Assembly (NCBI GenBank): GCA_026982655.1
Contig: JALSGO010000131.1
Location: 1-48,373, forward strand
DNA length: 48,373 bases
DNA from: Candidatus Bipolaricaulota bacterium
GTDB taxonomy: Bacteria > Bipolaricaulota > Bipolaricaulia > RBG-16-55-9
Direction of reading: 5' to 3'
The translations under genes and the position numbers were made by a program. Positions 1-48,373 of this stretch are shown piece after piece. Every line of letters starts with the position of its first letter. Position 1 is the stretch's first letter. A model generated the notes under the pieces. That model was not told the DNA's origin and searched no databases. It saw only the letters and a list, made by a program, of their open reading frames with translations.

Positions 1-8
1 GGGGAAGC

Positions 9-3000
9 ATGCGACCTCAGGTGCGTCTCGGAAGGAGCTTCGTGCGACGGACCGGATGGGCCCTTTGGGTGACGACGGGAATCCTTTTCGCTCTAGGGGG
101 AGGAATGGGGCCTCTAGGCTTCGCCCAGGATAGCCCTCCGCCGGTTTCCGGCACCTTAAGCTGTGTCCCCGACGTGTTGTATGTAGGAGAAATTGCGACT
201 TGCACCTTCACCATGGAGGATAGCGATAGCACTCCCGGAGACGGTACGCCCGATGGGTATGCTCACATCAGTGCCCAGCATAATCCTTCAGGTTTAGGGG
301 TGAGTTTCAACTCCTCGAGCACTGGGTTCTTTGACCCATGGTTTGGGCCCTTCCTACCTGGAGAGTTTGGATTCTGTACTGCAAGTGCCACGCTGACCGA
401 CAATAACGCAGATGGTGTGAACGATGAGTGGAGTGCGAGCTGCTCCGTGACCTATAGGCCTGATGAAGCAGGGACCCACTCTATTTATGCGCGGATGGAT
501 ACGGTCTACCCATGGGAGTCTGCCAGCACAACGATTACCGCCCTGGCACGGGACGTGAACTACACCGGCATCGCATGCAATACGCCCCTACAGGTAGGTG
601 TCTCCACGCAATGCGAGCTTATCCTGGTGAACGCCACTGCGGCGTCCAATCCTCCTGCCCCGGACGGCACCGTAACCCTCGCCAGCGACCGGGAAGGAGC
701 CATTGCGCCTTGTTCTCTTACGCCTCACATCGATCCCGGGGCCGCGATTTGCCAGAACATCCCCTGGACGCCCAGCGTGCGGGGCACGCACACGCTCAGC
801 GCGATCAACTACGCCGATGACTTGACCAACGGAAGACAATACAACGATGCGGCGAATATCCCTTCCTATCTCGGGATTATCTACACCGTAAACGTCCAGG
901 GGTTGCCCACTACGGTCGCCTTTGCGTGTCCTGATGATGACAACTATGACTACTTCGACGGGACGAATTTCTATATGAGCGGAGGGATCCTGGCGCCCTC
1001 CCAGCAATGCACCGCTACGGTGACGGCCTCCTCCGGCCCGGGGATCACGGGAAGCGTCTCGATCACCGTGACGGGGCCCGGCGGCTTCTCGGTAACCCCC
1101 AACCCCTGTACCCTCACCGGGGGAACGCTGAGCGAGAGCTGCTCGTTCAACGTGTCCTCCATCACCAACGGCATTTACACCCTTTCCATCGAGTACTCGG
1201 GGGATTCGGTCTACGAGCCCAGCTCGACGACCTTCCGGATCTACGTGGACGCGGTGAATCCCACCGTCAGCCACAGCGTGGGCAGCCCCAGCTACCCCGC
1301 CGGCTGCTCCGTCCACCCTACCTGCTACATCAACGGCAACACCCCCATCACCATTGTCATAGACGACCCCCTCGTCGACGGCGTCTCTAGCGGGATCGGT
1401 CCTTGCACCATCCAGGTCTCCAACCCCTTCCCCTTCGATCCGCCGTCCACCCAGCCGTGCACCGCCGGATCCAACTTCCTGACGATCGCTTCTCACTTCC
1501 CCAACAGCGCTATATACACGATATCCGTGCTGCCCATAGACAACGTAAGCAACTCTGTTGCATACTCCTTCGACATCGCGGTGGACAACGACGCTCCTTT
1601 GATCTCCATCAACAGCCCCGCCTCCGGAAGCCCCTATCGCACCGGAGATACGGTCACGATCACCGCCGACATCAGCGAAAGCGGCCCCGTGCGGAGCGGC
1701 CTGGATGTGGGGAGCGTGGTGGCGGACCTCTCCCAGATCACGGGGAACCCCGCCGACACGGCGGTGCCCCCCACCTCCGTCTCCGGCTCCACCTTCACCT
1801 GGACCGTCACCGTCGGACCGGTCCCCGACGGCTCCAAGACCTTCACCCTCTACGCTCGGGATAACGTGCAGAACCTACGGACGGCCTCCCGTGCCATCAA
1901 CGTGGACAACACCGCTCCGACGATCGGCCACAGCGTGGGCAGCCCCAGTTACCCGAGCGGATGCACGGTGCATCCTACGTGCTACATCAACGGCAACACC
2001 CCCATCACCGTGACGGTCACGGACAACCTCAGCGGGCTCGCCTCGTGTACGGTTACGTTGCGCTTGGCCGGCCCCCTAGGCTCCCTTCCCTGCGGCCCCG
2101 GGGACACCACCTTTGACGTCTTCGACTTCACCGGCCTGCTGCCCGATCAACAGGTCTACACCTTCGAGGTCGTGGCCACCGATGCCGCGGGGAACACGTC
2201 GACCTATACGTTCGAGCTGTTTTTGGACCTATCGCTTCCCACCGTCGCCCATACGGTAGGGACCCCGAAGTATCCCGCCGGGTGTGTAGACCATCCTCTC
2301 TGCTTCGTCGAGCCCACGACCCCGCTGACCGTCACCGTCAACGACACCGGCAGCGGCCTGGCTGCGTGTACGATCACGGTAAGCCACTACTCGTTGGGCA
2401 GTCGATCTACCCCCTGTGCGTCGGGATCGACCACCTTCACGATCGGAGGTCTCTTTGCGGCCCCGATCGACGGGGCGTACGCCGTGGAGGTCACCGCCAC
2501 GGATAACGTGACCAACACCGTCTCCGGGCTCTTCTTCCGCGTATACTTCGACGATACTCCGCCTTCCGTCCTCATTCGAAGTCCGGCAGCGGGCACGTAC
2601 TTTCGCCCGGGAAGCTCCTTCGTGATCGATGCGAACGTCGTCGATCCCGTCCTCGGGTTGGATCCCGGCCTCGGACCGAACGGGAGCGGCTTGGACAACA
2701 GCACCGTGCAAGCCGATCTGTCCCAGCTCACGGGGAATCCCGCCGACACCGCCGTGCCTCCCACCGCCACGTTGCCCGGCGGAGACTTCACCTGGACGGT
2801 CCTCATCGGCTCCGTTCCCGACGGCCCTAAGACCTTCGTCGTCTCCGGTCGGGACAACATGGGTAACCTGGGGAGCGCCACCCGCACGGTGAACGTGGAC
2901 GGGACGGCTCCTACCCTGACGCTCACGGTAGGATCCCCCCGCTTCCCGGCCTCGTGTGACGGGATCTCCCCCTGTTACGTGACGTCCGCTACTTCCTTGA

Positions 3001-6000
3001 CCCTGCAGACCTCGGACCCGGTGGTCAACGGGGTGGCCAGCGGGTTGGCCAGCTGCTCGATCGCGGTCACCGGCCCCGGCGGCTCCGCCTCCCCCGCTTG
3101 CACGATCTCCTCCGGCACCGGGAGCGCGGCCTTTACGTTGGGAAGCTTGGGGTTGGCGACGGATGGGACGTATACCTTGACCTTCACCGCCCAGGACGCG
3201 GTAGGGAACTCCCGAACCGTTTCGTATACCCTCTACCTCGACGACACGCAGCCCAATCTAGCGCACACCGTCGGAAGCCCCAGCTACCCGGCCGGCTGCT
3301 CTGCCCATCCGGACTGCTATATCACCTCCGCTACCCCCCTCACCGTCACCGTAGCGGACCCGCCGGTCAACGGGGTGGCCAGCGGGTTGGCCGGCTGCTC
3401 GGTCACGATTACCGGCCCCGGCGGCTCCGCCTCCCCCGCCTGCGCGGCGGGCAGCAACACCTTTGACTTGGGCTTCCACGGCCTCGGGCTGACCGCCGAC
3501 GGCCTCTACACCCTGACCGTACAAGGCCAAGACAACGTGGGGAACAACGATCAATACTCCTTCGACCTCTTCGTCGACAACACGGCTCCCACGGTGACGA
3601 TCACCGCGCCCGCCCCGGGGTCGACCTACGCGCCGGGGGACACCTTCTCCCTGACCGCGGAGATCCTCGACCCCACCGTCAACGGAGGGGCGAGCGGGCT
3701 GGATGTGGGGAGCGTGGTGGCGGACCTCTCCCAGATCACGGGGAACCCCGCCGACACCGCGGTGATCCCCACCTCCGTCTCCGGCTCCACCTTCACCTGG
3801 ACCGTCACCGTCGGACCGGTGCTCGATGGGTCGAAGACGATCACCCTCTACGCTCAGGACAACGTGGACAACGGGACGACGCCGGCCACCGGCGGAGCCG
3901 GATCGGGCTCGATCGATATCAACACCCAGGACACCGACCCCCCGACGATCACCCACACCGTGGGCAGCCCCCGCTACCCCGCCGGCTGCTCCAGCTACCC
4001 CGGCTGTTACATCACGCCCTCTACGACCTTGACCGTCACGATGGACGATCCCGGAGGGATCGCCTCCTGCTCCATCACGGTCACGGGACCGGGCGGGTCG
4101 GCCTCTCCGCTCTGCGACTCCACCGGCACCCCGACCACCTCGGTGAACCCCTTCGACTTGGGGACGTTGGGCCTGACGGCGGAGGGCGTCTACACGGTGG
4201 ACGTCACCGCTCAGGACCAGATGGGGAACGCCTCCAACTACAGCTTCGAGATCTACCTCGATCCCACCCCGCCGGGGAACTACTCGGAGACGCTGGGGAG
4301 CCCCTCGTACACGGATCCGGGGAGCGGCACGGTTTATGTCACCTCGAGCACGCCCTTCGCCGTGAACGCGGACGACGGAACGGGGTCCGGCATCCAGGGC
4401 TGCACCCTCCAGATCGACGGCGGCAGCGCGGCTCCCTACTCTTTGGGGGACACCTTCACCCTCCCGACGCCGGACGGTCCCCACAGCTACACCGTCACCT
4501 GCACCGACAACCTCGGGAACACCTCGAGCTTCACCCGGTCCCGCGCGGTCGACGACACGCCGCCCACGATTGCAGACCCCGTGCACACCAACGCCACGTG
4601 CTACCCGAACGGCAACTGCGACGCACCTCCGGAGCTCGTGCAGGCGGGCACCTACGTCAAAGCCCTCGATCAGGCTTCCCCCTTCGTGCCCGCGAGCACG
4701 TTTGCGTACCCCTCGGTGAGCGACGGGTCCGGCTCCGGCGTGCAGAGCTGTACCCTAAACGGCACCCAGTCGGACGGCCTCTACACCGTCGGGACGGACT
4801 TCCGCGTCGCCTCCGGCGACGGCCGCAAGACCTTTAGCTTGACCTGTGAGGACAACCTGGGGAACGCTGCGACGAACACCTCGCCCGAGGTGATCGTGGA
4901 CGACACGCCCCCCACGATCGCGCCCTCGATCCCCGGCTCGCCCACTTGGCCCGTGGGCTGCCAAGGAGGTCCTCCCAACTGCTACGTGACCTCGGCCACC
5001 ACGCTGCGCTTCACGGTCCAAGACCCGGACGCGGGGACGGACCCCGGGAGCGGGTTCACCGGTCCGAACGCGGGCTGCACGATCACCGTGACGGGGCCCG
5101 GTCCCAACAGTCCCTCATGTACCGTGCTCCCCGGGGACAACGACTACACCTTGGCCAACGGGGGCTTCGCCACGGACGGGGTCTACACCAATTACGTCGA
5201 GGCCACGGACAGCTTGGGCAACTACGCCCGCAGCTCCGATCTGGTGGTGGTGTTGGACAACACGCCCCCGCAGATCTCCAAGGAGATCCCCGGTGCGCCC
5301 ACGTACCTCGGCGGCGCGCCCGCGGGGACGGAGTGCGAGGGCGACCCCGGCACGAACTGCTACGTGAGCTCCCTCACGACGCTGCGGGTCACGATCCTCG
5401 ACCCCCCCGCGGGGACGGAGCCCGGCAGCGGGTTTGCCTCCTGCGCCATCCAAGCCACAGGACAACACTACGGGAACGTCCACTCGCCGGCGTGTGCGGA
5501 GGGGGACAACGACTTCGCCCTGCCCGCCTCGCTCGCCGACGACCGTTATCTGATCGCCGTCACCACCGCCCGGGACAACCTGGGGAACACGAGCTCTCAG
5601 AACCCGCTGCTGGACGTCATTTTGGACAATACGGCTCCGACGATCGGCCTCCCCGTCCACACCAACGCCACCTGCTGGCCCCTGGACCGGTGCGACCTCG
5701 TGCCGGAGCTCGTCGTGGACGGGACGTGGGTGAAGGCGCAGGACCAGCCGGCGTTTGACCCCGAGAACCCCTGGTTGCCGAGCTACCCCTTCGTTCCCCG
5801 CTCGACCTTCGCCTACCGGACCGCGGAGGTCTTCGACGAGGAGATCGCCCCGGGTCTGCCCGGGAGCGGGATCGTCCGCTGCACCCTCTCCGGGGGGACG
5901 ACGGGCGACGGTCCGTACACGTTGGGCACGGACTTCTCGCTGCTGCCGGGGGACGGCGTGCGGTCGTTCTCCTTAAGCTGTGAGGACAACGTCAACAACG

Positions 6001-6998
6001 TCGGAAGCGGGGATTCCCCGAACGTCCAGGTGGACGACACGCCCCCCGAGGCGACGTTCGTCACCGCCGGCCCGCGTTACGACGACCCGACGGACGGGAC
6101 GATCTTCGTCAAGACGACGACGGTGATCACCCCCGTGCTCACGGACGCCGGGGTGGGGGTCGACCTCACCGGCTACACGGGCAGCCCCACGGACGGCCCG
6201 CCGGGAAGCCCGCCCTGCGAACAGAACATCGACCGAGAGAGCACGCTCACCATGCCCTGCCTTACGCCCTTCACCTTCCCGCCGCCCGATCGGGACCACC
6301 ACTTCTGGATCGTGCGGCCCGACAAGCTGGGGAATGTGGCTGAGAGCCGCTTCGTCTTCTTCGTGGACGACACCCCGCCGGACGTCACCCTGCTCACGCC
6401 GGCGCTTCAGGAGGAATACCTGTTGCGGGAGCGGGTGATCGTGCGCTGGGAGGTCACCGACGACGTCTCCTTCTTCGGCGAGCAGGAGTCCCCGCTCCTG
6501 CCCCCGGGTGTGGAGCCGCGCGGCTCGGGGATCCGGGAGGTCATCGCTACCACGCCCAACGGCCACCCCTTGGACACCACCTCGGTGGGCGCCAAGATCT
6601 TCACCGTTACGGCCATCGACAACCTGGGGCACAGCACGACGGTGACGGTCACGTATCGGGTGGTGTACGCCTTCTCCCTCGCCCCGGGGCTCCAAGAGCG
6701 CGTAGCGCGCGAGCCCCTGACCGTCCAAGCGGGCGCGGAGGTCTCGATCGCCTTCCGGCTCCAAGACGCCCTGGGCGAGATCGTCCCCGATGCGGAGCCC
6801 GTGATCTCGTTGGCCAACCCCGCCACCGGGGAGGTCGTGCGGGATTTCCGACCCGATAACCGGGCGGCCTTCGACGTGGAGACGGGCTTCTACGCCTTCG
6901 TCTTCTCCACCGAGGGCTTATCCCCCGGCGAGTACGAGATCTGGATTCAACCCGGAGACACGACCACCCGCAAGGTCCGACTCCAGATCCTCGAGTAA
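9..6998 (+). CDS. Giant secreted multi-domain protein of tandem Ig-like repeats (4-Cys units)
   Basis: 2329-aa ORF; hydrophobic N-terminal signal-like segment (WALWVTTGILFALGGG...FAQ); about a dozen divergent units of the type 'TAPTI.HSVGSPSYPAGC..HPTCYI...TPLTVTV...GLA.CS.T..GPGGS.SPAC...DG.YTLTV.A.D..GN'; no C-terminal TM visible. Confidence 0.85.
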   Translation: MRPQVRLGRSFVRRTGWALWVTTGILFALGGGMGPLGFAQDSPPPVSGTLSCVPDVLYVGEIATCTFTMEDSDSTPGDGTPDGYAHISAQHNPSGLGVSFNSSSTGFFDPWFGPFLPGEFGFCTASATLTDNNADGVNDEWSASCSVTYRPDEAGTHSIYARMDTVYPWESASTTITALARDVNYTGIACNTPLQVGVSTQCELILVNATAASNPPAPDGTVTLASDREGAIAPCSLTPHIDPGAAICQNIPWTPSVRGTHTLSAINYADDLTNGRQYNDAANIPSYLGIIYTVNVQGLPTTVAFACPDDDNYDYFDGTNFYMSGGILAPSQQCTATVTASSGPGITGSVSITVTGPGGFSVTPNPCTLTGGTLSESCSFNVSSITNGIYTLSIEYSGDSVYEPSSTTFRIYVDAVNPTVSHSVGSPSYPAGCSVHPTCYINGNTPITIVIDDPLVDGVSSGIGPCTIQVSNPFPFDPPSTQPCTAGSNFLTIASHFPNSAIYTISVLPIDNVSNSVAYSFDIAVDNDAPLISINSPASGSPYRTGDTVTITADISESGPVRSGLDVGSVVADLSQITGNPADTAVPPTSVSGSTFTWTVTVGPVPDGSKTFTLYARDNVQNLRTASRAINVDNTAPTIGHSVGSPSYPSGCTVHPTCYINGNTPITVTVTDNLSGLASCTVTLRLAGPLGSLPCGPGDTTFDVFDFTGLLPDQQVYTFEVVATDAAGNTSTYTFELFLDLSLPTVAHTVGTPKYPAGCVDHPLCFVEPTTPLTVTVNDTGSGLAACTITVSHYSLGSRSTPCASGSTTFTIGGLFAAPIDGAYAVEVTATDNVTNTVSGLFFRVYFDDTPPSVLIRSPAAGTYFRPGSSFVIDANVVDPVLGLDPGLGPNGSGLDNSTVQADLSQLTGNPADTAVPPTATLPGGDFTWTVLIGSVPDGPKTFVVSGRDNMGNLGSATRTVNVDGTAPTLTLTVGSPRFPASCDGISPCYVTSATSLTLQTSDPVVNGVASGLASCSIAVTGPGGSASPACTISSGTGSAAFTLGSLGLATDGTYTLTFTAQDAVGNSRTVSYTLYLDDTQPNLAHTVGSPSYPAGCSAHPDCYITSATPLTVTVADPPVNGVASGLAGCSVTITGPGGSASPACAAGSNTFDLGFHGLGLTADGLYTLTVQGQDNVGNNDQYSFDLFVDNTAPTVTITAPAPGSTYAPGDTFSLTAEILDPTVNGGASGLDVGSVVADLSQITGNPADTAVIPTSVSGSTFTWTVTVGPVLDGSKTITLYAQDNVDNGTTPATGGAGSGSIDINTQDTDPPTITHTVGSPRYPAGCSSYPGCYITPSTTLTVTMDDPGGIASCSITVTGPGGSASPLCDSTGTPTTSVNPFDLGTLGLTAEGVYTVDVTAQDQMGNASNYSFEIYLDPTPPGNYSETLGSPSYTDPGSGTVYVTSSTPFAVNADDGTGSGIQGCTLQIDGGSAAPYSLGDTFTLPTPDGPHSYTVTCTDNLGNTSSFTRSRAVDDTPPTIADPVHTNATCYPNGNCDAPPELVQAGTYVKALDQASPFVPASTFAYPSVSDGSGSGVQSCTLNGTQSDGLYTVGTDFRVASGDGRKTFSLTCEDNLGNAATNTSPEVIVDDTPPTIAPSIPGSPTWPVGCQGGPPNCYVTSATTLRFTVQDPDAGTDPGSGFTGPNAGCTITVTGPGPNSPSCTVLPGDNDYTLANGGFATDGVYTNYVEATDSLGNYARSSDLVVVLDNTPPQISKEIPGAPTYLGGAPAGTECEGDPGTNCYVSSLTTLRVTILDPPAGTEPGSGFASCAIQATGQHYGNVHSPACAEGDNDFALPASLADDRYLIAVTTARDNLGNTSSQNPLLDVILDNTAPTIGLPVHTNATCWPLDRCDLVPELVVDGTWVKAQDQPAFDPENPWLPSYPFVPRSTFAYRTAEVFDEEIAPGLPGSGIVRCTLSGGTTGDGPYTLGTDFSLLPGDGVRSFSLSCEDNVNNVGSGDSPNVQVDDTPPEATFVTAGPRYDDPTDGTIFVKTTTVITPVLTDAGVGVDLTGYTGSPTDGPPGSPPCEQNIDRESTLTMPCLTPFTFPPPDRDHHFWIVRPDKLGNVAESRFVFFVDDTPPDVTLLTPALQEEYLLRERVIVRWEVTDDVSFFGEQESPLLPPGVEPRGSGIREVIATTPNGHPLDTTSVGAKIFTVTAIDNLGHSTTVTVTYRVVYAFSLAPGLQERVAREPLTVQAGAEVSIAFRLQDALGEIVPDAEPVISLANPATGEVVRDFRPDNRAAFDVETGFYAFVFSTEGLSPGEYEIWIQPGDTTTRKVRLQILE
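1701..1822 (+). repeat. 122-bp near-identical intragenic repeat, copy A
   Basis: Matches 3699-3820 with about 3 mismatches by eye. Confidence 0.85.
3699..3820 (+). repeat. 122-bp near-identical intragenic repeat, copy B
   Basis: Matches 1701-1822. Confidence 0.85.
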
Positions 6999-7014
6999 CG
7001 CGCGCAGCGGGGCG

Positions 7015-7062
7015 GGAGGAGGGTAGCCCTCATCCCCCCTCGGGGGAGGGCGGCCCTCCTCT
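7015..7062. terminator. Possible bidirectional terminator between convergent ORF1 and nadK
   Basis: Inverted repeat GAGGAGGG (7016-7023) / CCCTCCTC (7054-7061) with a further CCCCC/GGGGG inner complement; weak U tract. Confidence 0.45.
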
Positions 7063-7074
7063 TGGTTAGGCAGC

Positions 7075-7938
7075 TTACGGCCGTCGGCTTTCGGGGTCGG
7101 TCGAAGCGCGCTGGGGTCCCCGTCCCCAGCCGAGCTTCCCGCGCAGGAGGGAGAAGAAGCTCCCGTGCTCCTCGGCTAGCGATACCCAGCGCGTCGGGTG
7201 CGGGGAGCGGTCGATGCGCACCCGGGCTCCCGGCTCCAGCGTGGCGACCTTGCGCCCGTCCACCAAGAGCGAGCCGGGGCCCGTCCACTCGGCCTTCAGC
7301 ACGACGGAGGCCGGGAGTACCAGCGGACGCAGGGTGAGCGTGTGGACGTTGAGCGGGGTCAGGAGGATCCCCTCCACCTCGGGATAGAGGATGGGCCCAT
7401 GGGCCGCGAGCGAATAGGCCGTGGACCCGGAGGGGGTCGCCACGATCACCCCGTCCCCGGGATAGCGCCCGATCTCCTCGTCTCCCCAGCGGAGGACGAC
7501 CTCGGTGAAGTCGTGCACGTCCCGACGGGAGAGGACCGTCTCGTTCAGGGCGCTCCACGCCTCGGCAGCTGCTTCCGGTCGCACCCGCAGGCGCAGGCGC
7601 TCCTCGAGGCGGAAGCGGCCTTCCCCGATCCGATCGAGCGCCTGAGGGAGCCGTGAGGCGTCGGTTTGGGTGAGGAACCCTAAGCTCCCGAGGTTGACCC
7701 CCAAGACCGGGAGGCCGTAAGGGGCCACGCGCGCGGCACAGTGCAAGAGGGTGCCGTCCCCGCCGAGGGAGACGGCCAGCCACCCCTCGTCGATCCCCCG
7801 GGGGAGGGGATCCCCGAGCGGGACGACCTCAAGGGGGACGTCGCGCGCCCGGGCCCAGCGCCGGAGGGCGGCCACGGCCGCCTCCGCCCCGGGACGCTCT
7901 CTGTGCACTACCGCGAGGATCGCTTTCGGGAAGGCCAT
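7075..7938 (-). CDS. nadK: NAD kinase
   Basis: GGDGTLL motif, 'GVNLGSLGFLT', 'NE', 'TPSGSTAYSLAAHGPI' signatures; about 287 aa. Confidence 0.93.
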   Translation of the reverse strand: MAFPKAILAVVHRERPGAEAAVAALRRWARARDVPLEVVPLGDPLPRGIDEGWLAVSLGGDGTLLHCAARVAPYGLPVLGVNLGSLGFLTQTDASRLPQALDRIGEGRFRLEERLRLRVRPEAAAEAWSALNETVLSRRDVHDFTEVVLRWGDEEIGRYPGDGVIVATPSGSTAYSLAAHGPILYPEVEGILLTPLNVHTLTLRPLVLPASVVLKAEWTGPGSLLVDGRKVATLEPGARVRIDRSPHPTRWVSLAEEHGSFFSLLRGKLGWGRGPQRASTDPESRRP

Positions 7939-8011
7939 TGCGGTTCCGTGTCAGTGTACGCCGTGGCTGCCTCCGACGTCAACGGCGCGGGCGTGGGGGC
8001 ACCCGTCTCGC

Positions 8012-8797
8012 TCAAAGGTGCTTCCAGCGGCAGAACCACCGTTCCGCGACCTCGATGAGGAGATAGAGCCCCAGCCCCAGGAGGGTGAAGGCTACGATCC
8101 CGGCGAACACGCTCTCAAAGCGGAACGCTCCGAAGGCATTGTGGATGTACGCCCCCAACCCGGCGTACGGGGATCGGCCGATCTGGATGGCCGTCTCCGC
8201 CAAGTAGATGGCGAAGAGGCCCAACCCCAAGCTGATGCGCAGGCTGGTGAAGAGGGCGGGGAGGGCCGCCGGGAGGACGACGTGCCAGTAGATCTGGAGC
8301 CGAGACAGCCCGGCGGCCAGGGCGCTCACCACGTACTCCTTGGGGACCTGGGCCGCCGCGTCCCGGGCCGAAACCAAGAGCTGAAAGGAGACGACCAAGA
8401 CGGCGAACGAGACCTTGGAGACCTCGCTCCCCACCCCCAGGAGGACGAAAAGGATCGGCCAAAACACCACCTTGGGAATGGGATACGCCGTGTAAATCAG
8501 GGGGGAGAGGAGCTCCCGCACCCGACGTTCGTGGCCTACCCAGAGGCCGAGGGGCACCGCCGCGAGGAACGAGAGGAGGATGGCCGTGACCAATCGAAGT
8601 CCCGTCCCCAGGAAGTGGTTCCCGATCTCCCGCCAGTGGCGGGGGAAGACCATCAGCGCCTCGAGGGGACCCGGCAGGACCCGGGCCTTCCGTGGGTCCA
8701 AGGTCCACTCCAACAGCCAGCTGAGCAACTGCCACATCGCCAAGAGCGCCAGGATGCTCAACGCGTAGCCCAGCGCTTGGCGTCGGACGGTTTTCAT
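8012..8797 (-). CDS. ABC transporter permease (SsuC/TauC/NitT family)
   Basis: 261-aa C-terminal part of the 875-aa frame; multi-TM; EAA-like loop 'AAGLSRLQIYWHVVLPAALPALFTSLRISLGLG'; ATGA overlap with the upstream ATPase gene supports the start at 8797. Confidence 0.88.
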   Translation of the reverse strand: MKTVRRQALGYALSILALLAMWQLLSWLLEWTLDPRKARVLPGPLEALMVFPRHWREIGNHFLGTGLRLVTAILLSFLAAVPLGLWVGHERRVRELLSPLIYTAYPIPKVVFWPILFVLLGVGSEVSKVSFAVLVVSFQLLVSARDAAAQVPKEYVVSALAAGLSRLQIYWHVVLPAALPALFTSLRISLGLGLFAIYLAETAIQIGRSPYAGLGAYIHNAFGAFRFESVFAGIVAFTLLGLGLYLLIEVAERWFCRWKHL

Positions 8798-9573
8798 GGC
8801 CTCCACCGGGCGGTGAAGCGGGCCCGGACCTCGCGGACCCGTTCGAAGAAGGCCGGGCTTTGCCGGTACGCCTCCTCGCCCATCTCCGGATTGGGGATCG
8901 TCCCGATCACGCGTGCAGGCCGCTCCGAGAAGAGCACGACGGTCTGTCCCAAGAAGACGGCCTCCTCGATGTCGTGTGTCACCAGCACCAACGTGAACCC
9001 GTGCCTCCGCCAAAGCTTGAGGAGGAGGTTCTGAACGCGTTCCTTGGTCAAGGCATCCAGGGCCGCGAGGGGCTCGTCCAAGAGGAGGAGGGACGCGTTC
9101 TGGGCCAGGGCCCGCGCCAAGCCCACCCGCTTCTTCTCCCCCCCGGAGAGCTGGGCGGGGTAGCGGTTCTCCAATCCGGCCAGCCCCAAGTCCTCCAGCG
9201 CGCTCCGGAGCCGTTGGGCCTCCCTCGGATCCTTCAGGGAGAGACCCAGGGTGGCGTTCTGCCAGACGGTCTTCCAGGGGAGGAGCCCCGTCTCCTGGAG
9301 GATGAGGGCAACCTCGGGGCGAGGCCTCTTTACGGGCCGTCCGTCGATCTCTACCCTCCCGGAGGTGGGCTCCACCAAGCCGGCCAGCACGTAGAGGAAG
9401 CTCGACTTGCCGCAGCCCGACGGCCCCAACACCGCCACGCTCTCGCCCGCCCCTACCCGAATGGTAATCCCCGCCAGTACCGGCTCCGCATCCCTCCCGG
9501 GTCGGGGGTACGCGAGGTGGAGATCCTCCACCTCGACCCGAGAGCCTCCGGTCGTCTTTCGCTTCTCCTCCAT
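8794..9573 (-). CDS. ABC transporter ATP-binding protein (SsuB/TauB-like)
   Basis: Walker A GPSGCGKSS, signature LSGGEKKR, Walker B LLLLDEPLAALD, H-loop THD. Confidence 0.93.
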   Translation of the reverse strand: MEEKRKTTGGSRVEVEDLHLAYPRPGRDAEPVLAGITIRVGAGESVAVLGPSGCGKSSFLYVLAGLVEPTSGRVEIDGRPVKRPRPEVALILQETGLLPWKTVWQNATLGLSLKDPREAQRLRSALEDLGLAGLENRYPAQLSGGEKKRVGLARALAQNASLLLLDEPLAALDALTKERVQNLLLKLWRRHGFTLVLVTHDIEEAVFLGQTVVLFSERPARVIGTIPNPEMGEEAYRQSPAFFERVREVRARFTARWRP

Positions 9574-9633
9574 GGGGGCGTCGTGTCGTCTGCCCTCGGG
9601 CCTCGGGCGAGCCGTCCCGTTGCCTCGCCTCGG

Positions 9634-10719
9634 CTAGGCTTTGGGCGGCTCGTAGTAGCGGTCGGTGTAGGCCAGGTCGAAGGGGATCTCTTCGGAGATG
9701 TACCCCTTCTGGACCGCCCAGTTGACCACGCTCCGGTACTCCTCGGGGGCCAGCCCTCGGGGAGGCGGGAACTCCGGGATCAAGTAGTCCCGGAGGAAGT
9801 CCTCCGCGCCGGGGGGGAGCTCCTCGCGGGTGAGGCCGGGGAAGAAGAAGGACAGCGCCGCTTCCAGCCCGATCTCGATGACTTCTTCCCGGGGGGTGCT
9901 CTTCAGTCGGTCCACCACGGCCTGCACCCCGGCGTAGAACCTCTCCACCCGCTGGGGGCTCTCCTCGAGGAGCGAGGCCTGAAAGGCGTAGATGCTGGGA
10001 ACCAGCTCTTGACCCTCGAACTCCGAGAGGGGGACCACCGGCGTGCCCTCGGCCTCGGTGATGTACTCCAAGTACGACCCGATCGGCTCCGGGAGCACGG
10101 CGGCCAGAAGGCTCCCCTGCCCCACCAGGGTGGCCAACAGCACCAAGTCCTCGAAGTCGGTGTAGTGGACATCCCCGTCCACGGCCAAGCCCCGACTCGT
10201 CAGCAGCCGGTCGGTTTCGTATTCGATGTCCGTCTCGCGCAGCAGGCCGATCCGGCGGGTGCGTGAGCCGTCCAGCCGTTGCAACAGCGTGTCCAAATCG
10301 CGGATCCCGGAGAAGTAATGGGTCAACAGGGTATAGCGGTGAGGGCCTCCTCCTTCCGCCGCCGCGGAGGCGGTCAGCTCGTACGCGGTGCTGGTGATCT
10401 TCAGGTCCGCTCCTACCGCAAGGAGCTGCAACACGGAGGCAAGGTCCGTGAGGGCCCCGTCCACGCTGCCGGTGAAGAGGGCCAAGTTGCGATCCCGACG
10501 ACTGGCGATCCCGAGGAGCTCCACCCGAAGGCCGTGGGCCTCGAAGATCCCCTGATCCTGGGCGAACGCGATGGGAAAGCTCTCGATCATGGGCGGGAGG
10601 CTCAGCCTCAGGGTGGGGAGGTCCTCTCCCCTCCCCCAAGCGCCTACGGGCCAGAGGGACGCGAGACCGGCGGCTCCGAGAGATCGCAAGAAGTCTCGTC
10701 GCGTTAGGATGACGATCAC
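9634..10719 (-). CDS. ABC transporter substrate-binding protein, NMT1/SsuA-like, Tat signal
   Basis: N-terminal TRRDFLRSLGAAGLASLW twin-arginine signal; 'IESFPIAFAQDQGIFEAHGLRVELLG' typical of the NMT1/SsuA fold; start codon uncertain (see findings). Confidence 0.8.
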   Translation of the reverse strand: MIVILTRRDFLRSLGAAGLASLWPVGAWGRGEDLPTLRLSLPPMIESFPIAFAQDQGIFEAHGLRVELLGIASRRDRNLALFTGSVDGALTDLASVLQLLAVGADLKITSTAYELTASAAAEGGGPHRYTLLTHYFSGIRDLDTLLQRLDGSRTRRIGLLRETDIEYETDRLLTSRGLAVDGDVHYTDFEDLVLLATLVGQGSLLAAVLPEPIGSYLEYITEAEGTPVVPLSEFEGQELVPSIYAFQASLLEESPQRVERFYAGVQAVVDRLKSTPREEVIEIGLEAALSFFFPGLTREELPPGAEDFLRDYLIPEFPPPRGLAPEEYRSVVNWAVQKGYISEEIPFDLAYTDRYYEPPKA

Positions 10720-10738
10720 CTCCTAAAAGATGCGTTCG

Positions 10739-10767
10739 ATTATAGCTCCCCCTAGGGAAGCGATCAA
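10739..10767 (-). promoter_or_regulatory. Sigma70-type promoter for the ABC operon
   Basis: On the minus strand TTGATC (10767-10762), 17-nt spacer, TATAAT (10744-10739). Confidence 0.7.
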
Positions 10768-10791
10768 TGGGACGCGGCGACGGGGGGGTGC

Positions 10792-10820
10792 TTGTCCTCC
10801 GGCCCCGGGAGCGCTATAAT
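10792..10820 (+). promoter_or_regulatory. Sigma70-type promoter for tRNA-Gly
   Basis: TTGTCC (10792-10797), 17-nt spacer, TATAAT (10815-10820), 20 bp upstream of the tRNA. Confidence 0.7.
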
Positions 10821-10839
10821 CACCCCAGCGGCAGAGCGG

Positions 10840-10914
10840 GCGGGCGTAACTCAGCGGTAGAGTGCCAGCTTCCCAAGCTGGTGGTCGCGGGTTCGAATCC
10901 CGTCGCCCGCTCCA
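10840..10914 (+). tRNA. tRNA-Gly (anticodon CCC), CCA encoded
   Basis: Acceptor GCGGGCG/CGCCCGC, anticodon arm CCAGC-TTCCCAA-GCTGG, T arm GCGGG-TTCGAAT-CCCGT, 3' T-CCA. Confidence 0.95.
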
Positions 10915-10953
10915 GCTTTTCTCTGTTGCTTTTCCCAGGGAGCATCGTCGGAT

Positions 10954-10982
10954 TTGCCCTTCTTAGGGGCTCCCCCTACAAT
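10954..10982 (+). promoter_or_regulatory. Promoter for udg-TPR
   Basis: TTGCCC (10954-10959), 17-nt spacer, TACAAT (10977-10982); ATG at 10996. Confidence 0.6.
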
Positions 10983-10995
10983 ACGGCGATCGGTC

Positions 10996-11628
10996 ATGGT
11001 GGAGATGCGCTCCCTCTTTGAGGAACCGAAGGACGACCTGCGAAAACTCCCTTGGGAAGAGCTCGTCGCCCGCGCGCAGGGCTGCACCCTCTGTCGGCTC
11101 AAGGAGAGCCGCACGAGCGTCGTCTTCGGGGAGGGACCCGTCCCCTGCGACCTGATGTTCATCGGGGAAGCCCCCGGCGAGGTGGAAGATCAAATGGCCC
11201 GCCCCTTCGTGGGCCCGGCGGGCAAGAAGCTCGACGAGATCCTCGCTTCCGTGGGGATCCCCAGAGAAGAGGTCTACATCACGAACACGGTGAAGTGCCG
11301 CCCCCCCAACAACCGCCTGCCCCAGAAGGACGAGATGGAGGCCTGCTGGCCCTATCTGGAAGCCCAGATCCATCGGCTCAAGCCCAAGATCATCGTCACC
11401 TTGGGGAACGCCCCCACCCAGCTTCTTCTCAAGACCCAAGAGGGGATCACCAAGCTGCGCGGGCAGTTCTTCCCCTGGAGGAACGGCATCGAGGTCTTCC
11501 CCATGTTCCACCCCAGCTACCTGTTGAGAAACCCCTCGAAGGCGAAGGGGAGCCCCAAGTACCTCACGTGGCTCGACATCCAGACCGTGAAGGCGAGGCT
11601 CGATGAGCTCCGCGGACGCGCCCAATAG
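10996..11628 (+). CDS. Uracil-DNA glycosylase, family 4 (4Fe-4S)
   Basis: GCTLCRLKESR, 'FIGEAPGEVEDQMARPFVGPAGKKLDEIL', 'NTVKCRPPNNR', 'MFHPSYLLRNP'; start placed at 10996 because the 10954 start lies in the promoter -35. Confidence 0.9.
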   Translation: MVEMRSLFEEPKDDLRKLPWEELVARAQGCTLCRLKESRTSVVFGEGPVPCDLMFIGEAPGEVEDQMARPFVGPAGKKLDEILASVGIPREEVYITNTVKCRPPNNRLPQKDEMEACWPYLEAQIHRLKPKIIVTLGNAPTQLLLKTQEGITKLRGQFFPWRNGIEVFPMFHPSYLLRNPSKAKGSPKYLTWLDIQTVKARLDELRGRAQ

Positions 11629-12076
11629 GGAAGCCGAGGTCGAGCGCGCCCTCGAGGCGGCGGAGGCCCTGCGGAAGGAGGGCCGCTACGCCGAGGGGCT
11701 TTCCCTGTTGCGGGAGGCCCTCCGTCGGGACGTCGAAAAGACCCAGAGGGCCCAAATCTACTTCCGCATGGGCAACCTCTACTTCGACGCCGGACGGCTG
11801 GAGGAGGCCGAGCAGGCCTATCGGAACGCGATCTCCCATGATCCGCTGCACATCAACGCCCACCACAACCTGGGGGTCGTCTACCGCCGTCAGGGCCGCA
11901 TCGCGGAATCGCTCAAGATGCGCAAGAAGGCGAACGCCCTGGCGCGAAAGCACCCCGAGCGCCTTCGACTCGCCCCTCACGAGGTCGAGCGGGTCCGTCG
12001 CTTCGCCCGCAACTGGCTCCTCGGCGGCCTGATCGTTCTGGCGCTCCTCCTCTTGCTCCTCTGGACCTTGAGGTAG
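11603..12076 (+). CDS. TPR-repeat protein with C-terminal TM
   Basis: 'AQIYFRMGNLYFDAGRLEEAEQAYRNAISHDPLHINAHHNLGVVYRRQGR' TPR pattern; C-terminal LLGGLIVLALLLLLLW; overlaps the 3' end of udg. Confidence 0.8.
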   Translation: MSSADAPNREAEVERALEAAEALRKEGRYAEGLSLLREALRRDVEKTQRAQIYFRMGNLYFDAGRLEEAEQAYRNAISHDPLHINAHHNLGVVYRRQGRIAESLKMRKKANALARKHPERLRLAPHEVERVRRFARNWLLGGLIVLALLLLLLWTLR

Positions 12077-12131
12077 TACACTAGGGGATCCTGAAAAGCC
12101 CGAGATCGAAAACAGGGGAGGGTGCACCGCG

Positions 12132-13037
12132 ATGGCTCAACGCGACCTGCTGATCGTCCTCAACAAAGACGAAGACACCGTCTTGTTCCTCGACGTCGAG
12201 TCCGGCGAGACCGTAGAGAAAGTGGCCGTCGGCCACAATCCCCACGAGGTCTGCCTCTCCCCCGACGGGAGGGTCGCCTACGTCTCCAATGCCTTGGGGA
12301 ACAGCGTCTCCGTCCTCGACGTGGAGGCCCGCAGGGAGGTCGAGCGCCTGGAGCACCCGGAGTTCCAATTCCCCCACGACCTCAAGATCACCCCCGACGG
12401 GCGGAAGCTCTACCTGGCGGTGACCTACGCGAACAAGGTGTTCGTCTACGAGCGGCCCTCGCACCGGCTTTTGAAGGTCATCCCCACGGGGCAGCGCCTC
12501 TCGCACATGCTCGCGCCGACCCCCGACTGGACCCGGGTGTACATCCCGAACATCGGCTCCCACACGCTTACGGTGCTCGACACCGCCGCCGACGAGGTGC
12601 GGATGCACATCCCCGTGGGGAGGGGACCGGAGGGCGTGGCCGTCCACCCCTCGGGCGGGTTCCTGTACGTGGCCAACCAGGACGACAACAACCTCTACGT
12701 GCTCAGCACGGACCACCACGGGCTCCTGGCCCGGCACCCCCTGGGGACCTGCCCTGTGCGGATGGTCTTCTCGCCCGATGGGCGCTATGCGTTCGTTCCC
12801 AACCGCGAGTCACACGACCTCTCGGTGATGGACACCCAAAGGCATTGGGAGATCAAGCGCATCCCTGTAGGCCGCTGGCCGGGCGGCGTGGCGTTCGACC
12901 CCGCGGGCCGGAGAGCCTACGTGGCCAACAACAAGACGAACGACATCTCCGTCATCGACGTGGAAGCCCTCAAGGAGATCGGGCGGATCGACGCGGGCAT
13001 CCACCCCGACGGGATCGCGTACCTTGCGGGAGGATAG
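12132..13037 (+). CDS. YncE/YVTN-type beta-propeller protein
   Basis: Repeated 'SPDGRVAYVSNALGNSVSVLDVE', 'HPSGGFLYVANQDDNNLYVLS', 'DPAGRRAYVANNKTNDISVIDVE' blades. Confidence 0.85.
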   Translation: MAQRDLLIVLNKDEDTVLFLDVESGETVEKVAVGHNPHEVCLSPDGRVAYVSNALGNSVSVLDVEARREVERLEHPEFQFPHDLKITPDGRKLYLAVTYANKVFVYERPSHRLLKVIPTGQRLSHMLAPTPDWTRVYIPNIGSHTLTVLDTAADEVRMHIPVGRGPEGVAVHPSGGFLYVANQDDNNLYVLSTDHHGLLARHPLGTCPVRMVFSPDGRYAFVPNRESHDLSVMDTQRHWEIKRIPVGRWPGGVAFDPAGRRAYVANNKTNDISVIDVEALKEIGRIDAGIHPDGIAYLAGG

Positions 13038-13096
13038 GGGCTTTCCCCGTCCGTCCCTTGTGCCTGCGAAGGGTTAGCAGCAAAGGAGGGTATAGG

Positions 13097-15190
13097 ATGG
13101 CCAATACGGCGACCCGAACCGTACGGAGCATCTGTCCCTACTGCGGAGTGGGCTGCGGCCTCCTCCTCAAGGCGGAGGACGGACGCCTGGTGGGCTTGAG
13201 CCCCGACCCCGATCATCCCGTAAGCCGGGGGACGCTCTGTCCCAAGGGCGCCACCGCGCACGAGTTCGTCCACCACCCCGATCGCCTCCAAAAGCCCCTC
13301 TTGCGCAGGAAGGGGGAGCTCGTCGAGGTGAGCTGGGACGAGGCGTATGACTACATCGTCCGCGAAGTTCAACGCATCCGGCAAGAACACGGCCCCGACA
13401 GCTTGGCGGTCATCAGCTCCACCCGCTCCACCGTCGAGGAGAACTACTTGGCCCAGAAGTTCGCCCGCGCGGTGCTGGGGACGAACAACGTCGACCAGTG
13501 CCAGCGCATCTGCCACTCGGCGACGGTGACGGGCCTAAGCGCCGTGCTGGGCGCGGGCGCGATGTCCAACGCCGTCCGCGAGTTTCGGGACCCCGGCCCC
13601 CGGGTGTTGATGGTCGTCGGGGCCAACCCCGCGGGCTCACACCCGATCATCTGGTCCGTCTGGATGAAGCCCGCCCTGCGGAACGGCACGAAGCTCGTCG
13701 TGATCGACCCCCGGCGCACCGAGGTCGTCAAGGAAGCCGAACGGATCGGAGCGTTCGTGTTGCACCTGCCCGTCCGCCCCGGCTCCGAGGTCGCGCTCTT
13801 CCACGCCATGGCCCATCACATCCTCGAGAACGGCCTCCACGACGAGCGATACATTCAAGAGCGCTGCGAGAACTTCGAGGCCTTTGCCGAGGCGGTGAAG
13901 CGCTATCCTCCGGAGCGGGTCGAGGCCCTAGTGGGCGTTCCCTCCGCCAAGATCCGCGAGGCGGCCGAACTGTATGCCACCCACAAGCCGGCCAGCATCG
14001 CCTACGGCATCGGGATCACCGAGCACCGCACCGGCGTGGACAACGTCCAAGCGTTGGCCAACTTGGCCCTGATCACGGGGAACCTGGGCGTGCCGAGCGG
14101 GGGCTTAAACGCCCTGCGCGGCCAGAACGACGTCCAAGGGGCCACGGACATGGTCCGCCCGGAGTCGCTCCCCGGCTACCAGCGCTGGGACGATCCCGAG
14201 GCCGTCAAGAAGTTCGAGGAGGCCTGGGGCGTCCCCCTTCCCGTCCCCCAGGGCCCCAGCGAGTTTCTGTTTCTGTACTGCTCCCACATGTGGGACCGGG
14301 CGCTGCAGGGGAAGCTCAAGGGGCTCTACTGCATCGGCGAGGACGTGGCCGTAAGCGAGGGGAACACCCGCAAGGTCGAAGAAGCTCTGCAAAGGCTGGA
14401 GCTGTTGATCGTCCAGGACATCTTCCCCACGCGCACGATGGAGTTCGCCCACGTGGTGCTCCCGGCGGCGTCGTTCGCCGAGAAGGAAGGGACGTTCGTC
14501 AACACGGAGCGTCGGGTTCAGCGCGTTCATAAAGCCATCGAGCCCGTGGGCGAGAGCAAGCCCGACTGGCAAATCCTGTGCGAGCTGGCCCAGCGGCTCG
14601 GGTATCCCATGCGCTACGAGAGCGCCGAGGAGATCTTCGAGGAAATTCGGCGGCTCGTGCCCCTCTACGCCGGGATGACCTACGAGCGCCTCGAACGGGA
14701 GCGGGGGCTCCAGTGGCCCTGCCCCTCGGAGGATCACCCCGGGACGCCCACCCTCCACGTGGGACGTTTCGTCCGCCCGGGCGGGAAGGCGCGTCTTACG
14801 GCCGTGGACTACCGGCCCCCGGCGGAGGAACCCGATGAGGCGTACCCCTTTATCCTCACGACGGGCCGGACGTTTCTGCAGTACAACGCGGGGACGATGT
14901 CGCGACGCACCCGGGCGGGCAAGGCCGAGCCGGAGAACTTCGTCCAGATCAACCCGAAAGACGCCGAGAGGCTGGAGATCCGCAACGGGGATCGCGTTCG
15001 GGTCAAGACGCGCCGCGGGGAGTTGGTGGTCAAGGCCAAAGTGGCGGACATCCGGGAGGGCGTGATCTGGATGCCGCTCCACTATGCGGAGTCGCCCACC
15101 AACGTTCTGACGAACGACGCGATCGATCCCGTCTGCGGAATCACCGAGCTCAAGGCCTGCGCCGCTCGGGTGGAACCCCTCGCCGCGTAG
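13097..15190 (+). CDS. Molybdopterin oxidoreductase, formate dehydrogenase alpha (FdhF-like), Cys type
   Basis: N-terminal CPYCGVGCGL...CPKG 4Fe-4S motif; 'TNNVDQCQRICHSATVTGL' aligns with the E. coli FdhF VDCCARVUHGPSVAGL region, Cys in the Sec position; AAAGGAGGG SD before ATG 13097. Confidence 0.88.
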   Translation: MANTATRTVRSICPYCGVGCGLLLKAEDGRLVGLSPDPDHPVSRGTLCPKGATAHEFVHHPDRLQKPLLRRKGELVEVSWDEAYDYIVREVQRIRQEHGPDSLAVISSTRSTVEENYLAQKFARAVLGTNNVDQCQRICHSATVTGLSAVLGAGAMSNAVREFRDPGPRVLMVVGANPAGSHPIIWSVWMKPALRNGTKLVVIDPRRTEVVKEAERIGAFVLHLPVRPGSEVALFHAMAHHILENGLHDERYIQERCENFEAFAEAVKRYPPERVEALVGVPSAKIREAAELYATHKPASIAYGIGITEHRTGVDNVQALANLALITGNLGVPSGGLNALRGQNDVQGATDMVRPESLPGYQRWDDPEAVKKFEEAWGVPLPVPQGPSEFLFLYCSHMWDRALQGKLKGLYCIGEDVAVSEGNTRKVEEALQRLELLIVQDIFPTRTMEFAHVVLPAASFAEKEGTFVNTERRVQRVHKAIEPVGESKPDWQILCELAQRLGYPMRYESAEEIFEEIRRLVPLYAGMTYERLERERGLQWPCPSEDHPGTPTLHVGRFVRPGGKARLTAVDYRPPAEEPDEAYPFILTTGRTFLQYNAGTMSRRTRAGKAEPENFVQINPKDAERLEIRNGDRVRVKTRRGELVVKAKVADIREGVIWMPLHYAESPTNVLTNDAIDPVCGITELKACAARVEPLAA

Positions 15191-15228
15191 CGTAGCCCGT
15201 TTCCCCACGCCCACGCGGGTGGTCTCGG

Positions 15229-16578
15229 ATGCGCGAGTTGCCCTTCGCCTTCGAGGAGGAACGGGGGTCGGGACACGAACCCGACGTCGATCCTTCCCTG
15301 CCGGAGGGAAGCCTTCGGGAGGAGCCCGCCGTCTACACCGTATCCCGGCTCAACGCCTCGGTGCGCGAGCTCTTAGAGCTCAACTTCCCTGAGATCTGGG
15401 TCGAGGGGGAGATCTCCAACTTCCGCCGCTACGCCTCGGGACACCTCTACTTCACCCTGAAGGACGAGGGCTCCGAGCTGGAGGCGGTGATGTTCCAGAG
15501 CCGGGCGGCCTATCTCGACTTCCAGCCCGAGGACGGGATGAGCGTGCTCGCCTTGGGGACACTTACCCTCTACGAGCGGCGGGGGAAGTACCAGCTGGAG
15601 GTCCGCCGCCTCAAGCCCGCGGGGCTGGGGAAGCTGCAGCTGGCCTTCGAGCGCCTGAAGGAGAAGCTGCAGGCCGAGGGGCTCTTCTCGGTGGATCACA
15701 AGAGGCCGATCCCCGCCTACCCGGAGCGGATCGGGATCGTGACGTCTCCGGAGGGCGCGGCGATCCGTGATATGCTCTCCATCCTCGCCCGGCGCTATCC
15801 CCTGGTGGAGGTGCGGGTCTTCCCCGTCAAGGTCCAGGGGGAGGGGGCCGCGGAGGAGATCGCCCACGCCATCGGGCTGGCGAATGCGTATCACCTAAGG
15901 GAAGAGCCTCTCGACGTGTTGATCGTGGGCCGCGGCGGGGGCTCTCTGGAAGACCTGTGGGCCTTCAACGAGGAGGTCGTCGCGCGGGCGATCTTCCGCT
16001 CGCAGGTCCCCGTGATCTCCGCCGTCGGCCACGAGGTGGACGTGACGATCGCCGACCTCGTGGCCGACCTGCGGGCCCCGACGCCCTCGGCGGCGGCGGA
16101 GCTGGTGGTCCCCGATCGAGACGAGTTGTTCCGGCGATTGACCGAGCGGGTCCGCCGGTTACGAGACGGTCCGCGCGGCCGCCTGGAAGAGGCGCGGAGG
16201 CGCTGGCAGCTCGCCGTCACCGGCTATGCCCTTCGCCGCCCCCTGCGGACGCTGCGGGATGCCTCCCAATCGCTCGACCACTGGCTGATGCGCGGCATCC
16301 AAGCGCAGTCCGCGCGCATCCAAGCGCTCCACCACCGGCTCGACGCGCTCGCAGGACGCCTGACGGCGACGAACCCCGCCGCGGTGCTGCGCCGCGGGTA
16401 TGCCTACGTCACCGATGCCCATGGCAGGCCCCTTACCGCGGCCGACCGGGTCGAGATCGGACAAACCGTGCACCTCCGCTTGCATCGAGGGCGCTTGCGC
16501 TGCCGGGTCCTCGCGCGGGAGAGCCCTCCATCGAGCGGCGACGAAGACACGGACACATCGAGAGAAAGAGAAGAGTAG
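15229..16578 (+). CDS. xseA: Exodeoxyribonuclease VII large subunit
   Basis: 'LWVEGEISNFRRYASGHLYFTLKDE', 'PAYPERIGIVTSPEGAAIRD', 'VGRGGGSLEDLWAFNEE', 'VISAVGHEVDVTIADLVADLRAPTPSAAAE'. Confidence 0.95.
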   Translation: MRELPFAFEEERGSGHEPDVDPSLPEGSLREEPAVYTVSRLNASVRELLELNFPEIWVEGEISNFRRYASGHLYFTLKDEGSELEAVMFQSRAAYLDFQPEDGMSVLALGTLTLYERRGKYQLEVRRLKPAGLGKLQLAFERLKEKLQAEGLFSVDHKRPIPAYPERIGIVTSPEGAAIRDMLSILARRYPLVEVRVFPVKVQGEGAAEEIAHAIGLANAYHLREEPLDVLIVGRGGGSLEDLWAFNEEVVARAIFRSQVPVISAVGHEVDVTIADLVADLRAPTPSAAAELVVPDRDELFRRLTERVRRLRDGPRGRLEEARRRWQLAVTGYALRRPLRTLRDASQSLDHWLMRGIQAQSARIQALHHRLDALAGRLTATNPAAVLRRGYAYVTDAHGRPLTAADRVEIGQTVHLRLHRGRLRCRVLARESPPSSGDEDTDTSREREE

Positions 16579-16624
16579 ACGGGAGCGACGTTCGACGATC
16601 ACCGGACCGGTCACACTCGGCGGA

Positions 16625-16734
16625 GCCCCTTTCCCGAGCAAAAACCCGCAGGAGATACGCCTTAGACAGGAGGTGGGCCTACGGGAAAACTCTTGGAAAG
16701 GGGCCATTCCCGGCGGCGTTCCCCCCAACGCCGC
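16625..16734. ncRNA. Candidate structured RNA / double hairpin region between xseA and the response regulator
   Basis: 10-bp perfect stem GCCCCTTTCC (16625-16634)/GGAAAGGGGC (16695-16704) with nested GAG/CTC and CCCG/CGGG pairings, then hairpin GCGGCGTT-CCCCCC-AACGCCGC (16713-16734). Confidence 0.35.
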
Positions 16735-16901
16735 TCTCGAACGCTCGCTCCCGTCGGTGTCCTCCGGCACAGCACCCTTTGACGTTCCATCCGGCCTCAG
16801 TCTAGCACGGCGGGGGGGGTAAGGGAAGGGAGGACACGCGCATTCCGTTTGCCCGATTTTCTCGCAAATCGGATTGCGAGATTCTCGCAACCGCACGGAC
16901 C

Positions 16902-17552
16902 TCAGACGTCCACCAGGCCTTGGCGGATGGCAAAGCGGGTGAGGTCGGCGTTGTTGCGGAGTTTCAGCTTGCGGAGGACCCGACGCCGGTGGCTGTCCAC
17001 CGTTCGGACTTGGATCCCCAGCTCGCGCGCGATCTCACGGTTGGTGAGCCCCCGAGCGATGAGGCAGAGGACTTGAAACTCCCGTGGGGTGAGGGCTGCG
17101 GTCGGATCTTCTCGGTCGGGGCAGATGTAGCGTTCTGCAAAGGCCCGTTCGACCTCGGAGGGCAGGTACGTCTGGCCTTGGGCGACCGCGCGCACCGCCC
17201 GCAGCAGCTCGTCGGAGTCCGCCCCCTTGTAGAGGAACCCTCGCGCCCCGGTGCGCAACGAGCGTAGGGCGTAATGCGGTTCGTTGTGCATGGTCAAGAT
17301 CAGGATCTGCGTTTGCGTGTGCAGATCCTGCCGGCGGAGCTCCCGGAGGATCTCCAAGCCGCCCTTGCCCGGCAAGCCGATGTCGAGGATGAGGACGTCG
17401 GGACGGGTTTTTCGCACCAACCGCACGACGTCCGAGCCGTTGTGGGCTTCGCCCACGACGATCAGGTCCCGTTCCGCCTCCAGGATGCGACGCAGGCCTT
17501 GTCGGACCAACGCGTGATCGTCCGCGATGGCTATGCGAATCATGGCATGCAT
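16902..17552 (-). CDS. NarL/LuxR-family response regulator
   Basis: REC domain (IADDHALVRQGL, DVLILDIGLPGKGGLE, 'GARGFLYK') plus LuxR HTH 'LTPREFQVLCLIARGLTNREIARELGIQVRTVDSHRRRVLRKL'. Confidence 0.93.
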   Translation of the reverse strand: MHAMIRIAIADDHALVRQGLRRILEAERDLIVVGEAHNGSDVVRLVRKTRPDVLILDIGLPGKGGLEILRELRRQDLHTQTQILILTMHNEPHYALRSLRTGARGFLYKGADSDELLRAVRAVAQGQTYLPSEVERAFAERYICPDREDPTAALTPREFQVLCLIARGLTNREIARELGIQVRTVDSHRRRVLRKLKLRNNADLTRFAIRQGLVDV

Positions 17553-17565
17553 GGTTCCATGCCGG

Positions 17566-19239
17566 TCAGCGTCGGCCGACGGACAACGGGATCTCCGCCA
17601 GCACGGAGGTTCCTCGAGGCCGCCGGCGTTCCACGCGCAGCGTCCCCCCGAGCAGCTCGGCCCGCTCGCGCATGCCCACGATCCCCAAGGCGTAGGGGGA
17701 GTTCAAAGCTTCTTCCGGGATCCCCCGCCCGTCGTCCTCCACCCGGAGCGTGGCCTGCCCGTCCGTCACAGCCAGCGTCACCTGCACACAGCGCGCTTGC
17801 GCGTGACGCAGGACGTTCGTTAACGCTTCCTGAGCGATGCGGTACAGGGCAAGAGCCGTCTCGCGGGGCAGCTCCTCCAGGGGGCCTCGCAGGGTGAGGT
17901 TCCACCCCCGGGGCCCGTCCCCCTGGCTGCCGGATTGCTCCTTCATCTCCTCGACGAGCGCTTCGAGGGCCGGACCGAGCCCCCAGTCCAGCATGGCCGG
18001 GCGCAGCCCTCGGGAGAGCGCGCGGACCGACTCCATCGCTCGATCCAGCCGTTGACAGAGCTCCCGGGCCAGCTCCCGGGCCTCGGAGAGGCGGTGGGCC
18101 CGCCGGGCGATCCACTCCGCGTCCATCTTGAGGGCCGTGAGCAGCTGGCCCAGGGTGTCGTGCAACTCGCGGGCCAGATGGAGGCGCTCCTGCTCCTGGG
18201 CCTCCAGGATGCGCTGGGCCACGCGACGCTTGACCTCCTCCCAGCGCTTCTGTTCCGTGATGTCCTCGATTCGCCCCTCATAGCAGATTCCCTGCTCCCG
18301 CTCCCCGGACACGATCCGCGCGCTGTCTCGAACCCAGATCTCCCTCCCGTCGAGGCGGCGAAGCCGCACCTCGAAGTTGCGTACCACTCCTTCCCGCTCC
18401 AGAAGGGATTTCCAACGATCCCGGTCCTCCGGGTTCACGTACAGCTCCTGCACCCGACAGCGCAACAGGGACGCCCGATCGGGGAAGCCGAAGATCTCGA
18501 CCAGCGCCGGGTTTGCGTCCAAGAACCGCCCGTCGGCCGTCGTCCGGTACAGCCCGACCGGGACGCGGTCAAAGAGGCCTCGATAGCGTTCCTCCGCACG
18601 CCGCAGCTCCTCCCAGAGGCGGGCGTTGTCCAACGCCACCGAGGCGAGCTCAGCAAAGCGCTCTAAGGCCCGGACCTCGGTGGGATGGAAGCGGAGATCC
18701 GGGTCGAGGTGGGCCAAGGCCAACACGCCGAGGACCTCCGCGTCGGCCGCGCGCAGAGGCAAGCCGACCACCGCCCCCAGGGCATCGTACTCGGGGTTGG
18801 GAAGACGGCCTGACCAGTGGGCGTACGAGTCGACGACCACGGGCGCGCCGCGTGCCCAGACCTGGCCGGCCAGGCCCTCCCCCTTGCGCAGCCGGAGTCC
18901 CACGCAACGCCGGAAGATCCCCGTGCCGATCCGGACCGTCATCGTCTCCTCCTCCTCGGACCCCCCGGCATCCTTCAGGTAGACGTACCCGTGCTCCGTT
19001 CCCACCAACGCCCCCGCGCGGAGAACGATGGCTTCCAGCAGCTCCGGACCCTCCCGGCGTCGGAGGAGCCCTAAGGCCGTCTCATGGAGGGCTTCGAGGT
19101 ACGCGCTCTGCTGCTCCAGCGCCTCTCGGGCCTGACGGCACTCCGACTCGGCCGCTGAGAGCTCGGCCATCCGGGACCGAAGCGCTTCCAACTCCGCCTG
19201 CAGGTCCGCCGAACCCCGTGTCTCCTTCACCCCGCCCAT
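17566..19239 (-). CDS. Cytosolic sensor histidine kinase (GAF-PAS-HisKA_3-HATPase)
   Basis: H-box 'RLHLARELHDTLGQLLTALKMD', HATPase 'LRVEDDGRGIPEEALNSPYALGIVGMRERAELLGGTLRVE'; GAF and PAS-like N-terminal regions; no TM segments. Confidence 0.9.
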   Translation of the reverse strand: MGGVKETRGSADLQAELEALRSRMAELSAAESECRQAREALEQQSAYLEALHETALGLLRRREGPELLEAIVLRAGALVGTEHGYVYLKDAGGSEEEETMTVRIGTGIFRRCVGLRLRKGEGLAGQVWARGAPVVVDSYAHWSGRLPNPEYDALGAVVGLPLRAADAEVLGVLALAHLDPDLRFHPTEVRALERFAELASVALDNARLWEELRRAEERYRGLFDRVPVGLYRTTADGRFLDANPALVEIFGFPDRASLLRCRVQELYVNPEDRDRWKSLLEREGVVRNFEVRLRRLDGREIWVRDSARIVSGEREQGICYEGRIEDITEQKRWEEVKRRVAQRILEAQEQERLHLARELHDTLGQLLTALKMDAEWIARRAHRLSEARELARELCQRLDRAMESVRALSRGLRPAMLDWGLGPALEALVEEMKEQSGSQGDGPRGWNLTLRGPLEELPRETALALYRIAQEALTNVLRHAQARCVQVTLAVTDGQATLRVEDDGRGIPEEALNSPYALGIVGMRERAELLGGTLRVERRRPRGTSVLAEIPLSVGRR

Positions 19240-19276
19240 CTCCGCGTTCCCGGCGATCTCTTAGGATAGTTGTAAT

Positions 19277-19313
19277 CCCGGCGTATTGTAATGCCGGGTT
19301 CCCACGAGAGACA
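19277..19313 (-). promoter_or_regulatory. Promoter with overlapping inverted repeat upstream of the histidine kinase
   Basis: TTGTCT, 18-nt spacer, TACAAT (-10 at 19285-19290) on the minus strand; IR CCCGGC-N10-GCCGGG 19277-19298 centred on the -10. Confidence 0.5.
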
Positions 19314-19372
19314 AGCCGAAGGGATCGAGGGCTATCCGCTGCAGGCCTGCGGTACGGAACCACTCCGCGGGA

Positions 19373-20272
19373 CTAGGAGGGGAGCAGGTGTTGGAGGACG
19401 AAGCGGGCGAGCAACAGGGCCCACAGCCCTAAGCCTACCCAGATGACCCCCGGAACGGGGGGGTTCGGCCGGTCGCGTACCACGACGAGCGCCGTCGGCA
19501 AGTCCTCTCCGTCTCCGTCCCCCTCAAGATCCGCTAGGATCAAGGTGTAATAGGCCTGGAGGCCCAGCGAAAGCCCTTGAACGCGCAGGAGACGGGTGCC
19601 CTTCCGGACGGGATCGGGATCGGGATCGGCATCGGCCGACACGACCTCCATCGCGTACGTCCCCGGTGGCACGGGCACATACGCCCCCGCCTCTCCGGGA
19701 TGGAGTCCTTGGGCCAGCTGCACCGTCCCTTCTGACCCTTGCAACCACACGGTCACGGCCGGGGCGGAGCTTTCGGGGACGATCCCGTAGACCAAGCGCG
19801 CCCGAGTCTCCTCCGGATCCGGAGCCCGGACGCGGGGAAACTCGTCCGCCACGAGGATCGCCCGTATCCCCATCTCCAGGGAACCGATCAGCACCGCCGT
19901 ATGCGGTCTGCCCGGGATCAGCGTCAAGCGTATCGGGGGGAAGGAGAGGGGCTCTACCCGTAGGAGGCGTTCCCCCGCCGGCAGCTGCACGTAGCGACTG
20001 ACCGTACGCAGGCCCTGAGCCGGGAACCGGAGCACATCGTCGATCCAAAGGTCCAGAGGGGTCGCCTCGCTTCCGCGGACGAGCTGAACCACTCGCAGTT
20101 GAGCGGTTTCCCTCCCCTCCGGCCCTGCCGTCCCCGGTCGTTGGCCGTATGCCGCCGCAGCGAGGAGCCCGATCCCTACCAACACCCCGATGCCCATCCC
20201 CGCCCCCGCCCGGAGCGCCCGAGCCCGGCGGGGTGAGCGCCGAGCGATCCCGTTCCCGTTCCCGTCGCTCAT
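19373..20272 (-). CDS. DUF4397-like protein with N-terminal signal/TM and C-terminal TM
   Basis: 'AQLRVVQLVRGSEATPLDLWIDDVL...VQLPAGERLLRVEPL...' two-lobed DUF4397-like pattern; C-terminal VIWVGLGLWALLLARFVL; start at 20272 preceded by AGAGGGGAGG. Confidence 0.65.
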   Translation of the reverse strand: MSDGNGNGIARRSPRRARALRAGAGMGIGVLVGIGLLAAAAYGQRPGTAGPEGRETAQLRVVQLVRGSEATPLDLWIDDVLRFPAQGLRTVSRYVQLPAGERLLRVEPLSFPPIRLTLIPGRPHTAVLIGSLEMGIRAILVADEFPRVRAPDPEETRARLVYGIVPESSAPAVTVWLQGSEGTVQLAQGLHPGEAGAYVPVPPGTYAMEVVSADADPDPDPVRKGTRLLRVQGLSLGLQAYYTLILADLEGDGDGEDLPTALVVVRDRPNPPVPGVIWVGLGLWALLLARFVLQHLLPS

Positions 20273-20343
20273 ACGAGGCCTCCCCTCTTGCTGCCGCGCG
20301 TGGCTCATCGCATCGCCGAGGACGCCGCTTCTCACCCACGAAC

Positions 20344-22878
20344 TCACAAGAGGATGGCCAGGGCGACGGCGGCCAGACTGAAGGCGAAGGCGGCCACGGC
20401 CAACCGGAGGATGAGCTCCGGCTGTAAGCCCTCCTGCTCTATCCGCTCGGGGATCCGGGGCACGGAGGCTTGGACCTCCCGTCGGATCTCCTCCCGAAGA
20501 CCCTCGCGCATCGTCCGGAGGAGGGTAGGGCCGAGGTCGGCTACGGCCCGGCGTAACTCGGCCACCTCTTGTGCGAGCCGCTCCTGACGGGCCGAGAGCT
20601 CGGCCAATCGGGCTTGAACGCTCGCCCATCGGTCTCGATCCTGGGCCAACGTCTGCGCCAGCTCGTCCAAGCGGTCGGGAAGCTCGCGCAGCGGAGCGAC
20701 CTCCTGCTGCAGGGCTTCGATCTCCCGCTGCAAGGCGGGGACCTCTTCGAGCAGCTCGAGCGTCTTGCCTAGCTCGGCCAGCTCGGCGGCCAATCCTTGC
20801 ACTTGGCCCTCCAAAGCGGGGATCTGTTCCTGCCAGCGGGCGAGCAGGCTCTGCAGCTTGTTCCGGAGGGCTTCCATCGTCTGCTGCAGGTCCTGCTGAC
20901 CGTCCTCGTTCGCCCGGACGCGCGGAGCGAGTGCGGCGAGTTCCCCGCGCAGCTCCTCCTCGAAGCGGGCGAGCTCCCCGCGCAGCTCCTCCAGTGCAGC
21001 GGCGAGCGCGGCGAGTTCGCCCGCCACACCTTCTACGCCCTGCAGGGCCTTCCGGTTCGCCTCCACCTCCCCTTTAAGCGCCGCGACCCGGTCGGAAAGG
21101 GCGTTCCCCCGGGCGGTGAGTTCCTCCAGTTGGCGTGCGTGCCGCTCGCGTGCCTGTCGGAGGGCGGCGAGTATCTCTTCCTGCTTCTCCAGCTCGGCCA
21201 CCCGCTCGGCCAGCTCTCGGAGCCAATCCCGCAGGTCTCGCTGGTCCTCGCCCAGCCGCACCACGAGGGAGCGAACGCTCAGGAGGTCCTGCTCCAACGC
21301 GTTGGCCCGGTCCTGGAGCCGGTCCGTCCGTTCACCCCCCTCGGCCTGAAGGCGCTCCACCTCGGCCAGCGCGGCCTGTAGGTCTTCAATCTGTGCTCGG
21401 AGCGGCCGTGCGATCTCCTCCGGCAACGCCTCCACCCGTTCCGCTAGGGCCTCCAGTCGCGCCTCCAAGTCGCTCAGTTGCCCCTGCAGCTGCCCGTCGG
21501 ACTCGTTCAGGGAGTCTACCGTGGCCCGGAGGGAGGCGAGGTCGTCCCGGAGCCGGGCCGGGATCTCCTGTACGGCCTTCTCGAGTTGGGCGACGCGGGC
21601 GCGCACCGCCGCTCCCTCCTCCTGCACCGCTCCCAGGCGGTCGAGCAGGCTCTCGAAGCGCTGTCCCACATCCCCCGAGAGGTCGAGGACGGTCGCCTCC
21701 AGCGCGCTCGTGCGATCCCGAAGGGCCTCCAGCCGAGACACCATCCCCCGGTGCTCTTCGGTCAACCGGGCGACGGAGCTCGTCAAGGTCGCCCAGTCTA
21801 CGTCCTCCAGGACCTTCAAGCGCTCCGCCACGGAGGTGCGCGTCTCCTCGAGGCTCACCTCCACGGCCTGCAAGCGGCTTTCCACCGCTGCGGCAAGGGT
21901 TTTCCATTGGGATTCCAGTTGAGCCACCGTGGCTTGGAGGGAGCGCAGCTCGGTCTCGACCTGGGAATTCCGCTCGACGAGACGGTCTTTTTGCCCTTCC
22001 AGACGGTTCAACCTCGCGGTCTGCTCTTCGACGGCTTCGACCAGCCAGGTGATCGTGGGACCGAGGCGCTCGATCTGGGCCTGAAGCTCCTCCCAAGGGG
22101 CCGGAGACGGGGGCTCGGCCTCGGCCTCGGCCTCGGCGGCCGGCTCCGCGGGCCGGGGGAGGTCGGCCGCGGCGCGCACGCAGCCGGTGAAGAGGGCCCG
22201 CAGCACCGCGTCCGGGTTGGCCCGGAAGCTCAACAGCCGGAAGACCTGCCCACCCGTCCGGTCGGCCAAGCTCCCCGGGGCGGGGCCGTAGACGGACGCC
22301 GTGAACTCAAAGGCCGGATCCACCACGGCGAAGAAGACGGCGTCTCGCTGCCGGAGCGCTGCCAGGGCCTCGCCCGGCGAGGCAGGTGCCTCGGGGTAGA
22401 CGTCGGCGTCCTCGTCGCTGATCAGGACCGCGCAGACGCTCGCATTCGATCGGAACCCCATCGCACCGCTCATCCCCAGCGTAACGGCGCTCAAGCCCGG
22501 CTCGCGCAGGCCGTTGGAGACGAGCTCCCCCAGCGCCTGCGCAAAGAGTTCTACGCTGTCCGTAAGCGGCAGGTGGAGGTGGGGCTCTCCGTCCGCGGTC
22601 GTCCCGGCATGGCCGGCGTAGGCTCCAAAGCCCACCAACCCCAAGCGAAGGTCCACCCGGTCGCTCAGCGCAGTCACCACGTCCACGATCCGCGCCCGCA
22701 CCTCATCCCGATCGTTGAACATGCTCCCTGACTCGTCCATGAGGAAGACGATGTCCACCGGAGGGCGTTCCTCCGGCGTCGGTTGGGCGTAGCCCTCGGA
22801 AGCCGCCCCCCATCCCATCAGGAGCAGCCATCCCAGCGCGAGTCCTCCCCACCGTCGCGCCGCTCTCCAGCCTCGCAT
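20344..22878 (-). CDS. VWA-domain protein with a very long coiled-coil stalk and C-terminal TM anchor
   Basis: Signal peptide; MIDAS 'VFLMDESGSM' (DxSxS); about 560 aa of heptad-rich sequence; terminal LRLAVAAFAFSLAAVALAILL; start 22878 preceded by AGAGGAGGGAAT. Confidence 0.85.
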   Translation of the reverse strand: MRGWRAARRWGGLALGWLLLMGWGAASEGYAQPTPEERPPVDIVFLMDESGSMFNDRDEVRARIVDVVTALSDRVDLRLGLVGFGAYAGHAGTTADGEPHLHLPLTDSVELFAQALGELVSNGLREPGLSAVTLGMSGAMGFRSNASVCAVLISDEDADVYPEAPASPGEALAALRQRDAVFFAVVDPAFEFTASVYGPAPGSLADRTGGQVFRLLSFRANPDAVLRALFTGCVRAAADLPRPAEPAAEAEAEAEPPSPAPWEELQAQIERLGPTITWLVEAVEEQTARLNRLEGQKDRLVERNSQVETELRSLQATVAQLESQWKTLAAAVESRLQAVEVSLEETRTSVAERLKVLEDVDWATLTSSVARLTEEHRGMVSRLEALRDRTSALEATVLDLSGDVGQRFESLLDRLGAVQEEGAAVRARVAQLEKAVQEIPARLRDDLASLRATVDSLNESDGQLQGQLSDLEARLEALAERVEALPEEIARPLRAQIEDLQAALAEVERLQAEGGERTDRLQDRANALEQDLLSVRSLVVRLGEDQRDLRDWLRELAERVAELEKQEEILAALRQARERHARQLEELTARGNALSDRVAALKGEVEANRKALQGVEGVAGELAALAAALEELRGELARFEEELRGELAALAPRVRANEDGQQDLQQTMEALRNKLQSLLARWQEQIPALEGQVQGLAAELAELGKTLELLEEVPALQREIEALQQEVAPLRELPDRLDELAQTLAQDRDRWASVQARLAELSARQERLAQEVAELRRAVADLGPTLLRTMREGLREEIRREVQASVPRIPERIEQEGLQPELILRLAVAAFAFSLAAVALAILL

Positions 22879-23038
22879 ATTCCCTCCTCTTTCGATCCCT
22901 TTTCCCAACGTTTCTCTCGGTCTCGTTCGGAGCCCTCTCTTCTTACCACGAGATCCCCTGAGAAGTCAATGGTGCACATCACCGTCGGTAAGGCTGGCGC
23001 GGGAATGGGGTGAGCTGCTAGAATGCCACCGATCTGCG

Positions 23039-24136
23039 ATGGCGATCCCGTCAGCTCCGGAACCGAATCCCCCGCGGCCCTCGTCGAGGCTCCCGAGGCG
23101 CATGCGCGCCGTGGTCAAGGACGCGCCGGGGCCGGGCCTCTCCCTGGCCGAAGTCCCGGTGCCCACACCGGGCCCGGGAGAGGTCCTCCTCCGGGTGCGG
23201 GCAGCCTCCATCTGCGGAACGGACCTGCACATTCACCGGTGGGATCCCTGGGCCCAAGGGAGGCTGCGGCCCCCCTTGGTGATCGGGCACGAGCTCTGCG
23301 GCGAGGTCGTCGCTCAAGGCCCCGGGGTACAGGGGGTACGCGTCGGGGAACTCGTGTCCGTGGAGAGCCACGTCATCTGCGGCCGGTGCGACATGTGCCG
23401 CACCGGCAAGGGCCACCTCTGCCGCGACACCCAGATCCTAGGGGTCGATCGAGACGGGGGCTTTGCCGAATACGTCTCCATCCCGGCTCTTAACGCGTGG
23501 CCCAACCCACCGGGGACGCCGCCGGAGATCGCCGCCCTGCAGGAGAACTTCGGCAACGCGGTGCACACGGTCTTCGCCGTCGACGTGCGCGCCAAGAAGG
23601 TGTTGGTGACCGGCTGCGGGCCGGTGGGGTTGATGGCCGTCGCCGTGGCCCGAGCGCTCGGGGCGCGGGCCGTGTACGCCACGGACGTCCACCCCTACCG
23701 CGTGGAGTTGGCCCGCAAGATGGGAGCCGACGTCGCCCTCAACGCCCGTCCAGCCGGCGTCGACGTCGTCGCCGCCCTGCGCGAGGCGACCGAGGGCGAA
23801 GAGGTCGATGTCGTGCTGGAGATGAGCGGCGCTCCCGAAGCGCTGCGCCAAGGGTTGGAGTTGCTCAAGCCCGGCGGCGAGATCGCCCTGTTGGGGCTGC
23901 ACGGTCGCCCCGTGGAGCTCGACCTGGATAACCTCATCACCTTCAAGGGGATTACGGTTCGTGGGGTCATCGGACGCCGCCTCTGGGAGACCTGGTACCA
24001 AGCCCGCGGGTTGCTCCGCTCCGGGGCCGTGGACCTCTCCCCCTTGGTGACCCATCGTTTCCCCTTGCAGGAGTACGAGGCCGCCTTCCGGCTCATGGCC
24101 TCCGGGGAGTGCGGCAAGGTGATCCTGCTGCCGTAG
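23039..24136 (+). CDS. tdh: Zinc-dependent medium-chain dehydrogenase, L-threonine 3-dehydrogenase-like
   Basis: 'SICGTDLHIHRWDPWAQ', 'GHELCGEV', structural-zinc cysteines 'CGRCDMCRTGKGHLC', 'VTGCGPVGLMAVAVARALGA'; true start could be ATG 23102 (MRAVVKD). Confidence 0.82.
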   Translation: MAIPSAPEPNPPRPSSRLPRRMRAVVKDAPGPGLSLAEVPVPTPGPGEVLLRVRAASICGTDLHIHRWDPWAQGRLRPPLVIGHELCGEVVAQGPGVQGVRVGELVSVESHVICGRCDMCRTGKGHLCRDTQILGVDRDGGFAEYVSIPALNAWPNPPGTPPEIAALQENFGNAVHTVFAVDVRAKKVLVTGCGPVGLMAVAVARALGARAVYATDVHPYRVELARKMGADVALNARPAGVDVVAALREATEGEEVDVVLEMSGAPEALRQGLELLKPGGEIALLGLHGRPVELDLDNLITFKGITVRGVIGRRLWETWYQARGLLRSGAVDLSPLVTHRFPLQEYEAAFRLMASGECGKVILLP

Positions 24137-24189
24137 CGCATAGAGCCGCATCGAAACGCGCGGGGAGAGGGGAGGGGAGAAGGGGACGG

Positions 24190-24846
24190 CTACGTCGTCC
24201 GCGCGTCCAGCACCGAGATGCCTTTCTCTTTGAGCTCCTTGACGATGGGACGCCAGTCGTAGAGGTCGATGCGCAGCACCACGACGTTGCGGTCTTCGGT
24301 GGTCCGGCACTCCTCACAGGTCACGATGCTGAGCACGTTGGCCTCGTGGGCCTGAAGCACCTGCAGGGCCTCGAGGAGGGCGCCGGGGCGGTCCTGCAGC
24401 TCGAGGGTCAGGCGGGTCCCGTCGCGGTGGACCCCCAGCAGTTCGATGAGGACGTCGAAGATATCCGACTCGGTGATGATGCCGACGAGCGTGTCCGTAT
24501 CCTCCACGACGGGCAGGCCCCCGACCTTGTTCTTGCGCATCAGCAGGGCAGCCTGCTCGATCGGCTCGTCGGGGGAGACGGTGACGAGCTCCTCGAGGGG
24601 GGTCATGACTTCGCCCACGGTGATCCGAGCCAACAGGTAGTTCAGCTCCCAGATGCTGAGCGAGGTGGCCCCCGAAGGCCCGGCCTCCTGGATGTCCCCC
24701 TGGGTGACGATGCCGACGAGCCTCCCGTCTTGGACGACGGGGAGTCGCCGGACCATGTGCTGCTTCATCACGTCCCGCGCCTCCATGATGGGCATGTCCG
24801 GAGGGACGGTGATCACGTCCTTCGTCATCCACATGCGCACGAACAC
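24190..24846 (-). CDS. CBS-pair plus ACT domain protein (AcuB-like)
   Basis: 'MTKDVITVPPDMPIMEARDVMKQHMVRRLPVVQDGRLVGIVTQGDI', a second CBS 'VGEVMTPLEELVTVSPDEPIEQAALLM', C-terminal ACT 'RLTLELQDRPGALLEALQVL'; GTG start. Confidence 0.85.
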   Translation of the reverse strand: MFVRMWMTKDVITVPPDMPIMEARDVMKQHMVRRLPVVQDGRLVGIVTQGDIQEAGPSGATSLSIWELNYLLARITVGEVMTPLEELVTVSPDEPIEQAALLMRKNKVGGLPVVEDTDTLVGIITESDIFDVLIELLGVHRDGTRLTLELQDRPGALLEALQVLQAHEANVLSIVTCEECRTTEDRNVVVLRIDLYDWRPIVKELKEKGISVLDARTT

Positions 24847-25022
24847 GGCGCTCGACCTCCTCTCCTCCCTGCTCCATCATCTCCGTCTGTTCGGCTCCGC
24901 TCCACCGCAGCCGAGGCCGAGACCGAGGCCGGGCTTCTCGGATCCGATCGGACGACCCTCAGCCTACCGGATGCGGATCCTCTCGCGCAATGACCTTCAT
25001 CACGCCGTCGGGATCCGGACGG

Positions 25023-25478
25023 CTACGGGGATCCCAGCCGTTCGAGCCCCTGTCCCAGCCCTAGGTAGAGGAAGCCGTAGATGACCCAACCCGTCAGGAC
25101 GACGTAGAGCCATAAAGGGAGCGTGATGCGGGCCACGCGCCGATGGGCCGTGAACTCCTCCCGCAGGGCCCGCCGCAGGGTCAGGAGCACCAGCGGAACG
25201 ATCCCGACGGCGAGGACCGTGTGGGAGAGGAGTACCCCCAGATAGAGGGTTCGCACCCAGCCCTCTCCCTCGAAGGGCTTGGCTCCCAGAAGGGCCCACC
25301 GCACGACGTAGACGATCAGGAAGAGCCCGGCGAAGACGGTAGCCGTGAGCATGGATCGCTTATGCGCGGGGATGTTCCCCCGTTTGACGAAGAGGAAGCC
25401 CAGCAGCAGGGCCGCCCCGCTCACCCCGATGAGGGCCGTGTTGAACAGGGGAAGCCATCGCTCCAGCGCCGGTTCCAT
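25023..25478 (-). CDS. DUF420-type membrane protein associated with the cytochrome oxidase cluster
   Basis: Four TM segments, 'LLLGFLFVKRGNIPAHKRSMLTATVFAGLFLIVYVVRWA', adjacent to ctaB. Confidence 0.75.
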   Translation of the reverse strand: MEPALERWLPLFNTALIGVSGAALLLGFLFVKRGNIPAHKRSMLTATVFAGLFLIVYVVRWALLGAKPFEGEGWVRTLYLGVLLSHTVLAVGIVPLVLLTLRRALREEFTAHRRVARITLPLWLYVVLTGWVIYGFLYLGLGQGLERLGSP

Positions 25479-25481
25479 CGC

Positions 25482-26426
25482 TCAACTCCCTCCCGGGGTG
25501 GGTCGGGCATCGAGGAACATCGCCAGGGAGAGCGCCGGCAGGTAGAAGAGGGAGTAGAGGAAGAGGGTGCGGGCGAGTCGATCGCGCGCCGGACCGGAGG
25601 GGAGCCGCAGGCCGCGGAGCGCGAGGACGAGGAACCCCAGCCCGAGCAGAAGGGCCGCCCCGACGTACGGGGCCCCGACCGCCCCCAGGGGGTACAAGCC
25701 GAGGGATACGAGGAGCAGGCCCGCGGTGTAGAGCGTGATCTGTCGCCATGTGGGGTCCTCCCCGGCGACGAGGGGGAGGAGGGGCAGGCCCGCGCGGGCG
25801 TACTCGTCGCGCTTGTAGAGGGCCAGGGACCAGAAGTGGGGGATCTGCCACAGGAAGAGGATCCCGAAGAGGACCCATGCTCCTAGGTCGAGCCGAGCCG
25901 TGACGGCGGTCCAGCCGATCATGGGCGGGAGGGCCCCGGTGAGCCCCCCCACCAGGATGGCCCACGGGGTCGTGCGCTTGAGCGTCGTGTAGAGGGGCAC
26001 GTACGCCAGGAGGGCGAGCAGGGCCAGGGTTGCCGAGAGGGGGTTCGTGCGCAGCGCCAGCGTGAGGATCGCCGCTGCGCCGAGGAAGAGCCCCCCCCCG
26101 AGGGCCTCGACGGGCCGCACGCGCCCGGCGGGAAGGGGGCGGCTCCGAGTGCGCTCCATCCGCCGATCTAGCTCCCGATCCAGGTAGTTGTTCAGCGCCG
26201 CCGCCGAGGCCGCGGCCAGCCCCGTCCCCAGCAGGGTCCAAAGCGCGACCTCCCCGGGCAGCCGCCCCCCGGAAGCGAGCCACAGGCCCGCAAGCGTCGT
26301 AAACAGGACGAGCGAGACGATCCCCGGCTTCGTCAGAGAGACGTAATCGCTCAGGGCGCGGCGGACGGTTGCAGCCCGCCGGGCCGGAAGGATCCTCCGC
26401 TCCTCTCGGGAGATGGCCGAAGACAT
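25482..26426 (-). CDS. ctaB: Protoheme IX farnesyltransferase
   Basis: 'YVSLTKPGIVSLVLFTTLAGLWLA', 'NNYLDRELDRRMERTRSRPLPAGRV', 'YVPLYTTLKRTTPWAILVGGLTGALPPMIGW'; start 26426 sits 7 nt from the -10 end. Confidence 0.93.
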   Translation of the reverse strand: MSSAISREERRILPARRAATVRRALSDYVSLTKPGIVSLVLFTTLAGLWLASGGRLPGEVALWTLLGTGLAAASAAALNNYLDRELDRRMERTRSRPLPAGRVRPVEALGGGLFLGAAAILTLALRTNPLSATLALLALLAYVPLYTTLKRTTPWAILVGGLTGALPPMIGWTAVTARLDLGAWVLFGILFLWQIPHFWSLALYKRDEYARAGLPLLPLVAGEDPTWRQITLYTAGLLLVSLGLYPLGAVGAPYVGAALLLGLGFLVLALRGLRLPSGPARDRLARTLFLYSLFYLPALSLAMFLDARPTPGGS

Positions 26427-26533
26427 GGACGTATTGTACGAGCCATACAGAAGACAATCCAATCTCAAAAGGGAATCGAGGCCCCGTCCCCGATTCGGGC
26501 TGGGCCTCGACCGAACTGCGGGAGTCTTTCGGC

Positions 26534-27034
26534 TTACTTCACCTTGATCTCGATCGTCTCCGGCTTGCGGAGGGACTTCTTCAAGGGCACCGCGACCCGG
26601 AGGACCCCGTTCTCGAAGTGGGCCTCGATCTTCTTAGCGTTCGAGGCGGCCTCCTCCGGGAGCTGGAAGACCCGCTGGACCCGTCCGTAGCGGCGGCCCA
26701 TGTAATAGTAGTCCTCCTCGTCGACCTCCTCCGTGCGCTTGATCTCGGCGGTGATCACCAAGCGGCCGTCCTGGACGCGCACGGAGACGTCGTCCTTTCG
26801 CACGCCGGGGAGTTCCGTCTCAAAGACGAGCATCCCGTCCTTCTCGTAGATGTCCGTCGCACCCCACGAGGAGAAGCGCCCCACGGGCCGAACCGCCAAG
26901 CGCTCCCGATCGCCGCCGTTGCCCGCGCTGAGCCACGGGCCGAAGAGCCGGTCCTCCAACTCCTCGAAGTCGCGGCGGATCTCCTCCAGCAGCCGGAACG
27001 GGCTCCACCGATCGCGCACCTCGAGCATCGCCAT
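26534..27034 (-). CDS. Small heat-shock protein, Hsp20/alpha-crystallin family
   Basis: 'YEKDGMLVFETELPGVRKDDVSVRVQDGRLVITAEIKR', 'FQLPEEAASNAKKIEAHFENGVLRVAVPLKK'; AAGGAGGTGA SD at 27041-27050. Confidence 0.95.
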   Translation of the reverse strand: MAMLEVRDRWSPFRLLEEIRRDFEELEDRLFGPWLSAGNGGDRERLAVRPVGRFSSWGATDIYEKDGMLVFETELPGVRKDDVSVRVQDGRLVITAEIKRTEEVDEEDYYYMGRRYGRVQRVFQLPEEAASNAKKIEAHFENGVLRVAVPLKKSLRKPETIEIKVK

Positions 27035-27050
27035 CCCTCCTCACCTCCTT

Positions 27051-27077
27051 TTAGCAGTCTCTCATCTTGATTGCTAA
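27051..27077. promoter_or_regulatory. CIRCE-like element 1 (HrcA operator candidate)
   Basis: TTAGCAGTC-N9-GATTGCTAA versus consensus TTAGCACTC-N9-GAGTGCTAA. Confidence 0.8.
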
Positions 27078-27089
27078 TCATTCGGCCGT

Positions 27090-27118
27090 ATTATACCGCC
27101 GGACCGGAGGGGCGTCAA
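27090..27118 (-). promoter_or_regulatory. hsp20 promoter
   Basis: Minus strand TTGACG (27118-27113), 17-nt spacer, TATAAT (27095-27090). Confidence 0.8.
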
Positions 27119-27124
27119 GGGTAG

Positions 27125-27151
27125 TTGGCAGTCTCGCCATGGGATTGCTAA
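27125..27151. promoter_or_regulatory. CIRCE-like element 2
   Basis: TTGGCAGTC-N9-GATTGCTAA, same half-site family as element 1. Confidence 0.7.
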
Positions 27152-27173
27152 ATCGGGCCTCGGCGGGTATATT
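27145..27173 (+). promoter_or_regulatory. Divergent promoter for the 37-aa microprotein, -35 inside CIRCE-like element 2
   Basis: TTGCTA (27145-27150), 17-nt spacer, TATATT (27168-27173). Confidence 0.5.
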
Positions 27174-27219
27174 CGTGTATATTGGAGATCACGAAGCGAG
27201 CCTCCGGGAGGTGAGGCCC

Positions 27220-27333
27220 ATGCTCGGAGAGGTCCTTGTGCTCGTCGTCCTCCTGGGGATCCTGGCCCTGGCCTTGGGGTCGATCTTCGGGGCGGACCTG
27301 ACCCACCGACCGAAGGGCCGGGCCCAGCCTTGA
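27220..27333 (+). CDS. 37-aa single-TM microprotein (MLGEVLVLVVLLGILALALGSIFGADLTHRPKGRAQP)
   Basis: GGGAGGTGAGG SD upstream of ATG 27220; clear TM followed by a basic tail; promoter upstream. Confidence 0.5.
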   Translation: MLGEVLVLVVLLGILALALGSIFGADLTHRPKGRAQP

Positions 27334-27342
27334 AGCTCGAGT

Positions 27343-28239
27343 TTAGGCCTCCGCGCGGAGCGGAGCGGGCTGCGGCTGCGGCTGCGGGCGTCCCCGCAGG
27401 GCTCCCTGCGTGTAGGCGTAGACGAGGGTTCCCAACAGCAGCAGGGCCACGGCCAGATGCGTGGTCGTCACGTGCGGCTGAAGCTGCGTGCTCACGGAGA
27501 GCACTCCCAACCCGATCTGTACCACGACCAGGACCATGGCGATCCCCCCTGCCCACCGCAGCCCCCCTCCCCGGCGCAGGAGGCGCGCCCCCGCGGCGTG
27601 CACCAGCCCCAGCACCCCCAGGGCCATGAGGCGGTGGAGGAAGTGAACCGTCACCGGGAGGTACTGCGAGGGGAAGCAGACGATCGGGTCGGGGCAGGCC
27701 AGTCCCGCCCCGATGTGACGCACGTAGGCTCCCAGGACCATCTGCAAGAACGTCACCGCTACCGCTGCCCCGAGCAGTCCCACCGGCAACGACCCGGGAG
27801 CGGAGGCGGCAGCCGGAGCCGGGGAGGGGGAGGAGGGAGCGGACGAGACGACGAAGAGGGCGATCAAGACGGCGAAGAGGGCCGTTCCCACGGCCAGGTG
27901 TGCCGTGGAGACCGCCGGAGGCAGCTCCAACCGCACGGCGATCGCGCCCAGGATCACCTGAACGATGAGCAGGCCGAGCGCCGCTGCCGCCAGCGCCGTG
28001 CTCTGTCTCCGGGCGACGAGGACAGCTCCCAACACCAACAATCCCGTGAGGGCTGCCACCAGCCGGTGGAGCCACTCGAGGAACACCTCGGGCGTGTCGA
28101 ACGAGGGGATCCATTGCCCGTTGCATTTGGGCCAATCGTCCCCGCAGCCGAGGCCGGAGTCCGTGGCGCTCACCAAGCCCCCCAGGACCATCAAGAAGAA
28201 GACGCTCGCCGTCGCCGTCGCAAGGAGAATGCGCTTCAT
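27343..28239 (-). CDS. ctaA: Heme A synthase
   Basis: 'GGLVSATDSGLGCGDDWPKCNGQWIP', 'EWLHRLVAALTG', 'GAYVRHIGAGLACPDPIVCF', 'HFLHRLMALGVLG'; ATGA overlap with the upstream small gene. Confidence 0.92.
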   Translation of the reverse strand: MKRILLATATASVFFLMVLGGLVSATDSGLGCGDDWPKCNGQWIPSFDTPEVFLEWLHRLVAALTGLLVLGAVLVARRQSTALAAAALGLLIVQVILGAIAVRLELPPAVSTAHLAVGTALFAVLIALFVVSSAPSSPSPAPAAASAPGSLPVGLLGAAVAVTFLQMVLGAYVRHIGAGLACPDPIVCFPSQYLPVTVHFLHRLMALGVLGLVHAAGARLLRRGGGLRWAGGIAMVLVVVQIGLGVLSVSTQLQPHVTTTHLAVALLLLGTLVYAYTQGALRGRPQPQPQPAPLRAEA

Positions 28240-28511
28240 GATCTCGTATCCTCCGGATCCGCTCCGGTCTGCGGCGGTCGCTCCTCCGGGCGCGGGCGCG
28301 CGGCCCGAGACGCCCGGTAGAGCAACAGCCCGATCACCCCGACCACCAAGAAGGGGATGGGCAAGACGAAGTACATTCCCCAAGCTGTCGGGCCCAAAAG
28401 GTCCGTCAGGTCCTTTCGGAGCGTGTGGTTGGCCCACCCCGTCGCCGCGACGAGGACGACCGGCGTGAGGGCAAGCCCCAGCCCGATCGCCTTGCGCAGG
28501 CAGCTCCGCAT
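28236..28511 (-). CDS. Small membrane protein of unknown function in the oxidase operon (91 aa)
   Basis: Two TM segments; ATGA coupling to ctaA. Confidence 0.7.
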   Translation of the reverse strand: MRSCLRKAIGLGLALTPVVLVAATGWANHTLRKDLTDLLGPTAWGMYFVLPIPFLVVGVIGLLLYRASRAARPRPEERPPQTGADPEDTRS

Positions 28512-28554
28512 CCCCTTCCGCCTCCTCTCGCTCGTGCGTCCCGACCGTCCGTCG

Positions 28555-28956
28555 CTACCGACCGAAGACGACTTGGCGCAGCCAAGCGACGTACTCCCCC
28601 TCGGCGGTGAGGAAGCCCACCAGCGCCAGCATCAGCAGCGGCGGCAGGAGGATGGCGTAGATCAAGCTGAGTCGCTCGAACTTCATGTGCATGAAGATGG
28701 CGACGATCAAGCCCGCCTTAAGGAACGCAAACGCCGCGATCAAAAAGCGCTTAAGAACGACCTGCACCTCGAAGATGTCCACCAAGTACGAGAGGGCGCT
28801 CAGCACGAAGAGCAATGCCCACACCCGCAGGTAAACCCCGATCGGGTGGAACTGAACCTCGCCGTGGTCCTCGGCAAGGACGTCTCCGGAGGACTTCGCC
28901 GCCCCCGCGACCGTCTGTGCCTGTGCCTGCGCTTCGGCCCGCTCTGTTTCCGCCAT
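28555..28956 (-). CDS. Cytochrome c oxidase subunit IV-type protein
   Basis: Three TM, 'AFLKAGLIVAIFMHMKFERLSLIYAILLPPLLMLALVG' typical of prokaryotic COX4. Confidence 0.85.
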   Translation of the reverse strand: MAETERAEAQAQAQTVAGAAKSSGDVLAEDHGEVQFHPIGVYLRVWALLFVLSALSYLVDIFEVQVVLKRFLIAAFAFLKAGLIVAIFMHMKFERLSLIYAILLPPLLMLALVGFLTAEGEYVAWLRQVVFGR

Positions 28957-28993
28957 CTCGTCTCTCCTCGCTCCCTTTGCCTGTGCTCGTGCC

Positions 28994-29689
28994 TTACCAG
29001 AGATAGAAGAAGGCGAAGATGAAGACCCAGACCAAGTCCACGAAGTGCCAGTAGAGTCCCGCCACCTCGACGCGCTGGTAGTTCTGGGTGCGCTCGAGGG
29101 TGCCCCGCAGCGCCTGGACGGCGACCACCAGTAGGATGATCACGCCCACGGAGACGTGGAGCCCGTGGAAGCCCGTCAGCACGAAGAAGGCTCCGAACTG
29201 GGGAGCGCCCCAGGGGTTCGTCCAGGGGCGGGCCCCCTCCAGGATGAGCTTCGTCCACTCGAAGCCTTGCATCCCTACGAAGGTCGCCCCCAGGGCGGCC
29301 GTAAGCAGCAAGAAGAGCGTCGTCTTCGCGCGATCGCGCCGATAGGCGTAGTTGACGGCCAGGGCCATCGTCCCGCTGCTGCTGATCAGGATCACGGTCA
29401 TGATCGCGATCAGGAGCAGCGGGACCTTCGTAGACCCGACGTAGAGGGCGAAGACCTCGCCGGCGTCCGGCCAGGGGGCGGTGGTCGAGACCCGCGCCGC
29501 CATGTACATGGTGAGAAAGACCCCGAAGATGAAGGTGTCGCTCAGCAAGAAGATCCACATCATCGCCTTGCTCCAGCTCACGCGGAAGGCCCGCTCGTCC
29601 GAGCTCCAGTCAGCCAGCAGCTGGCGCAGCCACGGCGAGCGGATGCGAGACCCCTGCTGAGCCGACTCCATCGCCACCCGTTGTGCCAT
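28994..29689 (-). CDS. Cytochrome c oxidase subunit III (copy 2)
   Basis: 'ALGATFVGMQGFEWTKLI', 'FFVLTGFHGLHVSVGVIILLVV', 'VEVAGLYWHFVDLVWVFIFAFFYLW'. Confidence 0.92.
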   Translation of the reverse strand: MAQRVAMESAQQGSRIRSPWLRQLLADWSSDERAFRVSWSKAMMWIFLLSDTFIFGVFLTMYMAARVSTTAPWPDAGEVFALYVGSTKVPLLLIAIMTVILISSSGTMALAVNYAYRRDRAKTTLFLLLTAALGATFVGMQGFEWTKLILEGARPWTNPWGAPQFGAFFVLTGFHGLHVSVGVIILLVVAVQALRGTLERTQNYQRVEVAGLYWHFVDLVWVFIFAFFYLW

Positions 29690-29716
29690 CCTCGCTCGTT
29701 CCCTCCTGCCTTCGCG

Positions 29717-30418
29717 TTACGTTGCGAGCATCAACCCGAACATCGCCAGCCACACGATCAGAAGGAAGTGCCAATAGACGGTGCACAGTTCGATGCCCAC
29801 GTGGTTCCGAGGGCCGTAGAGCCCCTGCCACGCCCTCCGAGTCGTCCGCCCCCAAGCGACGAGCCCGCCCAGCACGTGGAGCCCGTGAAGGGCGGTGATC
29901 AGGTAGAAGAAGGCGCTGGAGGGGTTGGTGGAGACGAAGTACCCCAGCGCCTGCAGCTGTTGCCAAGCGGCGAGCTGTCCGGCTCCGAAGAGGACGGCGA
30001 ACAGCCCTCCCGCCAGGAGGGCCTGCCGCATCGCTCGCTGGAGCCCCCGGCGAGCGGCTCCCCACGCGATCTGGAGCGCCGCGCTGCTGAGCACCAGCAG
30101 CAGGGTGTTGAGCCAAAGGATCCGGGGCTCGGGCAGGGGGCGCCAATCGGCGAGCCCCATGCGCACCAGGTACGCGCTCGTCAGGGCCGAAAACAGGATC
30201 GTGGCGACCCCGAGGAAGAGCCAGACCCCGATCTTTAGGGGTGGAAGGGCGAACGCCCCTCCGGGGTTGAGGCCCCCGTCTCCGCCTCCGTCCCCCCGGC
30301 CTTGCCCGTTCCCAAAGCCCGGGCCGTCTCGTCCGGGCCCGAGCGCCCGGCGGGCGAGCCCGCCGCGCGCGCGCGTGGGGGCGCCTTCAGCTGTCTTTCG
30401 CTCCGTGAGCGTAGCCAT
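29717..30418 (-). CDS. Cytochrome c oxidase subunit III-like (copy 1, Gly-rich N-terminus)
   Basis: 'FFYLITALHGLHVLGGLVAWGR', 'HVGIELCTVYWHFLLIVWLAMFGLML'; start at 30418 (MATLTERK). Confidence 0.85.
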   Translation of the reverse strand: MATLTERKTAEGAPTRARGGLARRALGPGRDGPGFGNGQGRGDGGGDGGLNPGGAFALPPLKIGVWLFLGVATILFSALTSAYLVRMGLADWRPLPEPRILWLNTLLLVLSSAALQIAWGAARRGLQRAMRQALLAGGLFAVLFGAGQLAAWQQLQALGYFVSTNPSSAFFYLITALHGLHVLGGLVAWGRTTRRAWQGLYGPRNHVGIELCTVYWHFLLIVWLAMFGLMLAT

Positions 30419-30423
30419 TTCGC

Positions 30424-32271
30424 TTATTCCCCGTCCCGCTTTGTGGGTTCGCTCCCGTCGCTTGCGCCGTCCCCTCCCCCTCCGTCCGTTACCGTCCCCG
30501 GGGCCGGCGCCGCGGCTACAGGGGCGGCCACGGGCACGGTCTGCGGGATGAAGTCGTCCGGCGCGCCGGGGACGCTGTAGTCGTAGGCCCAGCGGTAGAC
30601 CGCGGGCAGGGTCGGGCCCCAGTTGCCGTGCGGCGGCGGCGTGGTGGGGGTCTGCCACTCGAGCGTGGTGGCCCGCCAGGGGTTCGGCTCGGCCTTGGGG
30701 CCCTTCGCCAAGCTCCAAATCACGTTGACCACGAACAGGAACTGGGCCGCCCCCGTGATCAGGGCGGCCACGGTGATGAACGCCTCCAGCCCCGCCATCG
30801 ACTCGGGGATGAAGTCGAACGCCTCGAAGTCGAAGTAGCGCCGGGGCACGCCCAAGAAGCCCATGTAGTGCATGGGGAAGAAGATCGCGTACGAGCCCAG
30901 GAACGTCACCCAGAAGTGGGCCTTGCCCAGGGTCTCGTTGAGCATCCGCCCGGTCGCCTTGGGGAACCAGTGGTAGAGCCCGCCGAAGATGGCCAGGATC
31001 GTGGCCACGCCCATCACCAAGTGGAAGTGGGCCACCACGAAGTAGGTATCGCTCAGGGGGATGTCGACCACGACGTTGCCCAAGAACAACCCCGTAAGCC
31101 CCCCGATCACGAAGGTGCTGATGAACCCGATGGCGAACAGCATCGGGGTGTTGAGGTGGAGGTTCCCCCGCCAGAGGGTGAGGACCCAGTTGTAGACTTT
31201 AATGGCCGTGGGGATGGCGATGATGAGCGTCGTGGTCGCAAAGAAGAAGCCGAAGTAGGGGTTCATGCCGCTGACGAACATGTGGTGGGCCCACACGACG
31301 AAGCTGATGACCCCGATGGCCAAGATTGCCCAGATCATCATGCGATATCCGAAGATGGGCTTGCGGGCGTGGATGCTGACCAGCTCCGAGATCAACCCGA
31401 AGGCCGGGAGCGCGACGATGTAGACCTCCGGGTGGCCGAAGTACCAGAACAAGTGCTGGAAGAGCAGGGGGTTTCCGCCCTCGTAGCCCAACTTCTGGCC
31501 GAACTGGACGATGGTCGGCATAAAGAAGCTCGTCCCGGCGACCTTGTCGAGGAGGAGCATCACGCCGCCCACGAAGAGCGCGGGGAAGGCGAGCAGCGCC
31601 AAGATGGAGGCGACGAAGATCCCCCAGATCGCCAGGGGCATGCGCATAAGCGTCATCCCCCGGGTGCGCAGCTGCAGCACGGTCGTGACGTAGTTGAGCC
31701 CCCCCATGGTCGCGGCGGCGATGAAGATCACGAGCGAAAGCAACATCAAGACGATCCCCCCGTCCGAGCCGGGGGTCCCCGGGAGGATCGCCTGCGGCGG
31801 GTAGAGGGTCCAGCCCGCGCCGGTGGGGCCTCCGGGGACGAAGAAGCTGGCCAACAGCACGATCACCGACAGCAAATAGACCCAGTACGAGAGCATGTTC
31901 ACGAAGGGGAAGGCCATATCGCGGGCCCCCAACATCAACGGGATGAGGAAGTTTCCGAACCCCCCGAGCAGGATGGCCGTCAGCACGTAGATGATCATGA
32001 TCATCCCGTGCTGGGTGACGGCTTGGTAATACGTGTTGGGATTGAGGAACTCAAAGAGCCCGGGGAAGCCCAACTGTAAGCGCATCCCCCACGACATGAC
32101 CAGCCCCACGAAGCCCACGAACAGGGCCGTGACCGTGAACTGGATCGCGATCACCTTGTGGTCCTGGCTGAAGACGTACTTCGTCCAGAAGCTTTGGGGC
32201 TCGTGATGGTCGTGCGCCTGCTCCTGCGCGTGCGCTTCCTTCGGCACGGCGACCCGCTTCTCCATGCTCAT
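30424..32271 (-). CDS. Cytochrome c oxidase subunit I
   Basis: 'LFWYFGHPEVYIVALPAFGLISE', 'WAHHMFVSGMNP', 'TYFVVAHFHLVMGVA'; 615 aa. Confidence 0.97.
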   Translation of the reverse strand: MSMEKRVAVPKEAHAQEQAHDHHEPQSFWTKYVFSQDHKVIAIQFTVTALFVGFVGLVMSWGMRLQLGFPGLFEFLNPNTYYQAVTQHGMIMIIYVLTAILLGGFGNFLIPLMLGARDMAFPFVNMLSYWVYLLSVIVLLASFFVPGGPTGAGWTLYPPQAILPGTPGSDGGIVLMLLSLVIFIAAATMGGLNYVTTVLQLRTRGMTLMRMPLAIWGIFVASILALLAFPALFVGGVMLLLDKVAGTSFFMPTIVQFGQKLGYEGGNPLLFQHLFWYFGHPEVYIVALPAFGLISELVSIHARKPIFGYRMMIWAILAIGVISFVVWAHHMFVSGMNPYFGFFFATTTLIIAIPTAIKVYNWVLTLWRGNLHLNTPMLFAIGFISTFVIGGLTGLFLGNVVVDIPLSDTYFVVAHFHLVMGVATILAIFGGLYHWFPKATGRMLNETLGKAHFWVTFLGSYAIFFPMHYMGFLGVPRRYFDFEAFDFIPESMAGLEAFITVAALITGAAQFLFVVNVIWSLAKGPKAEPNPWRATTLEWQTPTTPPPHGNWGPTLPAVYRWAYDYSVPGAPDDFIPQTVPVAAPVAAAPAPGTVTDGGGGDGASDGSEPTKRDGE

Positions 32272-32336
32272 CCATCCCCTCCGTCGTGATCGTCGAGCCT
32301 CCCTGCTTGCTCGTCCTGTTCTCTATCGGCGTGCGT

Positions 32337-33146
32337 TCACTCGGATCTCCCCGCAGGGGAGCCAAAGATGGGTTGGGTGGCCAGCCACTGCCGGAACGAC
32401 TCCTCGTCCTCCACCACGACCACCCCGCGCATGGTGTGGTGGCCGATCCCACAGTACTCGGCGCAGGCGATCTCGTAGCGCCCGACTTCCGTGGGGGTGA
32501 ACCAGAGATGGGTGACCATTCCCGGCACGGTGTCCATCTTGACGCGGAACTGGGGGACGTAGAAGCTGTGCAAGACGTCCTTCGCCCGCAACTGGAGCTT
32601 GACGGGCACCCCCACCGGGAGGTGGAGCTCGTTCCCCAACACGAGGACGTCGTCCTGAGCGTAAGGGTCGTCCGGGTCGATCCCGAAGGGGTTCTCGAAG
32701 CTGATGCGCTGGGGATCGGCTTCGCCCAGCACGCCGTCCGGACCGGGGAAGCGGAAGGTCCAGCGCCACTGCTCGCCCACGACCTCGACGAGCATCGCCT
32801 CCTCCGGTGGGGTGATGAACCGCGAGTAGACGAAGAGACCGGGGGCCAGGAGAACGATGACCCCTACCGTTGTCAACGCGATAAGCCCCCACTCCAAGCG
32901 CTTATGCTCCGGGAGGTACTCCGCCCGCTGTCCCTCTCGATGACGGTAGCGGATCACGGTGTAGGCGACGAAGAGGTTGACGAGCACGAAGGCGATTCCG
33001 GTAATCCAAATCGTCAGCAGCAGGGTGGAGTCGATCTCCCCCCAATTGGAGGCCTGGGGCGTGAACCACCACGGGGTCACCAGGGTGAAGATCACTGCCC
33101 CTACCGCGATCAGCACCAGTGCTCCGGCGATGAGTACCGCTTGCAT
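32337..33146 (-). CDS. Cytochrome c oxidase subunit II
   Basis: CuA motif 'CAEYCGIGHHTM', two N-terminal TM, 'VVGEQWRWTFRFPG'. Confidence 0.95.
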   Translation of the reverse strand: MQAVLIAGALVLIAVGAVIFTLVTPWWFTPQASNWGEIDSTLLLTIWITGIAFVLVNLFVAYTVIRYRHREGQRAEYLPEHKRLEWGLIALTTVGVIVLLAPGLFVYSRFITPPEEAMLVEVVGEQWRWTFRFPGPDGVLGEADPQRISFENPFGIDPDDPYAQDDVLVLGNELHLPVGVPVKLQLRAKDVLHSFYVPQFRVKMDTVPGMVTHLWFTPTEVGRYEIACAEYCGIGHHTMRGVVVVEDEESFRQWLATQPIFGSPAGRSE

Positions 33147-33152
33147 GGCGGC

Positions 33153-33181
33153 ATTGTAGCCCAAGGCGCTAGCCGCTGCAA
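33153..33181 (-). promoter_or_regulatory. Promoter of the cox operon (leaderless configuration)
   Basis: TTGCAG (33181-33176), 17-nt spacer, TACAAT (33158-33153), ATG begins 7 nt downstream at 33146. Confidence 0.65.
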
Positions 33182-33255
33182 ATGATTCGCATCACGATCC
33201 CGTCCCGCCTCGCACGCCGGGCCCGGACCGAGACGACGTCCCGACGTGCGAAGAT

Positions 33256-34293
33256 TTAGGAGCGGGCAAGCCAGCGGCTCATCGGCTCCGTCGAGCGGAC
33301 GAGGTGCGCTCCCTCCTCGGCGAAGCGCCGGAAGGCGGCGTCGGCCTCTTCGGTGTAGTCCACCGCGCCGGGGACCACGACGGGGGAGGTGCAGTCCTCC
33401 AGCAGATACAGTCTCTCGGCCAACCCCTGGGCGCGCGCCCGCTCGTCCTGCAACAGATCTTCCACCGTCCAGGCCACGCAGTGGCTCTTGGCTTGGCCCG
33501 CCACCACCACGGCGTCGTACTGGAGCAGCTCCTCCACGAGGCGGGTGTTGCGCTCGGCGACGGGATTCCCCAGGGGGTCCTCGTGGACTTCGGGGCCGAG
33601 GGCGGAGTAGTGCTCCGTCAGGGGGTGGTCCCCCTTGACCTGGAAGCCGGGCTGAGCCACCCGGGCGACGCTGTGGAAGAAGATCGCCTCCTCCACCGCC
33701 GAGACGAGGGCGTGGCCGATGCCTCCCAGCAGGGCGTGGTAGGGCCAGACCGTGAGCCGGTACTTCCCCGTCTCCTCCAGCCGACGGGTGTAGTGGAGCA
33801 GGTACTCCCGGGCGTACCCCTCCGGGAGCCTTAGGGCGGCAGCGGCGGCGGGGTTCATGCGCCATCGCCCCCGCTCGACGTCCTCGGCGGAGATGAGCGT
33901 GTACGGCTCGGGGTGCTCGCCCGCCTCGTTCACCCAGAAGAGGGCGTGGAAGATCTGGAGGGCTTGGTGGGTGTCCATCGTGGGGAAGATGCGGGTGATC
34001 GAGCCCAGGTTGCGGTAGAGGAACTCGCACAGACGGCGGTTGTCGTCCACGGCCCCGGTGCCGGAGCGGCCCGCGACGAAGAGCTCGAACTCCGGGAGGC
34101 AGAAGGTGTTCTGGACGTCCACCAACAGCAGAGCGATCTTGAAGTCATCCTCCGCCGCCGGGCGGATCTTGTGCTGTTGGGCCCATTGACGGGCCTCTTG
34201 GGCCCGCTCCTCGTAGGGGACCCGCCAGACCTCCGCGACCTTGGCGGGATCGTAGTGGGGGGGAACCGGAAGCTCCTGGTTCGCCATCTCCAA
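33256..34293 (-). CDS. Isochorismatase/nicotinamidase-fold cysteine hydrolase
   Basis: '[22 protein letters not shown]', catalytic-Cys region '[23 protein letters not shown]'; 345 aa. Confidence 0.82.
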
Positions 34294-34311
34294 CCACCTC
34301 CTCTTTGTCTC

Positions 34312-34614
34312 TCATGGCCTCTTGAGCACGTCGTGCGTTCCCACCCGACGCAGGATCGCTACCCGTTCCACGTCTGACTCCGCATCCTCCCTCCATTCGA
34401 ACGTGATGCGGTATTCCCGGGTCACGGAGAGCTCCCAAATCCTCTCACGGCCTCGCATCTTCTTGACCCGCAGCGAGGGATGGGTTGGGTTTTCCACAAA
34501 GAGCTGCAGCTTGTCCCAAACCCTCGTTTGGAGGCGGTCCGGAAGCCTTGCCAAGTCCTTGTAAAAGCGTTGGGTAGGAGCGAGTTTAATCCTCCCCGCG
34601 CTCGGCGATCTCAT
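34312..34614 (-). CDS. RelE/ParE-superfamily toxin
   Basis: 'FYKDLARLPDRLQTRVWDKLQLFVENPTHPSLRVKKMRGRERIWELSVTREYRITFEW' RelE-like fold pattern; overlaps the upstream antitoxin. Confidence 0.78.
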   Translation of the reverse strand: MRSPSAGRIKLAPTQRFYKDLARLPDRLQTRVWDKLQLFVENPTHPSLRVKKMRGRERIWELSVTREYRITFEWREDAESDVERVAILRRVGTHDVLKRP

Positions 34615-34906
34615 CGCGGAGGGCTTGGAAGTGCTCCTTCATCTCTTCCACGGAGGAGAAGGGGCCGAAGACGCGATCGGCGCGGATGTCCTCGTCGGCT
34701 TCCCGTTCCCCCTTCTGCCATTCTTCCGACCAGAACCAGGCTTGCTCAGGGTCCCTTCGGGCTTCGGGGACGAGCACGATCTTTCCCTTTTCCACTCGGA
34801 CGAGGAAGAGATCTCCCGGCTCCAGGTGGAGTCTCTCCCGGATCTCCTTGGGGATGGTAACCCGCCCGCTTCTGCCCATCTTGGCCGTCCGGGGCGCTCG
34901 GGCCAT
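34586..34906 (-). CDS. AbrB/SpoVT-family antitoxin
   Basis: 'MGRSGRVTIPKEIRERLHLEPGDLFLVRVEKGKIVLVP' SpoVT-AbrB domain; acidic C-terminus. Confidence 0.85.
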   Translation of the reverse strand: MARAPRTAKMGRSGRVTIPKEIRERLHLEPGDLFLVRVEKGKIVLVPEARRDPEQAWFWSEEWQKGEREADEDIRADRVFGPFSSVEEMKEHFQALRDEIAERGED

Positions 34907-34924
34907 CGACCTCACCTCGGACAG

Positions 34925-34953
34925 AGGGTAGCACCTCCCTGGGGGGCCGTCAA
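34925..34953 (-). promoter_or_regulatory. Promoter of the AbrB/RelE pair
   Basis: Minus strand TTGACG (34953-34948), 17-nt spacer, TACCCT (34930-34925). Confidence 0.5.
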
Positions 34954-34957
34954 AGGG

Positions 34958-34986
34958 TTGCCTTCGCCTGCGAAATTTCGTATCAT
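34958..34986 (+). promoter_or_regulatory. gyrA promoter with 10-bp palindrome in the spacer
   Basis: TTGCCT, 17-nt spacer, TATCAT; CGAAATTTCG at 34971-34980. Confidence 0.6.
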
Positions 34987-35051
34987 TAAGCGTCGAATAT
35001 CCCGAGTGGATCTTCTTTATCGCAACCCGAACCGCCCGAGGAGTGTGATCC

Positions 35052-37478
35052 ATGAGCCGCATTGAGCGCACCCACATCGAAGACGAGATGCGGGAGAGCT
35101 ACATCAACTACGCCATGAGCGTCATCCGGGGGCGCGCCATCCCGGATGTGCGCGACGGCTTAAAGCCCGTCCAGCGCCGCATCCTCTACGCGATGCACCA
35201 GCTGGGCCTCTTCTCGAACCGTCCCCACCGCAAGTGTGCCCGCGTGGTCGGAGAGGTCATCGGAAAGTACCACCCTCACGGGGACCAAGCCGTCTACGAC
35301 ACCTTGGTGAACATGGCCCAGACCTTCTCCTATCGCTATCCCTTGGTGGACGGCCAAGGCAATTTCGGCAGCTTAGACGGGGACGAACCGGCTGCTATGA
35401 GATATACGGAGGCTCGATTATCTCCTATTAGCGAAGAATTTCTTAGAGAGATCGACGAGGAGACCGTCGACTTCACCCCCAACTTCGACGACTCCTTGGA
35501 TGAGCCCGTGGTGCTCCCCGCCCGGGTGCCCAACCTCCTCATCAACGGCTCCTGGGGCATCTCCGTGGGGATGACCACCCAGATCCCGCCCCACAACCTG
35601 GGGGAGATCGTGGACGCCCTGGTGCACCTCATCGAGCACCCCGAGGCCGACTGGGACGAACTCAAACGGTTCATCCAGGGCCCCGACTTCCCCACGGGCG
35701 GGCTCATCTTGGGAAGGGAGGGCTTCGAGGAGGCCTACCGAACGGGCGAGGGGAAGATCCGGGTGCGGGCCCGGGCCACCGTGGAAGACGATCGCATCGT
35801 CGTCACCGAGATCCCCTACCAAGTCCGAAAATCCACCATCGTGGAGACGATCGCCAACAAGGTACGCTCCGGCGTCCTCGACGAGATCGCGGATCTCCGG
35901 GACGAGTCCGACCGCGAGGGCTTGAGGATCGTCATCGAGCTTAAACGCACGGCCAACCCTCAGGTCGTCCTGAACAAGCTCTACAAGTACACGCCCTTGG
36001 AGTGGACCTTCGGGGCCAACTTCCTGGTGATCGTGGACGGCAACCCGCGCAAGCTCTCCCTCAAAGAGCTGCTGGGGGCCTTCCTGGCGCACCGGCGCGA
36101 GGTCGTCCGCCGCCGCACCGCGTATCGATTGAGAATTGCCCGCGAGCGGGCCCACATCCTGGAGGGCTTGCTCGTCGCCCTCGAACATCAAGACGAAATC
36201 ATCCAGCTGATTCGCGCGGCCCACGAGCCCCAGGAGGCGATGCAGCAGCTCCAGGAGCGCTACGAGCTCTCGGAGACCCAGGCGGACGCCATCTTGCGGA
36301 TGCGCCTGCGGCAGCTCACCGGCCTCGAACGCGAGAAGATCCAGCAGGAGTACGAGGACAAGAAGCGCGAGATCGCCGAATATGAATCCATCTTGGCAAG
36401 CCCCGAGAAGCTCGACGGGATCATCCGCGACGAGCTCTTGGAGGTCAAGGAGAAGTACGCCGACCCACGGCGGACGGAGATCGTCTCCGAGACCGGAGGC
36501 CTCGAGATCACGGAGGAGTCCCTTGTGCCGGATCTCGACCTCCTGGTGGGCGTCTCGGCCAAGGGGTACGTCAACGCCCCCCGCGAGGACGTCTTCCGCC
36601 GGCAGCACCGCGGGGGCAAGGGCGTGATCGCCATGCGCCTGCGCGAGGGGGACTCCTTAAAGCACATCTTCACCTGCAACGCGCGGGACAACCTGCTGAT
36701 CTTCACCAGCGCCCACAAGGCGTACAAGCTCAAGGCGTACCAGCTCCCCTCGGCGCGGCGGGATTCCAAGGGCGAGAACCTCCGCTCCCTGATCGGGATG
36801 TCCCCCGACGAGGAGGTGCTGGCGCTGCTGCCTCTCGCCTCCCTCTCGGAGGAGGAGGTGGCCCAGCGCTACTGCTTGATGGTCACCGCGGGCGGGATCA
36901 CGAACCGTAACGAGCTGGTGGACTATCTGAACGCCCACTCCAGCGGGATCCTCGCCATCAACGCCGAGCCGGGGGACCGCATCGTGGACATCGCCGTGAC
37001 CGACGGGCGCGGGGATGTGATTTTAGCGAGCGCGAAGGGGCAGACGATCCGCTTCCCCGAGGCGCAGGTGCGCCTTACGGGCCGTCCCTCCAAGGGCGTG
37101 ATCGGGATGCGCCTCTCCCCGGGGGATCGGGTCGTGGCCATGAGCGTCGTAGAGCCGAACGACCCCCGCGACAAGCTCCTGATCGTCACGGAGAAGGGCT
37201 TCGGCAAGCGGACCCCCATCGCGGAGTTCCCCAAGCAGAACCGCGGGGGCAAGGGCGTCTTGGGCATCAAGGTCGGCCCCAAGACGGGGGAAGTGGTGGC
37301 CATCAAGAAGGTCAAGGACGACGACGAGGTGATGATCACCACCCAACAGGGCAAGATCATCCGCATCGCCGCCGGGGACGTGCGCGTGGTGAGCCGCTAC
37401 GCCCTGGGCGTGAAGGTGATCGACTTAGACCCCGGCGATCGGGTCGTCTCGATCGTGAGGCACTGTCGGGAGGACTAA
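35052..37478 (+). CDS. gyrA: Type IIA topoisomerase subunit A, probable DNA gyrase A
   Basis: '[12 protein letters not shown]', catalytic '[14 protein letters not shown]', six-blade C-terminal domain with '[13 protein letters not shown]' GyrA-box variant and '[12 protein letters not shown]'. Confidence 0.93.
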
Positions 37479-37482
37479 CGGG

Positions 37483-38706
37483 ATGCACGGGATGCCGGAC
37501 CCCAAGGAGCAACTGGAGCGCATCCGGCGCCGAACCGAGGCCATCATCCCGGAAGAGGAGCTACTTCACAAGCTGGAGCGCTCGTGCAGGACGGGAGAGC
37601 CCCTGCGGGTGAAGCTGGGGATCGACCCCACGGCCCCCGACATCCACTTGGGCTTCAGCGTCGTGCTCCAAAAATTAAGGGATTTTCAGGATATGGGCCA
37701 CGTGGCGGTGCTCATCGTGGGGGATTTCACGGCCCGCATCGGGGACCCCTCCGGGCGCAAGACGACAAGGCCGATGCTCTCCCCGGAGGAGATCGAGCGC
37801 AACCTCCAGACCTACAAAGAACAGATCTTCCGCATCCTCGATCCCGACCCCGCGAAAGTCGAGATCCGGCACAACTCGGAGTGGCTCGCCTCCATGACGT
37901 TCGAGGGCGTATTGGAGCTCTCCTCGAGGTACACCGTGGCCCGGATGCTGGAGCGCGACGACTTCCACCAGCGCTTCCACGAGGGGGTCCCCATCACGAT
38001 CCGGGAGTTCCTCTACCCGTTGGCGCAGGCGTATGACTCCGTAGCCGTCCGCGCCGACGTCGAGCTGGGCGGGACGGACCAGCGCTTCAACCTCTTGGTG
38101 GGCCGCGAGATCCAAGAGCGCTACGGCCAGGAACCTCAGGTCGCGGTGCTGCTGCCGCTCTTGGTGGGCACCGATGGTGTGAAGAAGATGAGCAAGTCCG
38201 AGGGGAACTACGTCGGAATCACCGAACCCCCGCAGGAGATGTTCGGGAAGCTCATGTCCATCCCGGACTCCTTGATCGAGCAATACGTCCGACTGCTCAC
38301 GGATCTCGATTGGGAGGCGCTTAACAAAGAGCACCCCCTGACCCAGAAGAAGCGCATGGCCTTCGAGATCGTGAAGCGCTACCACGGGGAGGAGGCCGCT
38401 GCTAGAGCCCAAGAGGAGTTCGAGCGGGTCTTCTCGAAGCGGGAGCGGCCCACGGACGTCCCCCGCGTGGAGATCCCCTCCGCCAAATTGGAGGACGGCT
38501 CCCTCTGGATCGTGGAGCTCTTGGAGGCCGCCCGGCTGGTGCAGAGCCGCTCCGAGGCCCGCAGGCTCATCCAGCAGGGGGCGGTAGAGCTCGACGGCCA
38601 AAGGGTCGAGAGCGTCGAGGCCCGCGTGGCCGTACGAGACGGAATGCTGCTTAAGGTGGGAAAGAAGCGCTTCGCGGAGATCGTCCTACGGGGGGATGGA
38701 GCATGA
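37483..38706 (+). CDS. tyrS: Tyrosyl-tRNA synthetase
   Basis: 'KLGIDPTAPDIHLGFSVVLQKLRDFQDMGH', 'GTDQRFNLLVGR', 'KMSKSEGNYVGI', C-terminal S4 domain. Confidence 0.95.
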   Translation: MHGMPDPKEQLERIRRRTEAIIPEEELLHKLERSCRTGEPLRVKLGIDPTAPDIHLGFSVVLQKLRDFQDMGHVAVLIVGDFTARIGDPSGRKTTRPMLSPEEIERNLQTYKEQIFRILDPDPAKVEIRHNSEWLASMTFEGVLELSSRYTVARMLERDDFHQRFHEGVPITIREFLYPLAQAYDSVAVRADVELGGTDQRFNLLVGREIQERYGQEPQVAVLLPLLVGTDGVKKMSKSEGNYVGITEPPQEMFGKLMSIPDSLIEQYVRLLTDLDWEALNKEHPLTQKKRMAFEIVKRYHGEEAAARAQEEFERVFSKRERPTDVPRVEIPSAKLEDGSLWIVELLEAARLVQSRSEARRLIQQGAVELDGQRVESVEARVAVRDGMLLKVGKKRFAEIVLRGDGA

Positions 38707-39137
38707 GCTCGGGTCCGGGGGCAAATGCGGGCTGCATCTTCTGCCGCATCGTTCGGGGAGAAGCTCCGGCCCACGTCGTCTACGAGGACGAGCACACCCT
38801 GGCGTTTTTGGACATCCACCCCTTGGTGGAGGGCCACACGATGGTCATCCCCAAGGCGCATTACGAGACCCTGGAGACCGTCCCGCCGGAGCTCGTCGGG
38901 AGGGTGTTCGAGGGCGTACGGAAGGTCTCGGAGGCGATGCGCAGGGCGCTGGGAGCCGAGGCGACGACGATCGGGATCAACAACGGGAGGGCCGCAGGAC
39001 AGGTGGTGCCCCACCTCCACGTGCACGTCCTCCCGCGCTACACAGGCGACGGCGGGGGGACGATCCACTCCATCCTCCATCGACCCGCGCGCAGAGGCCT
39101 CGAGGAAGTGCAGAAGCTGCTTCAAAGCTCGCTGTAG
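38703..39137 (+). CDS. HIT-family hydrolase
   Basis: 'CIFCRIVRGEAPAHVVYEDEHTLAFLDIHPLVEGHTMVIPK', 'HLHVHVLPRY'; ATGA overlap with tyrS. Confidence 0.95.
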   Translation: MSSGPGANAGCIFCRIVRGEAPAHVVYEDEHTLAFLDIHPLVEGHTMVIPKAHYETLETVPPELVGRVFEGVRKVSEAMRRALGAEATTIGINNGRAAGQVVPHLHVHVLPRYTGDGGGTIHSILHRPARRGLEEVQKLLQSSL

Positions 39138-40363
39138 CGGCTCTGGTTGTAGAGCCAATCGATTTCCAATCCACAATCCCGCAGCAATCCGGCGCTTTCC
39201 TCTTCCGTGATGCGGGCGCGGCTGTCGGCCCGGCGGATCGCCGGGGGGACCCCCTTCCCGCGCGCGATCTCCCCCAGCACCTTGCGCTGCAGCCGCTCAG
39301 GGGTGTGGACTTCAACGATCGCGCGGGGAGCCTCCACCTTGAGCACGGCCTGCACCCGCGGGTCGTACACGAAGAAGAAGCAGACGTGATACGCCGCGGG
39401 AGGCAACCGCAGCGCAAAGCGTTCCCTCAGGTGCTCGAACAGATCGAAACTTTCGCGCTCTGGGGGGAGGGCATACTCCTCCTGGACGAACCAGTTGGTG
39501 TAGCCCAGCGCGTCCCGAGGGGTTTCGCTCAGCACGGCTTTCAGGAACTGCGCGTCGCTCGCCCAGCTGCGCTCTGGGGAGGGGACGGCGAACTCCAAGA
39601 GCCACGCGCCCCCCGGGGTCTTGTTGAGCGCGAGTAGCGGGACCTTGCGCTCGGCGCACTGCTCGACCAGCCGCAGCGGCTCGGACAGGATTTGGACGGC
39701 GGGCTCCCAGTCGGCCCAGCTCCACGTCCGAACCGCGGGACCTCCCGCGAAGTAGTAATACAGCACCACGGGGTAGAGCGGCCCGTCGAGGAGCCATAGC
39801 CCCTGCTCGGGTTCGAGGAGGTCCAGCATCCGGAGAGCGTGATAGGCTTCGGCCCCCACGCGGGCCAGCCCGCCGATCACCGATTCCACGTCCCGATCGA
39901 GGTCGTGGCGCGTGAGGTGCACCCGTCGTAGGTGCACGAACCTCTCTTTTAACATTTCAAAGTGCGCGCCCCCGATGTCGAGGCGGTGGGCGTGCGAGAC
40001 GAGCGCCAAGGAGCGATACGCCTCCAAGGGCAGGCCCTGCAAGCGGGTGTCCGGGTCGGAAGCGAGCACGGCTTGGTAGGCACACAAGGTCGTCCCGTCC
40101 TCCAGGCGCCGGATACGGGTGCTCCCCCCGTCCACGGCGTAGAGGGGGCTCAACGTGGGATCCACGTCTGCCTGTTGGGCCAACGAGAGCACGTCCTCGT
40201 GGGTGTAGCTTACAGGCGTAAGCGCGCGGATGGGTCCGTCCGGCTGCAGTTGCGAGAAGACCCTGCGGGCCTCCTCGCGGTGGTCGTACCCCGAGAGGCG
40301 GATCTTTTCGCTAAAAGCCCGAAGTTGTTTGCGGAGGGCCCGCTTGGCCTCGCTGGAGAGCAT
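39122..40363 (-). CDS. nurA: NurA-domain 5'-3' nuclease
   Basis: 'LYAVDGGSTRIRRLEDGTTLCAYQAVLASD' NurA-type active-site motif, 'LWLLDGPLYPV', C-terminal 'HTPERLQRKVLGEIARGKGVPPAIRRADSRARIT'; context with rad50/mre11. Confidence 0.78.
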   Translation of the reverse strand: MLSSEAKRALRKQLRAFSEKIRLSGYDHREEARRVFSQLQPDGPIRALTPVSYTHEDVLSLAQQADVDPTLSPLYAVDGGSTRIRRLEDGTTLCAYQAVLASDPDTRLQGLPLEAYRSLALVSHAHRLDIGGAHFEMLKERFVHLRRVHLTRHDLDRDVESVIGGLARVGAEAYHALRMLDLLEPEQGLWLLDGPLYPVVLYYYFAGGPAVRTWSWADWEPAVQILSEPLRLVEQCAERKVPLLALNKTPGGAWLLEFAVPSPERSWASDAQFLKAVLSETPRDALGYTNWFVQEEYALPPERESFDLFEHLRERFALRLPPAAYHVCFFFVYDPRVQAVLKVEAPRAIVEVHTPERLQRKVLGEIARGKGVPPAIRRADSRARITEEESAGLLRDCGLEIDWLYNQSRYSEL

Positions 40364-40366
40364 CGG

Positions 40367-40636
40367 TCACGTTTCTTCGTCCAGCCGGTCCCACCACTCG
40401 CGCAGTTCGCGCGCGTGGGCCTCGAGATGCGACAGGGAGCCGTAGAGCTCCGCCTCGAGAGCCTCGCGGCCCTCGGTCGGTTCCGCGGGGAGCTGTCGGA
40501 GCTTTGCGAGCAGGCGCAGGAAGTTTCCGCACTCCTCGGCGAGCTCGTCGAAGTAGCGCTCCAACTCCTCATCGCTTTCGGAGAGGATCTTGCCATAGGC
40601 AGGCGCTTTCGTATCCAGCTGCGCTTTCGCTTTCAT
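40367..40636 (-). CDS. 89-aa acidic helical protein of unknown function in the rad50-nurA operon
   Basis: MKAKAQLDTKAPAYGKILSESDEELERYFDELAEECGNFLRLLAKLRQL...; 4-nt ATGA overlap with orf71, 3-nt gap to nurA. Confidence 0.75.
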   Translation of the reverse strand: MKAKAQLDTKAPAYGKILSESDEELERYFDELAEECGNFLRLLAKLRQLPAEPTEGREALEAELYGSLSHLEAHARELREWWDRLDEET

Positions 40637-40848
40637 TGCGATCCTCCTCGTGACCTCCGTTTCCCGGGGAGCCGTCGCCGGGCTCGCTCGATCAGCTTCT
40701 CCCAGTTGGCAATCTCTTTCTCCCACTTCTCGATCAGCCCCCTGCGGGGGGCGGGCTTTCGAAGCTCTTCCTCGATCTTCGCGCGGTGCTCCGCGATGAG
40801 CTCTTCCCAGCGGGCGATCTTCCGTCGGAGCTTCTTGGCCCGCGCCAT
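40633..40848 (-). CDS. 71-aa strongly basic helical protein with internal duplication
   Basis: MARAKKLRRKIARWEELIAEHRAKIEEELRKPAPRRGLIEKWEKEIANWEKLIERARRRLPGKRR; 25 nt downstream of the rad50 stop. Confidence 0.75.
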   Translation of the reverse strand: MARAKKLRRKIARWEELIAEHRAKIEEELRKPAPRRGLIEKWEKEIANWEKLIERARRRLPGKRRSRGGSQ

Positions 40849-40873
40849 GGGATTGTATCGTCGATGAGATCAC

Positions 40874-43372
40874 CTAGCGAACCCGCTCCACCCGGCTCGT
40901 GTTATCGGAGAGCTTCTCCGTGCGGTACTCGTGGTCCGCGCCCTCGACGAGCCCGACCTCGTGGGAGACGACGATCACCTGCCCCACCCGGCGGCCCAGC
41001 TCCTCCAGAAGCCCCTCCAAGCGCTTGATGCGATCCCGGTCCAAATACACCGTCGGCTCATCGAAGATGAGAGGCAAGCTGTGGGTAGCCCAGGAGAGCA
41101 CCCGATGGATGGCCGAGCGTAGGGCCAAGTTGATGAGCGCCCGCTCTCCGCCCGAGAGGAGCTCGGGGCGGATCGCGCTCCCGTCTTGGAGCTCCACGAA
41201 GATGTCGTACTCCTCCGTGACGCGCACGCCGCGGTAGCTCGCCCCCCGGTCCAGGATCGCGAAGTACTCGTTGAAGGCCCGCTCCAGCGCCTCGAGGTTC
41301 CGCGCGCGCAGCTCGCGCTTGACGTCCCCATACACCTCGGCGAGCCTCTCTACCTCCTCGGCAAGCCTCTCCAGGCGCTCGTGCTCCTTGTGTGCGCGGG
41401 CGATCTCCTCCTTGAGGGACTCCCGCCTTTGGATCTCCTGCTCGACCTGCCCCAGCTTCCGATGCAGCTCCCCCACGGCGGCCTCCAGCGTCCTCTTCTT
41501 CTTCTGCAGGCCCTGGATCTCTTGCTGTAGGCGGTTGAGCTGGCCCTCCAGCGTCTCGCGGTCCCCGAGCTGTTCCCGTTTTTCTGAAATCCGTCGGCGC
41601 AGCGCCGCGAGGTCGTCGGCGAGCCGGTCGAGGGCTTCCTTGGCCTCCCGCTGGAGCGCCCGCCGCTCCCGGCCCTGCTCCCGAACCCGGATCAGCTCTC
41701 CTACTAGGTCCCTTACACGATCGAGCCCCCTGCGCCGCTCCTGGAGCGCCTTCCTCTTCTCGTCGAGCTCCCGGAGGGCTTCCGTCTTGGTCCTGCGCTT
41801 CTCCTGCAGGCGCTGCTCCAGCGCTTGCAACTGCCCTTGCAGCTCTCTGAGGGCCTCTCGGGTTTGGGCCAAGCTCCCCTCCTTCTGGGTACGCTCCTCA
41901 TGGAAGGTCCCCTCCGAGAGGGGTTGGTAGCAGAGGGGGCAGCGGCCCTGCTCGAGGAGTTTCTGCATTCGCTCGAGCTCCTCCTCGAGCGCCCGGCGGC
42001 GGGCGCGGGCCTCCCCCAGCGCGCCCTGGAGGCGCTCCCGCTCTCGGTGCAGTTCCTCCCGTTCTTTCTCGATGTTCGCCTCCTGGGCTGCCCTCTGTGC
42101 GAGGAGCTGCTCCTCCTGCGCGTCCAGGGCTTGGAGGGCTTGGGCCAACTCGGAGACGTCCTCCCAGCGCTCGGCCCGACGGACGGCGGAGACCACGCCC
42201 TCTGCGACCTCCGAAATCCCGGCTGCGGAGAGAGCCTCCTTCAGTCGCTTCTCCCCCGTCTTGTACTGCTGCGAGAGCTTTTCGATCTCCCGGCTGTATT
42301 GCCGAAGCTTCTCCTCGGAGTCCTGCCGTTGGGCCTCCTTGCGCTCGTACTCTTGGAGTAGCTCCCGGATCTCCCGGAGGCGCTGCTCCAGCTGCCTCTG
42401 CTGTTCCTCGAGTCGATGGCGCTCGGCCTCCCGCTCTTGCAGAACGCGGTCGAGCGACTCGATCTCCTGCTGCTTCTCCTGGAGCCGGCCTTGGAGGGTG
42501 CGCTTTTCGGCTTCCAGCGTTTGGGCTTCCAGGCGCTCGAGTTCCCGCCGGAGTTGATCGAGCCGGCCTTGGAGGGCGTCCCGGCGGCGGTGGACGGCGC
42601 GGCGGGCCCCCTCGCGGGCCCGGCGGGCGTAGTCGTCCAGCTTCTCCAGGCGCAGCAGGCGGTCGATCATCCGGCGACGCTCCTCCCCGGTGGCCCGGAT
42701 GAGGCGGTCGATCTCCCCCTGCCGGACGTAGACGCAGTTCGTGAAGTCATCGCGGTTCATCCCGAAGAGCTCCTCGACGGCGCCGACGGCCTCCTCGACG
42801 CCGACCCACTCCGCCCCGTCGTCGCGCACCAGGCGGCAGGCCTCGCGGTCGCTTACGACCGTGCCGTCCCGACGGCGGCGCAGCCCCATCTGAGCCGTGT
42901 ATCGATGATCCCCCAAGCGGAAGCGAAGCTCCACGCTCCCGCGGGCAGCCCCCAGGCGGAGCACGTCCCCCAGGGCGCGGTCCATAGCCGGGCCCGCCTT
43001 GCTCCCGTAGAGGGCGAAGAAGATGCCTTCCAAAAGCGACGACTTCCCGCTGCCGTTGGGGCCTGCGATCACCGTGATCCCCTCGTCGAACTCGACGTGG
43101 GCCTCCTCGTAGCACCAGAGATTCTCGATGCGGAGGGACTCCAGGCGCAGGGCGGGCGTCGGGGGTTTCAAATCGGGAGCTCGGGAGGCACGTCGTCGGG
43201 TAGGGGTAGGAGCGGAAGTGGGAGTGGGAGTGGGAGCAGAAGGGAGATCCCGATCCGGGGGCCCCTCGGCCTCGGAGGGCTCCCGATCCTGCAGGGAGAG
43301 GAGGTCCCACAGGCTGGGTTCTTGCTCCGGGCGCTCGGTGTCCTTCTTGTGCGGGCTCCGCTTCCGGGGCAT
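40874..43372 (-). CDS. rad50: Rad50-type SMC-like ATPase
   Basis: 'ITVIAGPNGSGKSSLLEGIFFALYGSKAG', zinc hook 'GRCPLCYQPL', 'LLSGGERALINLALRSAIHRVL', 'LIFDEPTVYLD'; about 75-aa N-terminal extension. Confidence 0.93.
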   Translation of the reverse strand: MPRKRSPHKKDTERPEQEPSLWDLLSLQDREPSEAEGPPDRDLPSAPTPTPTSAPTPTRRRASRAPDLKPPTPALRLESLRIENLWCYEEAHVEFDEGITVIAGPNGSGKSSLLEGIFFALYGSKAGPAMDRALGDVLRLGAARGSVELRFRLGDHRYTAQMGLRRRRDGTVVSDREACRLVRDDGAEWVGVEEAVGAVEELFGMNRDDFTNCVYVRQGEIDRLIRATGEERRRMIDRLLRLEKLDDYARRAREGARRAVHRRRDALQGRLDQLRRELERLEAQTLEAEKRTLQGRLQEKQQEIESLDRVLQEREAERHRLEEQQRQLEQRLREIRELLQEYERKEAQRQDSEEKLRQYSREIEKLSQQYKTGEKRLKEALSAAGISEVAEGVVSAVRRAERWEDVSELAQALQALDAQEEQLLAQRAAQEANIEKEREELHRERERLQGALGEARARRRALEEELERMQKLLEQGRCPLCYQPLSEGTFHEERTQKEGSLAQTREALRELQGQLQALEQRLQEKRRTKTEALRELDEKRKALQERRRGLDRVRDLVGELIRVREQGRERRALQREAKEALDRLADDLAALRRRISEKREQLGDRETLEGQLNRLQQEIQGLQKKKRTLEAAVGELHRKLGQVEQEIQRRESLKEEIARAHKEHERLERLAEEVERLAEVYGDVKRELRARNLEALERAFNEYFAILDRGASYRGVRVTEEYDIFVELQDGSAIRPELLSGGERALINLALRSAIHRVLSWATHSLPLIFDEPTVYLDRDRIKRLEGLLEELGRRVGQVIVVSHEVGLVEGADHEYRTEKLSDNTSRVERVR

Positions 43373-43386
43373 GGCGATCCGAGGGG

Positions 43387-43415
43387 AGTATAGTCGGGAT
43401 CCCGAGGGAGGACAA
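43387..43415 (-). promoter_or_regulatory. Promoter of the rad50-orf71-orf89-nurA operon
   Basis: Minus strand TTGTCC (43415-43410), 17-nt spacer, TATACT (43392-43387). Confidence 0.7.
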
Positions 43416-43439
43416 TTCGCCGTGACAACCGCATCACGG

Positions 43440-43874
43440 TCACGGGAACTCCTCCACCCACGAAATCCATCGGAATTGCTCCTTGACCGCGTTGAAGAGC
43501 CGTCTGTCCGCCGTGATCAGGGGGGCTTCCTCGCGCTCGGCGAGGGCGAGATAGGCCGCGTCGTAGGCCCAGCGCTTGTAGCGCCGCGCCCAAGTCACAG
43601 CTTCTCTCATGGAAACCGCTTCCAGAGGGATGCCCAAGTCCTCAAGCCTTTGGAGGATCTCGTCTACGACCTCGGGGCTCACCCCCCGCTCCGGCTTGCG
43701 CTCGGCCTTCAGCAGGCTGTTGGCCACCTCATAGGGGAGGAGCGTTGGGGCAAGGAGCTCCAGTTCGCCTGCAACGTAGCGCTCGAGAACGCGCCGCGCG
43801 GCGGGTTGAACGGGCTCCTCGGGGAGGAGGGCTGCTAGGACCGCGGAGGCGTCTATGACGGCTTGGATGCTCAT
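43440..43874 (-). CDS. vapC: PIN-domain toxin (VapC-like)
   Basis: 'AVIDASAVLAALLPEE', 'RYKRWAYDAAYLALAEREEAPLITADRRL' PIN acidic residues; ATGA overlap with the antitoxin. Confidence 0.88.
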   Translation of the reverse strand: MSIQAVIDASAVLAALLPEEPVQPAARRVLERYVAGELELLAPTLLPYEVANSLLKAERKPERGVSPEVVDEILQRLEDLGIPLEAVSMREAVTWARRYKRWAYDAAYLALAEREEAPLITADRRLFNAVKEQFRWISWVEEFP

Positions 43875-44137
43875 CGGGCCTCCAGCTCCTCCCGCGCTTT
43901 GTGATACGTCTCCTCCAGCGTCAGCCCGGCAAGGTGCTCTTCCGCCAACTCCATCAGCCGCTCCAGGGCCTCCCGACGGGACAGCTTGCGGTAGCGCTCG
44001 TAGGCGCAGAGGACGGCTACGGGTTTCCCCCGCGAGGTGATCGTGATCTCCACCCCCTCCTCCACCACCTGGCGCAGCAGCTTGGTCAACTGCCGACTCA
44101 GCTCGCGTGTCGACTTGGTCATCCCCATGATCCTCAC
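43871..44137 (-). CDS. Phd/YefM-family antitoxin
   Basis: 'STRELSRQLTKLLRQVVEEGVEITITSRGKPVAVLCAYERYRKL'. Confidence 0.88.
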   Translation of the reverse strand: MRIMGMTKSTRELSRQLTKLLRQVVEEGVEITITSRGKPVAVLCAYERYRKLSRREALERLMELAEEHLAGLTLEETYHKAREELEAR

Positions 44138-44141
44138 CGTT

Positions 44142-44180
44142 TGTCAGTATAATCGTGTCAGCATAGGAGTCAAACGTTTG
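44142..44180 (-). promoter_or_regulatory. TA promoter and operator repeats
   Basis: Minus strand TTGACT, 16-nt spacer, TATACT; direct repeats TGTCAGTATA (44142-44151)/TGTCAGCATA (44156-44165) and palindrome CAAACGTTTG (44171-44180). Confidence 0.6.
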
Positions 44181-44206
44181 CGTCGGCGATGAGAAGGGCC
44201 GAAGGT

Positions 44207-45277
44207 CTAGCGGTTGGGCAGTAGGTCCAGCAAGCGCGTGACTTCCGCATCCACCCGGGAGTCGGCGATCTGGGGATCGCGGATCACTTGGTCGATGGCC
44301 CGCGCCTCGGGGGAGAGCTCCAACGGAGCGAGACGCTCGGAGAGCAAGGCGTCGAGGTTGCCGAACTCCAGCTGCACCTGCACCGGCGGGGCCTCGGCCT
44401 CCTCGTCGCTCCCGTCCTCTGCGAGCCGTTCGCGGACGTCCCGCACCCGTACGGCGAGCGCCCCGTACTCCCGCGCCCGCTCCTCGATCTCCTGTACCCT
44501 GTGATTCCGGTCGCTTAAGTAGACGCAGACGACGGCTCCCTTAAGAGCGTTTCGCTTTGCCCTTAGGGTCTCAAGGGGATCCTCGTCGGGAAAGATGTAC
44601 ACAAAGCGCCGAGTGCGCAGCTCCCGGCGGTCAAGGCGACCCGTCTCCAGGTCCAAGAGGGAGACCCCCCGAGGTCGGCGCTCGTCCAGCTGCCAGCGCT
44701 CCGTGCTCCCCGGGTAGGTGACGATTCGATCGCCCTCGCGCCAGACCTCGTGCTCGTGGTAGTCCCCCAAGAGCACGAAGCGCGCTCCCGACCGCAAGAG
44801 ATCCTCAAGGCGGAGTTCTCCGTCGGAGCGTACCTGATCGAGCATCTGGTGGCAGACCAACACCGACCCGGGCTCCATCTCGGGGAGCTCGACCCCGCGG
44901 CGCCCCGAGTAGTCCAGCCCGTAGAAGAGCGCTCCCTGAAGCTCGAAGGGCTCCGGGGAGAGGTGGACGGCCAGCCCCAGGTGCGCGAACAGGTCGAGCC
45001 ACTGGACGCCCCGGCGCTGCTCGTGGTTCCCCACGACGCCCAGAAAGGGAATCCCCGCCTCCTGGAGCCGGAAGAGCGCCTGGAGGGTCTCGTGGAGGTC
45101 CTCCGCGGAGGGGTAGCGGTCGTCGAAGAGATCGCCCGCGTGGACGACGGCGTCCACCCCTTCTCGGACGGCGATCTCGATCGCTTGATGGAAGGCCTGC
45201 GAGAAATCCCGACGGCGTTCCTCCAGCCCGTACTGGCGGGTCCCGATGTGCGTGTCCGCCAGGTGCAGAATCCTCAT
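44207..45277 (-). CDS. mre11: Mre11-type DNA exonuclease
   Basis: 'ILHLADTHIG', 'AVVHAGDLFDDRYPS', 'GVVGNHEQRRG', 'VLLGDYHEHEVWREGDRIVTYPGSTERW' metallophosphatase motifs. Confidence 0.93.
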   Translation of the reverse strand: MRILHLADTHIGTRQYGLEERRRDFSQAFHQAIEIAVREGVDAVVHAGDLFDDRYPSAEDLHETLQALFRLQEAGIPFLGVVGNHEQRRGVQWLDLFAHLGLAVHLSPEPFELQGALFYGLDYSGRRGVELPEMEPGSVLVCHQMLDQVRSDGELRLEDLLRSGARFVLLGDYHEHEVWREGDRIVTYPGSTERWQLDERRPRGVSLLDLETGRLDRRELRTRRFVYIFPDEDPLETLRAKRNALKGAVVCVYLSDRNHRVQEIEERAREYGALAVRVRDVRERLAEDGSDEEAEAPPVQVQLEFGNLDALLSERLAPLELSPEARAIDQVIRDPQIADSRVDAEVTRLLDLLPNR

Positions 45278-45281
45278 GGCC

Positions 45282-46577
45282 TTAGGCGAGAGCGGGGATC
45301 GCCCGCTCCAGGGAGGCGAGCTGCTTCTCCGGCCCGACGACCGTGAGGGTGTAGTGATCGTTCAAGAAGAGATCGCGGGCCACGCCCCGGACGTCCTCGG
45401 CGGTGACGGCCTCCACGCGCCGGAGGACCTCCTCCACGGGGTGGTGGGTTTGGTAAATCTCGGCATAGCCCAGTCGGATCATCCGCGCGTGGCTGCTCTC
45501 CAGGCCCAGAAGGGTGTGCCCCTTGAGCTTCTCCTTGGCGATGCGCAGCGTCTCGTCGTCCACGGGCTCGCGGGTGAGCCGCTCGATCTCCTCGCGACAG
45601 ATCTCCAGCGCTTGCGACGCGTTCTTGGGCTCGGTGCCCAGGTAGATGACGAACTGCCCGCTGTCGCTGTAGTAGCTGGGGTGGCTGAAGACGGCGTAGG
45701 CCAGCCCCAGATCCTCCCGGATGCGCTTGAAGAGCCGCGAGCTCATCCCCCCGCCCAGCACGGCGTTGAGCACTTCCAACGCGTAGCGCCTAGGATCCCC
45801 CTTGGGGAGGCCCGCCGTCCCCAGGCAGATGTGGGCTTGCTGCAGCTCTCGGTCTTCGATGAGCAGCCCGCCCTGGGGCTGCGGAGGGGTCCGGGGGGGA
45901 AGCTCCTCTTGGGGTTCCCGCAGGCCCCCGAGCTTCTCCTCCGCGGCCCGGAGGAGCTCGTCGGGGGAGACGTCCCCCACGGCGGCGAGGAAGACCCTTC
46001 GGGTGTCGTAGAGTGCGAAAAACTCCCATAGCGCCTCACGGTCGAAGCGGCTTACGGTCTCGAAGCGTCCGGCGATCGGGCGGGCCAGGGGGTGCTCCGA
46101 GTCCCAGAGCCGCTCGGAGAACAGCTCAAACACTTTTTCGTGGGGCGTGTCCTCCTGCATCCGGATCTCCTCTAAGACGACGTTCCGCTCCTTCTCGATG
46201 TCCTCGGGGCGGAAGAGGGGGTTCAGCAAGAGATCGGCCAGGACGTCGAGGGCGGCTTCCAAGTGGTGGGGCAGCACGTCCACGAAGTAGGTGGTGTACT
46301 CCTTGGAGGTCATCGCGTTGATGCTCCCGCCCAGCGCGTCGATCTCCGCGGAGATCTGGAAGGCCGTCCGGTGGGCCGTGCCCTTGAAGACCATGTGCTC
46401 GAGGAAGTGGGCGATCCCCGCGAGCTCCGGGGGCTCGTCCCGGCTGCCCAGCTTGGCCCACAGCCCGAGCGATAAGGGCCGATCCGGGCGTGGCTCGAAC
46501 AGCACTTTTACGCCGTTCGAGAGGGTCCCCGCGTAGCAGCCGGGGTAGATCTCTTCCATCGTCCGGGCCGCGGTCAT
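45282..46577 (-). CDS. M16-family zinc peptidase
   Basis: Inverted zinc motif 'HFLEHMVFKGT', downstream 'NVVLEEIRMQEDTP', 'LNAVLGGGMSSRLFKRIREDLGLAYAV'. Confidence 0.95.
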   Translation of the reverse strand: MTAARTMEEIYPGCYAGTLSNGVKVLFEPRPDRPLSLGLWAKLGSRDEPPELAGIAHFLEHMVFKGTAHRTAFQISAEIDALGGSINAMTSKEYTTYFVDVLPHHLEAALDVLADLLLNPLFRPEDIEKERNVVLEEIRMQEDTPHEKVFELFSERLWDSEHPLARPIAGRFETVSRFDREALWEFFALYDTRRVFLAAVGDVSPDELLRAAEEKLGGLREPQEELPPRTPPQPQGGLLIEDRELQQAHICLGTAGLPKGDPRRYALEVLNAVLGGGMSSRLFKRIREDLGLAYAVFSHPSYYSDSGQFVIYLGTEPKNASQALEICREEIERLTREPVDDETLRIAKEKLKGHTLLGLESSHARMIRLGYAEIYQTHHPVEEVLRRVEAVTAEDVRGVARDLFLNDHYTLTVVGPEKQLASLERAIPALA

Positions 46578-48373
46578 CTTCGGGGCTTGGGCTTCTTGTC
46601 GGAGTCGCCGAGCCGACCGCCGAGCTTCTCCTTGAGCTTTACCCCGGAGCGTACGCCCAGGTCCCGCCTCGGCTCCTGCTTCTCTCCGGAGTCCGCGGGC
46701 GGGGACGCAGGCGGGGGCGGGGTCCGTCCGCCCTCGACGAGCTTGAGGGCGTATCGCCCCTTCTCGTCGATGCGGATCACCTCCACGGTGATCTCGTCGC
46801 CCACCTGCAAGACGTCCTCCACGCGGCGGACCCGCTGGCCGTTCACCTTGAGCGTCGAGATGTGGATGAGCCCCGACTCCCCGTCGTTGAACTCCACAAA
46901 GGCGCCGTAGTCCGCCAGGCCCTTGACCCGACCGGGGTAGCGCTCTCCCACTTGGATGGGCTTCTTCTCGATGACCCGCTTGAGGTTGGGCCGCCCTAGG
47001 GGGTCGATCTCGTAGACCTCGACCTCGATCTCGTCGCCCAGTTTGACGACGTCCTCGACCTTCTTGACGTACTTGTCGCTCAAGTCGGAGACATGGACCA
47101 GGCCTGTAATCCCCGGCTTGATCTCGACCAGGGCACCGAAGCGCTCGATGCGGACCACGCGGCCCTTGTAGCGGTCGCCGACCTGGACGTCCTTGGCCAG
47201 CTCCTCGATCTGCTCGCGCGCGGCGCGCACCGCCTCGGCGCTCGTGCTCGAGATCTTGACCGTCCCGTCGTCCTCGATGTCGATCTCCGCGCCCGTCTCA
47301 CTCAAGATCTTGCGGATCGTCTTCCCTCCGGGGCCGATGATCATGCCGATCTTGTCCGGGTTGACCTTCAAGATCTCGAGCAACGGGGCGTACTTGCTGA
47401 GATGCGGCCTCGGGGCCGGGAGGACGTCCGTCATCGCCTTCAGGATCTCCAAGCGGGCTTGGCGGGCCTGCTCCATCGCCTTCTCCATCAGCTCCTCGGA
47501 GATGCCGCTCGTCTTCACATCGAGCTGGAAGGCGGTGACCCCGTCCGCCGTGCCCGCCACCTTGAAGTCCATGTCCCCGAAGCCGTCTTCAAACCCGGCG
47601 ATGTCGGTGAGGATCATCGCCTGGCCGTCCTCCTCGATGAGCCCCATCGCGATCCCGGCCACGGGCTTCTTGATGGGCACGCCCGCGTCCATCAGCGCGA
47701 GGGCCCCGCTGCAGACAGAGGCCATCGAGCTCGAGCCGTTGGACTCTAAGATCTCCGACACAACCCGGATGATGTAGGGAAATTCCTCCTCGGAGGGGAG
47801 GACGTGCTGGAGGGCGCTCTCCGCCAGGTGTCCGTGGCCGATCTCCCGCCGCTTGGGCGGACCGAGCCTCCCCGTCTCCCCCACGGAGTAGGGCGGGAAG
47901 TTGTAGTGGAGCATGAAGCGCTTCCGGCCCTCTTCCAACATCAAGTCGATGATCTGCTCGTCCTGGCGGGTCGTCCCCAGGGTGCACGTCCCCAGGCTCT
48001 GGGTTTCGCCGCGGGTGAAGAGCGCCGAGCCGTGGACCCGCGGGAGCACCCCCACCTCGATGCGCAGCGGGCGGATCTCGTCTGCCTTCCGCCCGTCCAT
48101 CCGCACGCCACGGCGTAGGGTCTCCTTGCGCACGAACTCCCGCAGGAGCTCCTTGAACAACCCTTTGAGGGTCTTTTGGAGGGACTTCTGCTCGGACTCC
48201 GTCATCTGGGGGTTCTCTTCCAGCCTCTTCTGCACCAGCTGTTCGATCGCCTCGTCCCGGATTTGATCCGCGCGGGCCTCGCGCTCCTTCTTGGGCATCG
48301 GGCCCCACAGCTCCTCGAAGCGGTCCCAGACGAGCGCCCGCAGCTCCTCTTGGAGCGCGTCGAGCCCCTCGGG
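46574..48373 (-). CDS. pnp: Polyribonucleotide nucleotidyltransferase, N-terminus truncated by the window edge
   Basis: Second RNase PH domain 'RRGVRMDGRKADEIRPLRIEVGVLPRVHGSALFTRGETQ', KH 'IGMIIGPGGKTIRKI', two S1-like domains; the frame stays open from 48298 to 48373, so the listed 48298 start is an edge artefact. Confidence 0.95.
   Translation of the reverse strand, partial: PEGLDALQEELRALVWDRFEELWGPMPKKEREARADQIRDEAIEQLVQKRLEENPQMTESEQKSLQKTLKGLFKELLREFVRKETLRRGVRMDGRKADEIRPLRIEVGVLPRVHGSALFTRGETQSLGTCTLGTTRQDEQIIDLMLEEGRKRFMLHYNFPPYSVGETGRLGPPKRREIGHGHLAESALQHVLPSEEEFPYIIRVVSEILESNGSSSMASVCSGALALMDAGVPIKKPVAGIAMGLIEEDGQAMILTDIAGFEDGFGDMDFKVAGTADGVTAFQLDVKTSGISEELMEKAMEQARQARLEILKAMTDVLPAPRPHLSKYAPLLEILKVNPDKIGMIIGPGGKTIRKILSETGAEIDIEDDGTVKISSTSAEAVRAAREQIEELAKDVQVGDRYKGRVVRIERFGALVEIKPGITGLVHVSDLSDKYVKKVEDVVKLGDEIEVEVYEIDPLGRPNLKRVIEKKPIQVGERYPGRVKGLADYGAFVEFNDGESGLIHISTLKVNGQRVRRVEDVLQVGDEITVEVIRIDEKGRYALKLVEGGRTPPPPASPPADSGEKQEPRRDLGVRSGVKLKEKLGGRLGDSDKKPKPRR

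Follow-up and report, generated by a model that had tools for sequence, protein, structure and literature searches.

Variant CIRCE-like elements on either side of an hsp20 promoter in a Bipolaricaulota genome, and an association of operator position 7 with HrcA residue 24

Results

The hsp20 locus and its two inverted repeats

The window, a stretch of 48,373 nucleotides, is the entire contig C131 of a Candidatus Bipolaricaulota genome (G000; 2.08 Mb, 169 contigs). On its minus strand lies hsp20 (26534–27034), encoding a 166-aa protein of the alpha-crystallin family (PF00011, E 6.8e−19). The predicted hsp20 promoter, TTGACG-17-TATAAT (27118–27090, minus strand), matched the sigma-70 consensus at 11/12 positions, against a mean of 0 in shuffled sequences, and was kept in the sister species G001. 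Two 27-bp inverted repeats, 74 bp apart, lie on either side of this promoter. Element 1 (TTAGCAGTC-TCTCATCTT-GATTGCTAA, 27051–27077) is located between the hsp20 −10 and the Shine-Dalgarno sequence, touching the latter, and spans +7 to +33 relative to the predicted start of hsp20 transcription. Element 2 (TTGGCAGTC-TCGCCATGG-GATTGCTAA, 27125–27151) is immediately 5′ of the hsp20 −35. An earlier note on this DNA had described the pair, and we recovered its exact sequences and positions as well as the spacing around the promoter.

Both elements have the 9-9-9 layout and TTAGCA/TGCTAA ends of CIRCE, one arm of element 2 reading TTGGCA. Strict CIRCE has C at position 7 of each arm. In place of the CTC inner triplet, each element carries one GTC and one ATC arm, so that, read arm by arm, its two arms are unlike at one inner position (CAGTC vs CAATC); the number of canonical half-sites was 0 in element 1 and 0 in element 2. 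On their sequence, the elements are thus classed as a variant of CIRCE and not as strict CIRCE. In a computational search allowing up to three mismatches, the window contained 2 sites (0.28 expected), each with 0 mismatches, and genome-wide there were 6 sites at up to one mismatch (~0.09 expected). The same pattern read backward as a control gave 0 sites genome-wide in G000. Compared with G001, whose hsp20 DNA was 86% identical, the arms of the two elements were identical at 18/18 and 17/18 positions and the spacers at 6/9 and 4/9, with the 74-bp spacing unchanged. As the arms were kept while the spacers diverged, selection appears to act on the arms. An operator of the element 1 type was found at hsp20 in 29/29 testable loci from G000 and its relatives, and element 2 in its position was limited to the genus (G000 and G001).

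A single HrcA and its predicted regulon

The genome encodes a single HrcA (E 9.8e−47), whose C-terminal domain (PF01628) scored 158.3 bits against a curated cut-off of 22.2. As read from the ORFs, hrcA heads the gene order hrcA-grpE-dnaK-dnaJ and has an operator at its own start, ending 3 bp before the start codon. The six sites in G000 were located at hrcA-grpE-dnaK-dnaJ, groESL, clpB, hsp20 (two) and an operon of secreted protein, rhomboid and SDH_protease genes, all of them heat-shock promoters. In G001–G006, which belong to the same order, sites were found at hrcA, groESL, clpB or hsp20. The earlier note had read the elements as HrcA operators, naming the absence of HrcA and a different operator at groESL/dnaK as points against this reading. 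One HrcA was found, the operator type of the elements was common to hrcA/dnaK and groESL, and clpB carried a matching operator as well. Judged by these matches, elements 1 and 2 are very probably HrcA operators.

At the protease locus (L011; G000:C167, 2436–5270), the operator precedes a gene for a secreted 373-aa protein with no known Pfam family, followed by the rhomboid and SDH-type serine protease genes. Both the operon and its operator also occurred in G001 (L249), where the operator arms were the same and the spacer differed; the locus is a possible heat-induced membrane-proteolysis operon. The groESL-type site occurred once more in G001, on a short contig (L251) that gave no gene match.

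The divergent side of the promoter

A divergent promoter proposed earlier, TTGCTA-17-TATATT (27145–27173, plus strand), did not hold up. It matched the consensus at only 9/12 positions, falls for the most part within sequence that G001 lacks and has a −10 region that is not conserved. Another candidate, TTGATT-16-TATTAT (27067–27094, plus strand), was present in both G000 and G001. Its −35 lies inside the right arm of element 1 and its −10 mirrors that of hsp20 on the opposite strand, the two hexamers overlapping as TATAAT (27095–27090, minus) and TATTAT (27089–27094, plus). The conservation of this candidate is not independent evidence, since its bases also serve the hsp20 −10 and element 1, for which they are conserved anyway. 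Assuming the usual 7-bp distance, the predicted starts are at 27083 and 27101, 18 bp apart, and element 2 corresponds to +25 to +51 of the predicted divergent transcript.

A 37-aa gene for a hydrophobic membrane peptide (MLGEVLVLVVLLGILALALGSIFGADLTHRPKGRAQP) lies on the plus strand at 27220–27333. It was conserved divergently from hsp20 in G001 (75% identity) and G003 (49%), with changes by codon position of 11/3/12, mostly at first and third positions, and homologues were located away from hsp20 in G002 and G004. Element 2 of G001 stops a few bases short of the small gene's Shine-Dalgarno region, the position that element 1 takes at hsp20. In G003 element 2 is absent, yet the small gene is still divergent from hsp20. 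Regulation by heat in both directions, as the earlier note envisaged, may proceed through the candidate TTGATT-16-TATTAT and the small gene. Within family f1 (L308, L309), the small single-helix membrane peptide was encoded beside hsp20 in three genomes and near an S1-domain-like gene elsewhere in two; a search for homologues outside f1 gave no convincing matches.

An altered operator code in Bipolaricaulota

CIRCE is generally described as nearly invariant among bacteria. Across Bipolaricaulota, a site was found at 50/52 hrcA loci and none had C7 in both arms, 41 having one C7 and 9 having no C7. At hsp20, 34/36 sites were without any C7; position 7 was mostly G/G and the commonest form was the symmetric TTAGCAGTC-N9-GACTGCTAA. 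One canonical arm was usually present at hrcA, and groESL likewise keeps one. The variant arms differed by family (GTC, AAC, GAC and ATC). The earlier note had suggested a lineage-specific code defined by CAGTC/GATTG. The lineage-specific part stood, as the altered code was phylum-wide, but its definition was too narrow. CAGTC/GATTG is a single member of a wider lineage code, which consists in the loss of C7 in one or both arms.

HrcA residue 24 and operator position 7

We compared HrcA loci from 80 named genomes and then sampled further loci; the named loci were retrieved by recognition-helix patterns, which leaves HrcAs with any other helix under-represented. Proteins with P-[VI]-G-S ahead of HTH helix 2 had C7/C7 at hrcA and those with P-[VI]-S-S did not. 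Excluding 11 loci that lacked a site, 63/63 Ser24 loci were without a C7/C7 hrcA operator and 87/87 Gly24/Ala24 loci had one. In the HrcA tree, Ser24 occurred in all Bipolaricaulota (support 100/100) and in one Clostridia clade (support 99/84), at separate, supported places, and L223, the Gly24 sister of the Ser24 Clostridia clade, retained C7/C7. Residue 24 was the sole wing-helix column that separated both groups completely. In the AlphaFold model of HrcA (mean pLDDT 77), it directly precedes helix 25–32, the first HTH helix, and helix 38–50 is the presumed recognition helix. The solved HrcA of Thermotoga maritima (1stz) also has Ser at this position.

Exceptions occurred at sites other than hrcA. 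The basal Ser24 genome G060 had one C7/C7 site, and the Gly24 genomes G076 and G077 had one non-C7 site each. There were only two independent Gly-to-Ser events, and columns 29, 50 and 51 changed as well. The link of residue 24 to position 7 is therefore an association over two events, from which we infer a causal role without claiming proof. Two other residues were considered as candidates. Residue 26 (R/Q/K) was rejected as the specificity residue, R, K, Q and A each being found with C7/C7 in G24 proteins. Residue 29 alone showed a partial association, and the G24 sister L223 has V29 yet C7/C7.

In Bacteroidota, HrcA had G24 or A24 and a CIRCE-like site was not found at hrcA, which makes this phylum uninformative for residue 24. 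In the phylum of the Balneolaceae genome G068 (L275–L304), HrcA was common and a CIRCE-like repeat was not found at hrcA; the recognition helix there was mostly SDATIRNVM, vs SSATIRN(D/E)M.

Discussion

Taken as a whole, the data are best explained by operators of the single HrcA written in a variant of CIRCE, one for each divergent transcript, in a code that co-evolved with residue 24, and we consider this explanation likely. By analogy with known HrcA/CIRCE biology, an HrcA dimer bound to element 1 in the unstressed cell would cover the region in which hsp20 transcription begins, blocking RNA polymerase. Element 2 would lie in the leader of the divergent transcript, which would start at the shared bidirectional promoter and read into the small membrane-peptide gene; we infer that the plus-strand promoter is used. 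Given the positions of the elements, each divergent transcript would have its own operator just past its start, and heat would free both. The code itself would have changed together with HrcA, the Gly-to-Ser replacement at residue 24 accompanying the loss of strict C7.

Element 2 could instead be an auxiliary operator of hsp20, a second dimer near the −35 tightening repression sterically while the divergent gene is transcribed independently. We hold this to be a real possibility, at somewhat below even chance. Two CIRCE copies at one promoter have been reported for Lactococcus lactis dnaK and Lactobacillus plantarum hrcA, and other relatives of G000 gained second hsp20 operators, often abutting (26–27 bp), without a linked small gene; because of these gains, an auxiliary role explains the locus nearly as well. 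We nevertheless prefer one operator per transcript because element 2 of G001 ends just 5′ of the Shine-Dalgarno of the small gene, the same placement that element 1 has at hsp20. The earlier note had further suggested that the two elements could support looping, two HrcA dimers interacting to loop out the intervening 74 bp. This distance is about 7 helical turns and is exactly kept in G001, but two-operator hsp20 relatives space their sites at 26–27 or 96 bp, and 26–27 bp puts the sites on opposite helix faces. HrcA, moreover, is described as dimeric, and a loop of 74 bp is stiff. With the spacing this variable (26–27, 74 and 96 bp), looping as a conserved design was rejected, and looping at this locus is very unlikely. 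Two abutting operators 26–27 bp apart characterise the hsp20 loci L026, L033–L035, L037 and L039 of family f6, a layout separate from the 74-bp one.

The remaining alternatives concern the code. The operator changes could reflect drift under relaxed selection, unlinked to residue 24, with the association a phylogenetic coincidence of two clades. This reading deserves to be taken seriously, if with a little less than half of our belief, as the independent changes number only two and the variant arms vary among families. The variants are non-random, however. Most hsp20 sites are symmetric with G/G at position 7, species with diverged spacers share identical arms, and C7 was kept at all of the Gly/Ala24 sites counted (87/87). 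A different repressor might also have taken over the heat-shock genes and own the sites, as inner triplets unlike those of CIRCE could suggest. We regard this as extremely improbable, given that the sites share the 9-9-9 layout and the TTAGCA...TGCTAA ends of CIRCE and that the site stands directly 5′ of hrcA itself in nearly all relatives tested.

With the preferred reading of one HrcA operator per divergent transcript, the system can be set beside known ones. It shares with the HrcA/CIRCE of the Bacillus subtilis type (TTAGCACTC-N9-GAGTGCTAA) the repressor family, the 9-9-9 repeat with outer TTAGCA/TGCTAA, the targets hrcA-grpE-dnaK-dnaJ and groESL, and the placement after the start site. 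In contrast to that type, at least one arm here has G or A at position 7, HrcA has Ser24, and hsp20, clpB and the protease operon are added as targets. In L. plantarum, a CIRCE beginning a few bases past the transcription start has been reported (PMC1676014), as have HrcA sites at the small heat-shock gene hsp1. Two HrcA operators per promoter are shared with L. lactis dnaK and L. plantarum hrcA; unlike there, the promoter here is that of hsp20, the two elements flank a divergent promoter and both are variants. The overlapping −10s on both strands and predicted starts 18 bp apart also match symmetrical −10 bidirectional promoters (Warman/Grainger; PMC12825309), in which 18 bp is the commonest distance between starts. 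They differ in that a predicted repressor operator stands on each side here and the divergent start is predicted from sequence alone.

The elements belong to a kind of HrcA operator that is already known; the lineage variant of the code appears to be new, and the most interesting result, the co-variation of residue and operator, lies outside the window and is testable. A lineage-wide change of CIRCE tied to an HrcA residue was not found in the literature searched, to which subscription papers mostly did not belong, and its novelty is unproven. Strict CIRCE searches would overlook the HrcA regulons of an entire phylum. Tentatively, and with rather more doubt than conviction, we propose that CIRCE position 7 was rewritten at least twice, each time alongside the replacement of Gly by Ser as the N-cap residue of HTH helix 2, and that gene-graded operators set the threshold of hsp20. 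If true, the grading (a single canonical arm at hrcA/groESL against zero at hsp20) would give hsp20 a response threshold of its own. Two lineages with changed CIRCE, one candidate residue and matched sister taxa with the old code make this repressor–operator co-evolution testable by swapping a single residue and a single base.

The Ser24 Clostridia clade (G060, G061, G063, G064, G065, G067; L202, L203, L206) also showed a distinct arrangement at hrcA, often with two operators ~50 bp apart and with TTGACA (a −35) within the spacer of the upstream one.
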